Below are positions 1-64,000 of a stretch of 64,000 nt of DNA, one piece after another. The stretch's first letter is position 1. Every line of letters begins with the position of its first letter. The notes below the pieces were generated by a model. It did not search any database. It was not told the DNA's origin and was given only the letters and a program-made list of their open reading frames with translations. The stretch is taken from contig NZ_JADOTX010000001.1 of the NCBI RefSeq assembly GCF_015751765.1, positions 3,720,001-3,784,000 on the forward strand, given 5' to 3'. The translations under genes and the position numbers were made by a program. Source of the DNA: Micromonospora ureilytica. GTDB lineage: Bacteria > Actinomycetota > Actinomycetes > Mycobacteriales > Micromonosporaceae.

Positions 1-162
1 CTGGTCGCCGCCCGCGGTGACGAACCGGGCCGGGCCATGCTCGGCGCGGTCGCCCAGTCCCTGCTCTACCACTCCCCGGCCCCGGTGGTCGTCGTCCGCG
101 GCCTGGCCGAGGCGCCGCTGACCGGGCCTGGTGCCCGCCCGGCGCGGGACCAACGGCCCTGA
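1..162 (+). CDS. Universal stress protein, C-terminal fragment (cut by window start)
   Basis: Only the last 53 codons are present, read in frame 1 to a TGA at 160-162. The visible sequence ends with a typical Usp ATP-binding end: a small-residue stretch, then SLLYHSPAPVVVVR, which matches the HxxxPVxVVR end of UspA domains. The tail of about 20 residues after it is low-complexity. A DevR-like box (146-159) overlaps the last codons, so the 3' end of this gene doubles as regulatory DNA for the phosphoketolase gene. It belongs to the stress/dormancy block that follows. Confidence is good for the family and nil for the rest of the protein. Confidence 0.75.
   Translation: MVAARGDEPGRAMLGAVAQSLLYHSPAPVVVVRGLAEAPLTGPGARPARDQRP
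144..161 (+). promoter_or_regulatory. Candidate DevR/DosR-type box upstream of xfp
   Basis: GGGAC (146-150), four bases, GGCCC (155-159). It lies 68 bp before the phosphoketolase ATG and inside the 3' end of the upstream Usp gene. The same 5-4-5 pattern occurs ahead of both Acg-type genes and the devR-like gene. It resembles the DevR palindrome of other actinobacteria (GGGAC-N4-GTCCC type). Assignment is by pattern only. Confidence 0.6.
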
Positions 163-166
163 CCCC

Positions 167-205
167 GGGGCGTCCGCAGCGGCCAGGCTGAACACCGGAC
201 GCCCC
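167..205. repeat. 10-bp inverted repeat in the xfp leader
   Basis: GGGGCGTCCG (167-176) is perfectly mirrored by CGGACGCCCC (196-205) with a 19-base spacer. It sits between the Usp stop and the xfp ribosome binding site (GAGAGG, 218-223). It could be a terminator for the Usp transcript without a T-run, or a leader hairpin. Confidence 0.5.
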
Positions 206-227
206 ACTCCTACCCGCGAGAGGCAGC

Positions 228-2624
228 ATGATGGACACCGCTCTCGACGTGCACAGCGCCCTCACCGACGACGAGCTGCGCCGACTGGACGCCTACTGGC
301 GCGCCGCGAACTACCTCACCGTCGGGCAGATCTACCTGCTGGACAATCCGCTGCTGCGCGAGCCGCTGACCCCCGACGACATCAAGCCTCGACTGCTCGG
401 GCACTGGGGCACCAGCCCCGGCCTCAATCTGATCTACGCCCACCTCAACCGGATGATCGTGGCGCGCGACCTCAACGCCATGCTGGTCACCGGCCCCGGC
501 CACGGAGGCCCGGCCATCGTGGCCAACACCTGGCTGGAGGGCACCTGGTCGGAGCGCTACCACGACGTGGCGCGCGACGAGGCCGGGATGTCCCAGCTCT
601 TCCGCCAGTTCTCCTTCCCGGGCGGCATCCCCAGCCACGTGGCGGCGGACGTGCCGGGTTCGATCCACGAGGGCGGCGAGCTGGGGTACGCGTTGAGCCA
701 CGCCTACGGCGCCGCGTTCGACCACCCGGACCTGCTGGTGGCCTGCGTGATCGGCGACGGTGAGGCGGAGACCGGGCCGCTGGCCGGCAGCTGGCTCTCC
801 AACGTGTTCCTCAATCCGGCGCGCGACGGCGCGGTGCTGCCCATCCTGCACCTCAACGGCTACAAGATCGCCAACCCGACCGTGCTGGCCCGGATCCCCG
901 AGAGCGACCTGCTCGACCTCCTGCGCGGGTCGGGCTACCAGCCGTACGTGGTGGCCGGCGACGATCCCGCCCAGGTGCATCGGACCCTCGCGGCGACGCT
1001 GGACCGCGTGCTGGACGAGATCGCCGAGATCCAGCGGCGGGCCCGCTCCGGGGGCGTCGTCGAACGTCCCCGCTGGCCAATGATCATTCTGCGGACGCCG
1101 AAGGGCTGGACCGGCCCGCGTGAGGTCGACGGCACCGAGGTGGAGGGCACCTACCGCGCCCATCAGGTGCCGCTGTCGGGCGTCCGCGACAACCCGGCGC
1201 ACCTGGCCGAGTTGGAGCACTGGCTGCGCAGCTACCGGCCGGAGGAGCTGTTCGACGCGACCGGCGCGCCGGTCGACGAGCTCCTGACGTTGCCGCCGCG
1301 CGGTGACCGGCGGATGAGCGCCAACCCGGTCACCAACGGCGGCGTGGTGCTGCGCGACCTGACCCTGCCGGACTTCCGCGACTACGGCGTGGAGGTTCCC
1401 GAACCGGGTACGCCGATCGCCGGCGCGACAGGGGTGCTCGGCCCGTGGATCCGTGACGTCATCAGCGCCAACCCGCAGACGTTCCGGCTGTTCGGCCCGG
1501 ACGAGGTCGCGTCCAACCGGCTGGGCGCCGCGTTCGAGGTGACCGACCGGGTCTGGGTTGCCGCCACAGTGCCCGGCGACGACCACCTCTCCCCGGACGG
1601 GCGGGTCATGGAGGTGCTCTCCGAGCACCTGTGCCAGGGCTGGCTGGAGGGCTACCTGTTGACCGGCCGGCACGGTGTGTTCACCAGCTACGAGGCGTTC
1701 ATCCACATCGTCGACTCGATGCTCAACCAGCACGCCAAGTGGCTGAAGGTGACCCGGGCCATCCCCTGGCGGCAGCCGATCGCCTCGCTGAACTACCTGC
1801 TCTCCAGCCACGTCTGGCGGCAGGACCACAACGGCTTCTCCCACCAGGACCCGGGCTTCATCGACCACGTCGTCAACAAGAAGGCCGAGGTGGTGCGGGT
1901 CTATCTGCCACCGGACGCGAACACGCTGCTCGCCACGATGGACCACTGCCTGCGCAGCCGGCACTACATCAACGTGGTGGTGGCCGGTAAGCAGGCGGCG
2001 CCGAACTGGCTGACGATGACCGAGGCGATCCAGCACACCCGCCGTGGCCTGGGCATCTGGGAGTGGGCCAGCAACGACGGCGGCACCGAGCCGGACGTGG
2101 TGCTCGCCTGCTGCGGAGACGTGCCCACCCTGGAGACGTTGGCCGCCGTCGAACTGCTGCGCCAGAACCTCCCGGAGTTGAAGGTGCGCCTGGTCAACGT
2201 GGTCGACCTGATGCGACTCCAGCCGGACACCGAGCACCCCCACGGCCTCACCGACAACGAGTTCGACACCATCTTCACCGAGGACCGGCCGATCATCTTC
2301 GCGTACCACGGTTACCCGTGGCTGATCCACCGACTCACCTACCGCCGCAGCAACCACGACAACCTGCACGTGCGCGGTTACAAGGAGGAGGGCACCACCA
2401 CCACCCCGTTCGACATGGTGATGCTCAACGACCTGGACCGCTTCCACCTGGTCATCGACGTCATCGACCGGGTACCCGGCCTGGCCGCCCGCGCCGCGCA
2501 CCTGCGCCAACGGATGGTCGACGCCCGGCAGGCAGCCCGCGACTACACCCGCCAGTACGGCGAGGACGACCCCCAGGTCGCCGAATGGCGCTGGGTCCGC
2601 GACACCGACCCGACCGCCCCCTGA
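228..2624 (+). CDS. xfp: Phosphoketolase (xylulose-5-phosphate/fructose-6-phosphate)
   Basis: Thiamine-diphosphate enzyme expected to cleave xylulose 5-phosphate (and/or fructose 6-phosphate) with phosphate to acetyl phosphate plus glyceraldehyde 3-phosphate (or erythrose 4-phosphate). The 798 residues match the usual length of about 790. The N-terminal [11 protein letters not shown] and GPGHGGPA stretches (about 57-95) and [14 protein letters not shown] (about 176-189), which is the ThDP/metal motif, are diagnostic. The start is ATG 228, 4 bases after GAGAGG; a second ATG follows directly. The Usp gene starts 11 bp downstream, so the two are probably cotranscribed. The upstream DevR-like box suggests induction under low oxygen. 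Substrate preference cannot be read from the sequence. Confidence 0.95.
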
Positions 2625-2635
2625 AGGAGAACGAC

Positions 2636-3493
2636 GTGCGCGATGCGGAGATCCTGGTCGGCTACGACGGCTCCACCGACGCCTCGGTGGCCCTGAACTG
2701 GGCAGTGGAGGAGGCGCAGCGCAGCGGCCAGCCGGTGCGGCTGGCGTACGTCTTCGAATGGCTGACCGTGGCCAGCTGGGTCGGTCCGGGCGTGGCCCCC
2801 GGCGTGTGGCCCGACGACACCGCCCGCCGGCAGGTCGACGACCTGGTCCGCAAGGCCGCGGCGGACGCCGCCGCGGCCAACCCCGGGCTGCGGATCACCG
2901 GCGAGGTGTACGACGGGCCGCCCGCTCTGGTGTTGCAGGAACGCTCCGCCGAGGCCGGGATGCTGGTGCTCGGCAGCCGAGGCCACGGCGGATTCGGCGG
3001 CCTGCTGGCCGGGTCGACTGCGGTGTCGGTCGCCGCGCACGCCCACTGCCCGGTCGTGGTGGTGCGGGACGGGGTCGGCAGCACCGCGACCGACACGTCG
3101 AACCGCCCGGTGGTGGTCGGGGTGGACGGCTCGGAACCGTCGCTGGTGGCGCTCGGCTTCGCCGCCGAACGGGCGGCGCAGCGGCAGCTGCCGCTGCGCG
3201 TCCTGCACGCCTGGACACCGGGTCCCGGCGGGGCGGCCGGGGTGCCCGACGAGCGGGCCGCCGTGGAGCAGGCGCTGGAGCCGTGGCGGCGAACGTTTCC
3301 CGAGGTGGCGGTGACCGTCGACCTGGAGTCGACGAGCCCGTCGGCGATGCTGATCGAGGCGAGTCGGGACGCGCGGCTGGTCGTGGTCGGCAGCCGGGGC
3401 CGGGGCGGGCTGGCCGGCATGCTGCTCGGCTCGGTCAGCCAACAGCTCATCCAGCACGCCAACTGCCCGGTCGCCGTGGTCCGCGAACGCTGA
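2636..3493 (+). CDS. Tandem-domain universal stress protein
   Basis: 285 residues with two Usp domains, roughly 1-145 and 150-285. Each opens with a V-G-x-D-G-S strand (LVGYDGSTDAS, VVGVDGSEPS) and closes with the ATP-binding glycine pattern (GSRGHGGFGGLLAGS and GSRGRGGLAGMLLGS) followed by HxxCPVxVV. Two-domain Usp proteins of this type are common DevR-regulon members in mycobacteria. The start is GTG 2636, preceded by AAGGAGA at 2625-2631; the gene follows xfp by 11 bp. It probably binds ATP in the cytosol; its target is unknown. Confidence 0.92.
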   Translation: MRDAEILVGYDGSTDASVALNWAVEEAQRSGQPVRLAYVFEWLTVASWVGPGVAPGVWPDDTARRQVDDLVRKAAADAAAANPGLRITGEVYDGPPALVLQERSAEAGMLVLGSRGHGGFGGLLAGSTAVSVAAHAHCPVVVVRDGVGSTATDTSNRPVVVGVDGSEPSLVALGFAAERAAQRQLPLRVLHAWTPGPGGAAGVPDERAAVEQALEPWRRTFPEVAVTVDLESTSPSAMLIEASRDARLVVVGSRGRGGLAGMLLGSVSQQLIQHANCPVAVVRER

Positions 3494-3521
3494 CCACCGC
3501 AGGCACAACGACCCAACGGGG

Positions 3522-3539
3522 TCGGGACCTGTGGCCCTG
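3522..3539 (+). promoter_or_regulatory. Candidate DevR/DosR-type box upstream of first Acg-type gene
   Basis: TCGGGACCTGTGGCCCTG: GGGAC at 3524-3528 and GGCCC at 3533-3537, spacer CTGT. It lies 82 bp before the ATG at 3620. The flanking TC and TG are the same as in the box at 7117-7134. Confidence 0.65.
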
Positions 3540-3595
3540 CGGGCACAGCGCCGAAGGCCACAGGATGAGACGGCGAGCCGCTGTACGGCTCGCCG
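3528..3595. repeat. Two consecutive hairpins in the Usp/Acg intergenic region
   Basis: First dyad: CCTGTGGCC (3528-3536) against GGCCACAGG (3556-3564), perfect 9 bp, overlapping the DevR-like box. Second dyad: CGGCGAGCCG (3571-3580) against CGGCTCGCCG (3586-3595), perfect 10 bp with a 5-base loop, ending 10 bases before the ribosome binding site GGAAAGG (3605-3611). There is no T-run, so this could be a Usp terminator or a leader structure of the Acg-type mRNA. Confidence 0.55.
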
Positions 3596-3619
3596 AGCAG
3601 AGACGGAAAGGTCGTGACC

Positions 3620-6374
<2,755 letters not shown>

Positions 6375-6389
6375 CCCCGGCGACTCAGG

Positions 6390-7028
6390 TCAGGGCGTCT
6401 TGCCGAGCAGCCGAGTGGCCAGGACGGCGGCCTGCGTGCGGCGCTCCAGGCCCAGCTTTGCCAGCACGCTGGACACGTAGTTCTTCACAGTCTTCTCCGC
6501 CAGGAACATCCGCCCGGCGATCTCCCGGTTGGTCAGCCCCTCCGCGACGTACTCCAGGATCCGCCGCTCCTGCTCGGTGAGCGACCTCAGTTCGCGCGGC
6601 TGCTCGACGCCGTTGCGGATGCGCTCCAGCACCCGGGCGGTGATCGCCGGGTCGAGCAGCGACTGCCCGGCCGCGACGCGGCGCACCGCGTCGACCAGGT
6701 CGGTGCCACGGATCTGCTTGAGCACGTACCCGGCGGCGCCCGCCATGATCGCCGCGAACAGGGCCTCGTCGTCCTCGTACGAGGTGAGGATCAGTCCCTT
6801 GATGGACGAGTCGACGGCGCGCACGTCCCGGCACACGTCGATGCCGTTGCCGTCGGGTAGCCGCGCGTCGAGGATCGCCACGTCGGGCCGCAACGCCGGG
6901 ATGCGGCGAGCCGCCTCCTGCGCCGAGCCGGACTCGCCGACCACCTCGATGTCGCCGCTGCTCTGCAACAGGTCGGCCAGGCCACGGCGGACGACCTCAT
7001 GGTCGTCGAGGAGGAACACACGGATCAT
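6390..7028 (-). CDS. devR: DevR/DosR-like NarL-family response regulator
   Basis: 212 residues. Receiver domain 1-120 with phospho-acceptor Asp54 (ILDARLPDGNG), Thr82 (LTSY) and Lys104, then a LuxR-type helix-turn-helix at about 148-210. The recognition helix AEKTVKNYVSSVLAKLG contains Lys179, Lys182 and Asn183, the same residues and numbers as the DNA contacts of M. tuberculosis DosR; AGRMFLAEKTVKNYVS is nearly identical to DosR. It should activate stress genes carrying the GGGAC-N4-GGCCC box. One such box lies 36 bp upstream of its own ATG, suggesting autoregulation. Unlike in mycobacteria it is convergent with its kinase rather than in one operon. Confidence 0.95.
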   Translation of the reverse strand: MIRVFLLDDHEVVRRGLADLLQSSGDIEVVGESGSAQEAARRIPALRPDVAILDARLPDGNGIDVCRDVRAVDSSIKGLILTSYEDDEALFAAIMAGAAGYVLKQIRGTDLVDAVRRVAAGQSLLDPAITARVLERIRNGVEQPRELRSLTEQERRILEYVAEGLTNREIAGRMFLAEKTVKNYVSSVLAKLGLERRTQAAVLATRLLGKTP

Positions 7029-7062
7029 CCTTCGTTTCTACCCGCTGCCCACGGCCCGCCGC

Positions 7063-7080
7063 ACGGGCCGAAGGTCCCGA
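7063..7080 (-). promoter_or_regulatory. Candidate DevR box, devR side of divergent promoter
   Basis: Read on the minus strand it is GGGAC-CTTC-GGCCC (plus-strand 7078 to 7065), 36 bp upstream of the devR ATG. Together with the box at 7117-7134 it makes a two-box divergent control region between devR and the second Acg-type gene. Confidence 0.65.
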
Positions 7081-7116
7081 CCGGCACGCGGCGAGCGGGC
7101 GTTCGGACCCGACCGG

Positions 7117-7134
7117 TCGGGACGTCCGGCCCTG
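7117..7134 (+). promoter_or_regulatory. Candidate DevR box, Acg-type gene side of divergent promoter
   Basis: GGGAC (7119-7123), GTCC, GGCCC (7128-7132), 92 bp upstream of the second Acg-type ATG. It overlaps a 14-bp palindrome CCCGACCGGTCGGG (7108-7121). Confidence 0.65.
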
Positions 7135-7224
7135 CGCGACGGGCCATCGAACGATGGACCGTGGGGGTGCGCCGGGCACCGCGGCACCATCCGGCGACCG
7201 GCCCAGCGGGAGAGGAGCACCGTC

Positions 7225-8199
7225 ATGGACATCGGCTACACCGCAGCCCAGCTGCGGGCCGCCGCCGTGGACGCGGTCCGGGCACCGTCGTTGCACAACA
7301 CCCAGCCATGGCGGCTACGGCTGCGCGCCGGGGGCATCGAGGTGCTGGCCGACCCCGGCCGTCGGCTGCCGGCGACCGATCCGAGCGGGTGGGGTGTCCG
7401 GATCGCCTGCGGGGCGGCGCTTTTCAACCTGCGGATCGCCCTGGCCGTCACCGGTCCCCCGCCCCGGGTGCGACTACGCCCCGACCCGGCCGAGCCGGAC
7501 CTGCTGGCCCGGCTGGTGCCGGACACCCCGCGCCGGCCCACCCCCACCGAACAGAGCCTGTACGCGGCCATCCCCCGCCGGTTCAGCAACCGCCTGCCGT
7601 TCTGGCCGGACCCGGTGCCGGCCGACGCCCGGTGGCTCCTCGGCGAGGCGGCCCGTATCGAGCAGTGCTGGTTGGAGCTGCTGATCGGGGTGAGCGCGGT
7701 CTCCGCGTTCGGCGAGATCGCCCGCAGCGCGCACCGGGTGCTGGAGCGGGACCCCGCGTACCGGGCCGAACGGGATGGCTGGCTGCGCCGGGAGTTCACC
7801 CCGGACGGCGTACCCGCGTCGGCCGGGGGTCCGCAGGGCGAGCCGCAGGATGTCCTCCCGACCCGCGGCTACGGTGGGCGCGACCGTGCCCCCGGGCGGG
7901 ACTTCGAACCGGAACCCCTGGTGGGGGTGTTGGGCTCGGTGGGCAACACCGCCGTGGACCAGGTGATCGCCGGGCAGGCCCTGCAACGGCTGCTGCTCAC
8001 CGCAACGGATGCCGGGCTCAGCGTGTCGATGCTCTCCCAGCCGATCGAGGTGGCCCCGGCGCGGGAGCAACTGCGGCTGTCGCTGGGGCGATTCGGCACA
8101 CCGCAGATGGTGTTGCGGATCGGGTACGGCCAACCGGGCCGACCGACCCCCCGACGCAGCGTCGACGAGGTGCTGGACCTGCCGGTGGTGCCCGCCTGA
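7225..8199 (+). CDS. Second Acg-family FMN-binding nitroreductase-like protein
   Basis: 324 residues, a diverged paralogue of the protein encoded at 3620-4603. It keeps APSLHNTQPWRLRL (about 22-35), RRFSNRLPF in place of RHTDRRPV, and the C-terminal half-domain ending in FGTPQMVLRIGYG, where the paralogue has IGFPYLVLRLGI. A Gly-Pro-rich insertion of about 30 residues lies near the middle (about 190-225). ATG 7225 has GGGAGAGGAG (7208-7217) 7 bases upstream. It is divergent from devR with two DevR-like boxes between them, which supports hypoxic induction. Cofactor and substrate are unproven. Confidence 0.88.
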   Translation: MDIGYTAAQLRAAAVDAVRAPSLHNTQPWRLRLRAGGIEVLADPGRRLPATDPSGWGVRIACGAALFNLRIALAVTGPPPRVRLRPDPAEPDLLARLVPDTPRRPTPTEQSLYAAIPRRFSNRLPFWPDPVPADARWLLGEAARIEQCWLELLIGVSAVSAFGEIARSAHRVLERDPAYRAERDGWLRREFTPDGVPASAGGPQGEPQDVLPTRGYGGRDRAPGRDFEPEPLVGVLGSVGNTAVDQVIAGQALQRLLLTATDAGLSVSMLSQPIEVAPAREQLRLSLGRFGTPQMVLRIGYGQPGRPTPRRSVDEVLDLPVVPA

Positions 8200-8220
8200 C
8201 CGCGTCGCCGGCGGGCCCGC

Positions 8221-8453
8221 TCAGGCGGCGAGCACGGCGGCCTCCACTGTCGGGTCCAGCCCGATCGAGCTGCGCTGCGGTCGCCCGGCGCGCGGTGGAA
8301 CCTCACCTACCTCGCGCAGCCAGCGTGTACGCCGGACGGCACCGCGCCGTGCAGCCCCCGGTTGAACCCCGTCACCGACCAACCGCGGCGCACGGCCTCG
8401 GTGACCGTGGCCCCGCCGACGAAGCCTGTACCGCCCAGCACCAGAAGTCTCAT
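8221..8453 (-). pseudogene. NAD-dependent epimerase remnant with large internal deletion
   Basis: On the minus strand an ATG at 8453 starts a clean Rossmann N-terminus (MRLLVLGGTGFVGGATV, then WSVTGFNRG) of an NAD-dependent epimerase/dehydratase. After about 45 residues the frame runs to a stop at 8307-8309, while another frame carries a plausible epimerase C-terminus (VGEVPPRAGRPQRSSIGLDP, then VEAAVLAA and a stop at 8221). A normal member has roughly 320-340 residues, so most of the middle is missing and head and tail are out of frame. I read this as a decayed gene; the C-terminal match is from memory of the family and less certain than the N-terminal one. Confidence 0.6.
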
Positions 8454-8640
8454 GCCCTCCACCCTGCCGAGACGGGTCGGCGCAGGACACCCCTGTTCAC
8501 CGGCAGCGGATCTGCCCCTGGCAGAACCCGCCCGAGGCATGGTCAACTGAGCCGCCGATTGCGAAACTGCTTCAATCTGCGCGGGCCCGACCACTACCCG
8601 AGGCTGGCTCGACGTCGGCACGACCCGGACGGAGAAGGGG
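8454..8640. other. Intergenic region ahead of the ABC/FtsX operon
   Basis: No convincing gene. It should contain the promoter of the four-gene ABC operon; I see GGAGAAGGGG at 8630-8639 as the ribosome site of the first ATPase, but no clear -35/-10 pair or operator dyad. Confidence 0.4.
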
Positions 8641-9573
8641 ATGACCAGCACACCGCTGTCCCTGCCACAGCCATCCGAGCGGGCGCCCGAGTTCGGCCGG
8701 GACGCGCTCATCGTCTGCGAGAACCTGGTGCGGATTTACCAGACCGGTTCGATCGAGGTGCAGGCACTGCAGGGACTGGACCTGGCCGTGGAGAGCGGTG
8801 AACTGGTCGCCGTCGTCGGCGCCTCCGGGTCGGGCAAGTCGACGCTGCTCTCCATCCTGGCCGGCATCGACGCCCCCACCGCCGGGCGGGTCCGGGTCGA
8901 CAGGTGGAATCTGCTGGCGATGTCCCGCGCGGACCGGGTGAACTACCGCCGGCACACCGTCGGGTTCGTGCGGCAGCAGACGGCGAGCAACCTGATCCCC
9001 TACCTGACCGCACGGGAGATGGTGGACCTGCCGATGACGGCGGCCCGGACCGCGAAGGAGGAGCGCCGGGAACGCGCGGCCGAGCTGCTGGACAGCCTCG
9101 GTGTCGCCGACTGCGCCGATCGGCGCCCCGGGCAACTCTCCGGAGGGCAGCAGATGCGAGTCGCGATCGCGGTGGCGCTGGCCAACCAGCCGCGGGTCCT
9201 GCTGGCCGACGAGCCGACCGGCGAGCTGGACGCCGCCACGTCCGCGGAGGTCTTCGGCGTGCTGCGGGACGTCAACCGGCGGTACGGCGTCACAGTTGTC
9301 GTGGTGACCCACGATCCGGAGGTCAGCGGCCAGGTCGAACGGACCGTCGCGATCCGGGATGGGCGCACCAGCAGCGAGGTGCTGCGCCGCGCCACCACCG
9401 ACGCGGAGGGCGACACGCACATGATCGCCGAGGAGTACGCCGTGATGGACCGGGCCGGGCGGGTCCAGGTGCCCCGCGAGTTCCGCCAGGCGCTGGCGCT
9501 GACCCGACGGGTCCGGCTGGCCCTGGAACCCGACCACATCACGATCCGCCCCGACTCGGGAAGCGGCGAATGA
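8641..9573 (+). CDS. ABC transporter ATPase (MacB/LolD-type) with AbrB-like tail
   Basis: 310 residues. Walker A GASGSGKST (about 61-69), signature LSGGQQMRVAIA (about 168-179), Walker B VLLADEPTGE, H-loop VVVTHD. It drives the FtsX-type permeases encoded downstream. After the ATPase domain come about 45 extra residues: MDRAGRVQVPREFRQAL followed by VRLALEPDHITIRPD, whose pattern (GRVxxPxxxRxxL, then alternating strand) looks like a SpoVT/AbrB swapped-hairpin module. This tail is absent from the second ATPase. The ribosome site GGAGAAGGGG precedes the ATG. The stop overlaps the next start (ATGA at 9570-9573). Confidence 0.9.
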   Translation: MTSTPLSLPQPSERAPEFGRDALIVCENLVRIYQTGSIEVQALQGLDLAVESGELVAVVGASGSGKSTLLSILAGIDAPTAGRVRVDRWNLLAMSRADRVNYRRHTVGFVRQQTASNLIPYLTAREMVDLPMTAARTAKEERRERAAELLDSLGVADCADRRPGQLSGGQQMRVAIAVALANQPRVLLADEPTGELDAATSAEVFGVLRDVNRRYGVTVVVVTHDPEVSGQVERTVAIRDGRTSSEVLRRATTDAEGDTHMIAEEYAVMDRAGRVQVPREFRQALALTRRVRLALEPDHITIRPDSGSGE

Positions 9574-10292
9574 CCAGCGAGCCGCTGCTCAGCGTGCGCG
9601 GCCTACACCGGCGCTTCCGCACCGGGCCGACCGTCGTACACGCCCTGCGCGGCGTGTCGTTCGACGTGGCCGCCGGTTCGATGGTGGCGCTCGTCGGCCG
9701 GTCCGGCTCGGGCAAGACCACCCTGCTCAACGTCATCGGCGGCCTGGACCGCCCGGACGCCGGCACCGTGCACGTCGACGGCACCGACGTCACCGCGCTC
9801 GACGAGGACGGCCTGTCCCGGCTGCGGCGCGAGAAGGTGTCGTACGTCTTCCAGAGCTTCGGGTTGATCCCGGTGCTGTCGGCCGCGGAAAACGTCGCGG
9901 CCCCGCTGCGGATGGCCCGCGTCGCCCCGACCGAGCGCGAACGGCGGGTCGAGTTGCTGCTGGAGCTGATCGGCCTGGCCGACCACGCCCGGCAGCGGCC
10001 GGCCGAGTTGTCCGGCGGCCAGCAGCAGCGGGTGGCGATCGCCCGCGCGCTGGCCGCCTCGCCCCAGCTTCTGCTCGCCGACGAGCCCACCGGGCAACTG
10101 GACGCCGAGACAGGGCTGTCGGTGATGGCCCTGCTGCGCGGGATAGTGGAATCCGAAGGCGTCACAGTGGTGGTGTCGACGCACGACGCGGTGATGATGG
10201 CCTTGGCCGACCGGGTGATCCGCATCCACGACGGGCACCTCGACGAACAGGCGGCCGGGCAGCCGTACGCGCCCGTGCCGGACGCCGGGTGA
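9570..10292 (+). CDS. ABC transporter ATPase, second subunit (MacB/LolD-type)
   Basis: 240 residues. Walker A GRSGSGKTT (about 43-51), Q-loop YVFQSFGLIPVLSAAENV, signature LSGGQQQRVAIARALA, Walker B LLLADEPTGQLD, H-loop VVVSTHD. It is a typical ATPase of the family that energises FtsX/MacB permeases for lipoprotein, peptide or drug export. It is translationally coupled to the upstream ATPase and followed after 7 bp by the first permease. Having two different ATPases with two permeases suggests either a heteromeric complex or two transporters expressed together. Confidence 0.93.
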   Translation: MTSEPLLSVRGLHRRFRTGPTVVHALRGVSFDVAAGSMVALVGRSGSGKTTLLNVIGGLDRPDAGTVHVDGTDVTALDEDGLSRLRREKVSYVFQSFGLIPVLSAAENVAAPLRMARVAPTERERRVELLLELIGLADHARQRPAELSGGQQQRVAIARALAASPQLLLADEPTGQLDAETGLSVMALLRGIVESEGVTVVVSTHDAVMMALADRVIRIHDGHLDEQAAGQPYAPVPDAG

Positions 10293-10299
10293 CGCGACG

Positions 10300-13200
10300 A
10301 TGAGGCTGGTCAGCCGGCGCGCCCGCGCGCAGTGGCCGTTGCTGGCAACCCTTCTCGGGGTCGTCACGATCGGCGCGACCCTGCTGGGTACCTGCACCCT
10401 GCTGGTCACCCGCACCGCCGAGCGGGCGCTCGAGGTCGCCATGGCCCGCGCCGCCCCCGCCGCCGTCGACGTGACCGTCTACACCGGCGCCGTCGAGGGC
10501 CGGGACACGCCGTCCGTCGCCGCCGACACCCGCAGTGTGGTGACCTCCGCCCTCGCACCCTTTCCGGCGACGACAACCGCGCGGGCGTCGACAGTGCTGC
10601 GGGCGCTGCCGCCCGCGCTCGCCAAGGGCACCACCGTCGGAGCCCAGGCGTACCTGTCGGGGCTGGACGACCTGCCGACCCGAGGCGAGCTGGTCACCGG
10701 GCGCTGGCCACAGGACCCCGGCGACGCGGTGCTGCTGGAGTCCACCGCACAACTGCTCGGCCTCACCCCCGGTCGCCGGGTTCGCCTCGGCGCCGAGCTG
10801 GCCCACGCGCCCGTCCCGGCCATCGACGTGCTCGTCGTCGGTGTGGTACGCCCGCTGCCGGCGCGCGGCTGGGACCGCGACCCGCTGGCCGCGGCGGGCT
10901 CCGCCACCGGCTACCGGGACGGCCGCTTCATGCAGCCGGTCAACGCCTACGGCCCGTTCCTCGTCGACCTCGCCGACCTGGTCACCACCGGTGCCACCGT
11001 CGACCGGATGGAGGTCACCGCCCATCCGGACCTGTCCCACCCCAACCGCCACGACCTGGAGACCGTGGCCGGGGCGGTCCGCAACGCCGACCGCCGGCTG
11101 GCCGGCACCCTCGGCGACCGCGTCCAACTCGCACGTGTCTCCTCCGAGCTGCCGGCGACCCTGCGGTCCGCCGACGACCAACGGCGCGTCACCGCCGCCG
11201 TCGTGCTCGCCATCGCCGTGCTCGGCGGTGTCCTGGCCGCGACGGCACTCGTCCTCGCCGGCCGGCTGACCACGGGCATCCGCGCCGACGAGACCGCCCT
11301 GCGGTCCGCCCTGGGTACCAGCCGTCGTCAACTCGCCGCCACCGCGACACTCGAGGCCGGGCTCCTCGCCGCCGTCGCGGCCGCGCTCGCGATACCGGCC
11401 TCGTCGGCCCTGCACGCCGGTCTGACCCACCTGCCGCCGCTGGACGGCGCCGGCCTGACCGTCCGGCCAGCCGTCACCGGCGCCCAGGTCCTCGCGGTCG
11501 TCGGCGGCGCGCTGGTGCTCGCCGCCGTACTCACCGTCCTGGCGATCCGACCCGTCCCGGTCGCCGGCGACCAGCGCACCCGCCGCGAACTGCTGGCCCG
11601 TTCCGGCACCGACCTGCTGCTCGCGGTATTCGCTGCCGCCGGATGGTGGCAGCTGTACGCGCAGCCCACCGCCGCCAGCCCACGCGCCGACGCGGTCCGG
11701 GTGCTCGCGCCGGCGCTGCTGCTCACCGCGGGCGCCGCGCTGGCTCTCCGGGTGGTACTGCCCGCCCTTCGCGGCGCGGACCGGCTGGCGTACCGCGCCC
11801 GCGGGCTGGCACTTCCGCTGGCGGTCTCCGAGGCAGCCCGCCGGCCCCAGGCGGTCGCCGCCGGGCTGCTCGTCGGACTGGCCTGCGCGGCCGGAACCTT
11901 CGGCCTCGCCTTCGACAACACGTGGCACCAGTCGCAGCGCGACCAGGCCGCGCTCTCCGTCGGTACCGACCTGGCACTCACCGTCAGCACGGCGCCGGTG
12001 GCCGGAGAGGGCGCGGTCGTCAGCGCGGCCACCGCGGGGACCGTGAGCCCGGTCCTCCACCGCGGTACCGCCGTCGGTCAGTGGCTCGGAAACGCCGGCG
12101 ATGCGCCGCGCCTGATCGCCGTCGACACCACCCGCGCCGACGCGCTGCTGCGCGGGCGGCTGGACAGCGACCGTGGATGGGCAGACGTGGGCGCCGCGCT
12201 GGCGCCACGCACCCGGGCCACCGGCCTCGCCATTCCGGCTGGCGCCCCGCTCGTCCTGAGCGGGACCGTCGCCGGCGACACCCCGCTCGCCGTGACGCCC
12301 CGGTTGCTGCTGCAGGACGCCAGCGGCCTCCGCACGTCCTGCACCGGTCCCGCCGTACCGCTCGACGGCCAGGAGTTTCGGCTGCCCGCCTGCGCGACCG
12401 CTGACGGGCTGCGCCTCGTCGCGGTCGCCCTGCCGGTCACCACCGACGAGGTCGGCGGACCCGTCGCCGTAGCCGTCACACTCACCGTGCCGCCCGCCGG
12501 GTCGGCGGAGAGGCCGACTGACGGTTCGGATTGGACCGCCACGTCGGCGCCGCCGATCCCGAGCAAGGTGAGCGACCTGACCGTCGGGGTGTCCGCCACA
12601 CCGTCGGGAACCGCGCTGCGGATGGCCGCGACCGTCGAGCTCAGCGGCGCCGAGGACGCCGCCCGGACCCTCGTCGCCACCGCCTTCCCGGACCCCGGCC
12701 CGGTGCCCGTCGCCGTCTCCGCCCGCTTTGCCAGCGAGGTCGGTGCCGAGAGCGGCAGCCAGCTCAGCGTCACGGTCGGCATCACGCCCGTCCCGGTCGT
12801 CGTCACCGAGGTCGTGCCGACCGTGCCGTCCGCCCCCGGCGCCGTCGCCGTCCTGGCCGACCTGGACACGCTGTCCCGCGCGCGGGCCGTCACCGGCGAC
12901 CTGACGTTCCCGGTCGACGCCTGGTGGGTCGGCCACCCAGCCGGTCCCGATGCCGCCGAGCGGGCCACCGCCCTGCACCTGGGCACCGTCGCGACCCGTG
13001 AGGCGGAGACCGCCCGCCTCATCGGCGGCCCGCTGAGCGCCGGGCTGCCGGCCGCGCTCCGGCTCATCGTCCCGGCCGCGGCTCTGCTGCTGCTCGCCGG
13101 CGTCGTCCTGCACGTCACCTGTGATCTACAGGTCCGCGCCGTCGAGGTGGCGCGGCTGCGCGGCCTGGGAATGTCCCGGCGCGACATCCGGGCCGTGCTG

Positions 13201-13464
13201 CTCGGCCAGCACGCCGGCGTTCTGCTGCCCCTACTCGCGGCGGGCGCGGCCGTCGGCGCGCTCGCCACCCGCATCGTCGCCCCCCTGCTCGTGCGCTCCG
13301 ACACCGGCGCCACACCCGTCCCGGCCACCCAGCCACACTGGCCGTGGCCAGCCGAGGCGGCACTCCTCGCCGTACTGCTGGCCGGATGCGTGCTGGCGGT
13401 CGCCGTCGTGGTCACCGTCCAGGTCCGCCGGGCCGACGCCGCGCACCTGCGGGTGGCGCAGTGA
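10300..13464 (+). CDS. FtsX-type ABC transporter permease, large, first copy
   Basis: 1054 residues. An N-terminal transmembrane helix (about 14-40) is followed by a large predicted outside region, then a cluster of hydrophobic segments around 300-540, a second outside region, and C-terminal hydrophobic segments around 920-1050 with AVEVARLRGLGMSRRDIRAVLLGQHAGVLLPL, the FtsX-domain hallmark (xLRxxGxxRRxIxxxLxxE). This gives two FtsX units separated by extracytoplasmic domains, as in large MacB-like exporters of actinobacteria. The stop overlaps the GTG start of the second permease (13461-13464). The substrate is unknown. Confidence 0.85.
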   Translation: MRLVSRRARAQWPLLATLLGVVTIGATLLGTCTLLVTRTAERALEVAMARAAPAAVDVTVYTGAVEGRDTPSVAADTRSVVTSALAPFPATTTARASTVLRALPPALAKGTTVGAQAYLSGLDDLPTRGELVTGRWPQDPGDAVLLESTAQLLGLTPGRRVRLGAELAHAPVPAIDVLVVGVVRPLPARGWDRDPLAAAGSATGYRDGRFMQPVNAYGPFLVDLADLVTTGATVDRMEVTAHPDLSHPNRHDLETVAGAVRNADRRLAGTLGDRVQLARVSSELPATLRSADDQRRVTAAVVLAIAVLGGVLAATALVLAGRLTTGIRADETALRSALGTSRRQLAATATLEAGLLAAVAAALAIPASSALHAGLTHLPPLDGAGLTVRPAVTGAQVLAVVGGALVLAAVLTVLAIRPVPVAGDQRTRRELLARSGTDLLLAVFAAAGWWQLYAQPTAASPRADAVRVLAPALLLTAGAALALRVVLPALRGADRLAYRARGLALPLAVSEAARRPQAVAAGLLVGLACAAGTFGLAFDNTWHQSQRDQAALSVGTDLALTVSTAPVAGEGAVVSAATAGTVSPVLHRGTAVGQWLGNAGDAPRLIAVDTTRADALLRGRLDSDRGWADVGAALAPRTRATGLAIPAGAPLVLSGTVAGDTPLAVTPRLLLQDASGLRTSCTGPAVPLDGQEFRLPACATADGLRLVAVALPVTTDEVGGPVAVAVTLTVPPAGSAERPTDGSDWTATSAPPIPSKVSDLTVGVSATPSGTALRMAATVELSGAEDAARTLVATAFPDPGPVPVAVSARFASEVGAESGSQLSVTVGITPVPVVVTEVVPTVPSAPGAVAVLADLDTLSRARAVTGDLTFPVDAWWVGHPAGPDAAERATALHLGTVATREAETARLIGGPLSAGLPAALRLIVPAAALLLLAGVVLHVTCDLQVRAVEVARLRGLGMSRRDIRAVLLGQHAGVLLPLLAAGAAVGALATRIVAPLLVRSDTGATPVPATQPHWPWPAEAALLAVLLAGCVLAVAVVVTVQVRRADAAHLRVAQ

Positions 13465-16220
13465 ACCGGTGGCTGACCCGCCGGCGGCCGGCGCTGCACT
13501 GGCCCAGCATCCGCGGCCGTGGCCGTACCGACGCCGGACCGCTGCTGCTCACCGCCGCCGTCATCGCGGCCGTCGCGCTGCTCGCCGGGGCCGCGCCGGT
13601 GCTGCTCCGCGCCGCCGCCGACAACGCCGTCCAGGACACGGTCCGCCGCGCCGGCACCGACTCGAACGTCCTCGTACACGCCAACTGGGAACGCGACGAC
13701 GGGCCGACCGGCGGGCGGGTCCGGATGCCCAGCCTCGCCGAGGCCCTCGACACGTTCCGCGCCCGGGCGACCGAGGCGCTCGGGCCCGACCTGGACGCCG
13801 CGCTGCTCCCGCCCATCGCCGCTGTCGACGGCCCGATCCTCAACATCACCGACGGCAGCGTGCCGCGTACCTTCCAGTTCACCTACCTGGCCGGCGACCT
13901 CGGCGGCCCGGACGTGGCCTGGATCGCCGGCAGCCCGCCCGGCCCCGCCGTCTCCGACGAGTACGTCGAGACCCCCTACGACGGACCGCCCTGGCCGGTG
14001 CAGGTCGGCCTCTCCGAGGCGGACGCCGCCGCGCTCAACCTCGGCCCCGGCGATCGAATCCCGGTCAAGGACGGCCACGGTCGTGACCGAGACGTCCGGA
14101 TCAGCGGGATCTACCGACCCGCGGACAGCGCCGACCCGGCCTGGCGACTCGCCCCGGCGCTGCTGCGCCCCGTGCCCGGCGCCGACGGCGTGGGGACCAC
14201 CCGGTTCGCCGGCCTGCTGTCGCGCGAGTCGTTACCGGACGCCCGGCTCGCCGTCGACGAGGACGAACTGCGACGCACCGTCCACTTCGCACCCGTTCCC
14301 GACGCGCTCACCTGGGACGCCACCGCGGCGCTCGCCAGCCAGGTGGTCAAGCTCAAGGCAGCCTCCGGCTCCTCGATCGACCGCGACCAGTCCCTGAAGT
14401 GGGAGTCGCAGCTCGACACCGTCTTGCGCGACGCCAGTACACGGAACAGCGCCGCTTCCGCACAGGCCGCCGTCCTGCTCGCCGGGGTGCTGACCGCCAC
14501 GGTGCTGGTCCTGCTGCTCGCCGCCTACCTGCTGGTCGGCCGCCGTACCCCGGCGCTGAGCGCCGCCCGGCAGCGTGGGGCGGCGCTACCCGACCTCGGT
14601 GCGGAACTGATCATCGAGTCCACAGTCGTGTCCCTGTCGGCCGCCGCCGTCGGGCTCGCGCTCGCCCGCGCGGCCGCTCCGGGCGTCTCCTGGACCTGGG
14701 CCGTCCCCGTGGTCCTGGCCGGTGCCGTCGCCGGGCCGGCGTTCGGCACCCTCGCCGCCGCCCACGGCAGCCGCGACCGGCGTCAACCCGCCAACCAGGC
14801 CGCTCGGCGCTGGATCCGGGCCACCGGCCAGCTGCGCCGCGCCGTAGTGGAGGCCGCTGTCCTGATCGCCGCGGTCGCCGCCTTCGTCACACTGCACCAG
14901 CGCGGGCTCCTGCCCGTCGTCTCCGACGGCGACACCGGTGAGCTGAGTGGCGACCTGATCCTGCCGATCAGCGCCGTCGCCCTGGGCGCGCTCGTCGGCG
15001 CGCTCGTCCTGCTCCGGCTAGTGCCCCTCGGGGCGCGGTTCGCGCTCCGACAGGCCCTGCGCTCGCGCCGCCCGCTGGCCGTGTTCAGTGCCGCCCAGGC
15101 GGCCACGACTGCCGGGCGCGCGCTGCCGCTGCTGGTTCTGGTCAGCACCACGGCGCTCGCGTCGTTCGCGCTCATCCTCGGCGCGACCGTCACCAGGGGT
15201 ATGGCCGACGGCGCGTGGAGCGCCGTCGGCGCCGACGCCCGCCTCGACGTCGGCGCCGACGCCGACGCCGCCACGCCCGCACTCGCCGAGCGCATCGCCG
15301 CCGCACCCGGGGTACGGCAGGTCGTCGTCGCGCAGGTGACCGACTCGGCACGCGTCTTCAGCGAATCGACACTGCTCACCCCACGCCTGGTCATCGTGGA
15401 CACTGCCGCGTTCCAGCGCCTGCTGGCCGGCACTCCGCTGCCCGACGCGCCGGCGCTGGCCCGGCTCACGGCACCCGGTCCCGGCGCCGGGGACGTCCCA
15501 GCGCTGGTCCGATCGAGCGACGGCGAACTGCGCACCGGCACGCGGCTGCAGCTACCCCGGGACGACGCCCCGGCGATCCGTCTCGCCGCGGTCGGTACCG
15601 CTCCCTCCGTCGACGGCGCCACCGACGTCGTCATCGTGGACGCCGCGGCCCTCGCCGACGCCGGGCTGCCCGCCGTTCCGAATACCGTCTGGGTGACCGG
15701 CCCCGGCGCCGCGCGGGCCGTGGCGAACACCGGCGTCGCCGCCGACGTCCTGCTGCGGGCGGACGTCCTGCGGGCGCAGCGAGTGGCTCCGCTGACCGCA
15801 GGGCTCCTACGGCTGGCGTGGACGGCCGCCGCGGTGCTGCTGGCGCTGGGGTTGCTCGGCCTCACGCTCGCCGCCGCCGCCGGCACGTCGCAACGGTGGC
15901 AGACCCTGACCCGGCTGCGGACCCTCGGCCTGCGGCCACGCGACGTCCGCTGGGTCGCCGCCGGAGAGCTGCTGCCGCCGGTAGTGGTCGCCGCGGTGTG
16001 CGGCCCGCTACTCGGGGCCCTGCTCGCGCGCCTGACGCTCGGCCCGCTCGACCTGCGGCTGCTCACCGGCCAAGCCGCCGACCCGACGGCGGTCCTGCCG
16101 TGGTGGCTGCTGGGCCTGGTGAGCGTGGCGCTGCTGGCGGTGGCCACCACGGTCGTACCTGTCGAGTCGGCGCTGCGGCGACGCGACCGGCTGAGCGAGG
16201 TACTCCGCGCCGGGGAGTAA
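13461..16220 (+). CDS. FtsX-type ABC transporter permease, large, second copy
   Basis: 919 residues from the GTG at 13461, which overlaps the previous stop by 4 bases. The layout is the same as the first permease: N-terminal helix (GPLLLTAAVIAAVALLAGAA, about 29-48), outside domain, central helices (about 340-600), a second outside domain, and C-terminal helices with LTRLRTLGLRPRDVRWVAAGELLPP, the FtsX motif. Sequence identity to the first permease looks low, so the two may pair as a heterodimer. It is the last gene of the operon; the tRNA-Val on the opposite strand begins about 100 bp later. Confidence 0.83.
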   Translation: MNRWLTRRRPALHWPSIRGRGRTDAGPLLLTAAVIAAVALLAGAAPVLLRAAADNAVQDTVRRAGTDSNVLVHANWERDDGPTGGRVRMPSLAEALDTFRARATEALGPDLDAALLPPIAAVDGPILNITDGSVPRTFQFTYLAGDLGGPDVAWIAGSPPGPAVSDEYVETPYDGPPWPVQVGLSEADAAALNLGPGDRIPVKDGHGRDRDVRISGIYRPADSADPAWRLAPALLRPVPGADGVGTTRFAGLLSRESLPDARLAVDEDELRRTVHFAPVPDALTWDATAALASQVVKLKAASGSSIDRDQSLKWESQLDTVLRDASTRNSAASAQAAVLLAGVLTATVLVLLLAAYLLVGRRTPALSAARQRGAALPDLGAELIIESTVVSLSAAAVGLALARAAAPGVSWTWAVPVVLAGAVAGPAFGTLAAAHGSRDRRQPANQAARRWIRATGQLRRAVVEAAVLIAAVAAFVTLHQRGLLPVVSDGDTGELSGDLILPISAVALGALVGALVLLRLVPLGARFALRQALRSRRPLAVFSAAQAATTAGRALPLLVLVSTTALASFALILGATVTRGMADGAWSAVGADARLDVGADADAATPALAERIAAAPGVRQVVVAQVTDSARVFSESTLLTPRLVIVDTAAFQRLLAGTPLPDAPALARLTAPGPGAGDVPALVRSSDGELRTGTRLQLPRDDAPAIRLAAVGTAPSVDGATDVVIVDAAALADAGLPAVPNTVWVTGPGAARAVANTGVAADVLLRADVLRAQRVAPLTAGLLRLAWTAAAVLLALGLLGLTLAAAAGTSQRWQTLTRLRTLGLRPRDVRWVAAGELLPPVVVAAVCGPLLGALLARLTLGPLDLRLLTGQAADPTAVLPWWLLGLVSVALLAVATTVVPVESALRRRDRLSEVLRAGE

Positions 16221-16267
16221 CCGGCTACTGGCCCGAATCACCTCGGACAACGAAGCAGAAACATCGA

Positions 16268-16296
16268 GACCCGTTACCGATATCCGGTAACGGGTC
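16268..16296 (-). terminator. Hairpin terminator downstream of tRNA-Val (first cluster)
   Basis: GACCCGTTACCG (16268-16279) pairs perfectly with CGGTAACGGGTC (16285-16296), loop 5 bases. On the minus strand it lies 21 bases after the encoded CCA of tRNA-Val and is followed by a mildly T-rich stretch; it can also stop the permease operon from the plus strand. Confidence 0.75.
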
Positions 16297-16316
16297 CGCT
16301 GATCTGTGGATGAAGC

Positions 16317-16391
16317 TGGTGGGCGATACTGGGTTTGAACCAGTGACCTCTTCCGTGTCAAGGAAGCGCGCTCCCACTGCGCCAATCGCCC
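16317..16391 (-). tRNA. tRNA-Val (GAC), CCA encoded
   Basis: Minus strand. Acceptor GGGCGAT/ATCGCCC, anticodon stem CTTCC/GGAAG around loop TTGACAC giving anticodon GAC, T-arm with GGTTCAAACC, discriminator A at 16320 and genome-encoded CCA at 16317-16319. It is identical base for base to the tRNA-Val at 21259-21333. Confidence 0.95.
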
Positions 16392-16418
16392 GTGGCGGCC
16401 CCCCTGGGGCACATCGCG

Positions 16419-16491
16419 AGCGGACGACGGGATTCGAACCCGCGACCCTCACCTTGGCAAGGTGATGCGCTACCAGCTGCGCTACGTCCGC
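16419..16491 (-). tRNA. tRNA-Gly (GCC)
   Basis: Minus strand. Acceptor GCGGACG/CGTCCGC, anticodon stem TCACC/GGTGA around TTGCCAA giving GCC, T-loop TTCGAAT, discriminator T; CCA is not encoded. It is upstream of tRNA-Val in the same transcript direction and identical to the tRNA-Gly at 21452-21524. Confidence 0.95.
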
Positions 16492-16640
16492 ACGTCCCCG
16501 ACAACCGTCGGCGACAGGTGAACTCTACCCGATGCCAAGATCGCTTGGCGCGGCACCCTTGGGCGGTCGCGATTGCAGCGGACGGCAGTGGGGTACTAAA
16601 GACCCTCGACAGCGCACCACACCCCCTTAAGGAGGCTGTC

Positions 16641-16883
16641 GTGGGTATCGGCACCAGCATCTTTCTGATCGCGCTCGGCGCGATCCTCACCTTCGCCCTC
16701 GACGCCAGCGTCGGCGGCATCAACCTCGACGTGGTCGGCTGGATCCTGATGGGCGCCGGCGTGCTCGGCCTGATCATGACCACGCTGATCTGGGGTCGCC
16801 GCCGACAGGTCGTGACCACCACCGAGCAGCCGGTGGAGTACCAGCGGGTCGAGGAGCGGCGGGACATCGCGCCTCCGCTGTGA
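16641..16883 (+). CDS. Small two-helix membrane protein (DUF6458-like)
   Basis: 80 residues with two transmembrane segments (IFLIALGAILTFAL at about 7-20 and VVGWILMGAGVLGLIMTTLIW at about 31-51) and a charged cytoplasmic tail ending ERRDIAPPL. GIGxSxFLIAxGAIL followed by DVVGWILM is typical of the DUF6458 family, small actinobacterial membrane proteins of unknown function. The start is GTG 16641 with a strong AAGGAGG at 16629-16635. It is monocistronic, ended by the hairpin at 16934-16960. Confidence 0.85.
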   Translation: MGIGTSIFLIALGAILTFALDASVGGINLDVVGWILMGAGVLGLIMTTLIWGRRRQVVTTTEQPVEYQRVEERRDIAPPL

Positions 16884-16933
16884 CCCGACCATCTCCATCG
16901 CTGATGGAGCCGGCAGCTCGACGTGATTCCGGG

Positions 16934-16960
16934 CCGGCCACCTCCGCCGAAGGTGGCCGG
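16934..16960. terminator. Hairpin terminator between convergent genes
   Basis: CCGGCCACCT (16934-16943) against AGGTGGCCGG (16951-16960), 10 perfect pairs with a 7-base loop. It lies between the small membrane protein (plus) and the quinone oxidoreductase (minus), so it can serve both. There is no T-run, as is common in GC-rich actinobacteria. Confidence 0.65.
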
Positions 16961-16973
16961 TCCGTCGGCGGAA

Positions 16974-17930
16974 TCAGAACTCGATGACCAGCCGGCCGCG
17001 TACCCCTCCCGCTTCCAGGAGCTGATGGGCGCGGGCCGCCTCCTCCGGTGGGAACCGGCCGGCGACCCGCAGGGTCAGCGCACCCTCCTCGGCGAGCCGC
17101 CGAAGCAGGTCGAGCTTGTCGCGGCGCCCGTCGTACTCGTGCACGTACGCGGACACCATGTCGATCCTCCGCTGGTCGGCCTGTGCCCGCAGCGCCGGAT
17201 CGGGCCCGCCGCGCAGCAGCGCGACGGCACCACCCGCGCGCACCGCCGGCAGCAGCGCGCTGCCGAGCAACGCGGCGTCGACAGCGGCGTCCACCCCGTC
17301 CGGGGCGTACTCCCGGAAGCGGTCGGCAACCCCCGGGCCTCGGGCCACCGTCACGTCGGCGCCGAGCGCGGCGACCAGTTCGGCGTCGCCCGGTGCCGCG
17401 TCGGCCAACACCCGGTGACCGGCGGCCTTGGCGAGCTGCACGGCGTACCCGCCGACCGCGCCGGCCGCGCCGGTCACCGCGAGGGTACGGCCGGACGACA
17501 GCCGCAGCTGGTCCAGTGCGTGCAGGGCAGTCAACCCGTTCAACGGCAGGGTGGCTGCCTCGGCGGGTGAGACGCCCGCCGGCGCGGGCACCACCCAGCT
17601 CTCCGGGAGCACGACCCACTCGGCGTACCCGCCTCCGGCCTCCCGGGTGGGATTGACCATGGCCATCACCAGGTCGCCCGGGGCGAGAGCACCACTGACC
17701 CCGGAGCCCACCTCGTCGATGATGCCGGCGATGTCCTGGCCGGGCAGCAGCGGGTCGCCGCCGCGGAGCCGCACCGGCGTCATGCCAGCCCGGATCAGGG
17801 TGTCCGCGGGGTTGACCGCCGCGGCGCGTACCCGGATGCGGACCTCACCTGGGCCGGCGTGCGGCGTCGGAAGCTCGACCACCCGCAGCACCTCCGGCCC
17901 GCCGTAGCGCAGCAGTCCGACCGCTCTCAT
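16974..17930 (-). CDS. NADPH:quinone oxidoreductase-like protein (zinc-less MDR family)
   Basis: 318 residues. GroES-like N-terminal domain with PGEVRIRVRAAAVNPADTLIR (about 27-47), then a Rossmann nucleotide-binding domain with LAVTGAAGAVGGYAVQLAKAAGHRV. No catalytic zinc cysteine/histidine set is seen, which fits the quinone oxidoreductase (zeta-crystallin) branch. It should reduce quinones or activated C=C bonds with NADPH. Its ATG overlaps the stop of the upstream Gfo/Idh/MocA gene (17927-17930), so the two are translationally coupled. A TetR gene lies further upstream on the same strand and may control the pair. Confidence 0.9.
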   Translation of the reverse strand: MRAVGLLRYGGPEVLRVVELPTPHAGPGEVRIRVRAAAVNPADTLIRAGMTPVRLRGGDPLLPGQDIAGIIDEVGSGVSGALAPGDLVMAMVNPTREAGGGYAEWVVLPESWVVPAPAGVSPAEAATLPLNGLTALHALDQLRLSSGRTLAVTGAAGAVGGYAVQLAKAAGHRVLADAAPGDAELVAALGADVTVARGPGVADRFREYAPDGVDAAVDAALLGSALLPAVRAGGAVALLRGGPDPALRAQADQRRIDMVSAYVHEYDGRRDKLDLLRRLAEEGALTLRVAGRFPPEEAARAHQLLEAGGVRGRLVIEF

Positions 17931-19054
17931 GCCTGACTCCTCATCATTCGGCTTGGGCCAAGGGCCTGGGTCGTGCCGGTGGCGGAGGCCCGCTCGATCA
18001 CGTCGATGAGCCGGTGCCGGCCGAGGGCGTGCGCGAAGTCCGGGACGGTCCGGGTGCCGTCAGCCAACTCCCGAGCGAGCTGCCGGTAGAGCCGCGCCAC
18101 ACCTCCGGCCGCGGAACGACTCAGCTCGGCGGGCACGCCGTCCAGGTAGGAAGCCGGCACCTCCAGTGGTTGGACGGCGCTGTCGGCGCCCCGGCCTCCG
18201 GCGAGGGTGAGTTCGGCGACCTGCATGTTGCCCCAGCCGGCGGTCAGCACCAGGTCGCCCTCGCTGCCGTTGATCTCCCACCGGAAGTTGTCCCCACGGG
18301 ACACCCCGCCCCGGTAGAAGATGGACGCCGCCGCGCCGCCGTCGAGGGTGCCGATCACCGAGACCTGGTCCGGCACGGTGACCGGGACGGTGCTGCCGTC
18401 CGTCGCGAGCGTCGCCTGCTTGCGACCGACGACGAGGTTCGCGGCCACCGAGCCGAACTCACCGAGGACGAAGTGCAGCGGGTCGAGCGCGTGCAGGGTG
18501 GCCGAGGTGAGCGGAGTGGCGCCGTTGGCGTTGTCGAACCAGTACGCCTGGCTGGGGTCGGCGACATCACCACCCCAGACCATCCCCGAGCCGACCATCG
18601 TGGTGCCGAGCACCTTGCCGACATACCCGTCGCGAATCAGGTCCCGGGCGTACCGGACCTCGGGGGCGTACCGCCCCTGGAGCCCGACCACCGTGCGGAT
18701 GCCCGCCTTCGCGGCCCGATCTGCCAACTGCTGGGCCTCGGCCAGGCCATTGCCCAGCGGCCACTCGCTGTAGACCATCTTGCCCGCGTCCAGGGCCGCG
18801 GAGATGAGCTTGAAATGCTCGGTGACCTTCACCGCCACGACGACGAGGTCGACACCGGGATGCATGATCAGGTCCCGGTGGTCGTGGTAGGCGGGCACGC
18901 CGTACCTGGCGGCTGCGGCCTCGGCGCTGCTCGGACGGGAGGTGCTCACCGCGCGAAGGGCGAACTCGGGTGTTGCGGCGATGGCGGGCACGTGTGCGAT
19001 GGAGGCCCATCCGCTGGTGCTCGCGCCGATGATGCCGACGCCGGTCGGGGGCAT
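17927..19054 (-). CDS. Gfo/Idh/MocA-family oxidoreductase
   Basis: 375 residues. The N-terminal Rossmann fold starts VGIIGASTSGWASIAHVPA (GxxGxxxxGW), followed by VDLVVVAVKVTEHFKLISAAL and VYSEWPLGNGLAEAQQL, where the usual EKP signature is EWP; the C-terminal domain carries a beta-sheet with DPLHFVLGEFGSV. This group acts on sugars or other polyols with NAD(P); EWP instead of EKP removes the lysine that is usually catalytic, so the activity may differ. It overlaps the quinone oxidoreductase gene by 4 bases. Confidence 0.88.
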   Translation of the reverse strand: MPPTGVGIIGASTSGWASIAHVPAIAATPEFALRAVSTSRPSSAEAAAARYGVPAYHDHRDLIMHPGVDLVVVAVKVTEHFKLISAALDAGKMVYSEWPLGNGLAEAQQLADRAAKAGIRTVVGLQGRYAPEVRYARDLIRDGYVGKVLGTTMVGSGMVWGGDVADPSQAYWFDNANGATPLTSATLHALDPLHFVLGEFGSVAANLVVGRKQATLATDGSTVPVTVPDQVSVIGTLDGGAAASIFYRGGVSRGDNFRWEINGSEGDLVLTAGWGNMQVAELTLAGGRGADSAVQPLEVPASYLDGVPAELSRSAAGGVARLYRQLARELADGTRTVPDFAHALGRHRLIDVIERASATGTTQALGPSRMMRSQA

Positions 19055-19135
19055 GGCCCTATCTCCTCAAAAACGTGATAAATCGGAAGGTAGTCAGTTG
19101 GTGTGGATGACGGGCCGAACCACGCCGTCCGACGG

Positions 19136-19717
19136 TCAGTCCAGGCAGGTGAGCGCGACCTCGGCGTAGCGCGTCAGTGCCGCCCGGTCCGGGTTGATGG
19201 CACCCATGACGCGCAGGCCCTGGAGGCTGGTCACCAGGAAGCCGGCCAGGTCGGTGGCGCTGCGGTCAGTGGTGATCTGGCCCCGCACCTGCGCCTCGGC
19301 GAGCAGGTCGTAGAGCGCCAACTCCAGGGACTGGGTGGTCGAGCGGAGCCGGTCGGCCACCCGCACATCCTGGTGCGCCCGCTCCATCGACGCCCCGACG
19401 ATGAGGCAGGAGAGGTGCCGGCCGTCGCCGGTGATGTCGTCCACCGCGCCGATGAACACCTCACGGATGACCGCTCGCGCGTCGTTGCCCGAGCGCAGCA
19501 GATCGACAATCGGTGTGGCGTAGCGCTGCCGGTACAGATCGAGCACCGCCAGGTAGAGGCCGTCCTTACTGCCGAACGCGGCATAGATCGACCCGCTGCC
19601 CAAGCCGGTCGCCTCGGAGAGATCGCGCATCGAGGTGCCCTCGTAGCCCTTGCTCCGGAACACATTCATGGCAGCGATGACCGCGGCGTCGAGGTCGAAC
19701 TCACGGGTACGGGCCAT
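19136..19717 (-). CDS. TetR-family transcriptional regulator
   Basis: 193 residues. The N-terminal helix-turn-helix (about 8-55) reads AAVIAAMNVFRSKGYEGTSMRDLSEATGLGSGSIYAAFGSKDGLY, the standard TetR DNA-binding region; the rest is an all-helical ligand domain of the type seen in YcdC/TetR_C_16-like proteins. It precedes the Gfo/Idh/MocA and quinone oxidoreductase genes on the same strand with an 81-bp gap and is divergent from a GNAT gene. It is a likely repressor of one or both neighbours; the ligand is unknown. Confidence 0.92.
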   Translation of the reverse strand: MARTREFDLDAAVIAAMNVFRSKGYEGTSMRDLSEATGLGSGSIYAAFGSKDGLYLAVLDLYRQRYATPIVDLLRSGNDARAVIREVFIGAVDDITGDGRHLSCLIVGASMERAHQDVRVADRLRSTTQSLELALYDLLAEAQVRGQITTDRSATDLAGFLVTSLQGLRVMGAINPDRAALTRYAEVALTCLD

Positions 19718-19834
19718 GGCTGCACGCTACCCACTATCTGGAACGATCGACAAAGTATCGCCGGTCACAGCCGTCGAATCGAGCCGTTTCCGCTGGCCGA
19801 GAGGGGTGCTGGGTGCCGCGTTACGATCCAGATC

Positions 19835-20569
19835 ATGGAGTCTCTCGACACGGTGCTGGCCGCGCACCGCGCGTACCTGCTCGGCTGGAACATCGGCGTC
19901 GCCGGAGGGCCGGACCTCCCGACCTACCGCAGCGAGGTGCCGCACGCACCCCTCAACGGCGTGTTGCGGGTGGTCGGGCGCACACCGCAGGACGCGCTGG
20001 CCGAGGCCCGGAAGCGCCTGCACGGCGTACCCCGGATCTGGTGGGTTGGCCCGGACAGCGACGCCGGCACCGCAGCCGGTCTGACCTCCCTCGGCGCGGT
20101 GGAGGTCGCCCGCATGCCGATCATGACGGTGGGGATCGGGGAGGCGGCCGATGTTCCGGCTCCCGCCGGCGTGCACATCGCCGAGACCACCGACCTCGCC
20201 GCGTTCGTTCCGGCCTACGCCCGGGTGTCCGGAATCCCGGCGGACGGCGTGGCGGCGACGATCGAACGGGAGAAGGCGTTCACCGGCGACGGCACCGTGC
20301 TCCGGCTGGTCGGCCGCCTCGACGACGGTCGGGTCGTCGCAACGGCCGTCGCCTGGATCAGCCACGGTCTGGTGACGCTCTACTTCGTCGGCACCCAGCC
20401 CGAACAGCGCCGCAGGGGCATCGGCGCGGCCATGACCAGGGCCGCCCTCGATCTGGCCGCCGAGCGGGGTGCCCGCACCGCCGCCCTCACCTCGTCGGCC
20501 GTCGGCGAGTCGGTCTACCGCGGCCTCGGTTTCCGGCCGGTGGGCGAGTTCCGCCTGTTGACCTTCTGA
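19835..20569 (+). CDS. GNAT-family N-acetyltransferase
   Basis: 244 residues. The C-terminal half is the GNAT domain: ATAVAWISHGLVTLYFVGTQPEQRRRGIGAAM (acetyl-CoA motif QRRRGIG) and GLGFRPVGEF at the end. The N-terminal 110 residues form an additional, poorly recognisable domain. Start ATG 19835. It is divergent from the TetR gene. The acceptor substrate cannot be predicted. Confidence 0.85.
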   Translation: MESLDTVLAAHRAYLLGWNIGVAGGPDLPTYRSEVPHAPLNGVLRVVGRTPQDALAEARKRLHGVPRIWWVGPDSDAGTAAGLTSLGAVEVARMPIMTVGIGEAADVPAPAGVHIAETTDLAAFVPAYARVSGIPADGVAATIEREKAFTGDGTVLRLVGRLDDGRVVATAVAWISHGLVTLYFVGTQPEQRRRGIGAAMTRAALDLAAERGARTAALTSSAVGESVYRGLGFRPVGEFRLLTF

Positions 20570-20605
20570 GAGCGAGTGCGCACGGCCCCATTGACTACGG
20601 AGTTC

Positions 20606-20619
20606 AGACAGCGTTGTCT
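20606..20619. promoter_or_regulatory. Short dyad in front of the winged-helix gene
   Basis: AGACA (20606-20610), four bases, TGTCT (20615-20619), lying 28-41 bp ahead of the GTG at 20647. A TTGACT at 20591-20596 could be a -35. A possible autoregulatory operator; weak evidence. Confidence 0.25.
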
Positions 20620-20646
20620 TTTACTGCCGCCTGGGGAGGTACGACA

Positions 20647-21195
20647 GTGATCGACGATGTGTCCCTCGTGTTCTGCGTGACAGCTGACGTGTCGGTGCGC
20701 GAGCGGATGGTCCGGCGCCTGGACGGCCTCGGCACCCTGGTGATCTGCGCCGACCTCGCGGAGTTGCAGGCGATGATCGGCGGGCCGATCATCAGCGGGC
20801 CGGCGCGGGTCGCCACCTCCCCCACCGCGTCCGCGACCGCCCCCGCTCCGGTCGCCGTCGACCCCGCCGCAGTCGCCCCAGCCGTCGGCGTGGCCGGCCG
20901 GATCAGCCTCGGTGACCTCACCATCGACCCGCTCGACCACAGGGTGACGTGGCGCGGAGAACCGCTGGCCCTGACCCGACTCGAACGCAACCTGCTCACC
21001 CAACTCGCCACCGCACCGGTCGGAGTCTGGACGTACGAGAGGCTCTTCGAATCGGTCTGGGGCTGCGCGTTCCTCGGCGACACGTCGATCCTGCACTCGG
21101 CAGTGAAGCGGTTACGTCGCAAACTGCGCGCCGCCGACGACAGGTTGCGCGTACACACCGTTCGGAGCATCGGCTACCGGCTCAGCGTCGACTGA
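20647..21195 (+). CDS. Winged-helix transcriptional regulator (OmpR/PhoB-type DNA-binding domain)
   Basis: 182 residues. The C-terminal 95 residues are a clear Trans_reg_C domain: ISLGDLTIDPLDHRVTWRGE, then LTRLERNLLTQLAT, the recognition helix SILHSAVKRLRRKL and RSIGYRLSVD. The N-terminal about 45 residues (VSLVFCVTADVSVRERMVRRL) look like the start of a receiver domain but no full receiver or phospho-acceptor Asp follows, only an Ala/Pro/Val-rich linker of about 35 residues. It is therefore an orphan, probably not controlled by phosphorylation. GTG 20647 follows GGGGAGG; it ends just before a strong hairpin and the second tRNA cluster. Confidence 0.85.
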   Translation: MIDDVSLVFCVTADVSVRERMVRRLDGLGTLVICADLAELQAMIGGPIISGPARVATSPTASATAPAPVAVDPAAVAPAVGVAGRISLGDLTIDPLDHRVTWRGEPLALTRLERNLLTQLATAPVGVWTYERLFESVWGCAFLGDTSILHSAVKRLRRKLRAADDRLRVHTVRSIGYRLSVD

Positions 21196-21215
21196 TGACG
21201 TGGCGCCACAAGCGA

Positions 21216-21252
21216 AACGGCTCGTCACCGGGTCTCCCGGTAACGAGCCGTT
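21216..21252. terminator. Bidirectional hairpin between winged-helix gene and tRNA-Val
   Basis: AACGGCTCGT (21216-21225) pairs with ACGAGCCGTT (21243-21252), and ACCGGG (21227-21232) with CCCGGT (21236-21241), one mismatch, 3-base loop. It can end the regulator transcript (plus) and the Gly-Cys-Val tRNA transcript (minus). Confidence 0.75.
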
Positions 21253-21258
21253 CTCCTC

Positions 21259-21333
21259 TGGTGGGCGATACTGGGTTTGAACCAGTGACCTCTTCCGTGT
21301 CAAGGAAGCGCGCTCCCACTGCGCCAATCGCCC
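21259..21333 (-). tRNA. tRNA-Val (GAC), second copy, CCA encoded
   Basis: Identical to 16317-16391 including the encoded CCA (21259-21261). Acceptor GGGCGAT/ATCGCCC, anticodon GAC. Confidence 0.95.
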
Positions 21334-21346
21334 GTGCTTGTTGCCG

Positions 21347-21417
21347 AGGTGGGGACGGGATTTGAACCCGCGTACACGGCTTTGCAGGCCGTTGCCTCGC
21401 CTCTCGGCCACCCCACC
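21347..21417 (-). tRNA. tRNA-Cys (GCA)
   Basis: Minus strand. Acceptor GGTGGGG/CCCCACC, anticodon stem ACGGC/GCCGT around CTGCAAA giving anticodon GCA, T-loop TTCAAAT, discriminator T, no encoded CCA. It lies between the Gly and Val copies of the second cluster and is absent from the first. Confidence 0.95.
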
Positions 21418-21451
21418 GAGGTTGCCCCCGTCATACGTGGCGGCAGCTCCG

Positions 21452-21524
21452 AGCGGACGACGGGATTCGAACCCGCGACCCTCACCTTGGCAAGGTGATG
21501 CGCTACCAGCTGCGCTACGTCCGC
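21452..21524 (-). tRNA. tRNA-Gly (GCC), second copy
   Basis: Identical to 16419-16491. It is first in the Gly-Cys-Val minus-strand transcript. Confidence 0.95.
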
Positions 21525-21557
21525 ACGCCCCCGGACGTTCCCGGGTGACGGATGAGA

Positions 21558-21587
21558 ACTTTAGCCGAGCCGGTGTTTGACTGCCAA
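21558..21587 (-). promoter_or_regulatory. Candidate promoter of the Gly-Cys-Val tRNA cluster
   Basis: On the minus strand TTGGCA (21587-21582) and TAAAGT (21563-21558) are separated by 18 bases; the -10 lies 33 bases before the tRNA-Gly 5' end. The first cluster has a similar TAGAGTTCACC at about the same distance (around 16517-16527) but no matching -35. Confidence 0.5.
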
Positions 21588-21911
21588 CTCGGGGTCGCCT
21601 CGGCGCGTCTCGGGTGGCCGGGGCTGGGCAGGAGCCACTCCCGGCGAGCTTCCTAGGGGGCTGATCTGGTGCGCGAATGCGGCGCCGATCGTTACCCTCC
21701 GACATCGCTAGGCAATGATCGTCATCATCACGTCGCATGGCCGACCATCGACGTCTCCGCGGCGCGGCACCGGGCAGCGGACCTCGACGAACACTCCCCC
21801 TGGAACGACCGACGGCACCCGGAGGAAGTGTCCGGCTTCCGACTCTCACTGCGCGGATCGGCGCGTGGTGGTAACTGTTCGTGTTCAGTCGGATGGGCTA
21901 CGGTAACGGTC
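21588..21911. other. Intergenic region before the TetR gene
   Basis: Upstream of the tRNA promoter and before the TetR-type gene at 21912. Open frames continue upstream of the regulator start without family features, so I see no gene here. No clear repeat or RNA element was recognised. Confidence 0.4.
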
Positions 21912-22514
21912 GTGACGAGACGTGCGGCCGAGATCCGCCTGGATGCCCTGCTGCGCACCGCCTGTGACGTGATCGTGGAGCGCGGTCTGGCCAACACCCG
22001 GACGGCGGACGTGGCGAATGCCGCGGGCGTGAGTCAGGCGTTGGTTTTCTACCACTTCGCCACCAAGGAGCGGTTGCTCGCGCAAGCCTTCGCGTACGCG
22101 GTCGAACAGGACCTGGCCCGACTGGACGTGGTGACCCGCTCCTCGGCCCCACCGCTGACCAAGCTCCGCCGGATCCTCAAGCTCTACACCCCGGCCGGGC
22201 GGGCGACCTCCTGGTCGATGTGGATCGACGGCTGGTCCGAGTCGCTGCGTACCCCCGAGTTGGAGAAGGTCTCCCGGCGGCTCGACCTGCGCTGGCGGCA
22301 GGACCTGGCCGCGGTGATCACCGCCGGGGTGGCCGACGGCACCTTCCAGTGCGCCGACCCCGACGGGGCCGCCTGGCGGATCAGCGCGGTGATGGACGGC
22401 CTTGCCGTCCAACTCGCCGTGCACGACCGGGTGATCTCCCGCCGGCAGTTCGGCGAGTGGGTCCGGCTGGTCACCGCCCGAGAGCTCGGCCTGGACCTGA
22501 CCGACCTGGACTGA
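21912..22514 (+). CDS. TetR-family transcriptional regulator (BetI-like)
   Basis: 200 residues from GTG 21912 (VTRRAAEIRLDALL). Helix-turn-helix ACDVIVERGLANTRTADVANAAGVSQALVFYHFATKERLLAQAF at about 14-57; the C-terminal domain has a tryptophan-rich stretch (TSWSMWIDGWSE), as in TetR_C_6/BetI-type regulators. The start is chosen where similarity to the family begins; the open frame extends upstream. It is 82 bp ahead of the TIGR03086-type gene on the same strand. Target and ligand are unknown. Confidence 0.9.
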   Translation: MTRRAAEIRLDALLRTACDVIVERGLANTRTADVANAAGVSQALVFYHFATKERLLAQAFAYAVEQDLARLDVVTRSSAPPLTKLRRILKLYTPAGRATSWSMWIDGWSESLRTPELEKVSRRLDLRWRQDLAAVITAGVADGTFQCADPDGAAWRISAVMDGLAVQLAVHDRVISRRQFGEWVRLVTARELGLDLTDLD

Positions 22515-22596
22515 GCTGGGCGACCAGCACCGATCCCCCGCACCAGGCCGGGCAAAACGGGCTCGGCCCGCCCCGCCGACCGGAACAATCGGCAGC

Positions 22597-23178
22597 ATGG
22601 ATCTCCTGGACGCGTACCGCCGGAGCCTGGCCGAATTCGTCGACCGGGTGGACCAGATCGAGCCCGCCCAGTGGTCCGATCCGACGCCCTGCTCGGACTG
22701 GGACGTCCGCACGCTTGTCAACCACGTGGTGACCGAGGACCGGTGGAGCGTTCCGCTGCTCGCCGGCCGGACCATCGACGAGGTCGGCAACCGGCTCGAC
22801 GGTGACCAGCTCGGCGCCGACCCGATCGCGACGGCGCGGGAGGCCGCCGCGCAGGCCGAGATCGCCGCCACCCACCCCGGCACGATCGACCGCACCGTGC
22901 ACCTCTCCGGTGGCGACACCCCGGCCACCGAGTACCTCCAGCAACTCCTCGCCGAGCACCTCGTGCACGGCTGGGACGTGGCGGTGGCGATCGGCGCGCA
23001 GCCGCGGCTCGACCCGGACGCGGTGCACGCCGCCGCCCAGTGGTTCGCCGGCCAGCTCGACACCTACCGGCGCAACAACCTGGTCCACACCGGCGTACGG
23101 GTGCCCGACGACGCCGACGAGCAGGACCACCTGCTGGCCGCGTTCGGTCGCGACCCCGACTGGGCGCCGAGCCCCTGA
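22597..23178 (+). CDS. TIGR03086-type protein (maleylpyruvate isomerase N-terminal/DinB-like)
   Basis: 193 residues. PTPCSDWDVRTLVNHVVTED near residue 30-50 is the hallmark of actinobacterial MDMPI_N/TIGR03086 proteins, with a metal-type His in NHVV and further His residues in EHLVHGWD. These proteins share the DinB four-helix fold; some are mycothiol-dependent enzymes, which would suit an actinomycete, but the reaction of this branch is unknown. It may be cotranscribed with the TetR gene. Confidence 0.87.
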   Translation: MDLLDAYRRSLAEFVDRVDQIEPAQWSDPTPCSDWDVRTLVNHVVTEDRWSVPLLAGRTIDEVGNRLDGDQLGADPIATAREAAAQAEIAATHPGTIDRTVHLSGGDTPATEYLQQLLAEHLVHGWDVAVAIGAQPRLDPDAVHAAAQWFAGQLDTYRRNNLVHTGVRVPDDADEQDHLLAAFGRDPDWAPSP

Positions 23179-23317
23179 CCAATCTCGATCTGTTGGTGTG
23201 GTAGCGGCTCGGGACCTTGCCGTGACCTTGGGAGACTGATATCCACAGATGCGCATGCGTCATCGCGCAGCTGTGGTCGGCGACTCGCCGGCCATCTCGC
23301 TCCCACGAGGAGGTCCC

Positions 23318-26248
23318 GTGCCACAACCGGAATGGTCACCCCCGATGAGCCGGCGTCGACGCCGGCTCATCGCCATCCTGGCGACGACGGCGACGGTCGC
23401 CGCGCTGCTCCCCACCGGCGTGAGCACCGCGGCCCCCACCGGCGGCGCGGCGTCCGCCGAGCGCCGGTCCGGGCCGTTCGCGGAGGGGCACGCGCCCGCC
23501 GACGCCGACAACCGCACCGGTACGGCGGCACCCGACACCCGCCAACGCGGCCTGGCCCGCGCCGTCGACCCCGACGTCCGGTGGAACCGGCTCGGCACCC
23601 CGCAGGCGCTCGGCACCGGTCGCACCCCGCTCGCCAGCGGGCTGCCCGCCGACCCGGAGGCCGCCGCCCGCGCGTACCTGGCCGCCAACCGCGACCTGTT
23701 CGGCATGGACGCCGCCGCGGTTGCCAGCATGGAACGGGTGCTGGTCCGGCCGATCGGCAACGGCACAGTGGTCACCCTCCGGCAACGCTTCGGCGACCTG
23801 CCCGCCGGGCCGGACGGCCTCGTCACCCTCGCGGTCGCCGGCGGCACTGTGCTCTCGGTCAGCTCCTCGCTGGCCCGGAACACCGGCGCACCAGCGCCGG
23901 CCACCCGCACCGCCGAGCAGGCGTACGCTGCCGCGCTCGCCGACGCCAAGCTGACCGCCAGCGCGGTGGCCAGCCACACCATCCGATCGGTGGCCGTGCC
24001 CACCCCGCTGGACGGACCCCGGGCCGCCTACGAGGTGACCATGATCGGCGCGGACACCGAGCATCCGGCCGCGTTCACCAGCTATGTCGATGGCGGCACC
24101 GGGCAGGTGCTGGTCCGTGAGGACCTCGTCGACTTCGACTCCGACAACCCGAGCTGGGCCGTCTTCCCGGCCACCCCGCCCCGCGACCTCGGCCCCGGGC
24201 AGGACCCCCGGGTGCGCTGGTGCGGCGACCCGACCCCCGGTTGCCAGGCGGCCTTCCGCGACCCGGCCACCGGCCAACCGTGGGACGTCGACGCGGCCAC
24301 CGGCACGCCGACCTTCACCTCGCGCGGCAACTCGGCCAACACGGTGTTGTCCTGGGGTGCGAGCACCCCTGTCGTTCCGGCACCCACCAGCCCGGAACGC
24401 CGCTACGAGTACCCCTTCACCGACCAGTGGCACCAGGCCAAGTGCAACCCGAGCGTGTTCACCTCCGCCCAGCGCAACGACGCGGACGCGTCGATCGCCA
24501 ACCTCTTCGCCATGCACAACCGGATGCACGACTGGTCGTACCAGTTGGGCTTCACCGAGTCGGCGTGGAACCTCCAGGCGGTCAACCTCACCCCGTCCGG
24601 GCTCGGCGGTGACGCCGAGCAGGGCCGTGCCCAGCAGGGCGCGCTGAGCGGCAACCGGAACAACGCCAACCAGGGCACCCCGCGCGACGGGCTGCCGCCG
24701 ACCACAAACATGTACCTCTGGCAGCCGCAGGCCGGCGGGCCGTACCCGCCGTGCGTGGACGGCGACTACGACATGACGGTGATCGGCCACGAGTACACCC
24801 ACGCGATCACCAACCGGATGATCGCCGGCCCGGACAGCGGGATCGGCGGCCACCAGGGCGGTGCGATGGGTGAGTCGTGGGGCGACCTGCTCGCCGCCGA
24901 GTACCTCTTCCAGCACGGTCTGCGCGCGCCCGGCGAGTCGCCCTTCGTCACCGGCGGCTACGTCACCGGCAACCTGGTCAGCGGCATCCGCAACTACGAC
25001 CTGAGCCGCAGCCCGCTCAACTACTCGGACATCGGCTACAACACCGCAGGTCCCGCCGTGCACGCCGACGGGGAGATCTGGGGCGCCACCAACTTCCGGG
25101 TCCGCTCCGCCCTGGTCAAGCGGTACGGCCTCGGCACCCCGCAACGGCAGCTCGACTGCGCGCAGGGCAAGGTAGCGGCGGATCAGTGCCCGGGTAACCG
25201 GCGCTGGTCACAGCTGGTCTTCGACTCGTTCCTGCTGCAGGCCGCCAGCCAGGTCAGCATGCTCGACATGCGGGACAACATGCTCACCGCCGACCTGCTC
25301 CGTTTCGGCGGCGCGAACCAGGACCTGATCTGGGCCGAGTTCGCCCGCTCCGGCATGGGCCGGGACGCCGCCACCTTCGGCGCCGGCGACACCGACCCGA
25401 CGCCGAGTTTCGCCTCGCCGCGCGGTGGCAACGCGACGCTCACCCTGCGCCCGCGCGGGGACAGCGCCGACGCGCCGATCCGGGTGTACGTGGGGGCGTA
25501 CGAGGCGCGGGCCGTGCCGGTGGCCGACACCGACCCGGCGACGCCGATCCCGGACACCGTGGAGATGGTGGCCGGCACGTACGACCTGCTCGCCGTGGCT
25601 CCCGGCTTCGGGCACCAGCGGCTCAGCGTGGTCGCCAAGGCCGGTCAGGACGGGTACGTCGACCTGCGGATGAGCCGCAACCTGGCCTCCACCGCGTCCG
25701 GCGCCACAGTGACCGGCGACGGGGTCAACCTGGACCGGGTCGTCGACGACACCGAGGCGACGAACTGGGCCTCCCTGGACGGGGTGGCCGGCCGGCAGCT
25801 CACAGTGGCGCTGCCGGGCGACGCCGCGCAGACGGTCAAGCGGGTGAACGTCAGCGCGATGCTGCGCCCGGCGATCACCGGCGACGCCGACACGGGCGCC
25901 CAGAACGCGCTCAGTGCCCTGCGCTCGTTCGCGGTGTCCGCCTGCAACGCGACGACCACCGACTGCGCGGACCCGACGCGGTGGCAGCGCATCTACACCA
26001 GCGCGGGGGACGCGTTCCCCGGCGGGGCGTACCGGGCGTACAGCCGCGACATCAACCTCCGGACGTTCGCGGTACCCACCACCCTCGCCACCCACCTGCG
26101 ACTCGAGGTGCTGGCGAGCCAGTGCACCGGCGGCCCGAACTACGCGGGTGAGCAGGACGACGACCCGGCCACGACGACGGACTGCGCGACCGCCAGTCCG
26201 GCCCGGAGCCAGGTCAGGATCGCCGAGTTCCAGGCGTTCGCGAAGTGA
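23318..26248 (+). CDS. Secreted M36 (fungalysin-type) metallopeptidase
   Basis: 976 residues from GTG 23318 (GAGGAGG at 23307-23313); ATG 23345 is an alternative nearer the signal peptide. Twin-Arg-like basic start SRRRRRLIAILATTATVAALLPTGVSTAAP followed by a propeptide with an FTP-like part (about 95-250). The catalytic zinc site is GHEYTHAITNRM (HExxH at 491-495) with the third ligand Glu519 in GAMGESWGDL. The last 150 residues form a beta-rich module with paired cysteines (NATTTDC, QCTGGPNY), likely a discoidin-like or cell-surface binding domain. It should be a secreted, self-processed protease. It ends at a perfect 15-bp hairpin. Confidence 0.92.
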   Translation: MPQPEWSPPMSRRRRRLIAILATTATVAALLPTGVSTAAPTGGAASAERRSGPFAEGHAPADADNRTGTAAPDTRQRGLARAVDPDVRWNRLGTPQALGTGRTPLASGLPADPEAAARAYLAANRDLFGMDAAAVASMERVLVRPIGNGTVVTLRQRFGDLPAGPDGLVTLAVAGGTVLSVSSSLARNTGAPAPATRTAEQAYAAALADAKLTASAVASHTIRSVAVPTPLDGPRAAYEVTMIGADTEHPAAFTSYVDGGTGQVLVREDLVDFDSDNPSWAVFPATPPRDLGPGQDPRVRWCGDPTPGCQAAFRDPATGQPWDVDAATGTPTFTSRGNSANTVLSWGASTPVVPAPTSPERRYEYPFTDQWHQAKCNPSVFTSAQRNDADASIANLFAMHNRMHDWSYQLGFTESAWNLQAVNLTPSGLGGDAEQGRAQQGALSGNRNNANQGTPRDGLPPTTNMYLWQPQAGGPYPPCVDGDYDMTVIGHEYTHAITNRMIAGPDSGIGGHQGGAMGESWGDLLAAEYLFQHGLRAPGESPFVTGGYVTGNLVSGIRNYDLSRSPLNYSDIGYNTAGPAVHADGEIWGATNFRVRSALVKRYGLGTPQRQLDCAQGKVAADQCPGNRRWSQLVFDSFLLQAASQVSMLDMRDNMLTADLLRFGGANQDLIWAEFARSGMGRDAATFGAGDTDPTPSFASPRGGNATLTLRPRGDSADAPIRVYVGAYEARAVPVADTDPATPIPDTVEMVAGTYDLLAVAPGFGHQRLSVVAKAGQDGYVDLRMSRNLASTASGATVTGDGVNLDRVVDDTEATNWASLDGVAGRQLTVALPGDAAQTVKRVNVSAMLRPAITGDADTGAQNALSALRSFAVSACNATTTDCADPTRWQRIYTSAGDAFPGGAYRAYSRDINLRTFAVPTTLATHLRLEVLASQCTGGPNYAGEQDDDPATTTDCATASPARSQVRIAEFQAFAK

Positions 26249-26250
26249 CA

Positions 26251-26284
26251 CCGTGGGGCCGGCGGTTGTCCGCCGGCCCCACGG
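26251..26284. terminator. Perfect 15-bp hairpin, bidirectional terminator
   Basis: CCGTGGGGCCGGCGG (26251-26265), loop TTGT, CCGCCGGCCCCACGG (26270-26284). It lies between the convergent metallopeptidase and anchored-protein genes, 3 bases after one stop and 6 bases before the other. Confidence 0.85.
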
Positions 26285-26290
26285 CCCCGA

Positions 26291-27184
26291 TCAGCGGTGC
26301 GCCCGCCGCCAGGGGTCGGCGACGGCCGGGCGCTCCCAGCGCCGGTCCACCGGGGGCTCGTCGGTCTCGTCGGCGTCCCCGGCCCCGGCCCGGGTCAGGT
26401 GGCGCAGTCGCAGCAGCAACCCCATCCCGAGGAAGAGCAGCAGCCCGCCGAGCAGGAACGCGAGCTGCACCACGCCGAACGCGCCGGACTGCGAGACCGG
26501 GCGGTTGGCAGCCGGTGGCGCGGCGTCGGCCGGGTACTCCGCCACCGGCTCCTCGGTCGCCGTACTCTCGCCCTCGGTCGGCGTACTCGCGGATTCGGTG
26601 GGCTCCGGCGGGGTCGCCGTCGGCTTCGGTGTGGCGGTCGGCTCGCCGCCCACCCCCACCACCGAGCGGGTGGCGGTCTGCCGGGCCAGCAGGCGCAGGT
26701 TGGCGTCGTACGCCTCGGCGGCGAGAGTGACCCGCCCCTGGGTGACGTCCTCGTCGAAGGCCACCCGGTAGCGGGCCGTGACAGTGCGGCCCGGGCAGAG
26801 CGTGCCCGGGTCGAGCTGCCGGTCGGTCAGCCGGGCCACGTCACCCTCGGTACGAATCTCCAGCGGGAAGTCGCCGGCCTCTTCCACCCGGTCCATCTTG
26901 ACCTGGTCGAGCCGGAGGCCCCCCTGCACGCTGAGCACCATGGACCAGCGCACCTTCGCGCACCTGGCGCGCCGGTCCGTCTGGGAGACCACAGCGGAGA
27001 TCGTCCGCACCTGCTCGCCAGCGGTGAACCGCCCCGGCAGCCCGCTCATCTCGGTGGTGAAGGCCGCCTGTGCCGGGGCGGCCACCGCCAGCTCCACCCC
27101 GCTCAGACAGGCCAGCACCACCCCTGCCCTCAGCGCATACCGCCACACCGTCACCACCGCCGCCCTCCGTTCGGTCGCCTCCAC
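26291..27184 (-). CDS. Secreted protein with Thr/Pro/Glu stalk and C-terminal membrane anchor
   Basis: 297 residues from GTG 27184; a later GTG would place the signal sequence nearer the start. N-terminal signal (ALRAGVVLACLSGVELAVAAPAQA), a beta-type outside domain of about 150 residues with three cysteines, then a low-complexity stalk rich in Thr, Pro and Glu (about 190-235), a single transmembrane helix (FGVVQLAFLLGGLLLFLGMGLLL) and a charged tail. No LPXTG motif is seen. I do not recognise the family; a cell-envelope protein with an exposed head is the safest reading. Confidence 0.75.
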   Translation of the reverse strand: MEATERRAAVVTVWRYALRAGVVLACLSGVELAVAAPAQAAFTTEMSGLPGRFTAGEQVRTISAVVSQTDRRARCAKVRWSMVLSVQGGLRLDQVKMDRVEEAGDFPLEIRTEGDVARLTDRQLDPGTLCPGRTVTARYRVAFDEDVTQGRVTLAAEAYDANLRLLARQTATRSVVGVGGEPTATPKPTATPPEPTESASTPTEGESTATEEPVAEYPADAAPPAANRPVSQSGAFGVVQLAFLLGGLLLFLGMGLLLRLRHLTRAGAGDADETDEPPVDRRWERPAVADPWRRAHR

Positions 27185-27334
27185 CCCGCAACGCTAGAAG
27201 CGGGACACCCGCCCGACCAGACGGGTGTGTTCGCACCGGACGGCAAGGACGGGGCGGGTTTTCACCGACCGTGGTGAACCGGTCACCACTCCCCCGCGAC
27301 ACGCCGGGAGTCGGGCCGCTGGGAGAATCACGCC

Positions 27335-28003
27335 GTGTCCGAGCTCTCCAGCACGTTCGTCCGGCTGCACGCCCGGCTGGCCCCGGTTCCCTTCGTTCCC
27401 GAGGTGCTGTTGCACCAGGCGGACGAGCCGATCGGACTGTGGGAGCTGACCGAGGGCGAGTTCTCCAGCGACCGGCCGCCGCCGTTCTGGGCGTTCGCCT
27501 GGGCCGGCGGGCAGGCCCTCGCCCGCTACGTGACCGACCACCCGGAGCTGGTCGCCGGCCGCCGGGTGCTCGACCTGGCCTCCGGCTCCGGCCTGGTGGC
27601 CATCGCCGCCGCCCGCGCCGGCGCGGCGTCGGTGCGGGCCGTCGAGGTGGACGAGCTGGCGGTCGCGGCGGTCGCCCTCAACGCCGAGGCCAACGGGGTA
27701 CGCGTCGACGCCGAGTTCGGCGACATCCTCGACGGCGACGCCGGGGACGCCGAGGTGGTGCTCGCCGGGGACGTCTTCTACAGCGATGCGATGGCCCGCC
27801 GGGTCCTGCGGTTCCTGCTGCGCGCCGCCCGGGCCGGCGCTCCGGCGCTGGTCGGTGACCCCGGCCGGGCGTTCCTGCCCCGGGACCGCTTCGACGAGGT
27901 GGCCGCGTACGACGTGCCGGTGCCGGAGGCGCTGGAGAGTGTGCGGGTGAAGCGCACCACCGTCTGGCGGCTGCGGGCCGGGCTGCCGGGGGCCTCCGGC
28001 TAG
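27335..28003 (+). CDS. Class I SAM-dependent methyltransferase (Nnt1/METTL-like)
   Basis: 222 residues. PPFWAFAWAGGQALARYV (about 49-66) followed by the SAM motif VLDLASGSGLVAIAAARAGA and acidic loop AVEVDELAV, then VVLAGDVFYSD. This arrangement matches bacterial relatives of ETFB lysine methyltransferase and predicted nicotinamide N-methyltransferases. A protein-lysine target is possible but not shown. The start is GTG 27335. The stop is 9 bp before the P450 start, so the pair is likely cotranscribed. Confidence 0.85.
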   Translation: MSELSSTFVRLHARLAPVPFVPEVLLHQADEPIGLWELTEGEFSSDRPPPFWAFAWAGGQALARYVTDHPELVAGRRVLDLASGSGLVAIAAARAGAASVRAVEVDELAVAAVALNAEANGVRVDAEFGDILDGDAGDAEVVLAGDVFYSDAMARRVLRFLLRAARAGAPALVGDPGRAFLPRDRFDEVAAYDVPVPEALESVRVKRTTVWRLRAGLPGASG

Positions 28004-28012
28004 CGTGTCCGG

Positions 28013-29191
28013 GTGCTGTTCCGCAGCTGGGCGCAGGTTGCCGACCCCGCATGGCCGGACGTGGCCCGGGTGCCGGACCACGTCGGCGGCACCCACCTGG
28101 TCGTGACCCGGCACGCGCTGGTCCGTCAGGTCCTCGCCGACCCGGTCACCTACCGGCCGGACAACGCGCTGGACGCTGTGACACCGATGCCGGTGACCGC
28201 GCTGCGGGTGCTCGCCGGGCACCGGTTCCGGCTGCCACCGACCCTGGCGAACAACTCGGGTGTCAGCCATCCGCAGATCCGGGCGATCGTCGCGGAGGCG
28301 TTGCATCCCGCCCGGGTCGCCGCGCAGCGGCAATGGCTCACCGAGCTGGTCCGGGACCGGGTCGCCCGGATCGGTGCCACGCTCGACACCGGTGCGCCGG
28401 TCGACCTGTACGCGGACCTCGCCGCCGACCTGCCCCTGCTGGTGTTGGCCCGGCTGGTGGAGTTGCCGGACGCGCCGGTCGGCGCCGTCAAGGACTTCGC
28501 CCGCGCCGCGCTGGAGTTGTTCTGGGCACCACTGGACGCCGACCGGCAGGTGGCGCTCGCCGCCGAGGTGGGCCGGTTCCACCGCGTACTGCGTGACTTC
28601 GCGGCCGTCGGTGGCGGGTTGGCCGCCGAACTGCGCGCGGCCGGGCACCCGCCGGACGTGGTGGTCGGCGCGCTCTTCTTCCTGTTGGTCGCCGGGCAGG
28701 AGACCACCTCGCAGTTCCTCACCCTGCTGCTGCACCGGCTGGCCGGCGAGCACGCGGTACGGGCCGGCCTGCGCACCGGCGAGATCGCGGTGGCCGACGT
28801 GGTGGAGGAGGGACTGCGGCTGGAACCACCGATCGTCACCTGGCGGCGGGTGGCGACGACGGAGAGCACGCTCGGTGGCACGGCGGTGCCGGCGGGCAGC
28901 AGCCTCGTGCTGTGGCTGGGCCGCGCCGGTCGGGACCCGGCGGTCGTGGAGTCGCCGGACGAGTTCCGTCCGGGCCAGCCTGGATCACGCCGACACCTGG
29001 CGTTCGGGGCGGGCGCACACCGCTGCGTCGGGGACGTGCTGGCCCGCATGGAGGCGGCCGTGGTGGTGGCCGAGACCGCGCCGCTGCTGGACGGGGTGAC
29101 GGTGCTCCGCCCGCCCTGGTGCCCGAACAATCTCACCTTCCGGATGCCGGACGCGTTCGTGGTCCGCCGCTGCACCGGGACACCGGGCTGA
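28013..29191 (+). CDS. Cytochrome P450
   Basis: 392 residues. I-helix LLVAGQETTSQF with the AGxET oxygen-activation motif, ExxR in VVEEGLRLEPP, and haem loop FGAGAHRCVGDVLAR with the ligand Cys. It is slightly short at the N-terminus compared with typical 400-residue actinobacterial P450s but complete in motifs. No ferredoxin or biosynthetic cluster lies nearby, so a substrate cannot be inferred. GTG 28013. Confidence 0.93.
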   Translation: MLFRSWAQVADPAWPDVARVPDHVGGTHLVVTRHALVRQVLADPVTYRPDNALDAVTPMPVTALRVLAGHRFRLPPTLANNSGVSHPQIRAIVAEALHPARVAAQRQWLTELVRDRVARIGATLDTGAPVDLYADLAADLPLLVLARLVELPDAPVGAVKDFARAALELFWAPLDADRQVALAAEVGRFHRVLRDFAAVGGGLAAELRAAGHPPDVVVGALFFLLVAGQETTSQFLTLLLHRLAGEHAVRAGLRTGEIAVADVVEEGLRLEPPIVTWRRVATTESTLGGTAVPAGSSLVLWLGRAGRDPAVVESPDEFRPGQPGSRRHLAFGAGAHRCVGDVLARMEAAVVVAETAPLLDGVTVLRPPWCPNNLTFRMPDAFVVRRCTGTPG

Positions 29192-29214
29192 CCGGATCCT
29201 GACATCAGCTCGGT

Positions 29215-30075
29215 ATGTTTCCGGGCGTGTCAGCCATCCCCACCCGTCGGATCCCTGCCGTCGTAACGCTTCTGGCCCTGCTGGCGTTGACTGCCTGCAC
29301 AGTCGGTCCCAGTCACCCGGCACACGCTCGGCAGGTCACCGTGGCCCAGCCGACTCCGTCCGCCTCGGCGCCGACCCCCTCGGCCTCGCCGTCAGCGACC
29401 GCGAAACCGGCATTCAAGAGCCTGGCCTGGTACGTGTCCCAGGTGCCGACGTTTCCCGAGGCACCGCAGCCGCAACCGGTGGCGCTGCCCACCACCGGTT
29501 CGGCGGCGTTCTGGCATCGCCTGCCGACCGACCAGAAGGTCGCCTTCATCACCATCGACGACGGTGGTCTGGCCCGCCCGCCGGGAGTGATCGACTTCAT
29601 CTGGGAGGCGCGCATCCCGGTGACGATGTTCCTCAACTCGCCGGCGGCGGCGGAGCACACCGACTACTTCCGGCAGATCGAGGCGGTGGGCGGGGTCGTG
29701 GAGAACCACACCATCTCGCACAACTCGCTGGCCGGCAGGTCGTACGACTACCAGAAGCAGGAGATCTGCGGCGCCGCCGACAGGCTGGAGGGGCTGTTCG
29801 GCAAGCGGCCCACCCTGTTCCGGCCACCGTTCGGCGAGCATGACAGCACCACGCTGAAGGCCGCGCACGACTGCGGCGCGAAGGCGGTGTTCCACTGGAC
29901 GGAGACGGTCCACGAGGGGAAGGTGCGCTACCAGACCCCGGAGAAGGTGGTCCAGCCCGGCGACGTGCTGCTCATGCACTTCCGACCGGCGCTGATGGAC
30001 GACCTTCTCGCGGCGTTGAAGGCGATCCACCGGGCTGGGCTCACCCCGGCACTGCTGGAGCAGTACGTGCAGTGA
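29215..30075 (+). CDS. Polysaccharide deacetylase-like lipoprotein
   Basis: 286 residues (an in-frame GTG at 29227 is an alternative start). Lipoprotein signal with lipobox LLALTAC, then a Ser/Pro/Ala/Thr-rich linker and a NodB-type domain: FITIDDGG replaces the canonical TFDDGP, ENHTISHNS gives the HxxxH metal pair, and RPPFGEHD is motif 3. Membrane-anchored and facing outward, it probably removes acetyl groups from peptidoglycan or another glycan. The Asp pair and both His are present, so activity is plausible. Confidence 0.88.
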   Translation: MFPGVSAIPTRRIPAVVTLLALLALTACTVGPSHPAHARQVTVAQPTPSASAPTPSASPSATAKPAFKSLAWYVSQVPTFPEAPQPQPVALPTTGSAAFWHRLPTDQKVAFITIDDGGLARPPGVIDFIWEARIPVTMFLNSPAAAEHTDYFRQIEAVGGVVENHTISHNSLAGRSYDYQKQEICGAADRLEGLFGKRPTLFRPPFGEHDSTTLKAAHDCGAKAVFHWTETVHEGKVRYQTPEKVVQPGDVLLMHFRPALMDDLLAALKAIHRAGLTPALLEQYVQ

Positions 30076-30090
30076 TCATCCCGCCACCGA

Positions 30091-30106
30091 CCTGACGAAA
30101 GTCAGG
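30091..30106. promoter_or_regulatory. Dyad operator ahead of ABC-2 exporter operon
   Basis: CCTGACGAAAGTCAGG, perfect 6-bp arms around GAAA, 59 bp upstream of the ATPase ATG. The core GACGAAAGTCAGG recurs in front of the histidine kinase gene (34239-34251), which makes it a candidate site for the neighbouring NarL-type regulator. Confidence 0.6.
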
Positions 30107-30164
30107 GGTGGGTGGTGCCGTTCGGGCGGGGCGGGGCGGCAGGTCGCTCGCCTAGCGTCAGCGC

Positions 30165-31097
30165 ATGATCACATTACGTGGGCTGACGAAACGGTTCGGC
30201 TCGACCGTCGCCGTCGACGCCCTGACCGTCGACATCGCCCCCGGCCGGGTCACCGGCTTCCTCGGCCCCAACGGCGCCGGCAAGTCCACCACCATGCGGA
30301 TGATCCTCGGACTGGACCGTCCCACCGCCGGGCAGGCACTGGTCGGCGGGCGCGCGTACCGGGAGTTACGCCGGCCGCTGCGCGAGGTGGGCGCGCTGCT
30401 CGACGCCCGGGCCATCCACCCGGCCCGGTCCGGCCGGGCGCACCTGCGGGCCATGGCGCACAGCAACGGCATCCCGACCCGCCGGGTCGACGAGGTCCTG
30501 AACACCGTCGGGCTGGACGGGCGGGCCGCCGGTAAGCCGGGGCGGACGCTCTCCCTCGGCATGGGCCAACGGCTCGGCATCGCCGGCGCGCTGCTCGGCG
30601 ACCCGCCGGTGCTGATGTTCGACGAGCCGGTGAACGGCCTCGACCCGGACGGGGTGCGCTGGGTGCGGCAGCTGACGCGCTCGTTGGCCGACGAGGGACG
30701 GACTGTCTTCGTCTCCAGCCACCTGATGAGCGAGATGCAGCTCACCGCCGACCAACTCGTGGTGATCGGTCGGGGACGACTACTCGCCGACGCGCCGATC
30801 GGCGAGGTGATCGCCCGCAGCACGGTCGCGGTCCGGGTCCGCAGCCCGCACCCGGACGGGCTGGCCGCGCTCGCCGCGCGCCTCACCGCCGCCGGGGCGA
30901 CGGTGGACGCGGCCGACCGGAACGAGCTGACCGTCACCGGCGTCACCGCGGACCAGGTCGGGGACCTGGCCCACGAGCTGGGGGTACGTCTGCACGAGCT
31001 GAGCGCACACGCCGCGTCGCTGGAGCAGGCATTCATGGAGCTGACCGCCGACAGCGTCGAGTACGCAGGCGGCCCGACGGAGGGTGGGCAACGATGA
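30165..31097 (+). CDS. ABC-2 type exporter ATPase (BcrA-like)
   Basis: 310 residues. Walker A GPNGAGKST (about 36-44), signature TLSLGMGQRLGIAGALLG (the SLGMxQRLGIA form typical of BcrA/NatA exporters), Walker B VLMFDEPVNGLDPDG, H-loop VFVSSHLMSEM, and a C-terminal domain of about 95 residues. It pairs with the overlapping permease gene (ATGA at 31094-31097). This family exports peptides or lantibiotics or gives resistance to them, and is often switched on by an adjacent two-component system, as found here. Confidence 0.92.
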   Translation: MITLRGLTKRFGSTVAVDALTVDIAPGRVTGFLGPNGAGKSTTMRMILGLDRPTAGQALVGGRAYRELRRPLREVGALLDARAIHPARSGRAHLRAMAHSNGIPTRRVDEVLNTVGLDGRAAGKPGRTLSLGMGQRLGIAGALLGDPPVLMFDEPVNGLDPDGVRWVRQLTRSLADEGRTVFVSSHLMSEMQLTADQLVVIGRGRLLADAPIGEVIARSTVAVRVRSPHPDGLAALAARLTAAGATVDAADRNELTVTGVTADQVGDLAHELGVRLHELSAHAASLEQAFMELTADSVEYAGGPTEGGQR

Positions 31098-31915
31098 GCA
31101 CGCAGACCGACGCGGGCACCCGACCCGCCAACACGCCGGCCACCGGTGCGTCGGCCACCTTCCGGGGGGCGGTGGCCGCCGAGTGGACCAAGCTCTCCTC
31201 GGTGCGGAGCACCTGGTGGACCGCACTGGCCGGGCTGCTGGTGATGTTCGCGAGCGCCGGCCAACTGGCCATCTACGTCGCCAACGACAACACCAACGAC
31301 GACCCGACCGACGACCGGGGGATCGTCACCGTCGGCAGCGTGCTGATCGACTCGGTCGAGCTGACCCAGTACGTGGTGCTGGCGCTGGGCCTGCTCGCGA
31401 TCACCGCCGAGTTCACCAGTGGCACCATCCGGACCACGTTGCAGTGCACCCCGTCGCGCGGTCGGGTGCTGCTGGCCAAGGCCGCTGTCGCCGGTGCGGT
31501 CACCTTCGTCCTCGGGCTGCTGCTCGGCGGGGTCGGCGCCCTGGTCGCCCGGCCGGTGCTCGGCGAGTGGGGCAGCGCCCCCGCCGCCGGCACGATCGGC
31601 GACATCGTGGCGGTGGCGGCGTACCTGGCGCTGATCGGCGTGCTCGCCCTGGGCCTCGGCGCCGCGCTACGCAGCGCGGTGCTCACGCTCACCGTCCTCC
31701 TCGCCACCCTGATGATCGTGCCGCTGTCGCTCCAGGAGCCGGACATCGACGTGCTGAACCGAATCGCCGACGTGTTCCCCGGCGTGGCCGGCGGGCACTT
31801 CCTGGCCGGCGACACCGAGCCGTACCCGCCTCTGGTCGGGCTGCTCCTGCTCGCCGGGTGGGCCGGCGCCGCGCTGCTGCTGGGCCGGGCCGCGCTGCGC
31901 CGCCGCGACGCCTAG
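31094..31915 (+). CDS. ABC-2 type exporter permease
   Basis: 273 residues with six hydrophobic segments, starting with AAEWTKLSSVRSTWWTALAGLLVMFA and including VVLALGLLAITAEFTSGTIRTTL, the E-x-x-x-G-T-I-R-T-T-L hallmark of this permease family. It is coupled to the ATPase by a 4-base overlap and followed by a hairpin (31925-31956) shared with the convergent response regulator gene. Confidence 0.9.
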   Translation: MSTQTDAGTRPANTPATGASATFRGAVAAEWTKLSSVRSTWWTALAGLLVMFASAGQLAIYVANDNTNDDPTDDRGIVTVGSVLIDSVELTQYVVLALGLLAITAEFTSGTIRTTLQCTPSRGRVLLAKAAVAGAVTFVLGLLLGGVGALVARPVLGEWGSAPAAGTIGDIVAVAAYLALIGVLALGLGAALRSAVLTLTVLLATLMIVPLSLQEPDIDVLNRIADVFPGVAGGHFLAGDTEPYPPLVGLLLLAGWAGAALLLGRAALRRRDA

Positions 31916-31924
31916 GACGTGCGA

Positions 31925-31956
31925 GCTGGGCGGGGGCTTCCCGGCCCCCGCTCAGC
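31925..31956. terminator. Hairpin between convergent permease and response regulator
   Basis: GCTGGGCGGGGGC (31925-31937) against GCCCCCGCTCAGC (31944-31956), 6-base loop, one G-T position. It overlaps the last codons of the response regulator. Confidence 0.6.
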
Positions 31957-32629
31957 CGTCGACCAACCCCGCCTCGTACGCGAGGATCGCCGCCTGCACC
32001 CGGTTGCGCACATCAAGCCGGGTGAAGATGCTCGTCAGGTAGCTCTTCACGGTGCCCTCCACGAGGTGCAGGCGACGGGCGATCTCGGCGTTGGAGAGTC
32101 CCGCCCCGACCAGGGCCAGCACCTCCCGTTCCCGCTCGGTCAACCCGGCCGCACGGTCCCGGGCTGCCGGCCGGCGGGCCATCCGGTCCGCCCCCAGCTC
32201 GATCACCCGGCGGGCCACCCTCGGCGACAGGTACGCCCCGCCCTCGGCGACCGCGTGCACACCGGCGATCAGCTCACGCGGGTCGCCGGCCTTGAGCAGG
32301 AAACCGCTCGCGCCGTGCCCGAGCGCCCGGGCCACGTGATCGTCCTCGCCGAACGTGGTCAACATGATCGTCGCGGTGTCCGGCACGACCCGCCGGATCT
32401 CGGCGGCGGCGGCCAACCCGTCCAGCCGCGGCATCCGGATGTCCAGCAGCGCGACCCGGGGTCGGTGGGCACGGACCAACTCCACCGCCGCGTGCCCGTC
32501 GCCGGCCTCGGCGACCACCTCGATGCCGGGATCGCTGGCGAGGATGGCCCGGACTCCGGCCCGGATCATCGCCTCGTCGTCGGCCAGCACCACACGGATC
32601 GGTGGTGTCCCCGTCGTATCGGTGTCCAC
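31952..32629 (-). CDS. NarL/LuxR-family response regulator
   Basis: 225 residues from GTG 32629 (the frame is open to 32641). Receiver with acidic pocket ADDE, phospho-acceptor Asp63 (ALLDIRMPRLDG), LTTFGEDD and Lys in FLLKAGDP; LuxR helix-turn-helix LTEREREVLALVGAGLSNAEIARRLHLVEGTVKSYLTSIF. It is coupled to the kinase gene: the kinase TAG and this GTG share one base. The likely target is the GACGAAAGTC dyad at its own operon and at the convergent ABC exporter. Confidence 0.93.
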   Translation of the reverse strand: MDTDTTGTPPIRVVLADDEAMIRAGVRAILASDPGIEVVAEAGDGHAAVELVRAHRPRVALLDIRMPRLDGLAAAAEIRRVVPDTATIMLTTFGEDDHVARALGHGASGFLLKAGDPRELIAGVHAVAEGGAYLSPRVARRVIELGADRMARRPAARDRAAGLTEREREVLALVGAGLSNAEIARRLHLVEGTVKSYLTSIFTRLDVRNRVQAAILAYEAGLVDG

Positions 32630-34218
32630 TAGGCGATCCACTCCTTGCTGACCAGCCGGCCATCGGTGAAACAGAGCCGCCAGGTCGGCGCGGCGAGGGG
32701 AAAGTTACCGTCGGTGTAGTACTCGCAGCCGGCCCGCTCGACCGCCGCGGAGCGTTCCAACTGCCGCCGGGGCAGCCCGACCAGCTCCGACCGGGCCGCG
32801 CCGACGCGCATCTGGTCGAAGGTGGCCCGGTCCAGCACCGTCCCGGCGGTTGCCACCGGGTAGTAGACGAACGAGAGCACCAGGCCGAAACCGACCGGGG
32901 CGACGAGCGCCACCAGCAGGCTGCGCCGAACCCGCCGGCGGGCGTCGTGCAGCCGCCGCTCGGCATCCACCGGCCGCTCCACCGCGCCGGGCCGCTCGTC
33001 GGACCATGACGTCAGCCCGCCCTCGGCCACCGACCCGATCGCCTCCGGCGGTGCCGCGGTGGCCGGCAACACCGCCCGCACCGTGAACCCACCGTCGGCC
33101 CGGTGGCCGGCGTCGAGCGTCCCGCCGGCAAGGCGGACCCGCTCGGCGAGGGCGAGCAGCCCGCTGCCCTGCGACGGCGGGGCGGGCAGCGGTCCGGCCG
33201 ACGGAGCGTCGTTGACGACAGCCACCTCGACCCGGTCACCGTCGCGGCTCAGGCGCACGTCGACCGGGGCGCCCGGCGCGTACCGGGCCGCGTTGGTCAG
33301 CGCCTCCCGAACGATCCGGTGCGCCGCGTGACCGGTCATCGCCGGTAGCTCCGCGACCGCCGGGGCGGCGTCCAGCCGTACCGCCATGCCGGCCTCCCGG
33401 GCGCCCTCGACCAGGTCGGCCACGGTCTCCCCGCTCGGACGCAGCGACCCGCCCGCCTCCTCGCGGAGCACCCCGATGATCTCGTGCAGTCGCTCGGTGG
33501 CGGCGGAGACGCTGGCCCGCAACTCCCCCGCCGCGGCCCGGTGCCGGTCGTCCAGGTCGGCGGCGACCTCCAGGGCGGCGGCGCGCAACGCGATCAGGCT
33601 GAGGTCGTGACCGAGCGAGTCGTGCATCTCCCCGGCGATCCGGGCCCGCTCCCGCAGCCGGATCCGTTCGGCGGCACCCCGCTGCTCGCGGGTCAGCGCG
33701 TCGACGTGCCGACGACCCGCGTCGGTCAACTCCTGCTGTTGGCGGCGATACCGACCGACCAACCAGGGGAACACCGCGGCGAAGAGCAGCACCGAGGCGA
33801 GCAGGAACCAGGTGGCCGCGCCGGCGCCGAGCAGCCCCAGGTTGAGCGCCGTGCCACCGGCCGTGATCAGCACGAAGACCATGATCGCCGGACCCACTGT
33901 GGCGCTACGCCGCCCGGCGAGATAGCTGAAGACCGGAATGGCGAACACGAAGTTGCCATCGACCAACGACCCGAGCACCGCCAGCACCAGGGCGACCAAC
34001 GGCTGACGTCGACTCGCCACCACCGCCGCACCGAGCACAAACAGCTTGCCGACCAACAGCGGCAACGTGTACCGCGAATGGGGCGGGCTGGCCTCGGCGT
34101 AACCGACCGGGGCGGCCACCACCGCCCAGAGCAGCACGTCCAGCAGCAGGCGACGCCGCCGGTGCAGCCAACCCGGCGGCGGGGAGTCGAGGATCCGCAC
34201 GGCGGTCAGGCTACCCAC
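32629..34218 (-). CDS. Sensor histidine kinase with C-terminal membrane helix and BamE-like tail
   Basis: 529 residues. N-terminal membrane part (about 24-155, about five helices), HisKA_3 with His199 in [16 protein letters not shown], then an HATPase domain with [15 protein letters not shown] and [11 protein letters not shown]. After the kinase core (ends about 370) comes a linker, another transmembrane helix (433-454, [20 protein letters not shown]) and a 75-residue tail with [17 protein letters not shown] and two cysteines (498, 516), which resembles a SmpA/BamE-like fold on the outer face. The tail is not part of the usual family design. It pairs with the overlapping regulator gene. Confidence 0.88.
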
Positions 34219-34234
34219 GCCCGACCTGCGCGGA

Positions 34235-34253
34235 CACCGACGAAAGTCAGGTG
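34235..34253 (-). promoter_or_regulatory. Dyad operator ahead of the histidine kinase gene
   Basis: CACCGACGAAAGTCAGGTG, an imperfect dyad centred on GAAA with outer CACC/GGTG arms, 17-35 bp upstream of the kinase ATG and directly after the bioD stop. It shares 13 contiguous bases with the site at 30091-30106. Confidence 0.6.
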
Positions 34254-34254
34254 T

Positions 34255-34980
34255 TCAGCCGCTCTCCTCGGCCCAGACCCGCCAGTCGTCGAGCACGCCG
34301 TGCAGGGCCGGGGTGAGCCAACCCGGCGCGGAACGCCGGAACACGCCCGGGTCCATCGCGCCCGCGCCGTCGGGCAGCGCGCCGAGCAGGTTCGGCACCA
34401 GGTCGGTGAGGTTCGTCCAGTGCACCAGCTCCGGCCGGGCCGGCCAGGCACCGATCACCACACCGGCCGGCACCGCCCTACGGTCCAACGCCTCCAGGGT
34501 CAACGCGGTGTGGTTGAGCGTGCCCAACCCGGCTCGGGTGACCACCACCGCGGGCGCTCCCAGCGACACCGCCAGGTCCGCCATCGTCCACGGCTCACCC
34601 GACGGCCGCAGCCCCATCGGAACCAGCAACCCACCCGCGCCCTCGATCAACACGAGGTCGTGCTTGTCGGCCTCCGCACGCACGGCGTCCACCGCCGCGT
34701 ACAACTCCAACGGCGGCAGATCGGCGACCCGCGCGGCAGCCAACGGGGCGAGCGGATCCGGATAGCTGGCCAGGGTCCGACCGGTCAGCGGCGCGGCCAG
34801 CCGGTTCACCGCGTCCACGTCGCCCGGCTCACCGCCGGCCGTACCGGTCTGACCCGGCTTGACCACCGCCACCCGCAGCCCGGCAGCCTGCGCGGCGGCC
34901 GCGATCGCCGCGGTCACCACCGTCTTACCGACCTCGGTGTCCGTCCCGGTAACCAGAACCGGCCCCGCCCACCCGGTCAC
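34255..34980 (-). CDS. bioD: Dethiobiotin synthetase
   Basis: 241 residues. P-loop [11 protein letters not shown] (12-22), VVKPGQTG, and [13 protein letters not shown] are the classic BioD motifs. It closes the ureido ring of 7,8-diaminopelargonate with CO2 and ATP to give dethiobiotin, in the cytosol. The start is GTG 34980; GAGGTGA at the end of the adjacent 59-bp repeat serves as its ribosome site. It follows bioF on the same strand through two repeat copies. No bioA lies in this window. Confidence 0.95.
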
Positions 34981-34981
34981 A

Positions 34982-35099
34982 GCGTCACCTCGGTTCGCGA
35001 CTGCGGGGCTCGCAAACCCGGCTCACTCCTCGCGCTCACGGCGTCACCTCGGTTCGCGACTGCGGGGCTCGCAAACCCGGCTCACTCCTCGCGCTCACG
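34982..35099 (-). repeat. Two perfect tandem 59-bp repeats between bioF and bioD
   Basis: Units at 34982-35040 and 35041-35099 are identical. On the minus strand each has TGAGCGCGAGGAGTG, a variable middle, AGCCCCGCAGTCGCGAAC and CGAGGTGACGC. The distal unit begins at the bioF stop (TGA) and the proximal one ends at the bioD ribosome site. Each unit can form a GGTTTGCGA/TCGCGAACC hairpin. A third, diverged unit lies at 60547-60590. Confidence 0.9.
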
Positions 35100-36231
35100 G
35101 GGCGCAGTCCACGATGACGTCCAGCGCCCGCTCGAACGCCGCCCGGGGCACCCCCGCGCTGACCGTGAGGCGCAGGCGGGAGCGGCTGTCCGGGGTGGAT
35201 GGTGGCCGGAAACAGCCCACCGCGACGCCCCGGTCCCGGCAGTCCGCGGCCCAGGCGGTCGCCGCCTCCGGCCCGGGGGCGGTCACCGAGATCACCGCCG
35301 CGTCCGGGGTGGAGACGGTCAGCCCAGCCGACCGCAGTCGACCAACCGCCAGCCCCACCCGGTCGGACAGCTCGGCGCGCATGTCGTCGCCGGCCTGGGC
35401 GAGCCGCAGCGCGGCGTGCACACCGGCAGCGACCGCCGGCGGCAGTGCCGTGTCGAAGATGAACGTGCGCCCGGTCTCGACCAGGTGCCGAACGAACTCG
35501 GCCGGGCCGGCGACAACGCCACCGGCGCCACCGAGCGCCTTGGACAGGGTGGCGGTGACCACCACGTCCGGCTCGCCGGCCAGCCCGGCGGCCGCCACCG
35601 CGCCCGCGCCGGCCGGGCCGGTCAGGCCCAGCGCGTGCGCGTCGTCGACCAGCAGCAGCGCGCCGTGGCGGCGGGCCACCGCGTGCAACCGAGCCAGCGG
35701 GGCGAGGTCACCGTCGACCGAGAAGACCGACTCGGTCACCACCACCGCCGGGCGGCCCGGAGCGGCAGCGAGCGCGGCGGCTACCGCGTCGACGTCGGCG
35801 TGCGGGGTGACCACCGTCTCCGCACCGGACAGGCGGCAGCCGTCGATCAGCGACGCGTGGTTGTGCGCGTCGGAGACGAGCAGCGTCCGAGGTTGGACGA
35901 GCGCCCGCAGCGCACCGAGGTTGGCCAGGTAGCCGGAGGAGAAGACCAGGGCGCCGTTGGTGCCCAGCCAGCGGGCCAGGTCCTCCTCCAGCGCCCGGTG
36001 CGCGTCGGTGGAGCCCCGCACCAGGCGCGACCCGGTCGCCCCCAGCCCGTACGCCGAGAGGGCCGCTGTGGCCGCGGCGGTGACCTCCGGGTGGGTGGCC
36101 AGGCCGAGGTAGTCGTTGCCGGCCAGATCGATCATCTGATCATCGGCCGGACGCGGATGCAGTCGCCGGGTGAGCCCGGCCTTCGCCCGCAGCTGGGCGC
36201 GGCGGTCGAGCGCCGCCAGCCAGTCCGCCAC
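35095..36231 (-). CDS. bioF: 8-amino-7-oxononanoate synthase
   Basis: 378 residues. PLP enzyme of the alpha-oxoamine synthase family joining pimeloyl-thioester and L-alanine to 8-amino-7-oxononanoate. Motifs: [12 protein letters not shown] at the start, [39 protein letters not shown] and the PLP lysine in [14 protein letters not shown] 36231 is preferred over GTG 36237 because GGGGGAGG ends just before 36237 and gives proper spacing only to 36231. It is divergent from bioB; its stop forms the first bases of the tandem repeat. Confidence 0.94.
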
Positions 36232-36387
36232 CGTCACCCTCCCCCGCTGTGCGTGCCGGTCAGCCCGACACCCGCCGGGCGAAATTACCACCCGCCACCA
36301 TCGGTCCGACGAATCCACTCGGTGCGGGGCGCCGACCGGGCCGCCAGGTCATTCCAGCTGATCGGACGGCCTTGTAGGGTACGAGCC

Positions 36388-37383
36388 ATGCCAGAGATCC
36401 TCGACCAGGCCCGGACCCAGGTCCTGGGTGACGGTGTCGGCCTCGATCAGGCCGGCGTCCTCGCCGTGTTGAACCTGCCCGACGAGCACCTACCCGCCGC
36501 CCTCCAGCTCGCTCACGACGTGCGGATGCGCTGGTGCGGCCCGGAGGTCGAGGTCGAGGGGATCGTCTCGCTCAAGACCGGCGGTTGTCCGGAAGACTGC
36601 CACTTCTGCTCGCAGTCGGGTCTCTTCACCTCGCCGGTGCGCTCGGTCTGGCTGGACATCCCGTCCCTGGTCGAGGCGGCGAAGCAGACCGCTGCGACCG
36701 GGGCGACCGAGTTCTGCATCGTCGCCGCGGTACGCGGCCCGGACGCCCGGCTGATGAAGCAGATGCGTGAGGGCGTCGCCGCCATCAAGGCGGCTGTCGA
36801 TATCCAGGTCGCCGCGTCGCTGGGCATGCTCACCAAGGAGCAGGTCGACGACCTGGTCGACATGGGCGTGCACCGTTACAACCACAATCTGGAGACCTGC
36901 CGGTCGTACTTCCCCAACGTGGTCACCACGCACTCGTGGGAGGAGCGTTGGGAGACGCTGCGGATGGTTCGCGACTCCGGCATGGAGGTGTGCTGCGGCG
37001 GCATCCTCGGCCTCGGTGAGACCGTCGAGCAGCGGGCCGAGTTCGCCGCGCAGCTCGCCGAGTTGAACCCGCACGAGGTCCCGCTCAACTTCCTCAACCC
37101 GCGCCCCGGCACGCCGCTCGGTGACCGCCCGGTGGTGGAGGGCAAGGACGCGTTGCGGGCCATCGCCGCGTTCCGGCTGGCCATGCCGCGCACCATCCTG
37201 CGGTACGCCGGTGGTCGCGAGATCACCCTCGGTGACCTTGGCACCCGCGATGGTCTGCTCGGCGGCATCAACGCGGTGATCGTCGGCAACTACCTGACCA
37301 CGTTGGGTCGACCGGCGACGGCCGACCTGGAGCTGCTGGACGAGCTGAAGATGCCGGTCAAGGCTCTCTCTGCCACGCTGTGA
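36388..37383 (+). CDS. bioB: Biotin synthase (radical SAM)
   Basis: 331 residues. The radical-SAM cluster cysteines are Cys67, Cys71 and Cys74 in [14 protein letters not shown]; further conserved cysteines in [11 protein letters not shown] (Cys110) and [11 protein letters not shown], and [16 protein letters not shown] and [10 protein letters not shown] follow. It inserts sulfur into dethiobiotin. A TAGGGT at 36375-36380 lies 7 bases before the ATG, which would make the message leaderless if it is the -10. It overlaps the downstream bsaP gene by 4 bases. Confidence 0.96.
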
Positions 37384-37580
37384 CGACCATGACGACGACC
37401 CGGGTGTGGTGCGACAGGTGCGGTGAGCCGGAGACCGACGGCGCCCATCCGGGCTGCGCGTCGGCCCGCCGGTTGGAGCCGCCCCGGTTCTGCCATTCCT
37501 GCCGCCGTCGGATGAAGGTGCAGGTGCTGCCGGTGGGCTGGTCGGCGATCTGCGTCGAGCACGGCGAGATCCGGGGCTGA
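37380..37580 (+). CDS. bsaP: Biotin synthase auxiliary protein
   Basis: 66 residues from GTG 37380, which overlaps the bioB stop (GTGA); ATG 37389 is an alternative. Six cysteines: Cys11, Cys14, Cys26, Cys38, Cys41 and Cys58, in [29 protein letters not shown] and [12 protein letters not shown]. The position behind bioB, the size and the Cys pattern match the actinobacterial protein BsaP (Rv1590 in M. tuberculosis), shown to be needed by mycobacterial-type BioB and thought to carry an iron-sulfur cluster. It probably supplies sulfur or electrons to this BioB. Confidence 0.85.
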
Positions 37581-37584
37581 GCCG

Positions 37585-38088
37585 ATGCTGCGTGGGCGGG
37601 CGGTGACCCTGCGACCGGCGACGGTCGCGGACGTGGCGGCCCTCGCGGCGATCCGGGCCGACCCGGAGGTACGCCGGTGGTGGCGGGGTGGCGACGACCT
37701 GGCCGATTCCGTGCGCGCCGACCTCGCCGACGACGACCTGCACGTCTACGCCATCGAGCACGACGGCCGGGTGATCGGCGCGATCCAGTGGTACGCCGAG
37801 TCGGACCCGGACTACCGGCACGCCAGCCTGGACGTTTTCCTCGACCCGGCGGAGCGTGGCGCGGGCCTCGGCGGTGACGCCATCCGCACCCTGGCCCGAC
37901 ACCTGATCGACGAGTACGGCCACCACCGCTTCACCATCGACCCGGCCGCGGCCAACAGCGCCGCCATCCGGGCGTACGCGAAGGTTGGTTTTCGCCCGGT
38001 GGGGGTGCTGCGCCGTTACGAGCGGGGCGCGGACGGGCGCTGGCACGACGGCCTGTTGATGGACCTGCTCGCCGACGACCTGGTGTAG
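37585..38088 (+). CDS. GNAT acetyltransferase, AAC(6')-like branch
   Basis: 167 residues. LRGRAVTLRPATVADVAALAAIRADPEVRRWW at the N-terminus, GAIQWYAESDPDYRHASLDVFLDPAERGAGLGGDAIRTL (acetyl-CoA site RGAGLGG) and RFTIDPAAANSAAIRAYAKVGFRPVG match acetyltransferases near AAC(6')-Ib and RimJ/RimL. Aminoglycoside acetylation is possible but cannot be told from protein or small-molecule acetylation by sequence. It starts 4 bp after bsaP, so it is at the end of the biotin transcript. Confidence 0.88.
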   Translation: MLRGRAVTLRPATVADVAALAAIRADPEVRRWWRGGDDLADSVRADLADDDLHVYAIEHDGRVIGAIQWYAESDPDYRHASLDVFLDPAERGAGLGGDAIRTLARHLIDEYGHHRFTIDPAAANSAAIRAYAKVGFRPVGVLRRYERGADGRWHDGLLMDLLADDLV

Positions 38089-38100
38089 AGAGCGGGCGGC

Positions 38101-38628
38101 TCAGCCGTCCCAGCAGAGGTGCCCGTCGGGGAGCTGGCGGGCACCCTCGGCGGGCTGGTGCGAGCTGAGCCGACCGTCCGGCAGGAGGTGCGCCACCGGC
38201 GTCCCGCGACCGAGGGCCGTGACGTCCGCGATCAGCCGGCGGTGACAACGCCACCAGAGACTCTCGCTGCACATCACCGCGGTGGTCCGTCCGGCCGCGT
38301 CGGCCAGCACCCCGGTCAGCGCCACGTCAAACTCAGGTGTGCGGGTGTACGCGGCGTACGCCCGGAACGCGGCGACTCTCCACCAGGTGTCCGGCTCGGG
38401 CTCGCCTGCGGGGATGTGCCGACGTCCACCCAGGTTGGGCTCCCAGCGGTAGTCGATCCCGTACTCGGGGAGCCACCGCTCAAGTTCCTCCCGGTGGACA
38501 TCGGGGTTGGCTCGGCTGGCCGGGTACCGCCGCACGTCCACCAGCAGGTCCACCCCGGCTCTGGTCAGCAGTTCCCCCAGCCGCACCCGGTCGGCCGCGC
38601 CATGCCCGACGGTCAGCAACTCCGCCAC
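38101..38628 (-). CDS. DUF488-family protein
   Basis: 175 residues. LTVGHGAADRVRLGELLTRAGVDLLVDVRRYPASRANPDV at the start, then YRWEPNLGGRRHIPAG and a late MCSESLWWRCHRRLIADV match the DUF488 family (VDxRxxPxSRxxxF, GG...C-x-E..CHR). The conserved Cys and His residues suggest a nucleic-acid or small-molecule enzyme, but no function is established. It stands alone between convergent and tandem neighbours. Confidence 0.9.
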   Translation of the reverse strand: MAELLTVGHGAADRVRLGELLTRAGVDLLVDVRRYPASRANPDVHREELERWLPEYGIDYRWEPNLGGRRHIPAGEPEPDTWWRVAAFRAYAAYTRTPEFDVALTGVLADAAGRTTAVMCSESLWWRCHRRLIADVTALGRGTPVAHLLPDGRLSSHQPAEGARQLPDGHLCWDG

Positions 38629-38699
38629 GAGGTCGGCTTGCCCCGAATCGCGACAGGTTATCCCCGGTCCGTGCCACCAGATCCCGCGTATCCGCTTAC

Positions 38700-38751
38700 A
38701 GATCTTGGACAGTTACCGTCCGCGGCGCGGAACGGCAACTGTCCAAGATCT
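38700..38751. terminator. Long near-perfect hairpin downstream of the cellulase gene
   Basis: AGATCTTGGACAGTT (38700-38714) pairs with AACTGTCCAAGATCT (38737-38751); after one mismatch CCGT (38716-38719) pairs with ACGG (38732-38735). The stem is 20 positions long with a 12-base loop. It lies 15 bp past the cellulase stop on the minus strand. The AT-rich arms are unlike the surroundings. Confidence 0.7.
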
Positions 38752-38765
38752 CGTCGTGGTGCGGG

Positions 38766-42961
<4,196 letters not shown>

Positions 42962-43050
42962 GGTTGGCTCCCTTCCCCGGTAAGAGCCTCACCCCGGCCT
43001 GTTGCCGCCCGGTTGCCCGGTGGTGTCGACCAGGGAACTCCTCGGGCCGC

Positions 43051-43752
43051 TCAGGGGCCGGCGACCACCGGCGGCGCGCCGACGAGATCGAGTCGGTCAC
43101 CGAGGATCACCGCGCAGGCTCGGACGAGCTGGGTGAGCCGGTCGACCTCGGTGCTGTGGAAGTTGGCGGCGCAGAGGGTGTCGCTGTATTCCCGGGCCAC
43201 CACCAGCACCAGGCCCGCCCGGCCGAACGGGGCGATCGCATGGTGGGTGCCGTCGGGCGTGGTCGTCGACCGACCGCGCAGCGGGGTCACCTCCGGCAAC
43301 CGCGGGGGTACGGGGGCACGCCAGCTCGCGTGCCCCACTGTCGCCCCGCCACCCCCGGTCCGCGAGGCCCAGTCGACCGGCACCACTGCCGCGACGGCCC
43401 AGTCGGCGGCCAACAACCCGGGCACCGCGTCGACCAGGGTGGCCAACCCGTCGGCCGGGTTGGCCGCGACCTGGGCCAGCAGCTCCGCGTCCTGGCCGGT
43501 GGTGGTGGGCGCGCCGATCGCCCGCCACACACCGTCCACCCGCACCCCGGGTATCGCCGCGAGGCCGGCCAGCAGCCGCTCCACCCGCGCCGCGCCCGGC
43601 CAGACGACAGTGAAGTCGTCCACCGCGCGCCCGCCGAGCCGTTCGAGGACCACCACCTGGACGATGTCCGCCCCGGAGACGCCCAACGTGCGGGCGACCT
43701 GGCCGAGGGTGCCCGGACGGTCCGGCAGGGTGACCCGAACTCGCAGCAACAT
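43051..43752 (-). CDS. ACT-domain protein with C-terminal sensor-like domain
   Basis: 233 residues from ATG 43752. N-terminal ACT domain (LRVRVTLPDRPGTLGQVARTLGVSGADIVQVVVLERLGGRAVDDF, about 2-75). The C-terminal 140 residues contain AIAPFGRAGLVLVVAREYSDTLCAANFHSTEVDRLTQLVRACAVIL, which resembles the end of a GAF-like domain. There is no enzyme motif. It probably senses an amino acid or other ligand and works with the ACT-GNAT protein encoded next to it. Confidence 0.75.
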   Translation of the reverse strand: MLLRVRVTLPDRPGTLGQVARTLGVSGADIVQVVVLERLGGRAVDDFTVVWPGAARVERLLAGLAAIPGVRVDGVWRAIGAPTTTGQDAELLAQVAANPADGLATLVDAVPGLLAADWAVAAVVPVDWASRTGGGGATVGHASWRAPVPPRLPEVTPLRGRSTTTPDGTHHAIAPFGRAGLVLVVAREYSDTLCAANFHSTEVDRLTQLVRACAVILGDRLDLVGAPPVVAGP

Positions 43753-43902
43753 GTCTGTCCCTCCGCTCGGCGGGCCGGCAAAAGAGCGGCCGGCAGGCTG
43801 CTCACAGCCTGGTAGTTGACCATTTCGTCCCTGTTGCAGTGGCATGTCCCGAGGGGAAATTCTGACCTTGACAACGTGAGCGGGCTGCCATCAACTAGTC
43901 GG

Positions 43903-44988
43903 ATGAGCGATCCGGCCGTTGATGCGCCACGGCCGGAGGCCGTCTCCGCCTCCGTCTCCCCGGCCGGGCTGGCCCTGGACCGTCTCGCCGACTATCTGGC
44001 GGAGCACCGACCCGAGCTGGCCGTCGGGCCGCTGCGGGCCCAGCTGATCGCGGGCGGCAAGTCCAACCTCACCTACCTGTTGCGCCTCGGTGACCGCGAG
44101 GTCGTGCTGCGCCGTCCCCCGCTGGGGCACGTGCTGGCGACCGCGCACGACATGGCACGCGAGTTCCGGGTCATCTCCGCGCTGGCACCGACCGAGGTGC
44201 CGGTCCCGGGGGCGCTGCTGCTCTGCGCCGATCCCGAGGTGATCGGCGCGCCGTTCTACCTGATGGAGCGGATGCCCGGCGAGGTGTTCCGCACCCGCGC
44301 GCAGACCGACCCGTTGGGCGACGAGCGCCGTCGGGCCCTCGCCATGGCGATGATGGACACACTCGCCGCGCTGCACAGCGTCGAGCCGACCACTGTCGGG
44401 CTCGGTGACTTCGGCCGCCCCGAGGGCTACCTCGCCCGGCAGGTGCGCCGCTGGGCCGGGCAGCTCGACCGCTCCCGCAGCCGCCCACTGCCCGGCATCG
44501 ACGAGCTGCGCGACCTGCTCGCGGCCACCGCCCCGGAGGGCGCGAACGCCGGCCGGATCGTGCACGGCGACTACCGACTGGACAACCTCCTCGCCTCGGC
44601 CGACCCGGTCGTCGTGCACGCGGTGCTCGACTGGGAGATGGCCACCCTCGGCGACCCTCTCGCCGACCTGGGGCTGCTACTGACCTACTGGGACGTGCTG
44701 GGCGACAGCGACACCGCCGCAGGCAACCCCGTCGCCGACGGGCTCGGCCCGCGCGCCGGCTTCCCCACCGGCGGCGAGCTGATCGACAGGTACGCCGGGC
44801 GTGCCGACGTGGACGTCGGGCCGCTGCACTGGCACGTCGCGCTGGGCTGTTTCAAGCTCGCGGTCATCTGCGAGGGCATTCACTACCGTCACACGCTCGG
44901 GCAGACGCTCGGCGAGGGCTTCGACCGGATCGGCGAGATGGTGGCACCGCTGGTCGCGCACGGGCTGACCGCCGCCAGGGAGCGGTGA
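43903..44988 (+). CDS. Phosphotransferase (APH/ACAD10-11 kinase-like)
   Basis: 361 residues. Nucleotide loop [24 protein letters not shown], catalytic loop [13 protein letters not shown] (HGDxxxxN) and metal loop [17 protein letters not shown] are the motifs of the aminoglycoside phosphotransferase fold in the version fused to acyl-CoA dehydrogenase in ACAD10/11. The start is ATG 43903; an in-frame GTG lies at 43876. It is translationally coupled to the acyl-CoA dehydrogenase gene (TGATG). It probably phosphorylates a hydroxyacyl-CoA rather than an antibiotic. Confidence 0.88.
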
Positions 44989-46199
44989 TGGACTTCTCAT
45001 TCGACAGCCGGACCGAGGAGCTGCGCGACGAGCTGACCCGGTTCCTGACCGAGCACGTCTACCCGGCCGAGGCCGTGCACGCCGAGCAGGTGGCCACCGG
45101 GGACCCGTGGTCGCGTACCCCGGTGTTGGCCGAACTGAAGGCGGAGGCCCGCAAGCGTGGCCTGTGGAACCTCTTCCTGCCCGACCCGCGCTACGGCGCC
45201 GGCCTGACCAACCTCCAGTACGCTCCCCTGGCCGAGCTGACCGGGCGCAGCCCGCATCTCGCACCGGAGGCGGTCAACTGCGCGGCACCGGACACCGGCA
45301 ACATGGAGTTGCTGGCCGAGTTCGGCTCGGAGGCGCAGCGGCAGCGCTGGCTGATGCCGCTGCTGGAGGGTGAGATCCGTTCGGCGTTCTGCATGACCGA
45401 GCCGGACGTCGCGTCCTCCGACGCCACGAACATCGCCACCCGGATCACCCGCGACGGCGACGAGTACGTGATCAACGGACGGAAGTGGTGGTCGTCCGGG
45501 GCCATGGACCCGCGCTGCGAGATCTTCATCGTGATGGGCAAGACCGACCCCACCGCCGACCGGCACCGCCAGCAGAGCATGGTGCTGGTCCCCCGGGACA
45601 CCCCCGGGGTGACAGTGCGCCGGGGGATGACCGTCTTCGGCTACACCGACGGTTCGCACGGCGGGCACGCCGAGATCGACTTCACCGACGTCCGGGTGCC
45701 CGCGGAGAACCTGATCGGCGCCGAGGGCACCGGCTTCGCCATCGCCCAGGCCCGGCTGGGTCCGGGCCGGATCCACCACTGCATGCGATTAGTCGGAATG
45801 GCTGAGCGGGCATTGGAGCTGCTCTGCAAGCGGGCGCTGGGGCGGATCGCCTTCGGCCGACCGTTGGCCGAGCAGGGCGTGGTCCGGGAGTGGATCGCCG
45901 AGTCCCGGGTCCGCATCGAGCAGGCCCGGCTGCTGGTGCTCAAGACGGCCTGGCTGATGGACACCGTCGGCAACAAGGGCGCGCACACCGAGATCCAAGC
46001 CATCAAGATCGGCACGCCGGCGATGGCGGAGTGGGTGATCGACAAGGCCATCCAGGGGTACGGCGGCGCCGGCGTCAGCCAGGACACCCCACTGGCCGCC
46101 CTCTGGGCGCAGACCCGCACCCTGCGCCTCGCCGACGGCCCCGACGAGGTCCACCGCAACTCCCTGGCCAAGCGCGAACTCCGCCGCTGGACCCCCTGA
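44988..46199 (+). CDS. Acyl-CoA dehydrogenase (ACAD11-like)
   Basis: 403 residues. [14 protein letters not shown] (FAD-binding), [41 protein letters not shown] and [25 protein letters not shown] place it in the FadE/ACAD10-11 group. At the place where MCAD has its catalytic Glu in YEGTxxI, it has [10 protein letters not shown], as in ACAD11-type enzymes. Together with the kinase it may remove a phosphate from a phosphorylated 4-hydroxyacyl-CoA. ATG 44988 overlaps the upstream stop. It ends 14 bp before the convergent cebR stop. Confidence 0.92.
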
Positions 46200-46213
46200 C
46201 CACGGGGGGTGGA

Positions 46214-47260
46214 TTAGGCGGAGGCTCGGTGGACCAGTTGGGTGTCCAGGAGGATGTGGGAGGCGGGTAGCTCCTCGCCACGGATCCGGGCCACCAGCAG
46301 GCGGGCCATCTGCCGGCCCATCTCCTCCACCGGCTGGAAGACAGTGGTCAGCGGCGGCTCCGCCCGCAGGGCGATCGTGGCGTCGTCGAAGCCGATCACC
46401 GCGACGTCCTGCGGCACGCGCCGGCCGGCCTCGCGCAGGGTACGCAGCGCACCGAACGCCATGAGGTCGGAGGCGACGAAGACCGCGTCCAGGTCCGGGC
46501 AGGCGTCCAGCAGCCGACCCATGGCGGCCGCACCGCTGCCCTCGCTGAAGTCGCCGTACGCGATCAGGTCGGGGTTGACGCCGGCCCCGGTGGCCTTGAC
46601 CGCCTCGGTGTAGCCGGTCAACCGGGCCAGGCCCACGCCCATGTCCTGCGTACCGGCGATGGTGGCGATCCGTCGCCGCCCCTGCCTCGCCAGGTACTCC
46701 ACCGCCTGCCGAGCCCCGCCAACGTTGTCCACGTCGACAAACCAGGCCGGTTGGGCGCCCGGTTGCAGCATTCGGGCGGGCCGACCGCCGAGCACGGCGG
46801 GCAGGCCGCGCTCCTCCAGCAGCGTCGGCAGCGGGTCGGAGTCGTGCAACGACAGCAGGAGTACGCCGTCGACGTGCTGGTTGGTGAGGTGGTGCTCGAC
46901 CCGCTCCCGTTCCACGGGCGACTGTGCCATGGCCAGCCAGAGCTGCATCGGCGTCTCCAGCAGCCCCGAGCTGATCCCCCGTACGATCGCGGCGAAGAAC
47001 GGCTCGGTGAAGACCCGCTCGCCGGATTCGGACACCACGAGCGCGACGGAGTCGGTGCGCTGGGTGACGAGCGCACGGGCGGCCCGGTTCGGCACGTACC
47101 CCAGCTCCGCGATGGCCTGTTGGACCGCGGCCCGGGCCTCCGGGCTGACCTGGGGCGAGCCGTTGACCACGCGGGAGACCGTGCCCCGACCGACGCCGGC
47201 ACGCGCCGCGACCGCGTCGAGGGTCGGGCGCCCGAGCGACCGGGTGCGCTGCGTTGTCAT
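46214..47260 (-). CDS. cebR: LacI-family repressor CebR
   Basis: 348 residues. LacI helix-turn-helix TLDAVAARAGVGRGTVSRVVNGSPQVSPEARAAV (about 13-46), hinge LGYVPNRAARALVTQRT, then a periplasmic-binding-type sugar domain with WFVDVDNVGGARQAVEYL and VAVIGFDDATIALRAEPPLTTV. Position next to bglC and cebGFE and the presence of TGGGAGCGCTCCCA-type boxes identify it as CebR, the cellobiose-responsive repressor. It lies downstream of bglC on the same strand with an 82-bp gap. Confidence 0.92.
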   Translation of the reverse strand: MTTQRTRSLGRPTLDAVAARAGVGRGTVSRVVNGSPQVSPEARAAVQQAIAELGYVPNRAARALVTQRTDSVALVVSESGERVFTEPFFAAIVRGISSGLLETPMQLWLAMAQSPVERERVEHHLTNQHVDGVLLLSLHDSDPLPTLLEERGLPAVLGGRPARMLQPGAQPAWFVDVDNVGGARQAVEYLARQGRRRIATIAGTQDMGVGLARLTGYTEAVKATGAGVNPDLIAYGDFSEGSGAAAMGRLLDACPDLDAVFVASDLMAFGALRTLREAGRRVPQDVAVIGFDDATIALRAEPPLTTVFQPVEEMGRQMARLLVARIRGEELPASHILLDTQLVHRASA

Positions 47261-47342
47261 CGTCTGCTCCTCCGACGGCGGGCGGACCCGGCGCCACCTG
47301 CGGGAGGTGGACGCCGGGGCCGTCCTGATGGCTGGCCCGAGC

Positions 47343-48764
47343 CTATTGTGCGGCCAGACCGTTGCGCCGGATCACCGAGGCGTACCACTTGGCGCTGGAC
47401 TTGGGGGTGCGGACCTGGCTGTCATAGTCGACGTGGATCATGCCGAACCGCTTGGTGTAGCCCCAGGCCCACTCGAAATTATCCATCAACGACCAGGCAA
47501 AGTATCCCCGCAGGGGCACTCCCGCGTCGATCGCCTCGTGGGCGGCTCGCAGGTGGGCGTCGAAGTAGGCCAGCCGGTCGACGTCGTCGACCTGCCCGTC
47601 GACCAGCGAGTCGACGAACGCGGAACCGTTTTCGGTGACGTACAGGGGCAGATCGGTGTACTCGTGCACCCGGCGCAGCGTCTCGGTCAGACCCGGGGCG
47701 TCGATCTCCCAGCCCATGTCGGTGACCGGGACGCCACGGGTGACGAACCGGACGTCCTCGCTGCCCGGCCAGCACGACGGGGCCGGGTCGGCCTCGACGC
47801 CCTCGACCGGTGCGGCGACCACGTGCCGGCTGTAGTAGTTGACCCCAACCAGGTCCAGCGGCGTGGAGATGATCGCCAGGTCGCCGTCCCGTACGTGGTC
47901 GAAGTCGGTCACCGTGCTGAGGTCGGCCACCAGGTCCTCCGGGTACGACCCGCGCAGCAGCGGGTCCAGGAAGAACCGGTTGGCCAACCCGTCGATCCGC
48001 CGGGCGGCGTCGGAGTCGGCGGGGGTGTCGCTGGCCGGGTCGACCGGGTAGAGGTTGACGGTCACGCCCACCTCGGCGGTCGGCCGGACGGCCCGCAGTG
48101 CCTGCACGGCCAGGCCGTGACCGAGCATCAGGTGGTGTCCGGCGCGCACCGAGTCCGCTCCGTTGGTGCGGCCGGGGGCGTGTACGCCGGAGCCGTAGCC
48201 GAGGAACGCGGAGCACCACGGCTCGTTCAGCGTGGTCCAGTAGCGCACCCGGTCACCGAGCGCGTCGGCCACCAGGGTCGTGTAGTCGGCGAAGCGGGCC
48301 GCGGTGTCCCGGGCCGGCCAGCCACCGGCGTCTTCCAACGGCTGCGGCAGATCCCAGTGGTAGAGGGTCAGCCACGGCTCGATGCCGTTGGCCAGCAACT
48401 CGTCGACAAGTCGCCGGTAGAAATCCAGACCCTGCGGGTTGGCCGCGCCCGTGCCGCCGGGCTGCACCCGGGACCAGGAGACCGAGAAACGGTACGACTT
48501 CAGGCCCAACTCGGCCATCAGCGCGACGTCGTCGCCGAGACGGTGGTAGTGGTCGCAGGCCACGTCCCCGGTGTGCCCGAGGAGGACTCGACCATCGGTG
48601 TGGCTGAAGGTGTCCCAGATCGACGGGGTACGGCCGTCCACGGCCGCCGCCCCCTCGATCTGGTACGCCGCCGTCGCGGCCCCCCAGAGGAATCCGGGTG
48701 GAAAGGTCAGCCCGGGGCGCTCGTCGAGGACGTCGACGGCGGGTGGGCTGGCGGGGTTGCTCAC
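47343..48764 (-). CDS. bglC: GH1 beta-glucosidase (cellobiose hydrolysis)
   Basis: 473 residues. GH1 signature [19 protein letters not shown] near the start, acid/base Glu181 in TLNEPW, nucleophile Glu379 in YVTENGSAF, and [18 protein letters not shown] near the end. It lacks a signal peptide, so it hydrolyses imported cellobiose or cello-oligomers to glucose in the cytosol. GTG 48764 overlaps the cebG stop (GTGA), placing it in the cebEFG-bglC operon. Confidence 0.95.
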
Positions 48765-49603
48765 GACTTGACGGCACCTTCCATGATCCCGCCGATGATC
48801 TGGCGGCCGAACACGAGAAAGACGATTACCAGGGGGATGGTGCCGATCGCCGTGGCGGCGAACACCTGGGAGTAGTCGGTGTAGTAGGCGTACGAGAGGA
48901 AGGAGAGCGAGACCTGCAGGGTCGGGTTCTCCGGGGAGAGGATGGCGTACGGCCAGAGGAACGAGTTCCAGGTCTCCATGAAGGTCAGCAGACCGAGAAC
49001 CCCGGCGGCGGGGCGCAGTGCGGGCAGCACGATGCTCCAGTAGATCCGGAACGTGCTCGCGCCGTCGACGCGGCCCGCCTCGATCAGCTCGTCGGAGATC
49101 GCCTGGCTGGCGTACTGCCGCATCATGAACACGCCGAAGGCGCTGACCAGGAACGGCACGGTGACCGCGTAGAGGGTGTCGTACCACCCCAGGTCCTGCA
49201 TCATGCCCCAGAGCGGGATGAGGCCCATCTGGGTCGGGATCATCATGGTGACGATGATCGCCAACAGGAGGGCGTTGCTCCCCCGGAACTTCAGCTTGGC
49301 GAAGGCGAACCCGGCCAGCGAACCGGTGAGCACCACCGACAGGGTCACCACCGAGGAGACGATGATCGAGTTCATCATGCCTTTGAGGAAGTTGGCGGCG
49401 TCGTTGTCGAGCACCCGCCCGAAGTTGTCACCGAACGCTCCGCCGGGGGTCAGCGGCGGGGGCACGTCGTTGATGTTGTCCAGGCTGCGACTGGCGATCA
49501 CCAACATGTAGTAGAACGGGTAGATCGACAGCAGCGCCGCCAGGACGAGCGCCAGGTAGGTCAACGGGCTGGTGCGCCACAGGCGCTGGGAAGCCGAGAT
49601 CAT
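48761..49603 (-). CDS. cebG: Cellobiose ABC transporter permease CebG
   Basis: 280 residues, six transmembrane segments. The cytoplasmic EAA loop reads [25 protein letters not shown] (EAxxxDGA...I.LP), as in the MalG branch of carbohydrate permeases. ATG 49603 has AGGAG 6 bases upstream. It forms the membrane channel with CebF; the ATPase (MsiK type) is not encoded here, as in other actinobacterial ceb operons. Confidence 0.92.
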
Positions 49604-49613
49604 CGATCTCTCC

Positions 49614-50585
49614 TCACTTTGCCGTGCGGCGGACGAGTAGGAAGTTGAACAGCGACACCACGACGATGATCATGAAGATCGCCCAGGCGACCGCGGCTCC
49701 ATAGCCGGCGGTGTTCAGGTTCACGATGCCCATCTCGTACATGTACATGGCCAGCGTCTGGAACTCCCGCTGGTTGCCGCCGATGATGTTGCCGTTGCCG
49801 AAGAGCAGGGGCTCGGTGAAGAGCTGCATGCCACCGATCGTGGACAGGATGACCACGAAGATGAAGGTGGGCTTGAGCATGGGCAGGGTGATCTGCCAGA
49901 ACTGTCGCCACGGGCCGGCGCCATCGATCTCTGCGGCCTCGTAGAGGTCCTTCGGGATCGCCTGCATGCCGGCGAGCAGGATCAGGGTGTTGTACCCGGT
50001 CCACCGCCAGTTGACCATGGTAGAGATGGCCGTCCAGGAACTCCACCGGTGCCCGTCCCAGTCGACCGGGTCGACACCGACGAAGCTGAGCAGCCAGTTG
50101 AAGAGGCCGAACTCCCGCTGGAACAGCATGCCGAAGACGATCGCGACCGCCGCCACCGAGACCACGTTCGGAACGAAGATGGCCATCCGGAAGAAGGTCT
50201 TGGCGCGCAGGAACGTCCGGTTGAGCAGGTTCGCCAGGAAGAGCGCCAGCAGCAGCTGCGGGATGGTCGACAGGGCGAACATGCCGAACGTGTTGACCAG
50301 CGCGTTCCAGAAGTACTCGTCGGAGAACAGCCGGGTGTAGTTGTCGAAGCCGATGAACGAGTGCTCGCCGATCATGTCCCAGTCGTGCAGCGACATCCAG
50401 GCGGTACGCAGCATCGGGTACAGCCCGAATACGCCGAAGATCAGGAAGAACGGGGCGATGTAGAGGTACGGCGAGTACTTGACATCGAGGCGGTTGAGTA
50501 ACCTTCCCCGTCGACGTCGGCGAGAGACGTCGGGAGAAGGCGGTGCTGCTGGCGACGGCCGTGCCGTCGTGGCCGACAGGCTCAT
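49614..50585 (-). CDS. cebF: Cellobiose ABC transporter permease CebF
   Basis: 323 residues. Cytoplasmic N-terminal Ser/Pro/Arg-rich stretch of about 35 residues, six helices, and EAA loop YEAAEIDGAGPWRQFWQITLPMLKPT, as in MalF-branch permeases. It is followed by cebG after 10 bp. It works with CebE (binding protein) and CebG. Confidence 0.92.
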   Translation of the reverse strand: MSLSATTARPSPAAPPSPDVSRRRRRGRLLNRLDVKYSPYLYIAPFFLIFGVFGLYPMLRTAWMSLHDWDMIGEHSFIGFDNYTRLFSDEYFWNALVNTFGMFALSTIPQLLLALFLANLLNRTFLRAKTFFRMAIFVPNVVSVAAVAIVFGMLFQREFGLFNWLLSFVGVDPVDWDGHRWSSWTAISTMVNWRWTGYNTLILLAGMQAIPKDLYEAAEIDGAGPWRQFWQITLPMLKPTFIFVVILSTIGGMQLFTEPLLFGNGNIIGGNQREFQTLAMYMYEMGIVNLNTAGYGAAVAWAIFMIIVVVSLFNFLLVRRTAK

Positions 50586-50694
50586 GCGAATTTCCTTTTC
50601 CGGCGAGGCCCGGGGGCCCTCGCGCAGGGCACTACGCGGAGGGGACCGACCGGTGGCGTCCGGGAAACCCCGAACGCCACCGGCAGAGGATCAC

Positions 50695-51981
50695 TCAGAA
50701 GGCACCCTGAGTCTTTGCGTCCTTCGTGAACTGCTCCCAGGCCTTCGCCTTGTCGGCCTGCCCGTTCTCGAACGCCCGCAGGGCCGGCTCGAGCGCGTTC
50801 TCCTTGACCGCCTGGTGCTTCGGGCCCAGGTAGGTCGGCTGGATCTTGGCGACGCTCTCCCCGAAGATCTTGCCGGTCGGCGCGTTGCTGAAGTACTCGT
50901 TGGTGTAGCTGATGAACGCGTCGTTCTTCAGCGCCTCCAGGTTCGTGGGCAGCGGGCCCTTGAGCTTGAATGCCTCGACCTGGCTCTTCGCGTTGGTCAG
51001 GTACTCGGCGAGCTTCGCCGCCTCATTCGGGTACTTGCTCTGCGCCGGAACCGCGAGCCACGAGCCGCCCCAGTTACCGCCGCCGCCCGGCACTGACGCG
51101 ACATCCCACTTGCCCTTGTTGGCCGGACCGGAGTTGTCCGACACGATGCCGAGCATCCAGGACGGGCAGAAGGTCGCCGCGAAGGTGCCCTGCTTGAAGC
51201 CACCCGACCACTCCGGCGACCAGGTGGACGCCTTGGCGGAGATGTCCGCCATCGAGGTGGCGGTGTCCCAGGCGTTCTTCACCGCGGGGCTGGTGTCCGC
51301 GATGATGTTGTCTTCCTTGTCGTAGAACAGGTCACCGCCACCCTGGAACATCACGCCGTTGGAGACGGCGGTGATCGAGTCGATGAACGCCTTGCCGCTG
51401 GCCTGCTTGTACTTCAGACCGGCGTCGTGGAAGCCCTTCCAGTCCGGCCAGAGCGCCGACACCTGGTCGCGCTCGGTGGGCAGGCCGGCCGCCTGGAACA
51501 GGTCCTTGCGGTAGCAGACGGCGAGGCTGCCGACGTCGGTCGGGAGGCCGATCAGCCGACCGTCCTGCGCCTTGCCCAGCTCCCACTTCCAGGGCAGGTA
51601 CTCCTTGGAGTGGTCGGCGACCAGCGGGGTGAGGTCGGCCCAGTTGCGCGCGTTGGGCTTGAACTCGTTGAGGATGCCCTCTTCCAGGGCGGTGACGTCC
51701 GCCGCGCCCTTGCCGGTGGCCAGGTAACGGACCAGCTTCGGCCGGTACTCACCGAGCTGCGCGGTCTTGCGCAGCTCGACCTTGATGCCGGTGTCCTTCT
51801 CGTACTGCTTGACGAGCTCGTCGTAGCCCATCTCGCCGAAGGTGTCGACGACCAGCTTGGCTGGCTTCTCGCCGGCCGCCGGCTTGTCGTCGTCGTTGCC
51901 GCAGGCTGCGAGACCGCCGATAGCGGTGATCGCGGCCAGGGCAGCGGCCGCCAGGCGGGTACGCCGCGTGGTGACACTCAT
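50695..51981 (-). CDS. cebE: Cellobiose-binding lipoprotein CebE
   Basis: 428 residues from ATG 51981 (the open frame extends upstream, but AGAGGGG and the signal peptide support this start). Lipoprotein signal RLAAAALAAITAIGGLAAC with lipobox LAAC, then a family 1 solute-binding protein with DVTALEEGILNEF and WLAVPAQSKYPNEAAKLAEYL. It captures cellobiose/cello-oligosaccharides outside the membrane and delivers them to CebFG. It is the first gene of the minus-strand operon; two CebR-like boxes lie 98 and 151 bp upstream. Confidence 0.92.
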   Translation of the reverse strand: MSVTTRRTRLAAAALAAITAIGGLAACGNDDDKPAAGEKPAKLVVDTFGEMGYDELVKQYEKDTGIKVELRKTAQLGEYRPKLVRYLATGKGAADVTALEEGILNEFKPNARNWADLTPLVADHSKEYLPWKWELGKAQDGRLIGLPTDVGSLAVCYRKDLFQAAGLPTERDQVSALWPDWKGFHDAGLKYKQASGKAFIDSITAVSNGVMFQGGGDLFYDKEDNIIADTSPAVKNAWDTATSMADISAKASTWSPEWSGGFKQGTFAATFCPSWMLGIVSDNSGPANKGKWDVASVPGGGGNWGGSWLAVPAQSKYPNEAAKLAEYLTNAKSQVEAFKLKGPLPTNLEALKNDAFISYTNEYFSNAPTGKIFGESVAKIQPTYLGPKHQAVKENALEPALRAFENGQADKAKAWEQFTKDAKTQGAF

Positions 51982-52078
51982 TCGCTGACCCCTCTTTCCG
52001 GTGGTGAGGCTGGATGTGTGTGGTGGGGGGGTGCTCATCGCGCCAGGCCGGGGATGCGTCAGTGATCCGTGCCACCCT

Positions 52079-52092
52079 CGGGAGCGCTCCCA
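52079..52092. promoter_or_regulatory. CebR-like operator, proximal, upstream of cebE
   Basis: CGGGAGCGCTCCCA, one mismatch to TGGGAGCGCTCCCA, 98 bp upstream of the cebE ATG on the minus strand. Confidence 0.8.
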
Positions 52093-52131
52093 TGAGATTG
52101 CCGGCGGGTAACGGGAGTGTCAATAGGGCGT

Positions 52132-52145
52132 TGGGAGCGTTCCCA
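52132..52145. promoter_or_regulatory. CebR-like operator, distal, upstream of cebE
   Basis: TGGGAGCGTTCCCA, one mismatch to the consensus, 151 bp upstream of the cebE ATG. The two centres are 53 bp apart, about five helical turns, which could allow paired repressor binding. Confidence 0.78.
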
Positions 52146-52223
52146 GATCGTTACCGCTGATCACTCCGCCACCGCCTACCCCACCAGCACCGCGAGTTTC
52201 TTGATCAACAACGCGTGGGGGCG

Positions 52224-52787
52224 TTAGCAGAAGCGGCGGAGGAGGATGGTCGCGCGGTCGGGGTCGAAGCGGGACGGGTCGAAGGTGGAACCCGCCCAGT
52301 CACGCAGCACCGCGTGGCGGCAGCCGACGACGTCGGCTGCGGCGGTCGCGTCGTCCAGGGCTTCCAGGAGCGCCTGGTAACCCGACGGCCCGCCGATACC
52401 CTCCGGCGGGCAGGCCCGCTCGCCGGCCAGGCAGACCGGGTACCGCTCGTCCGGGTCGGCGGTCAGCGCGTCCTCCACGACCAGGTCGTGCTCCCACCAG
52501 TCGCCGAAGTCGTAGGTGTAGGAGAACCGGCTGCCCTTGCCGAGCACCGCGTCGAGCCGCACGTCCAGCTCGTCGTGCAGCGCCAACTCCCCGTCCGGGT
52601 CGGGCTCGCCGTACTGCACCGCATCGATCTCGAACGAGTGCAGGTGGCAGTCCCGCCAACCCATCGCGTGCTGCGCCACCCGGTGCAGCCGGTCCAGCGT
52701 GTAGCCGGCCGGCACGAGCACCCGGCGCCACACCGGCGGGCGGGTCCCGGCGAGGGACATCTTCAGCTGGAAGATCTGACGCGACAT
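52224..52787 (-). CDS. pRiA4b ORF-3-like protein
   Basis: 187 residues. IFQLKMSLAGTRPPVWRRVLVPAGYTLDRLHRVAQHAMGW at the start, followed by LHSFEIDAVQYGEPDPD, SYTYDFGDWWEHDLVVE and a Cys/Pro block YPVCLAGERACPPEGIGGPSGYQALLEAL, are the hallmarks of PF07929. Members occur on plasmids and chromosomes; the function is unknown. Its ATG is 34 bp from the divergent microprotein gene. Confidence 0.92.
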   Translation of the reverse strand: MSRQIFQLKMSLAGTRPPVWRRVLVPAGYTLDRLHRVAQHAMGWRDCHLHSFEIDAVQYGEPDPDGELALHDELDVRLDAVLGKGSRFSYTYDFGDWWEHDLVVEDALTADPDERYPVCLAGERACPPEGIGGPSGYQALLEALDDATAAADVVGCRHAVLRDWAGSTFDPSRFDPDRATILLRRFC

Positions 52788-52821
52788 GCTGTCCTGTCCT
52801 CCCGCGGCTTAGGCTGCGAGC

Positions 52822-52941
52822 ATGATCTGCCGAGCGTGCCGGGCCCGGCGACACGACGACTGCCCGGGCCGGAACTGGTGCGACTGCCAGCACCGTACCG
52901 CCGAACCGACCCCTCCGGTCACCGGTCCGGCCGGCGAATGA
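52822..52941 (+). CDS. Cys-rich 39-residue microprotein
   Basis: MICRACRARRHDDCPG, then RNWCDCQHRT and a Pro/Thr-rich tail: 39 residues from ATG 52822. Five cysteines and two histidines in the first 25 residues suggest a small zinc site. The stop overlaps the ATG of the RibD-like reductase gene (ATGA at 52938-52941), the typical spacing of a coupled operon. I know of no function. The coupling and dense Cys pattern argue that it is a real gene. Confidence 0.7.
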   Translation: MICRACRARRHDDCPGRNWCDCQHRTAEPTPPVTGPAGE

Positions 52942-53726
52942 CCGTCGGAATTCCGATCCGACGGCTCTGGCCCGAGCCGTCGACGCAGCCGCTCGATGAC
53001 GCCGCGCTGACCACTCTCTACTGCCGTGCCGACGAGCCCCACCTGCGGGTGAACTTCGTGGCCAGCCTGGACGGCGCGGTCAGCGTGGACGGCTACTCCG
53101 CCGGGCTCTCCGGCGAGCCGGACAAACGGGTGTTCGGCCTGCTGCGGATGGTCTGCGACGCCCTGGTGGTGGCCGCCGGCACGCTCCGCCACGAGGGGTA
53201 CCGGGCGGTCCGCCTCGACGAGCGCCGCCGCGCCTGGCGCCGCGCCAACGGGCTGGCCGAGTACCCGACGCTCGTGGTCGTCTCCGGTTCGCTCGACCTG
53301 GACCCGGCGCAGGCCGCCTTCGCCGACGCGCCGACCCGCCCGATCGTGCTCACCCACGCCGACGCCGATCCGCCACCCGGCCTCACCGACGTCGCCGACG
53401 TGCTGCGCTGCGGCACCGAGCGGGTCGACCTGGCCGCCGGCCTCGCCGAGCTGCACCGACGCGGGCTCACCCAACTGCTCTGCGAGGGCGGCCCACACCT
53501 GTTCGGTGCGCTCACCGCCGCCGATCTGGTGGACGAGCTGTGCCTCACCGTGTCGCCGCTGCTCGCCGGGCCCGGCCCCGGCCGGATCACCGCCGGCGAC
53601 GCCGCACCGCCCCGGCACCTGCCACTGCGGCACGTGCTCGCCGCCGACGACGGCGTCCTCATGCTCCGCCACGCCCGCCCGAGACCTCAATCGATGAGCA
53701 CCGCCCCGGGAGCCCACGGGATCTGA
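52938..53726 (+). CDS. RibD C-terminal-like pyrimidine reductase family protein
   Basis: 262 residues. VNFVASLDGAVSVDGYSAGLSGEPDKRVFGLLR (NxxxSxDG), DALVVAAGTLRHEGY and LLCEGGPHLFGAL are the motifs of the RibD_C/dihydrofolate-reductase-like fold (Rv2671-type). It should use NADPH to reduce a pyrimidine or pteridine; a role in riboflavin or folate metabolism is uncertain. It is coupled to the Cys-rich microprotein gene. The 3' end overlaps the convergent membrane-protein gene by 40 bases. Confidence 0.9.
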   Translation: MTVGIPIRRLWPEPSTQPLDDAALTTLYCRADEPHLRVNFVASLDGAVSVDGYSAGLSGEPDKRVFGLLRMVCDALVVAAGTLRHEGYRAVRLDERRRAWRRANGLAEYPTLVVVSGSLDLDPAQAAFADAPTRPIVLTHADADPPPGLTDVADVLRCGTERVDLAAGLAELHRRGLTQLLCEGGPHLFGALTAADLVDELCLTVSPLLAGPGPGRITAGDAAPPRHLPLRHVLAADDGVLMLRHARPRPQSMSTAPGAHGI

Positions 53727-54430
53727 TAGCGCCGACCGTCCTCGGTGCTCGCCCAGACCTGCACCTCTTCGTACGGCTCGGCGGCGACCACCTCGACCAC
53801 CGCGCCCCGCGGCGCCGCGCCGAGCGGATGCGGCACGCCGTTGGCGACGACCTCGACGGTACGCCCCGGCGGTGCCTGGACCAGGACGTAGAGCCGACCA
53901 CCGGAGCGCCGGGCCACGGCCACGCCCAGCCCACTGCCGGTGGATCTGACGCTCGCGCAGACCACATCACCGTCGACGCAGGCCAGGTCGTACGAGAGGT
54001 GGTCGAGCAACCGGCGCGGTTCGCCCGCGTCCGGGGCGACCAGGACCTCGAGGGCCTGTCCCCCGGCGGCCCGCTCCCCGGCGCGTGGCTCGCTTCGGAT
54101 CAGCACGAGCGTCTCCGTCCCGACCCGGCCGACCGCCACGACCTGCGCCGGCGTCACCGGTCGACCGTCGAGACCGACGATTCCGGCCGGGACGTCGGCA
54201 GCGGCGCTCGGCCCGACGCCTCCGCCCTCGCTGCCACCATCGGCCGGCCCCAGCTGCGGAAGCACCAGTGCCCCAGCGGCCACCACCACGGCCACCGCAC
54301 CGCCGGACAGCAGCAGACGCCGACGGCGACGCGCCCGGCTTCCCACCATGACCCGTTGGGCGAGACCGGGCGGCAGTTCCACGCTGGCGACGGCGTGGTC
54401 GAGCAGGCGGGTCACCTCGTGGTCACGCAT
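53687..54430 (-). CDS. Membrane protein paired with SigE-family sigma factor
   Basis: 247 residues from ATG 54430. A short cytoplasmic part (DHEVTRLLDHAVASVELPPGL), a transmembrane helix after a run of Arg (LLLSGGAVAVVVAAGALVLP, about 39-58), and an outside beta-rich domain of about 175 residues. It overlaps the sigma-factor gene by 8 bases. Position suggests an anti-sigma or sigma-linked membrane sensor, but the zinc-finger motif HxxxCxxC is absent. The 3' end is antisense to the end of the RibD-like gene. Confidence 0.75.
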   Translation of the reverse strand: MRDHEVTRLLDHAVASVELPPGLAQRVMVGSRARRRRRLLLSGGAVAVVVAAGALVLPQLGPADGGSEGGGVGPSAAADVPAGIVGLDGRPVTPAQVVAVGRVGTETLVLIRSEPRAGERAAGGQALEVLVAPDAGEPRRLLDHLSYDLACVDGDVVCASVRSTGSGLGVAVARRSGGRLYVLVQAPPGRTVEVVANGVPHPLGAAPRGAVVEVVAAEPYEEVQVWASTEDGRRYQIPWAPGAVLID

Positions 54431-54935
54431 GGTTCTCCTCCGCGAGGTCGAGTGCAGGGACACCTGCAGCCTCCAGCCGGGCCCGCAGGCGGTGCAGACC
54501 ACGGGATGCCTGGCTCTTCACCGAACCCACGGAACAGTCCAGTTCGGCAGCGGCCTCCGCCTCGGAGAAGCCAAGCCAGTAGCGGACCACCACCACTGCC
54601 CGCATCCGCGGCGGCAGCTCCCGCAACGCCGCCAGTAGCAACTCCCGGTCGTCGACCCGGGTCATCTCGTCCTGCTGCGGCGCCATGTCCGGAAGGCCGG
54701 CGACCCGACGTCGGTTCCACGGTGAGCGCCACCGGCTGACGAGCCGATTGGTCATCGCGCGACGCAGGTACGCCTCCGGCTGCCGCTGCCGGACCGCGTG
54801 CCAGCGTGGGTACGCCTGCTCCAAGACCTCCTGCAGCAGGTCCTCGGCGTCCGCCCGCTGCCCGGTGAGAAGAACGGCGAAACGGAGCAGTCGCGGGCCG
54901 GACGTCGCGACGAAGGCGCCGAAGTCGTCATTCAT
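54423..54935 (-). CDS. SigE-family ECF RNA polymerase sigma factor
   Basis: 170 residues. Region 2 FAVLLTGQRADAEDLLQEVLEQAYPRW, preceded by the FxxFVATSGPRLLRFA start typical of the actinobacterial SigE group (TIGR02983), and region 4 ELPPRMRAVVVVRYWLGFSEAEAAAELDCSVGSVKSQASRGLHRLR. It directs RNA polymerase to stress-type promoters. The downstream overlapping membrane-protein gene is the likely partner. Confidence 0.93.
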   Translation of the reverse strand: MNDDFGAFVATSGPRLLRFAVLLTGQRADAEDLLQEVLEQAYPRWHAVRQRQPEAYLRRAMTNRLVSRWRSPWNRRRVAGLPDMAPQQDEMTRVDDRELLLAALRELPPRMRAVVVVRYWLGFSEAEAAAELDCSVGSVKSQASRGLHRLRARLEAAGVPALDLAEENHA

Positions 54936-55158
54936 GCGTACTCCATGCCTAGGTAACGCCGCCGGCGCTCCGAGAGTTGAGTCCGGTGCGCGCCGATACG
55001 ACTCCCGCCCACCTCATGCGCTCGGATGAGCACCCTGCGTCATGAGTGTGACGGCGCATGGTGTCGTCCGCCGCGTCGCGTGGCGACCTGTCGTACTCCT
55101 CGGGCAGGATGCACAACATGGTTCCCGACCGTGCTGCCCGACCGACCCGAGTCGCCCG

Positions 55159-56910
55159 ATGACCGACGCCGACCTCGACAGCCCGGGCGAGGCGGTCGGG
55201 CGGGTGCTGGGCACCGCCGACGCCACCCCGCTGCAGTTCTGGACGGCCGTGGCGCCCGGCAGCTACCTCCAACTCGACGACGTGGTGGTCACCCGACGGG
55301 AGCTGCCGAACCGGGAGCCGGTGACCATCGCCGGGGTGGTCACCCAGGTCCGCGCTCGGCACGAGGGCGCCCAGTTCGACTCCGACGTGTTCGCCATCGC
55401 CGACGGCACGCTGCCCGCCCAGGTGCAGGAGGCGGCCGAGATCACCACCACGCGTGTCGATCCGGAGCTGTACGTGCCGCCGACCCCGGGCGCGGTGGTG
55501 CACCGGGCCGAGGGTGACGCCCGGGCGCGCGCGCTGCACTTCGACCGGATGGAACGGCGCATCCCGATGGGGATGGGTCGGGACGGGGTCCCGGTCTATC
55601 TCAACGCCGACTTCCTCGACGGCAGCCGGGGCGCGCATGTCTCCATCTCCGGCATCTCCGGGGTGGCCACCAAGACCAGCTTCGCGACCTTCCTGCTCTA
55701 CTCGGTGTTCCGCTCCGGGGTGCTGGGCGGCGACGCGGTAAACGCCAAGGCGCTGATCTTCAACGTCAAGGGTGAGGATCTGCTCTTCCTGGACCACCCC
55801 AACACCCGCCTCGACGAGCCCACCCGCGCGGCGTACGCGAAGCTCGGGTTGAGCGCCGGCGCCTTCCCCGACGTGCGGGTCTACGCCCCACCCCGGGTCG
55901 GCGACGCGGCCGGCACGCCGGATGTGAGCAGCCGGCTCACCGGGGTGGATTCGTTCTACTGGACGCTCAGCGAGTTCTGCACCGACCGCCTGCTGCCGTA
56001 CGTCTTCGCCGACGCCGACGACGAGCGCCAGCAGTACACGATGGTGGTCCACTCGGTGGCCGCGCACCTGGCCCGCTACGCCCAGCCCGCCGACGGCGGG
56101 GTGAGCATCGACGGGGTCCGGCTCGGCTCCTACGGTGACCTGGTCGACCACATCGTCGATCAGCTCAACGACGACGAGACCCGCTCCGACTGGGCGGGCA
56201 GCGCGGTGGGGCTGGGCACCGTCAACGCGTTCGCCCGGCGGTTGATCGGCAGTAAGAAGGACCTGGCCCGGCTGATCCGCGGTGACCTCGCCACCCGTCG
56301 CCCCCACTCCATCAACACGAGCGAGTCGGCGCAGGTCACGGTGGTCGACCTGCACAACCTGCCCGACCGCGCCCAGCGGTTCGTGGTGGGTGTGACGCTG
56401 AAGAGCGAGTTCGAGCGCAAGGAAAAGTCGGGCACCTCCAAGCCGCTGCTCTTCGTGGTGCTCGACGAGCTCAACAAGTACGCCCCCCGGGAGGGCTCCT
56501 CGCCGATCAAGGAGGTCCTGCTGGACATCGCCGAGCGGGGCCGGTCGCTCGGGGTGATCCTGATCGGCGCGCAGCAGACGGCGAGCGAGGTGGAGCGGCG
56601 GATCGTCACCAACTCGGCGATCCGGGTGGTCGGCCGGCTCGACCCGGCCGAGGCGTCCCGCCCGGAGTACGGCTTCCTGCCCCCCGCGCAGCGCCAGCGA
56701 GCGTTGCTGGCCAAGCCGGGCACCATGTTCGTCAACCAGCCGGACATCCCGGTGCCGCTCTGCCTGGAGTTCCCGTTCCCGGCCTGGGCCACCCGGGTCT
56801 CCGAGGCGGGCCGGGCACCATCGGAGACGCTGCGCTCGATCACCCAGTCCGCCGACCCGTTCGCCGTGGTGGGCTCCGGCGGCGGCACCGACGACGACAT
56901 CCCGTTCTAG
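55159..56910 (+). CDS. HerA-like ATPase (COG0433/DUF87 type)
   Basis: 583 residues from ATG 55159 (the frame is open upstream to 55042). An N-terminal beta-barrel (about 10-130, HAS-barrel-like, IAGVVTQVRARHEG), then a RecA/FtsK-HerA-type ATPase domain: the Walker A region is GISGVATKTSF, which keeps Lys-Thr but not the GxGKT form; Walker B is LLFVVLDELNKYAP; VILIGAQQTASEVERRIVTNSAIRVVGRL is the sensor/arginine part. In archaea HerA with NurA resects DNA ends alongside Mre11-Rad50; here SbcD and SbcC genes follow directly. It is probably a hexameric DNA translocase. Confidence 0.82.
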   Translation: MTDADLDSPGEAVGRVLGTADATPLQFWTAVAPGSYLQLDDVVVTRRELPNREPVTIAGVVTQVRARHEGAQFDSDVFAIADGTLPAQVQEAAEITTTRVDPELYVPPTPGAVVHRAEGDARARALHFDRMERRIPMGMGRDGVPVYLNADFLDGSRGAHVSISGISGVATKTSFATFLLYSVFRSGVLGGDAVNAKALIFNVKGEDLLFLDHPNTRLDEPTRAAYAKLGLSAGAFPDVRVYAPPRVGDAAGTPDVSSRLTGVDSFYWTLSEFCTDRLLPYVFADADDERQQYTMVVHSVAAHLARYAQPADGGVSIDGVRLGSYGDLVDHIVDQLNDDETRSDWAGSAVGLGTVNAFARRLIGSKKDLARLIRGDLATRRPHSINTSESAQVTVVDLHNLPDRAQRFVVGVTLKSEFERKEKSGTSKPLLFVVLDELNKYAPREGSSPIKEVLLDIAERGRSLGVILIGAQQTASEVERRIVTNSAIRVVGRLDPAEASRPEYGFLPPAQRQRALLAKPGTMFVNQPDIPVPLCLEFPFPAWATRVSEAGRAPSETLRSITQSADPFAVVGSGGGTDDDIPF

Positions 56911-56926
56911 GCAGGGGGCAGCAGCC

Positions 56927-58075
56927 ATGAAGATCCTGCACACCTCCGACTGGCACGTGGGAAAGGTGCTCAAGGGGCAGTCCCGGGCCGACGAGCACAA
57001 GGCCGTGCTGGCCGGGGTGATCGAGATCGCCCGTGCCGAGCAGCCGGATCTGGTGATCGTCGCCGGTGACCTCTACGACACCGCCGCGCCCAGCTCGGAG
57101 GCGACCCGCCTGGTCACCCGGGCGTTGACGGCGTTGCGGCGGACCGGCGCGGACGTGGTGGCGATCGGCGGCAACCACGACAACGGCCCGGCGTTGGACG
57201 CGCTGCGCCCGTGGGCCGATGCCGCCGGCATCACGCTGCGCGGAGGGGTACGGGAAAATCCGGACGAGCACGTCATCGACGGCACGACCGTCGGCGGCGA
57301 GCGGTGGCGGCTGGCCGCGTTGCCGTTCCTGTCCCAGCGGTACGCGGTGCGCGCGTTGGAGATGTACGAGCTGACCGCCGCGGAGACCAACCAGACGTAC
57401 GCCGACCACCTGGGCCGGGTGCTGGGGCGACTGACCGAGGGTTTCACCGAACCGGACCGGGTGCACCTGGTCACCGCGCACCTGACGGTGACCGGCGCGG
57501 CCACCGGTGGTGGTGAGCGCGACGCGCACACCGTGTTGGGCTACGCCGTTCCGGCCACCGTCTTCCCGGCCACCGCGCACTACGTGGCGCTGGGTCACCT
57601 GCACCGGGCGCAGCGGGTCGCGGGCCCCTGCCCGGTCCGCTACAGCGGCAGCCCGCTCGCGGTGGACTTCGGTGAGCAGGAGAACATCCCCTCGGTGACG
57701 ATCGTCGAGGTGACGGCCAGCACCGCCGCCCGGGTGCGGGAGGTGCCGGTGACGGCGGCGAGCGCGCTGCGGACGGTGCGGGGCACCCTGGCCCAGCTCG
57801 CCGAGATCGAGGCGCCGGACGCGTGGCTGCGGGTGTTCGTGCGGGAGCAACCCCGCGCCGGCCTGCGCGAGGAGATCCAGGAGCTGCTCCCCCGGGCCCT
57901 GGAGATCCGGATCGACCCGGAGCTGTTGGCCGCGCCGGGCAGTGGCGCGCGCATCGCCCAGCGGTCGGGGCGTTCGCCCAGGGAGTTGTTCGCCGACTAC
58001 CTGGACAGCCGGGGCCACGCCGACGAGGGTGTCCGGGAGCTCTTCGACGAGCTTTTCGAGGAGGTCGAGCACTGA
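56927..58075 (+). CDS. sbcD: Exonuclease subunit SbcD (Mre11-like)
   Basis: 382 residues. Phosphoesterase motifs HTSDWHVGK (Asp and His), VIVAGDLYDT, IGGNHDNG, VTAHL and ALGHLHRAQ, in that order, with a C-terminal cap. It is a manganese-dependent nuclease that opens hairpins and blocked DNA ends together with SbcC. ATG 56927, 16 bp after the HerA-like gene. The stop overlaps the SbcC ATG (TGATG). Confidence 0.94.
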   Translation: MKILHTSDWHVGKVLKGQSRADEHKAVLAGVIEIARAEQPDLVIVAGDLYDTAAPSSEATRLVTRALTALRRTGADVVAIGGNHDNGPALDALRPWADAAGITLRGGVRENPDEHVIDGTTVGGERWRLAALPFLSQRYAVRALEMYELTAAETNQTYADHLGRVLGRLTEGFTEPDRVHLVTAHLTVTGAATGGGERDAHTVLGYAVPATVFPATAHYVALGHLHRAQRVAGPCPVRYSGSPLAVDFGEQENIPSVTIVEVTASTAARVREVPVTAASALRTVRGTLAQLAEIEAPDAWLRVFVREQPRAGLREEIQELLPRALEIRIDPELLAAPGSGARIAQRSGRSPRELFADYLDSRGHADEGVRELFDELFEEVEH

Positions 58076-60549
58076 TGCGTCCGATGCGGTTGGACATGGC
58101 CGGGTTCACGGTCTTCCGGGACGAGACCACAGTCGACTTCACCGACGCCGACTTCTTCGCGCTGATCGGCCCGACCGGTTCGGGCAAGTCCACAGTGCTG
58201 GACGCCATCTGTTTCGCCCTCTACGGCATGGTGCCCCGCTGGGGTGGCGCCCGAGGGTTGGCGAACGCGCTCGCGCCGTCGGCGACCGAGGCGCGGGTGC
58301 GGTTGGTCTTCGAGTCCGGCGGCGCCCGGTACGTGGCGACCCGGGTGGTCCGCCGGGACGGCCGGGGCAACGTGAAGACAGCGAACGCCGGGTTGCAGCT
58401 GATGCCGGCCGGCTTCGACGTCACCAAACTGGACACCGGCCTGAGCCCGGACGACCTCGGCGAGGTGGTGGCCGGCACCCCCGCCGAGATGGAGCAGGCG
58501 GTGCTGGAGGCGGTGGGGCTGCCGTACGAGCAGTTCACCAGCTGTGTGGTGCTGCCACAGGGGCAGTTTGCCGACTTCCTGCACGCCAAGCCGGCGACGC
58601 GGCAACAGATCCTGGTCAACCTCCTGGGCCTCGGCGTCTACGAGGATGTGCAGAAGAAGGCGACGGCGCGCGCCGCGCAGGCGGAGGCCCGGCTGGAGGC
58701 GGTCGACCAGGTGCTCGCCGGGTTGACGGGCGTGGACGACGAGGCGTTGGCCGAGGCCGACGCCCGGGTGGACCGGATGGCCGAGCTGGCCTCCGCGGTG
58801 GCCGAGGCGGTGCCGGAGCTGGCGGCGGCCCGGGTCACCGCACGGGAGGCCGCGGCGGCGCTGACGGCGCTGGACGACGAGCTGACCGTTCTGACCGGGG
58901 TGCGCGCGCCGGCTGGGGTGGCCGCTGTCGCTCGCGCGGTCGCCGCGGCGCGGGCCGACGCCGAGGCGGCGGCGACCGCGGTGTCGCTGGCCGAGGAGCG
59001 GGAGGACAAGCTGCGCGGCGAGCTGGCCGCCGCCGGTGACGAGAGCGCGCTGCGACTGCAACTGCGGGCGTACGACGATCGGGATCGGCTGTCCGGCGAG
59101 GCCGACACGGTCCGGGCGACGGTGCGCGCGGCGAACGACGAGCACGCCGCGGCGGTGGCGGCCCTGGCCGCCGCACGCGTGGTCGCCGAGCGGGCCGACA
59201 CCGAGCTGGAGGCGGCCTTCCGGGCGCACGAGGAGGCGAAGGCCACCGACCTGGCGGTGAGCCTGCGGGTGCACCTGCATGCCGGCGTGGCGTGCCCGGT
59301 GTGCGAGCAGCCGGTGGCCGAGGTGCCGGCGGTGCCTGCCGATTCGGCGGTGGCCGCCGCGACGGCCGCGGGCAAGGCCGCGCGGGCCGCGACCAAGGCC
59401 GCGCAGACGACAGTGCAGGAGCGGGACACGGCGGCGCGGGAGCTGGAGCGGCTGCTGGTGCAGGGGCGAGCCCGGCAGGAGCAGATGGAGGCCCGGCTGG
59501 CCGAGCTGGACGGGCAGCTCTCCGGCGCGGCCGAGCCGGCCGTGCTGCGCCGGGAGTTGGCCGAGCACGCCCGGCTGCGGCGCGCGTTGGAGGAGGCGGC
59601 AACCGCGGTCCGGGCCGGCCGCGAGACCGCTCGGCAGACCCGGGCCGCTGTGGACGCCGCCGAGGAACGGCTGCGGGCGGCGTGGCGGGCCTTCGACACC
59701 GCCCGGGACGGGTTGGCCCGGTTCGGCCCGCCGGCGACCGACCGGGACGACGTGGCTGCCGCGTGGGCGGCGCTGACCGACTGGGCGACCACCGAGGCGG
59801 ACCGCCGCCGGGCCGAGCGGGCCGGTCGGGCCGCCGCCGTGGCGGAGGCCGAGTCGGTGGCCGACGGGGTGCAGCGGGCCATCGCGGGCATCTTCGCCGC
59901 CGCCGACGTGCCGGTCGGGGACGACCCGGTGCACGCGGCGACCGTGGCGGTGGAGCGGGCCGACGCCGACCGACGGCGGCTGCACGAGCGTCGCGAGCAG
60001 GCCGGAACGTTGCGCGAGCAGCGGGCGGGGCACGAGCGGGAGGCGCAGGTGGCGCGCGCGCTCGCCGGGCACCTGCGGGCCAACAACTTCGAGCGGTGGT
60101 TGCTGGCCGAGGCGTTGGACCTGCTGGTCGACGGCGCGTCGGGGATCCTGCGGGAGTTGTCCTCCGGGCAGTACGAGCTGGTGCACGACAAGGGTGAGTT
60201 CGTGGTGGTCGACCACCACGACGCGGGGCTGCGTCGCGGCGTACGGACCCTCTCCGGCGGTGAGACGTTCCAGGCGTCGCTGGCGTTGGCGTTGGCGCTC
60301 TCCGAGCAGTTGGCCGGGATGTCCACCACGGCGGCGAGCCTGGAGTCGATAGTCCTGGACGAGGGTTTCGGCACCCTCGACGCCGCCACCCTGGACACGG
60401 TGGCGGCGACCCTGGAAAACCTGGCGGCCCGGGGCGATCGGATGGTCGGCGTGGTCACCCACGTGCCGGCGTTGGCCGAGCGGATCCCGGTCCGCTTCGA
60501 GGTGCGCAAGGATGCCCGGTCCGCCCGCGTGGAGCGGACTGGCCGGTGA
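58075..60549 (+). CDS. sbcC: Exonuclease subunit SbcC (Rad50-like)
   Basis: 824 residues. N-terminal Walker A GPTGSGKST (about 32-40), long Ala/Glu/Arg-rich coiled coils (about 190-395 and 425-690), zinc hook CPVC (Cys407, Cys410), and a C-terminal ABC half with VRTLSGGETFQASLALALALSEQL and Walker B SIVLDEGFGTLDA. It is somewhat shorter than E. coli SbcC (1048). It forms the ATP-driven clamp with SbcD. The stop TGA is the first codon of a repeat element shared with the bioF-bioD junction. Confidence 0.94.
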   Translation: MRPMRLDMAGFTVFRDETTVDFTDADFFALIGPTGSGKSTVLDAICFALYGMVPRWGGARGLANALAPSATEARVRLVFESGGARYVATRVVRRDGRGNVKTANAGLQLMPAGFDVTKLDTGLSPDDLGEVVAGTPAEMEQAVLEAVGLPYEQFTSCVVLPQGQFADFLHAKPATRQQILVNLLGLGVYEDVQKKATARAAQAEARLEAVDQVLAGLTGVDDEALAEADARVDRMAELASAVAEAVPELAAARVTAREAAAALTALDDELTVLTGVRAPAGVAAVARAVAAARADAEAAATAVSLAEEREDKLRGELAAAGDESALRLQLRAYDDRDRLSGEADTVRATVRAANDEHAAAVAALAAARVVAERADTELEAAFRAHEEAKATDLAVSLRVHLHAGVACPVCEQPVAEVPAVPADSAVAAATAAGKAARAATKAAQTTVQERDTAARELERLLVQGRARQEQMEARLAELDGQLSGAAEPAVLRRELAEHARLRRALEEAATAVRAGRETARQTRAAVDAAEERLRAAWRAFDTARDGLARFGPPATDRDDVAAAWAALTDWATTEADRRRAERAGRAAAVAEAESVADGVQRAIAGIFAAADVPVGDDPVHAATVAVERADADRRRLHERREQAGTLREQRAGHEREAQVARALAGHLRANNFERWLLAEALDLLVDGASGILRELSSGQYELVHDKGEFVVVDHHDAGLRRGVRTLSGGETFQASLALALALSEQLAGMSTTAASLESIVLDEGFGTLDAATLDTVAATLENLAARGDRMVGVVTHVPALAERIPVRFEVRKDARSARVERTGR

Positions 60550-60590
60550 GCGCGAGGAGTGCAGCGCAGCGGAGCCCCGCAGTCGCGAAC
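60547..60590 (+). repeat. Diverged copy of the bioF-bioD junction repeat
   Basis: TGAGCGCGAGGAGTG (60547-60561), an 11-base middle CAGCGCAGCGG, then AGCCCCGCAGTCGCGAAC (60573-60590). The outer blocks are identical to those at 34982-35099 (minus strand) and the middle differs. As there, it begins on the stop codon of one gene and ends just ahead of the next gene's ribosome site. Confidence 0.85.
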
Positions 60591-60604
60591 GAAAGGCCAG
60601 CTCG

Positions 60605-61564
60605 GTGAGTGACGCCGCGTTCTTCGTGGATTCGTGGGATCCGGCGTACGGGGCGTCGTTCGAGGCGTCCGCCGCCGGTCCGGCCGCGCAGAGCAGCGCC
60701 CAGGTCGACGCGGACGTGGAGTTGCCCGCCGTGGACTGGCGGGCCATCGGGGTACGCCCCGGGGTGCTGGCGCCCGACGTGGTGTTGCTTGTCGACGGGG
60801 TTCGGCGCATCGACGCGAGCATCTGGACGGCCGAGTCCGACGGTCTGTCGTTTCCCGGGTTGGCCGCCTCGTACGCGGCCGGGGTGGTCCGGTGCGACCT
60901 GGGCCGGGGTGCGGCGCAGTTGGCGGGTACCCGGGTTGGTCGGGGTCTGTTCACCGCGAGCCCGTCGGCGCAGGATGTGGTGGCGGGCGCGATCCGTTAC
61001 CCGGTGCACCGGGTGGGTGGCACGGGTGAGCTGGCGAAGCTGCCGGCCGCCGTGCAGGGTCCGCTGACCGCGTTGGAGGTTGCGGTGTCCGACGCCGCCC
61101 GGGTCGACGGTGATCTGTTGGTGGTGGACGGCCCGTTGCGCAGTCGTCGGCAGTTGCCGCGCACCCTGGGTTACATCAAGACGCAGCACAGTCAGTACCT
61201 GGATGCCCGGTTGACCGCCGTGGTGACCGGCATGGCGTCGGGTGAGCGGTCCCCGGTGTTCCGGCTCGGCACCGCCTGGGGTGGTTGGTCGTGGTATTTG
61301 CGGCTGCCGGTGGCGATCGGCGCGCCGTGGGCGGGCATCGTCCGGGTGGAGTGCTCCGCCGACCTGCCCGTCGAGGCGGCGATCGAGTTGGCCGACCTGT
61401 CGTTGGTGACCCTGCCGCGCTTCGCGTCGACTCCGTACAAGGATCCGCGGGCCCCGCAGAACCTGATCCCGATCGCGGGCCTGGAGCGCCGACTGCGGGC
61501 CCTGCTCGGCGATTCCCGGCTGCTGCACCGCGCGTTGACCGCTGCGGCCCGCGCCGCCCGTTGA
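60605..61564 (+). CDS. NurA-like nuclease-domain protein
   Basis: 319 residues from GTG 60605 (GAAAGG at 60591-60596). VVLLVDGVRRIDA (Asp64), LLVVDGPLRSR (Asp175), then LGYIKTQHSQYLD (Lys192) and a C-terminal DPRAPQNLIPIAGLERRLRALLGD match the order of the catalytic Asp residues and the C-terminal motif of NurA 5'-3' nucleases. It lies after HerA-like, SbcD and SbcC genes, as in the archaeal end-resection operon, which supports the call. Activity is not proven. Confidence 0.72.
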   Translation: MSDAAFFVDSWDPAYGASFEASAAGPAAQSSAQVDADVELPAVDWRAIGVRPGVLAPDVVLLVDGVRRIDASIWTAESDGLSFPGLAASYAAGVVRCDLGRGAAQLAGTRVGRGLFTASPSAQDVVAGAIRYPVHRVGGTGELAKLPAAVQGPLTALEVAVSDAARVDGDLLVVDGPLRSRRQLPRTLGYIKTQHSQYLDARLTAVVTGMASGERSPVFRLGTAWGGWSWYLRLPVAIGAPWAGIVRVECSADLPVEAAIELADLSLVTLPRFASTPYKDPRAPQNLIPIAGLERRLRALLGDSRLLHRALTAAARAAR

Positions 61565-61582
61565 ACGCGGATACTGGTTCCG

Positions 61583-62440
61583 GTGGGGCGTAAACGGGCG
61601 GGTGACCGGGTGGTCGAGCAGGTGGACACCGGGTTGGCGGAGCTCGTCCCGGATCCGGACCGGGCCGGCTCGTGGACGCTGCTGCTGGACGGCGCGCCAC
61701 AGTCGCACGTCGACCTGACCGACCCCACCCACCTGGAGTTCGAGTACGTGCGGCGGCTGGCCGCCGCGGTGGATCTGATCGCTCCGGCCGGCGAGCCGCT
61801 GCGGGTGCTGCATCTGGGTGGCGGCGCCCTGACCCTGCCCCGGTACGTCTCCGCCACCAGACCCCTGTCGACCCAGCGGGTGTCCGAGGTGGACGGCGCG
61901 CTCGTGGAGTTGGTCCGTCGGGCGTTGCCGTGGCCGTCCGACGCCCGGTTGCGGGTCCGGGTGGAGGACGCCCGGGCGGTGCTGACGTCCACCCGGGAGG
62001 CCAGCTACGACGTGGTGGTCGCCGACGTGTTCTCCGGTGCGCGTACCCCGGCGCACCTGACGTCGGTGGAGTACGCGGCCGAGGTGGCCCGGGTGCTGCG
62101 TCCCTCCGGTTGGTACCTGGCGAACCTGGCCGACGGCCCGCCGCTGCGGCACGCCCGTGGGCAGGTCGCCACGGTCCGTTCGGTGCTGCCGCGGGCCTGT
62201 CTGGTCGGGGACGCGGCGGTGCTGCGCGGGCGCCGGTACGGGAATCTGGTGCTGGTCGCCGGGCGGTCCACGCCGCCGGTGCCGGAGCTGACCAGACGCG
62301 CTGCCGGCGACTGGTTCCCCGGCCGGGTGGTGGCCGGCGACGAGCTGGATCGCTTCGCCAGCGGCGCGCAGATCGTCCGGGATGCCGACGCGACCGGCTC
62401 CGATCCGCCACCGCCTGGCCTGTTCTCGGTGCGCCGCTGA
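61583..62440 (+). CDS. Spermidine synthase-like methyltransferase-fold protein
   Basis: 285 residues from GTG 61583. SWTLLLDGAPQSHVDLTDPTHLEFEYVRRL, LRVLHLGGGALTLPRYVS (SAM/dcSAM loop GGGALTL), VDGALVELVRR and YDVVVADVFSGARTPAHL match the polyamine-synthase fold of actinobacterial fused/short members. The usual catalytic GGGDG is GGGAL, so it may not be a real spermidine synthase. It follows the NurA-like gene by 18 bp. Confidence 0.85.
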   Translation: MGRKRAGDRVVEQVDTGLAELVPDPDRAGSWTLLLDGAPQSHVDLTDPTHLEFEYVRRLAAAVDLIAPAGEPLRVLHLGGGALTLPRYVSATRPLSTQRVSEVDGALVELVRRALPWPSDARLRVRVEDARAVLTSTREASYDVVVADVFSGARTPAHLTSVEYAAEVARVLRPSGWYLANLADGPPLRHARGQVATVRSVLPRACLVGDAAVLRGRRYGNLVLVAGRSTPPVPELTRRAAGDWFPGRVVAGDELDRFASGAQIVRDADATGSDPPPPGLFSVRR

Positions 62441-62698
62441 CCGTCCACTCGACAACGCGCCGTAGATATTTTCGCCGATTGTTGATCCGTTGGGGCCGGT
62501 GCTGCGTACCACCGGGCGGCCCACCTTGTGGGCCGGCGTTGGTCACGGACGATCCCGGAGGTCTGCATGCACGCGGTGGCGGCCGGTTGGCATGGCGACG
62601 CGGTACGCGCTGACTGGTTGTCGGCGCGACCGTCGTCACGGTCAACCTCGTCTGCCCGGGGGGTCGACGCGCGGGCGACGCCTCGCCAGAATGGTCCG

Positions 62699-63259
62699 GT
62701 GACGCCGCGACCGGCGCCCGGGCGCCATCAGGCGACGTCAACCGAGGCCAGCCACTCCGACCAGTTGATCCGTCAGCTCTATGCCGAGCACGCGGGTCCG
62801 TTGCTGATGTTCGTCATGCGCCTCACCGGGGGGGACCGGCAGCGCGCGGAGGACATCGTCCAGGAGACGCTGCTGCGGGCCTGGCGCAACGCGCACCGCC
62901 TGGGCACCCAGGGGCAGGGGTCGTTGCGGCCGTGGTTGGTCACTGTGGCCCGCCGCATCGCCATCGACGAGCACCGCAGCCAGGAGGCCCGGCCGCCGGA
63001 GACGTACGACCGGGACCTCACCGCGTTCGCCGAGGCGGACAGCACCGACCGGGTGCTGCGGACCATGACGGTGGCGGACGCGCTGCGTACGCTCAGTCAG
63101 TCGCACCGGGAGATCCTGATCTCGACGTACTTCCGGGGGCGGACGGTGCCGGAGGCCGCCGAGGAGTTGGGCCTGCCGCTGGGCACCGCCAAGTCGAGGG
63201 TCTACTACGCGCTGCGCGCGCTGCGCACGGCTCTGCAGGAGCGGGGGGTGACAGAATGA
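62699..63259 (+). CDS. ECF RNA polymerase sigma factor
   Basis: 186 residues from GTG 62699. Region 2: YAEHAGPLLMFVMRLTGGDRQRAEDIVQETLLRAWRN; then PWLVTVARRIAIDEHRS; region 4: ALRTLSQSHREILISTYFRGRTVPEAAEELGLPLGTAKSRVYYALRALR. Close to the SigK/SigL group of actinobacteria. Its gene overlaps the anti-sigma gene (ATGA at 63256-63259), as expected for a sigma/anti-sigma pair. Confidence 0.93.
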   Translation: MTPRPAPGRHQATSTEASHSDQLIRQLYAEHAGPLLMFVMRLTGGDRQRAEDIVQETLLRAWRNAHRLGTQGQGSLRPWLVTVARRIAIDEHRSQEARPPETYDRDLTAFAEADSTDRVLRTMTVADALRTLSQSHREILISTYFRGRTVPEAAEELGLPLGTAKSRVYYALRALRTALQERGVTE

Positions 63260-64000
63260 GCCGGCCGGACCACATGGACGTCGCGGCGTACGCGCTCGGT
63301 GTGCTCGACGAGCAGGACACTGAGCGGTTCGAGGAGCATCTCGCCACCTGCTGGGCGTGCGCGGCCGAGTTGGAGACGATGGTGCCGGTGGTGGGGCTGC
63401 TCTCCGACATCGACGGCGAGACGATGATGGCGCTGGAGCAGACGGCGACCGACCCGGCCCTACTGGACCGGACGCTCGGCGCGGTCCGGGCCCACCGGCG
63501 GCGTACCCGGTTTCGTCAGATGCTCGCGACGGCCGCCGCTGTGGTGGTCTTCGGCGGTCTGAGCGGGTACGGCTTCGTCAGTGTGACAGGCAACGAGCAG
63601 TCGCCGGGGGTGCTCGCCGAGTCGACGCCGAGTGCACCGAACGACCCGCCGACGAGCGTGCCGACGGCCGCACCGAGTGGCCCGGGTGTGGGCGGCACCG
63701 AGGTGGAGGGCGACCAGGTCGAGGCGACCGACCCGACCACCGGTGTGCAGACCACCATGTTCCTGGTGACCAAGGACTACGGCACCCGGATCAACTTCAG
63801 CCTGCGGAAGCTGCCCGGCCCACGCGTCTGCCGGCTGGTGGTGGTACGCAAGAACGGCAGCACCGAGGTCATCTCGAGCTGGTCGGTGCCGGATGGCGGT
63901 TATGGCACCAGCACCCGACCGCAGGGTCTCGAACTGAGCGCCTCGACGTCGGCTCTGCCGAAGGACATCAAGCAGCTCCAGGTGCAGTCGGTGGATGTCA
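63256..64000 (+). CDS. Zinc-binding anti-sigma factor, RskA-like (cut by window end)
   Basis: The 248 codons seen contain a cytoplasmic zinc anti-sigma domain with HLATCWACAAEL (HxxxCxxC), a transmembrane helix (MLATAAAVVVFGGLSGYGFV, about 88-107), a Pro/Ser/Thr-rich linker and the start of an outside domain (TTMFLVTKDYGTRINFSLRKL) like that of RskA proteins. It should hold the upstream sigma factor inactive until a signal at the membrane leads to its breakdown. The C-terminus lies outside the window. Confidence 0.9.
   Translation, partial: MSRPDHMDVAAYALGVLDEQDTERFEEHLATCWACAAELETMVPVVGLLSDIDGETMMALEQTATDPALLDRTLGAVRAHRRRTRFRQMLATAAAVVVFGGLSGYGFVSVTGNEQSPGVLAESTPSAPNDPPTSVPTAAPSGPGVGGTEVEGDQVEATDPTTGVQTTMFLVTKDYGTRINFSLRKLPGPRVCRLVVVRKNGSTEVISSWSVPDGGYGTSTRPQGLELSASTSALPKDIKQLQVQSVDV

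What the first reader, a model, noticed from the sequence alone, without database searches (positions are those of the whole stretch)
144..7134. Four copies of GGGAC-N4-GGCCC mark a compact DevR regulon
Identical spaced motifs are at 146-159 (before xfp), 3524-3537 (before the first Acg-type gene), 7065-7078 (minus, before devR) and 7119-7132 (before the second Acg-type gene). All lie 36-92 bp upstream of start codons of a DevR-like regulator or of families that are DevR targets in mycobacteria. The DevR-like protein keeps the DosR DNA-contact residues Lys179, Lys182 and Asn183, so the motif is a plausible site; it differs from the mycobacterial palindrome by ending in GGCCC instead of GTCCC.
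Basis: partly seen in the sequence, partly recalled or inferred. Interest (0 to 1): 0.75.

Follow-up and report, generated by a model that had tools for sequence, protein, structure and literature searches.

The report
DevR-type dormancy switch in Micromonospora
A soil actinomycete carries a small set of DNA switches of the kind that the tuberculosis dormancy regulator DevR binds, in front of its own copy of that regulator, stress genes and, unexpectedly, genes that make and use acetyl-phosphate.

Summary
The four GGGAC-N4-GGCCC sites are real and at the stated places. Alone the 14-mer is weak evidence: 27 copies in the 7.1-Mb genome, 16 of the other 23 inside genes. But four in 7 kb is unlikely by chance (17 of 200,000 simulations), a matrix from relatives ranks these four top in the surrounding 121 kb, and each has a -10-like hexamer 23-24 nt downstream (4 of 4, against 2 of 23 other copies). 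The devR site sits 48-52 bp before the start in 19 of 30 family loci. The regulator is the genome's only close DevR relative (59% identity); the neighbouring kinase has the DevS/DosT haem histidine. So this is a DevR/OsdR-type autoregulated cluster. The GGCCC end is no deviation: it fits a mycobacterial consensus and the OsdR list. New here: degenerate partner boxes 22-23 bp upstream, a predicted leaderless devR, and a box at -49 before pta-ackA, 2.9 Mb away, conserved in 8 of 21 genomes. With xfp this puts acetyl-phosphate metabolism under predicted DevR control. No binding was tested.

The parts
1..162 (+). 3' end of a tandem-Usp universal stress protein gene (usp1); its last codons overlap the xfp box
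   Evidence: gene-1517 in L013; Pfam Usp
124..137 (+). possible degenerate secondary DevR box of xfp, 22 bp upstream of the primary box
   Evidence: 1 mismatch of 8 fixed positions; low matrix score -7.9
146..159 (+). primary DevR box of xfp-usp2, GGGACCAACGGCCC
   Evidence: score 18.1; identical 14-mer before xfp in L063, L064, L066 and L193, L194
184..189 (+). predicted -10 element CAGGCT, 24 nt after the box
   Evidence: NANNNT at this spacing in 14 of 18 xfp contexts
228..2624 (+). xfp, phosphoketolase
   Evidence: Pfam XFP_N, XFP, XFP_C; NCBIfam phosphoketolase
2636..3493 (+). usp2, tandem universal stress protein, 11 bp after xfp (probable operon)
   Evidence: Pfam Usp, two stretches; start and gap
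3501..3514 (+). possible degenerate secondary box of acg1, 23 bp upstream of the primary box
   Evidence: 2 mismatches of 8; score 1.0
3524..3537 (+). primary DevR box of acg1-devS, GGGACCTGTGGCCC
   Evidence: score 16.7; L061 counterpart GGGACCTGCGGCCC
3561..3566 (+). predicted -10 element CAGGAT, 23 nt after the box
3614..4603 (+). acg1, Acg-family FMN oxidoreductase
   Evidence: NF047509 284.5 bits, cut-off 199; PDB 2ymv Acg nitroreductase
4644..6374 (+). devS-like kinase, GAF-GAF-HisKA_3-HATPase, 40 bp after acg1 (probable operon); His150 = DevS His149, Tyr172 = Tyr171
6390..7028 (-). devR, NarL-type response regulator; Asp54, Lys179, Lys182, Asn183 present
7035..7040 (-). predicted leaderless -10 element TAGAAA of devR (-12 to -7 from the start codon)
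7065..7078 (-). primary DevR box of devR, GGGACCTTCGGCCC (-50 to -37)
   Evidence: score 20.6
7097..7110 (+). possible degenerate secondary box of acg2, 22 bp upstream of its primary box
   Evidence: 1 mismatch of 8; score 3.7; counterpart in 9 of 9 relatives' acg2 contexts (own genome not among them)
7119..7132 (+). primary DevR box of acg2, GGGACGTCCGGCCC
   Evidence: score 15.5
7157..7162 (+). predicted -10 element GACCGT of acg2, 24 nt after the box
   Evidence: NANNNT at this spacing in 9 of 9 relatives' acg2 contexts
7225..8199 (+). acg2, Acg-family FMN oxidoreductase
   Evidence: NF047509 304.4 bits, cut-off 199

Best explanation
This is the core of a DevR/OsdR-type dormancy regulon in a Micromonospora. 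A haem GAF kinase (DevS-like) probably senses low oxygen or redox state and phosphorylates DevR on Asp54. DevR then binds the primary box centred about 43 bp before each predicted transcription start, overlapping the -35 region, helped at acg2, xfp and acg1 by a weaker box 22-23 bp further upstream. It activates xfp-usp2, acg1-devS, devR itself (predicted leaderless) and acg2. The same geometry before pta-ackA elsewhere in the genome suggests that acetyl-phosphate production (Xfp) and use (Pta, AckA) are induced together as a low-oxygen energy route. Shown: sites, conservation, geometry, protein families and key residues. Inferred: binding, activation, oxygen as the signal, operons, transcription starts.
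For: Matrix from 64 relatives' boxes, own genome left out, ranks the four sites top of the 121 kb around them. devR box at -48 to -52 in 19 of 30 family loci, own included, and at -49 or -50 in 14 of 21 named loci L061-L081 (the two sets overlap in part), with the T of GTANNA at position 23-26 after the box in 28 of 31 contexts. NANNNT at 23/24 nt: acg2 9 of 9, xfp 14 of 18, acg1 2 of 3; other offset pairs at most 1, 3 and 1. Window: NANNNW 4 of 4 against 2 of 23 other exact copies, NANNNT 3 of 4 against 0 of 23. Secondary box at -22/-23: acg2 9 of 9, xfp 12 of 18, acg1 2 of 3. Exact-core xfp box 12 of 28 in genomes with the devR orthologue, 0 of 7 without (one-sided P = 0.036). pta box at -48 to -50 in 8 of 21 against 0 of 4. 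DevR 59% identical to the M. tuberculosis protein; the next-best paralogue has 130 against 249 bits. In M. tuberculosis the start-proximal box overlaps -35 and boxes are closely packed (PMC3029386, passages).
Against: No binding or expression data. 11 of 30 family devR loci lack an exact box at -48 to -52, as do 16 of 28 xfp genes (within 200 bp) and 13 of 21 pta genes in genomes with the orthologue. With one mismatch allowed the xfp contrast vanishes (19 of 28 against 4 of 7). Three of the four pta genes in genomes without the orthologue are distant (40-44%), so that control is weak. Outside the 121 kb at least eight other sites among the loci I scored reach 15.5 or more (L151 20.2, L008 17.7, L144, L152, L162 and L163 17.4, L181 16.9, L018 15.5), so the score alone does not define a regulon. 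Of 120 sites examined, 16 have a -10-like hexamer on one side or the other, not clearly more than chance would give (the chance estimate is mine, by hand). The devR secondary box is not clearly above control (11 of 37, control maximum 10), and the window's secondary boxes score low. The -10 offset control is uninformative for devR because its start codon is fixed. Context sets were chosen by an exact core pattern. The own pta box scores only 5.7. The genomes are related, so counts are not independent.
Confidence: 0.85

Rival explanations
1. Chance matches in a G+C-rich genome: the 14-mer is built of GGG, GGCC and CCC runs and four happen to fall near devR.
For: Window shuffles reach four in 4 of 100; 16 of 23 other genomic copies are inside genes; eight other scored sites reach the matrix range of the four.
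Against: Clustering 17 of 200,000; conserved position across genera; conserved box before xfp and acg2, and in L061 acg1; fixed -10 spacing in 4 of 4 against 2 of 23 other copies.
Confidence: 0.03
2. The boxes are real regulator sites, but bound mainly by another NarL-type response regulator or shared among several.
For: The genome has 75 matches to the DevR query, many of them full-length paralogues at about 29-43% identity; no binding data.
Against: The box lies before devR itself at fixed distance; only one protein is a close DevR relative; DNA-contact residues match; exact-core xfp and pta boxes were not seen in the few genomes without the orthologue (0 of 7 and 0 of 4).
Confidence: 0.08
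3. The repeats are RNA hairpins (terminators or attenuators), not protein sites.
For: The half-sites are inverted repeats; two other high-scoring copies in the genome can form hairpins (L151, L181; z -1.76 and -0.43).
Against: None of the four window sites folds clearly better than shuffles (z 0.21, -0.63, -1.77, 0.69); they lie upstream of predicted -10 elements, so would not be transcribed from these promoters.
Confidence: 0.03

Closest known systems
Streptomyces coelicolor OsdKR (SCO0203-SCO0204) and its predicted regulon (PMC5069765)
   Same: DevR-type regulator next to Usp and nitroreductase-family genes with several boxes; the 14-mer GGGACCTTCGGCCC is in three rows of its table (SCO5979, SCO0167c, SCO0216).
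   Different: OsdR Table 1 has no phosphoketolase or acetate kinase; there osdR-osdK is an operon, here devR and devS are convergent and devS follows acg1.
Mycobacterium tuberculosis DevR/DosR with DevS and DosT
   Same: 59% identical regulator with the same contact residues and Asp54; haem-type GAF kinase; start-proximal box near -35 with a close second box.
   Different: Acg genes, Usp genes and the regulator sit in one 8-kb cluster; xfp, and pta-ackA at a distance, carry predicted boxes; devR has its own predicted leaderless promoter. That neither of the two metabolic units is a DosR target in M. tuberculosis is recalled, not tested; my searches showed no report of it.

Membership tests
DevR/DosR-OsdR response regulator | NarL-type two-domain regulator, closest to DevR | tested here: met
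   Response_reg + GerE; best PDB match 3c3w DevR, 250 bits against 152 for VraR; sole close relative in the genome
DevR/DosR-OsdR response regulator | Asp54 and DNA-contact residues Lys179, Lys182, Asn183 | tested here: met
   residues named in PMC4082495 and Asp54 in PMC3029386
DevR/DosR-OsdR response regulator | binds the DevR box when phosphorylated | not testable with these tools
   no binding data; conservation and geometry only
DevS/DosT-type haem sensor kinase | GAF-GAF-HisKA_3-HATPase with proximal haem histidine | tested here: met
   His149 role from PMC4082495. The DevS construct limits used for the numbering are partly recalled
DevS/DosT-type haem sensor kinase | binds haem and responds to oxygen or NO | not testable with these tools
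   sequence only
DevR box | fits the core of the mycobacterial (GGGACTTNNGNCCCT) or OsdR (AGGGCCGATCGGCCCT) consensus | tested here: met
   GGGAC-N4-GNCCC in all four; the TT after GGGAC is not kept (CA, CT, CT, GT)
DevR-regulated promoter | start-proximal box overlapping -35 | tested here: inconclusive
   box centre about -43 from predicted starts; starts not mapped
Acg family (Rv3131-like) | NF047509 above curated cut-off | tested here: met
   284.5 and 304.4 bits, cut-off 199

The most novel reading that the evidence does not exclude
In Micromonosporaceae the DevR switch is wired into acetyl-phosphate metabolism as a loop: DevR induces phosphoketolase (which makes acetyl-phosphate) and pta-ackA (which interconvert it), while acetyl-phosphate, a phosphodonor for OsdR in vitro (PMC5069765), can itself feed DevR phosphorylation. 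Low oxygen and carbon overflow would then be read by one regulator, with self-reinforcement until AckA drains the pool for ATP.
Probability: 0.2. Interest if true: 0.65.

Novelty: new member of a known kind. Interest (0 to 1): 0.45.

Why it matters
It carries the DevR dormancy switch, studied in mycobacteria and Streptomyces coelicolor, into an antibiotic-producing family, with a clear predicted promoter grammar that can be tested in a harmless host. The predicted inclusion of xfp and pta-ackA would tie a low-oxygen regulator to a fermentation route and to a possible chemical phosphodonor of the regulator. My paper searches (listings only, except for the papers cited) showed no report of this, in an open-licence library alone.

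Tried and rejected
Bare-motif genome scan: GGGAC-N4-GGCCC 27 copies, GGGAC-N4-GWCCC 27 places, GGGMCYWNNGDCCC 24; most of those outside the cluster lie in genes or have no stress or redox gene next to them by my gene calls. L151 (GGGACCTTCGACCC, score 20.2) set aside as a target: it can form a hairpin after a small CsbD-like gene, although that fold is only moderately better than shuffles (z -1.76). L008, before bkd/Lrp genes (score 17.7), and L181, before a PhoH-like gene (16.9), were not followed (gene names recalled from their sequences). Three other Usp loci in the genome (near 2.23, 2.98 and 4.11 Mb) have no good box near the gene. The wider GGGHC-N4-GDCCC list was printed only to 2.99 Mb, so sites of that kind in the rest of the genome were seen only if they fit the narrower patterns; 120 distinct sites were examined. 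The upstream test is not valid for most of L082-L140 (N-terminal extensions shift the start), so those 59 loci were not counted; as run, 10 of them showed an exact-core box within 160 bp. In one search I gave usp2 one base out of frame and got no family; with the right start (2636) gives Usp, and the 10-bp gap printed should read 11. For pta the start was uncertain in L239 and L243. Start codons for some xfp loci are guesses (one not a standard start). No structure prediction was run.
Full report
Observation. The four exact copies are where stated. In window shuffles four or more appear in 4 of 100, so the count by itself is weak. The window lies in a 7,096,270-base, one-contig genome, where the 14-mer occurs 27 times against 119 for the reversed control. 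Of the 23 copies outside the cluster my gene caller puts 16 inside genes and 7 between genes. Four of 27 within 6,987 bases, the observed span, arose in 17 of 200,000 simulations. The closest named relative found is Micromonospora arida (DevR 99%; Acg, Xfp and kinase 94-96%).

Genes. The cluster runs usp1 (end only in the window), xfp, usp2, acg1, devS, devR (minus), acg2. Both Acg proteins exceed the NF047509 cut-off. DevR aligns without gaps to M. tuberculosis DevR over 208 residues, keeps Asp54, Lys179, Lys182, Asn183, Thr198 and Thr205, and is 59% identical at 248.8 bits; the next of 75 matches in this genome has 130 bits. The kinase's first GAF domain matches DosT and DevS best. Its HPPM histidine is residue 150, which aligns with the position of DevS His149, the proximal haem ligand (PMC4082495, passages); the exact limits of the DevS construct are recalled.

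Conservation. Among 30 family loci, own included, an exact-core devR box (GGGNC-N4-GNCCC) lies at -48 to -52 in 19. The sequence there varies: GGCCC, GACCC and GTCCC ends, and GGGCC starts, replace each other. In the named loci L061-L081, which overlap that set in part (L040 and L069, for example, are the same place), it lies at -49 or -50 in 14 of 21. A second block, GGTAGAAA at -14 to -7, is as conserved; G at -13 or -14 before a -10 element is the common promoter type in M. marinum (PMC8022548, passages). With no room for a leader between this element and the start codon, devR is predicted to be leaderless. Boxes before xfp, acg1 and acg2 recur in Micromonospora relatives, but not in all: no acg1 box was seen in L063, L064, L067 and L076, no xfp box in L067, L078 and L079, no acg2 box in L069, L071 and L074.

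Geometry. From loci with an exact-core box I collected 67 contexts (37 devR, 18 xfp, 9 acg2, 3 acg1). NANNNT starts 23 or 24 nt after the box in 9 of 9 acg2, 14 of 18 xfp and 2 of 3 acg1 contexts; other offset pairs reach at most 1, 3 and 1. For devR the element is NANNNW in 29 of 37, but there the offset control is uninformative (maximum 25) because the start codon is fixed. In the window all four boxes have it (CAGGCT, CAGGAT, GACCGT, TAGAAA; NANNNW), against 2 of 23 other exact copies in the genome; for NANNNT it is 3 of 4 against 0 of 23. A degenerate second box, at most 2 mismatches of 8, stands 22-23 bp upstream in 9 of 9 acg2, 12 of 18 xfp and 2 of 3 acg1 contexts, with control maxima 3, 6 and 1; for devR 11 of 37 with control maximum 10, so not shown. 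The nine acg2 contexts all come from Micromonospora or near relatives and are not independent. Close packing and a start-proximal box on -35 are described for M. tuberculosis DevR (PMC3029386, passages).

Regulon. A matrix from 64 boxes, the own genome left out but a very close relative (L061) included, scores the window's sites 20.6, 18.1, 16.7 and 15.5, the top four in 121 kb; the next distinct site has 12.8. Elsewhere in the genome eight of the candidate sites I had fetched score 15.5 or more, so the score alone does not define targets. xfp lies within 15 kb of a devR copy in 12 of 30 genomes with an xfp match (positions; one of the 30 matches is a 33-residue fragment). An exact-core box stands within 200 bp of xfp in 12 of 28 genomes with the devR orthologue and 0 of 7 without (2 partial loci dropped on each side; one-sided P 0.036); with one mismatch allowed it is 19 of 28 and 4 of 7, no contrast. 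Checking acetate kinase led to pta-ackA: GGGCCGGAGGGCCC, 23 nt, TAGGGT, then GTG, the same layout as devR. Upstream of pta an exact-core box lies at -48 to -50 in 8 of 21 genomes with the orthologue (own included), near matches at -50 or -51 in 3 more, and in 0 of 4 without it, three of those four being distant homologues. In two genomes the pta box is letter for letter that of the window's devR or xfp (L246, L237). This lead was found after the fact, its own matrix score is low (5.7), and 16 of 120 sites examined have a -10-like hexamer on one side or the other; the conserved position is the independent support.

Comparison. So the switch is a new member of a known kind. xfp and pta-ackA are not in that table, and none of my paper searches showed them as DevR targets (listings, with passages of PMC9784227). 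OsdR was phosphorylated with acetyl-phosphate in vitro (PMC5069765, section 6 read), which suggests the loop in the novel case; it is a hypothesis.

Noticed in passing
L180 around 1501 (genome 6662318-6662331); L232: Conserved DevR-type box at -49 before a leaderless-looking pta, with ackA downstream, far from the cluster.
   Followed up: yes
L061 13696-16017; L066 7184-8926: Relatives carry a P-type ATPase gene (in L061 with a hemerythrin domain) between acg1 and the Usp-xfp genes, divergent from acg1; it is absent from the window's cluster.
   Followed up: partly
L211 and L243 (genome G015, contig C10): xfp and pta are adjacent with a 40-base gap, as if one operon.
   Followed up: no
whole genome G000: The box-like palindromic patterns are rarer than their reversed controls (27 against 119; 398 against 1004 strand-wise counts), which hints at avoidance or composition bias.
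   Followed up: no
L151 1485-1530: A 14-mer identical to a devR box of relatives sits in a possible hairpin after a small CsbD-like gene; a trap for motif scans.
   Followed up: partly
L174 around 1501: GGGCCGGAGGGCCC with GAGGGT 24 nt downstream, 58 bp before an aminotransferase-like gene (name recalled from its sequence); the same box letters as pta, conservation not tested.
   Followed up: no
genomes G002, G021, G022, G024, G042, G052: Two close devR copies (79-91% identity to the window's) in single genomes, suggesting duplications of the switch.
   Followed up: no
L144, L152, L162, L163: GGGACGATCGACCC occurs four times in the genome, three times inside called genes.
   Followed up: no
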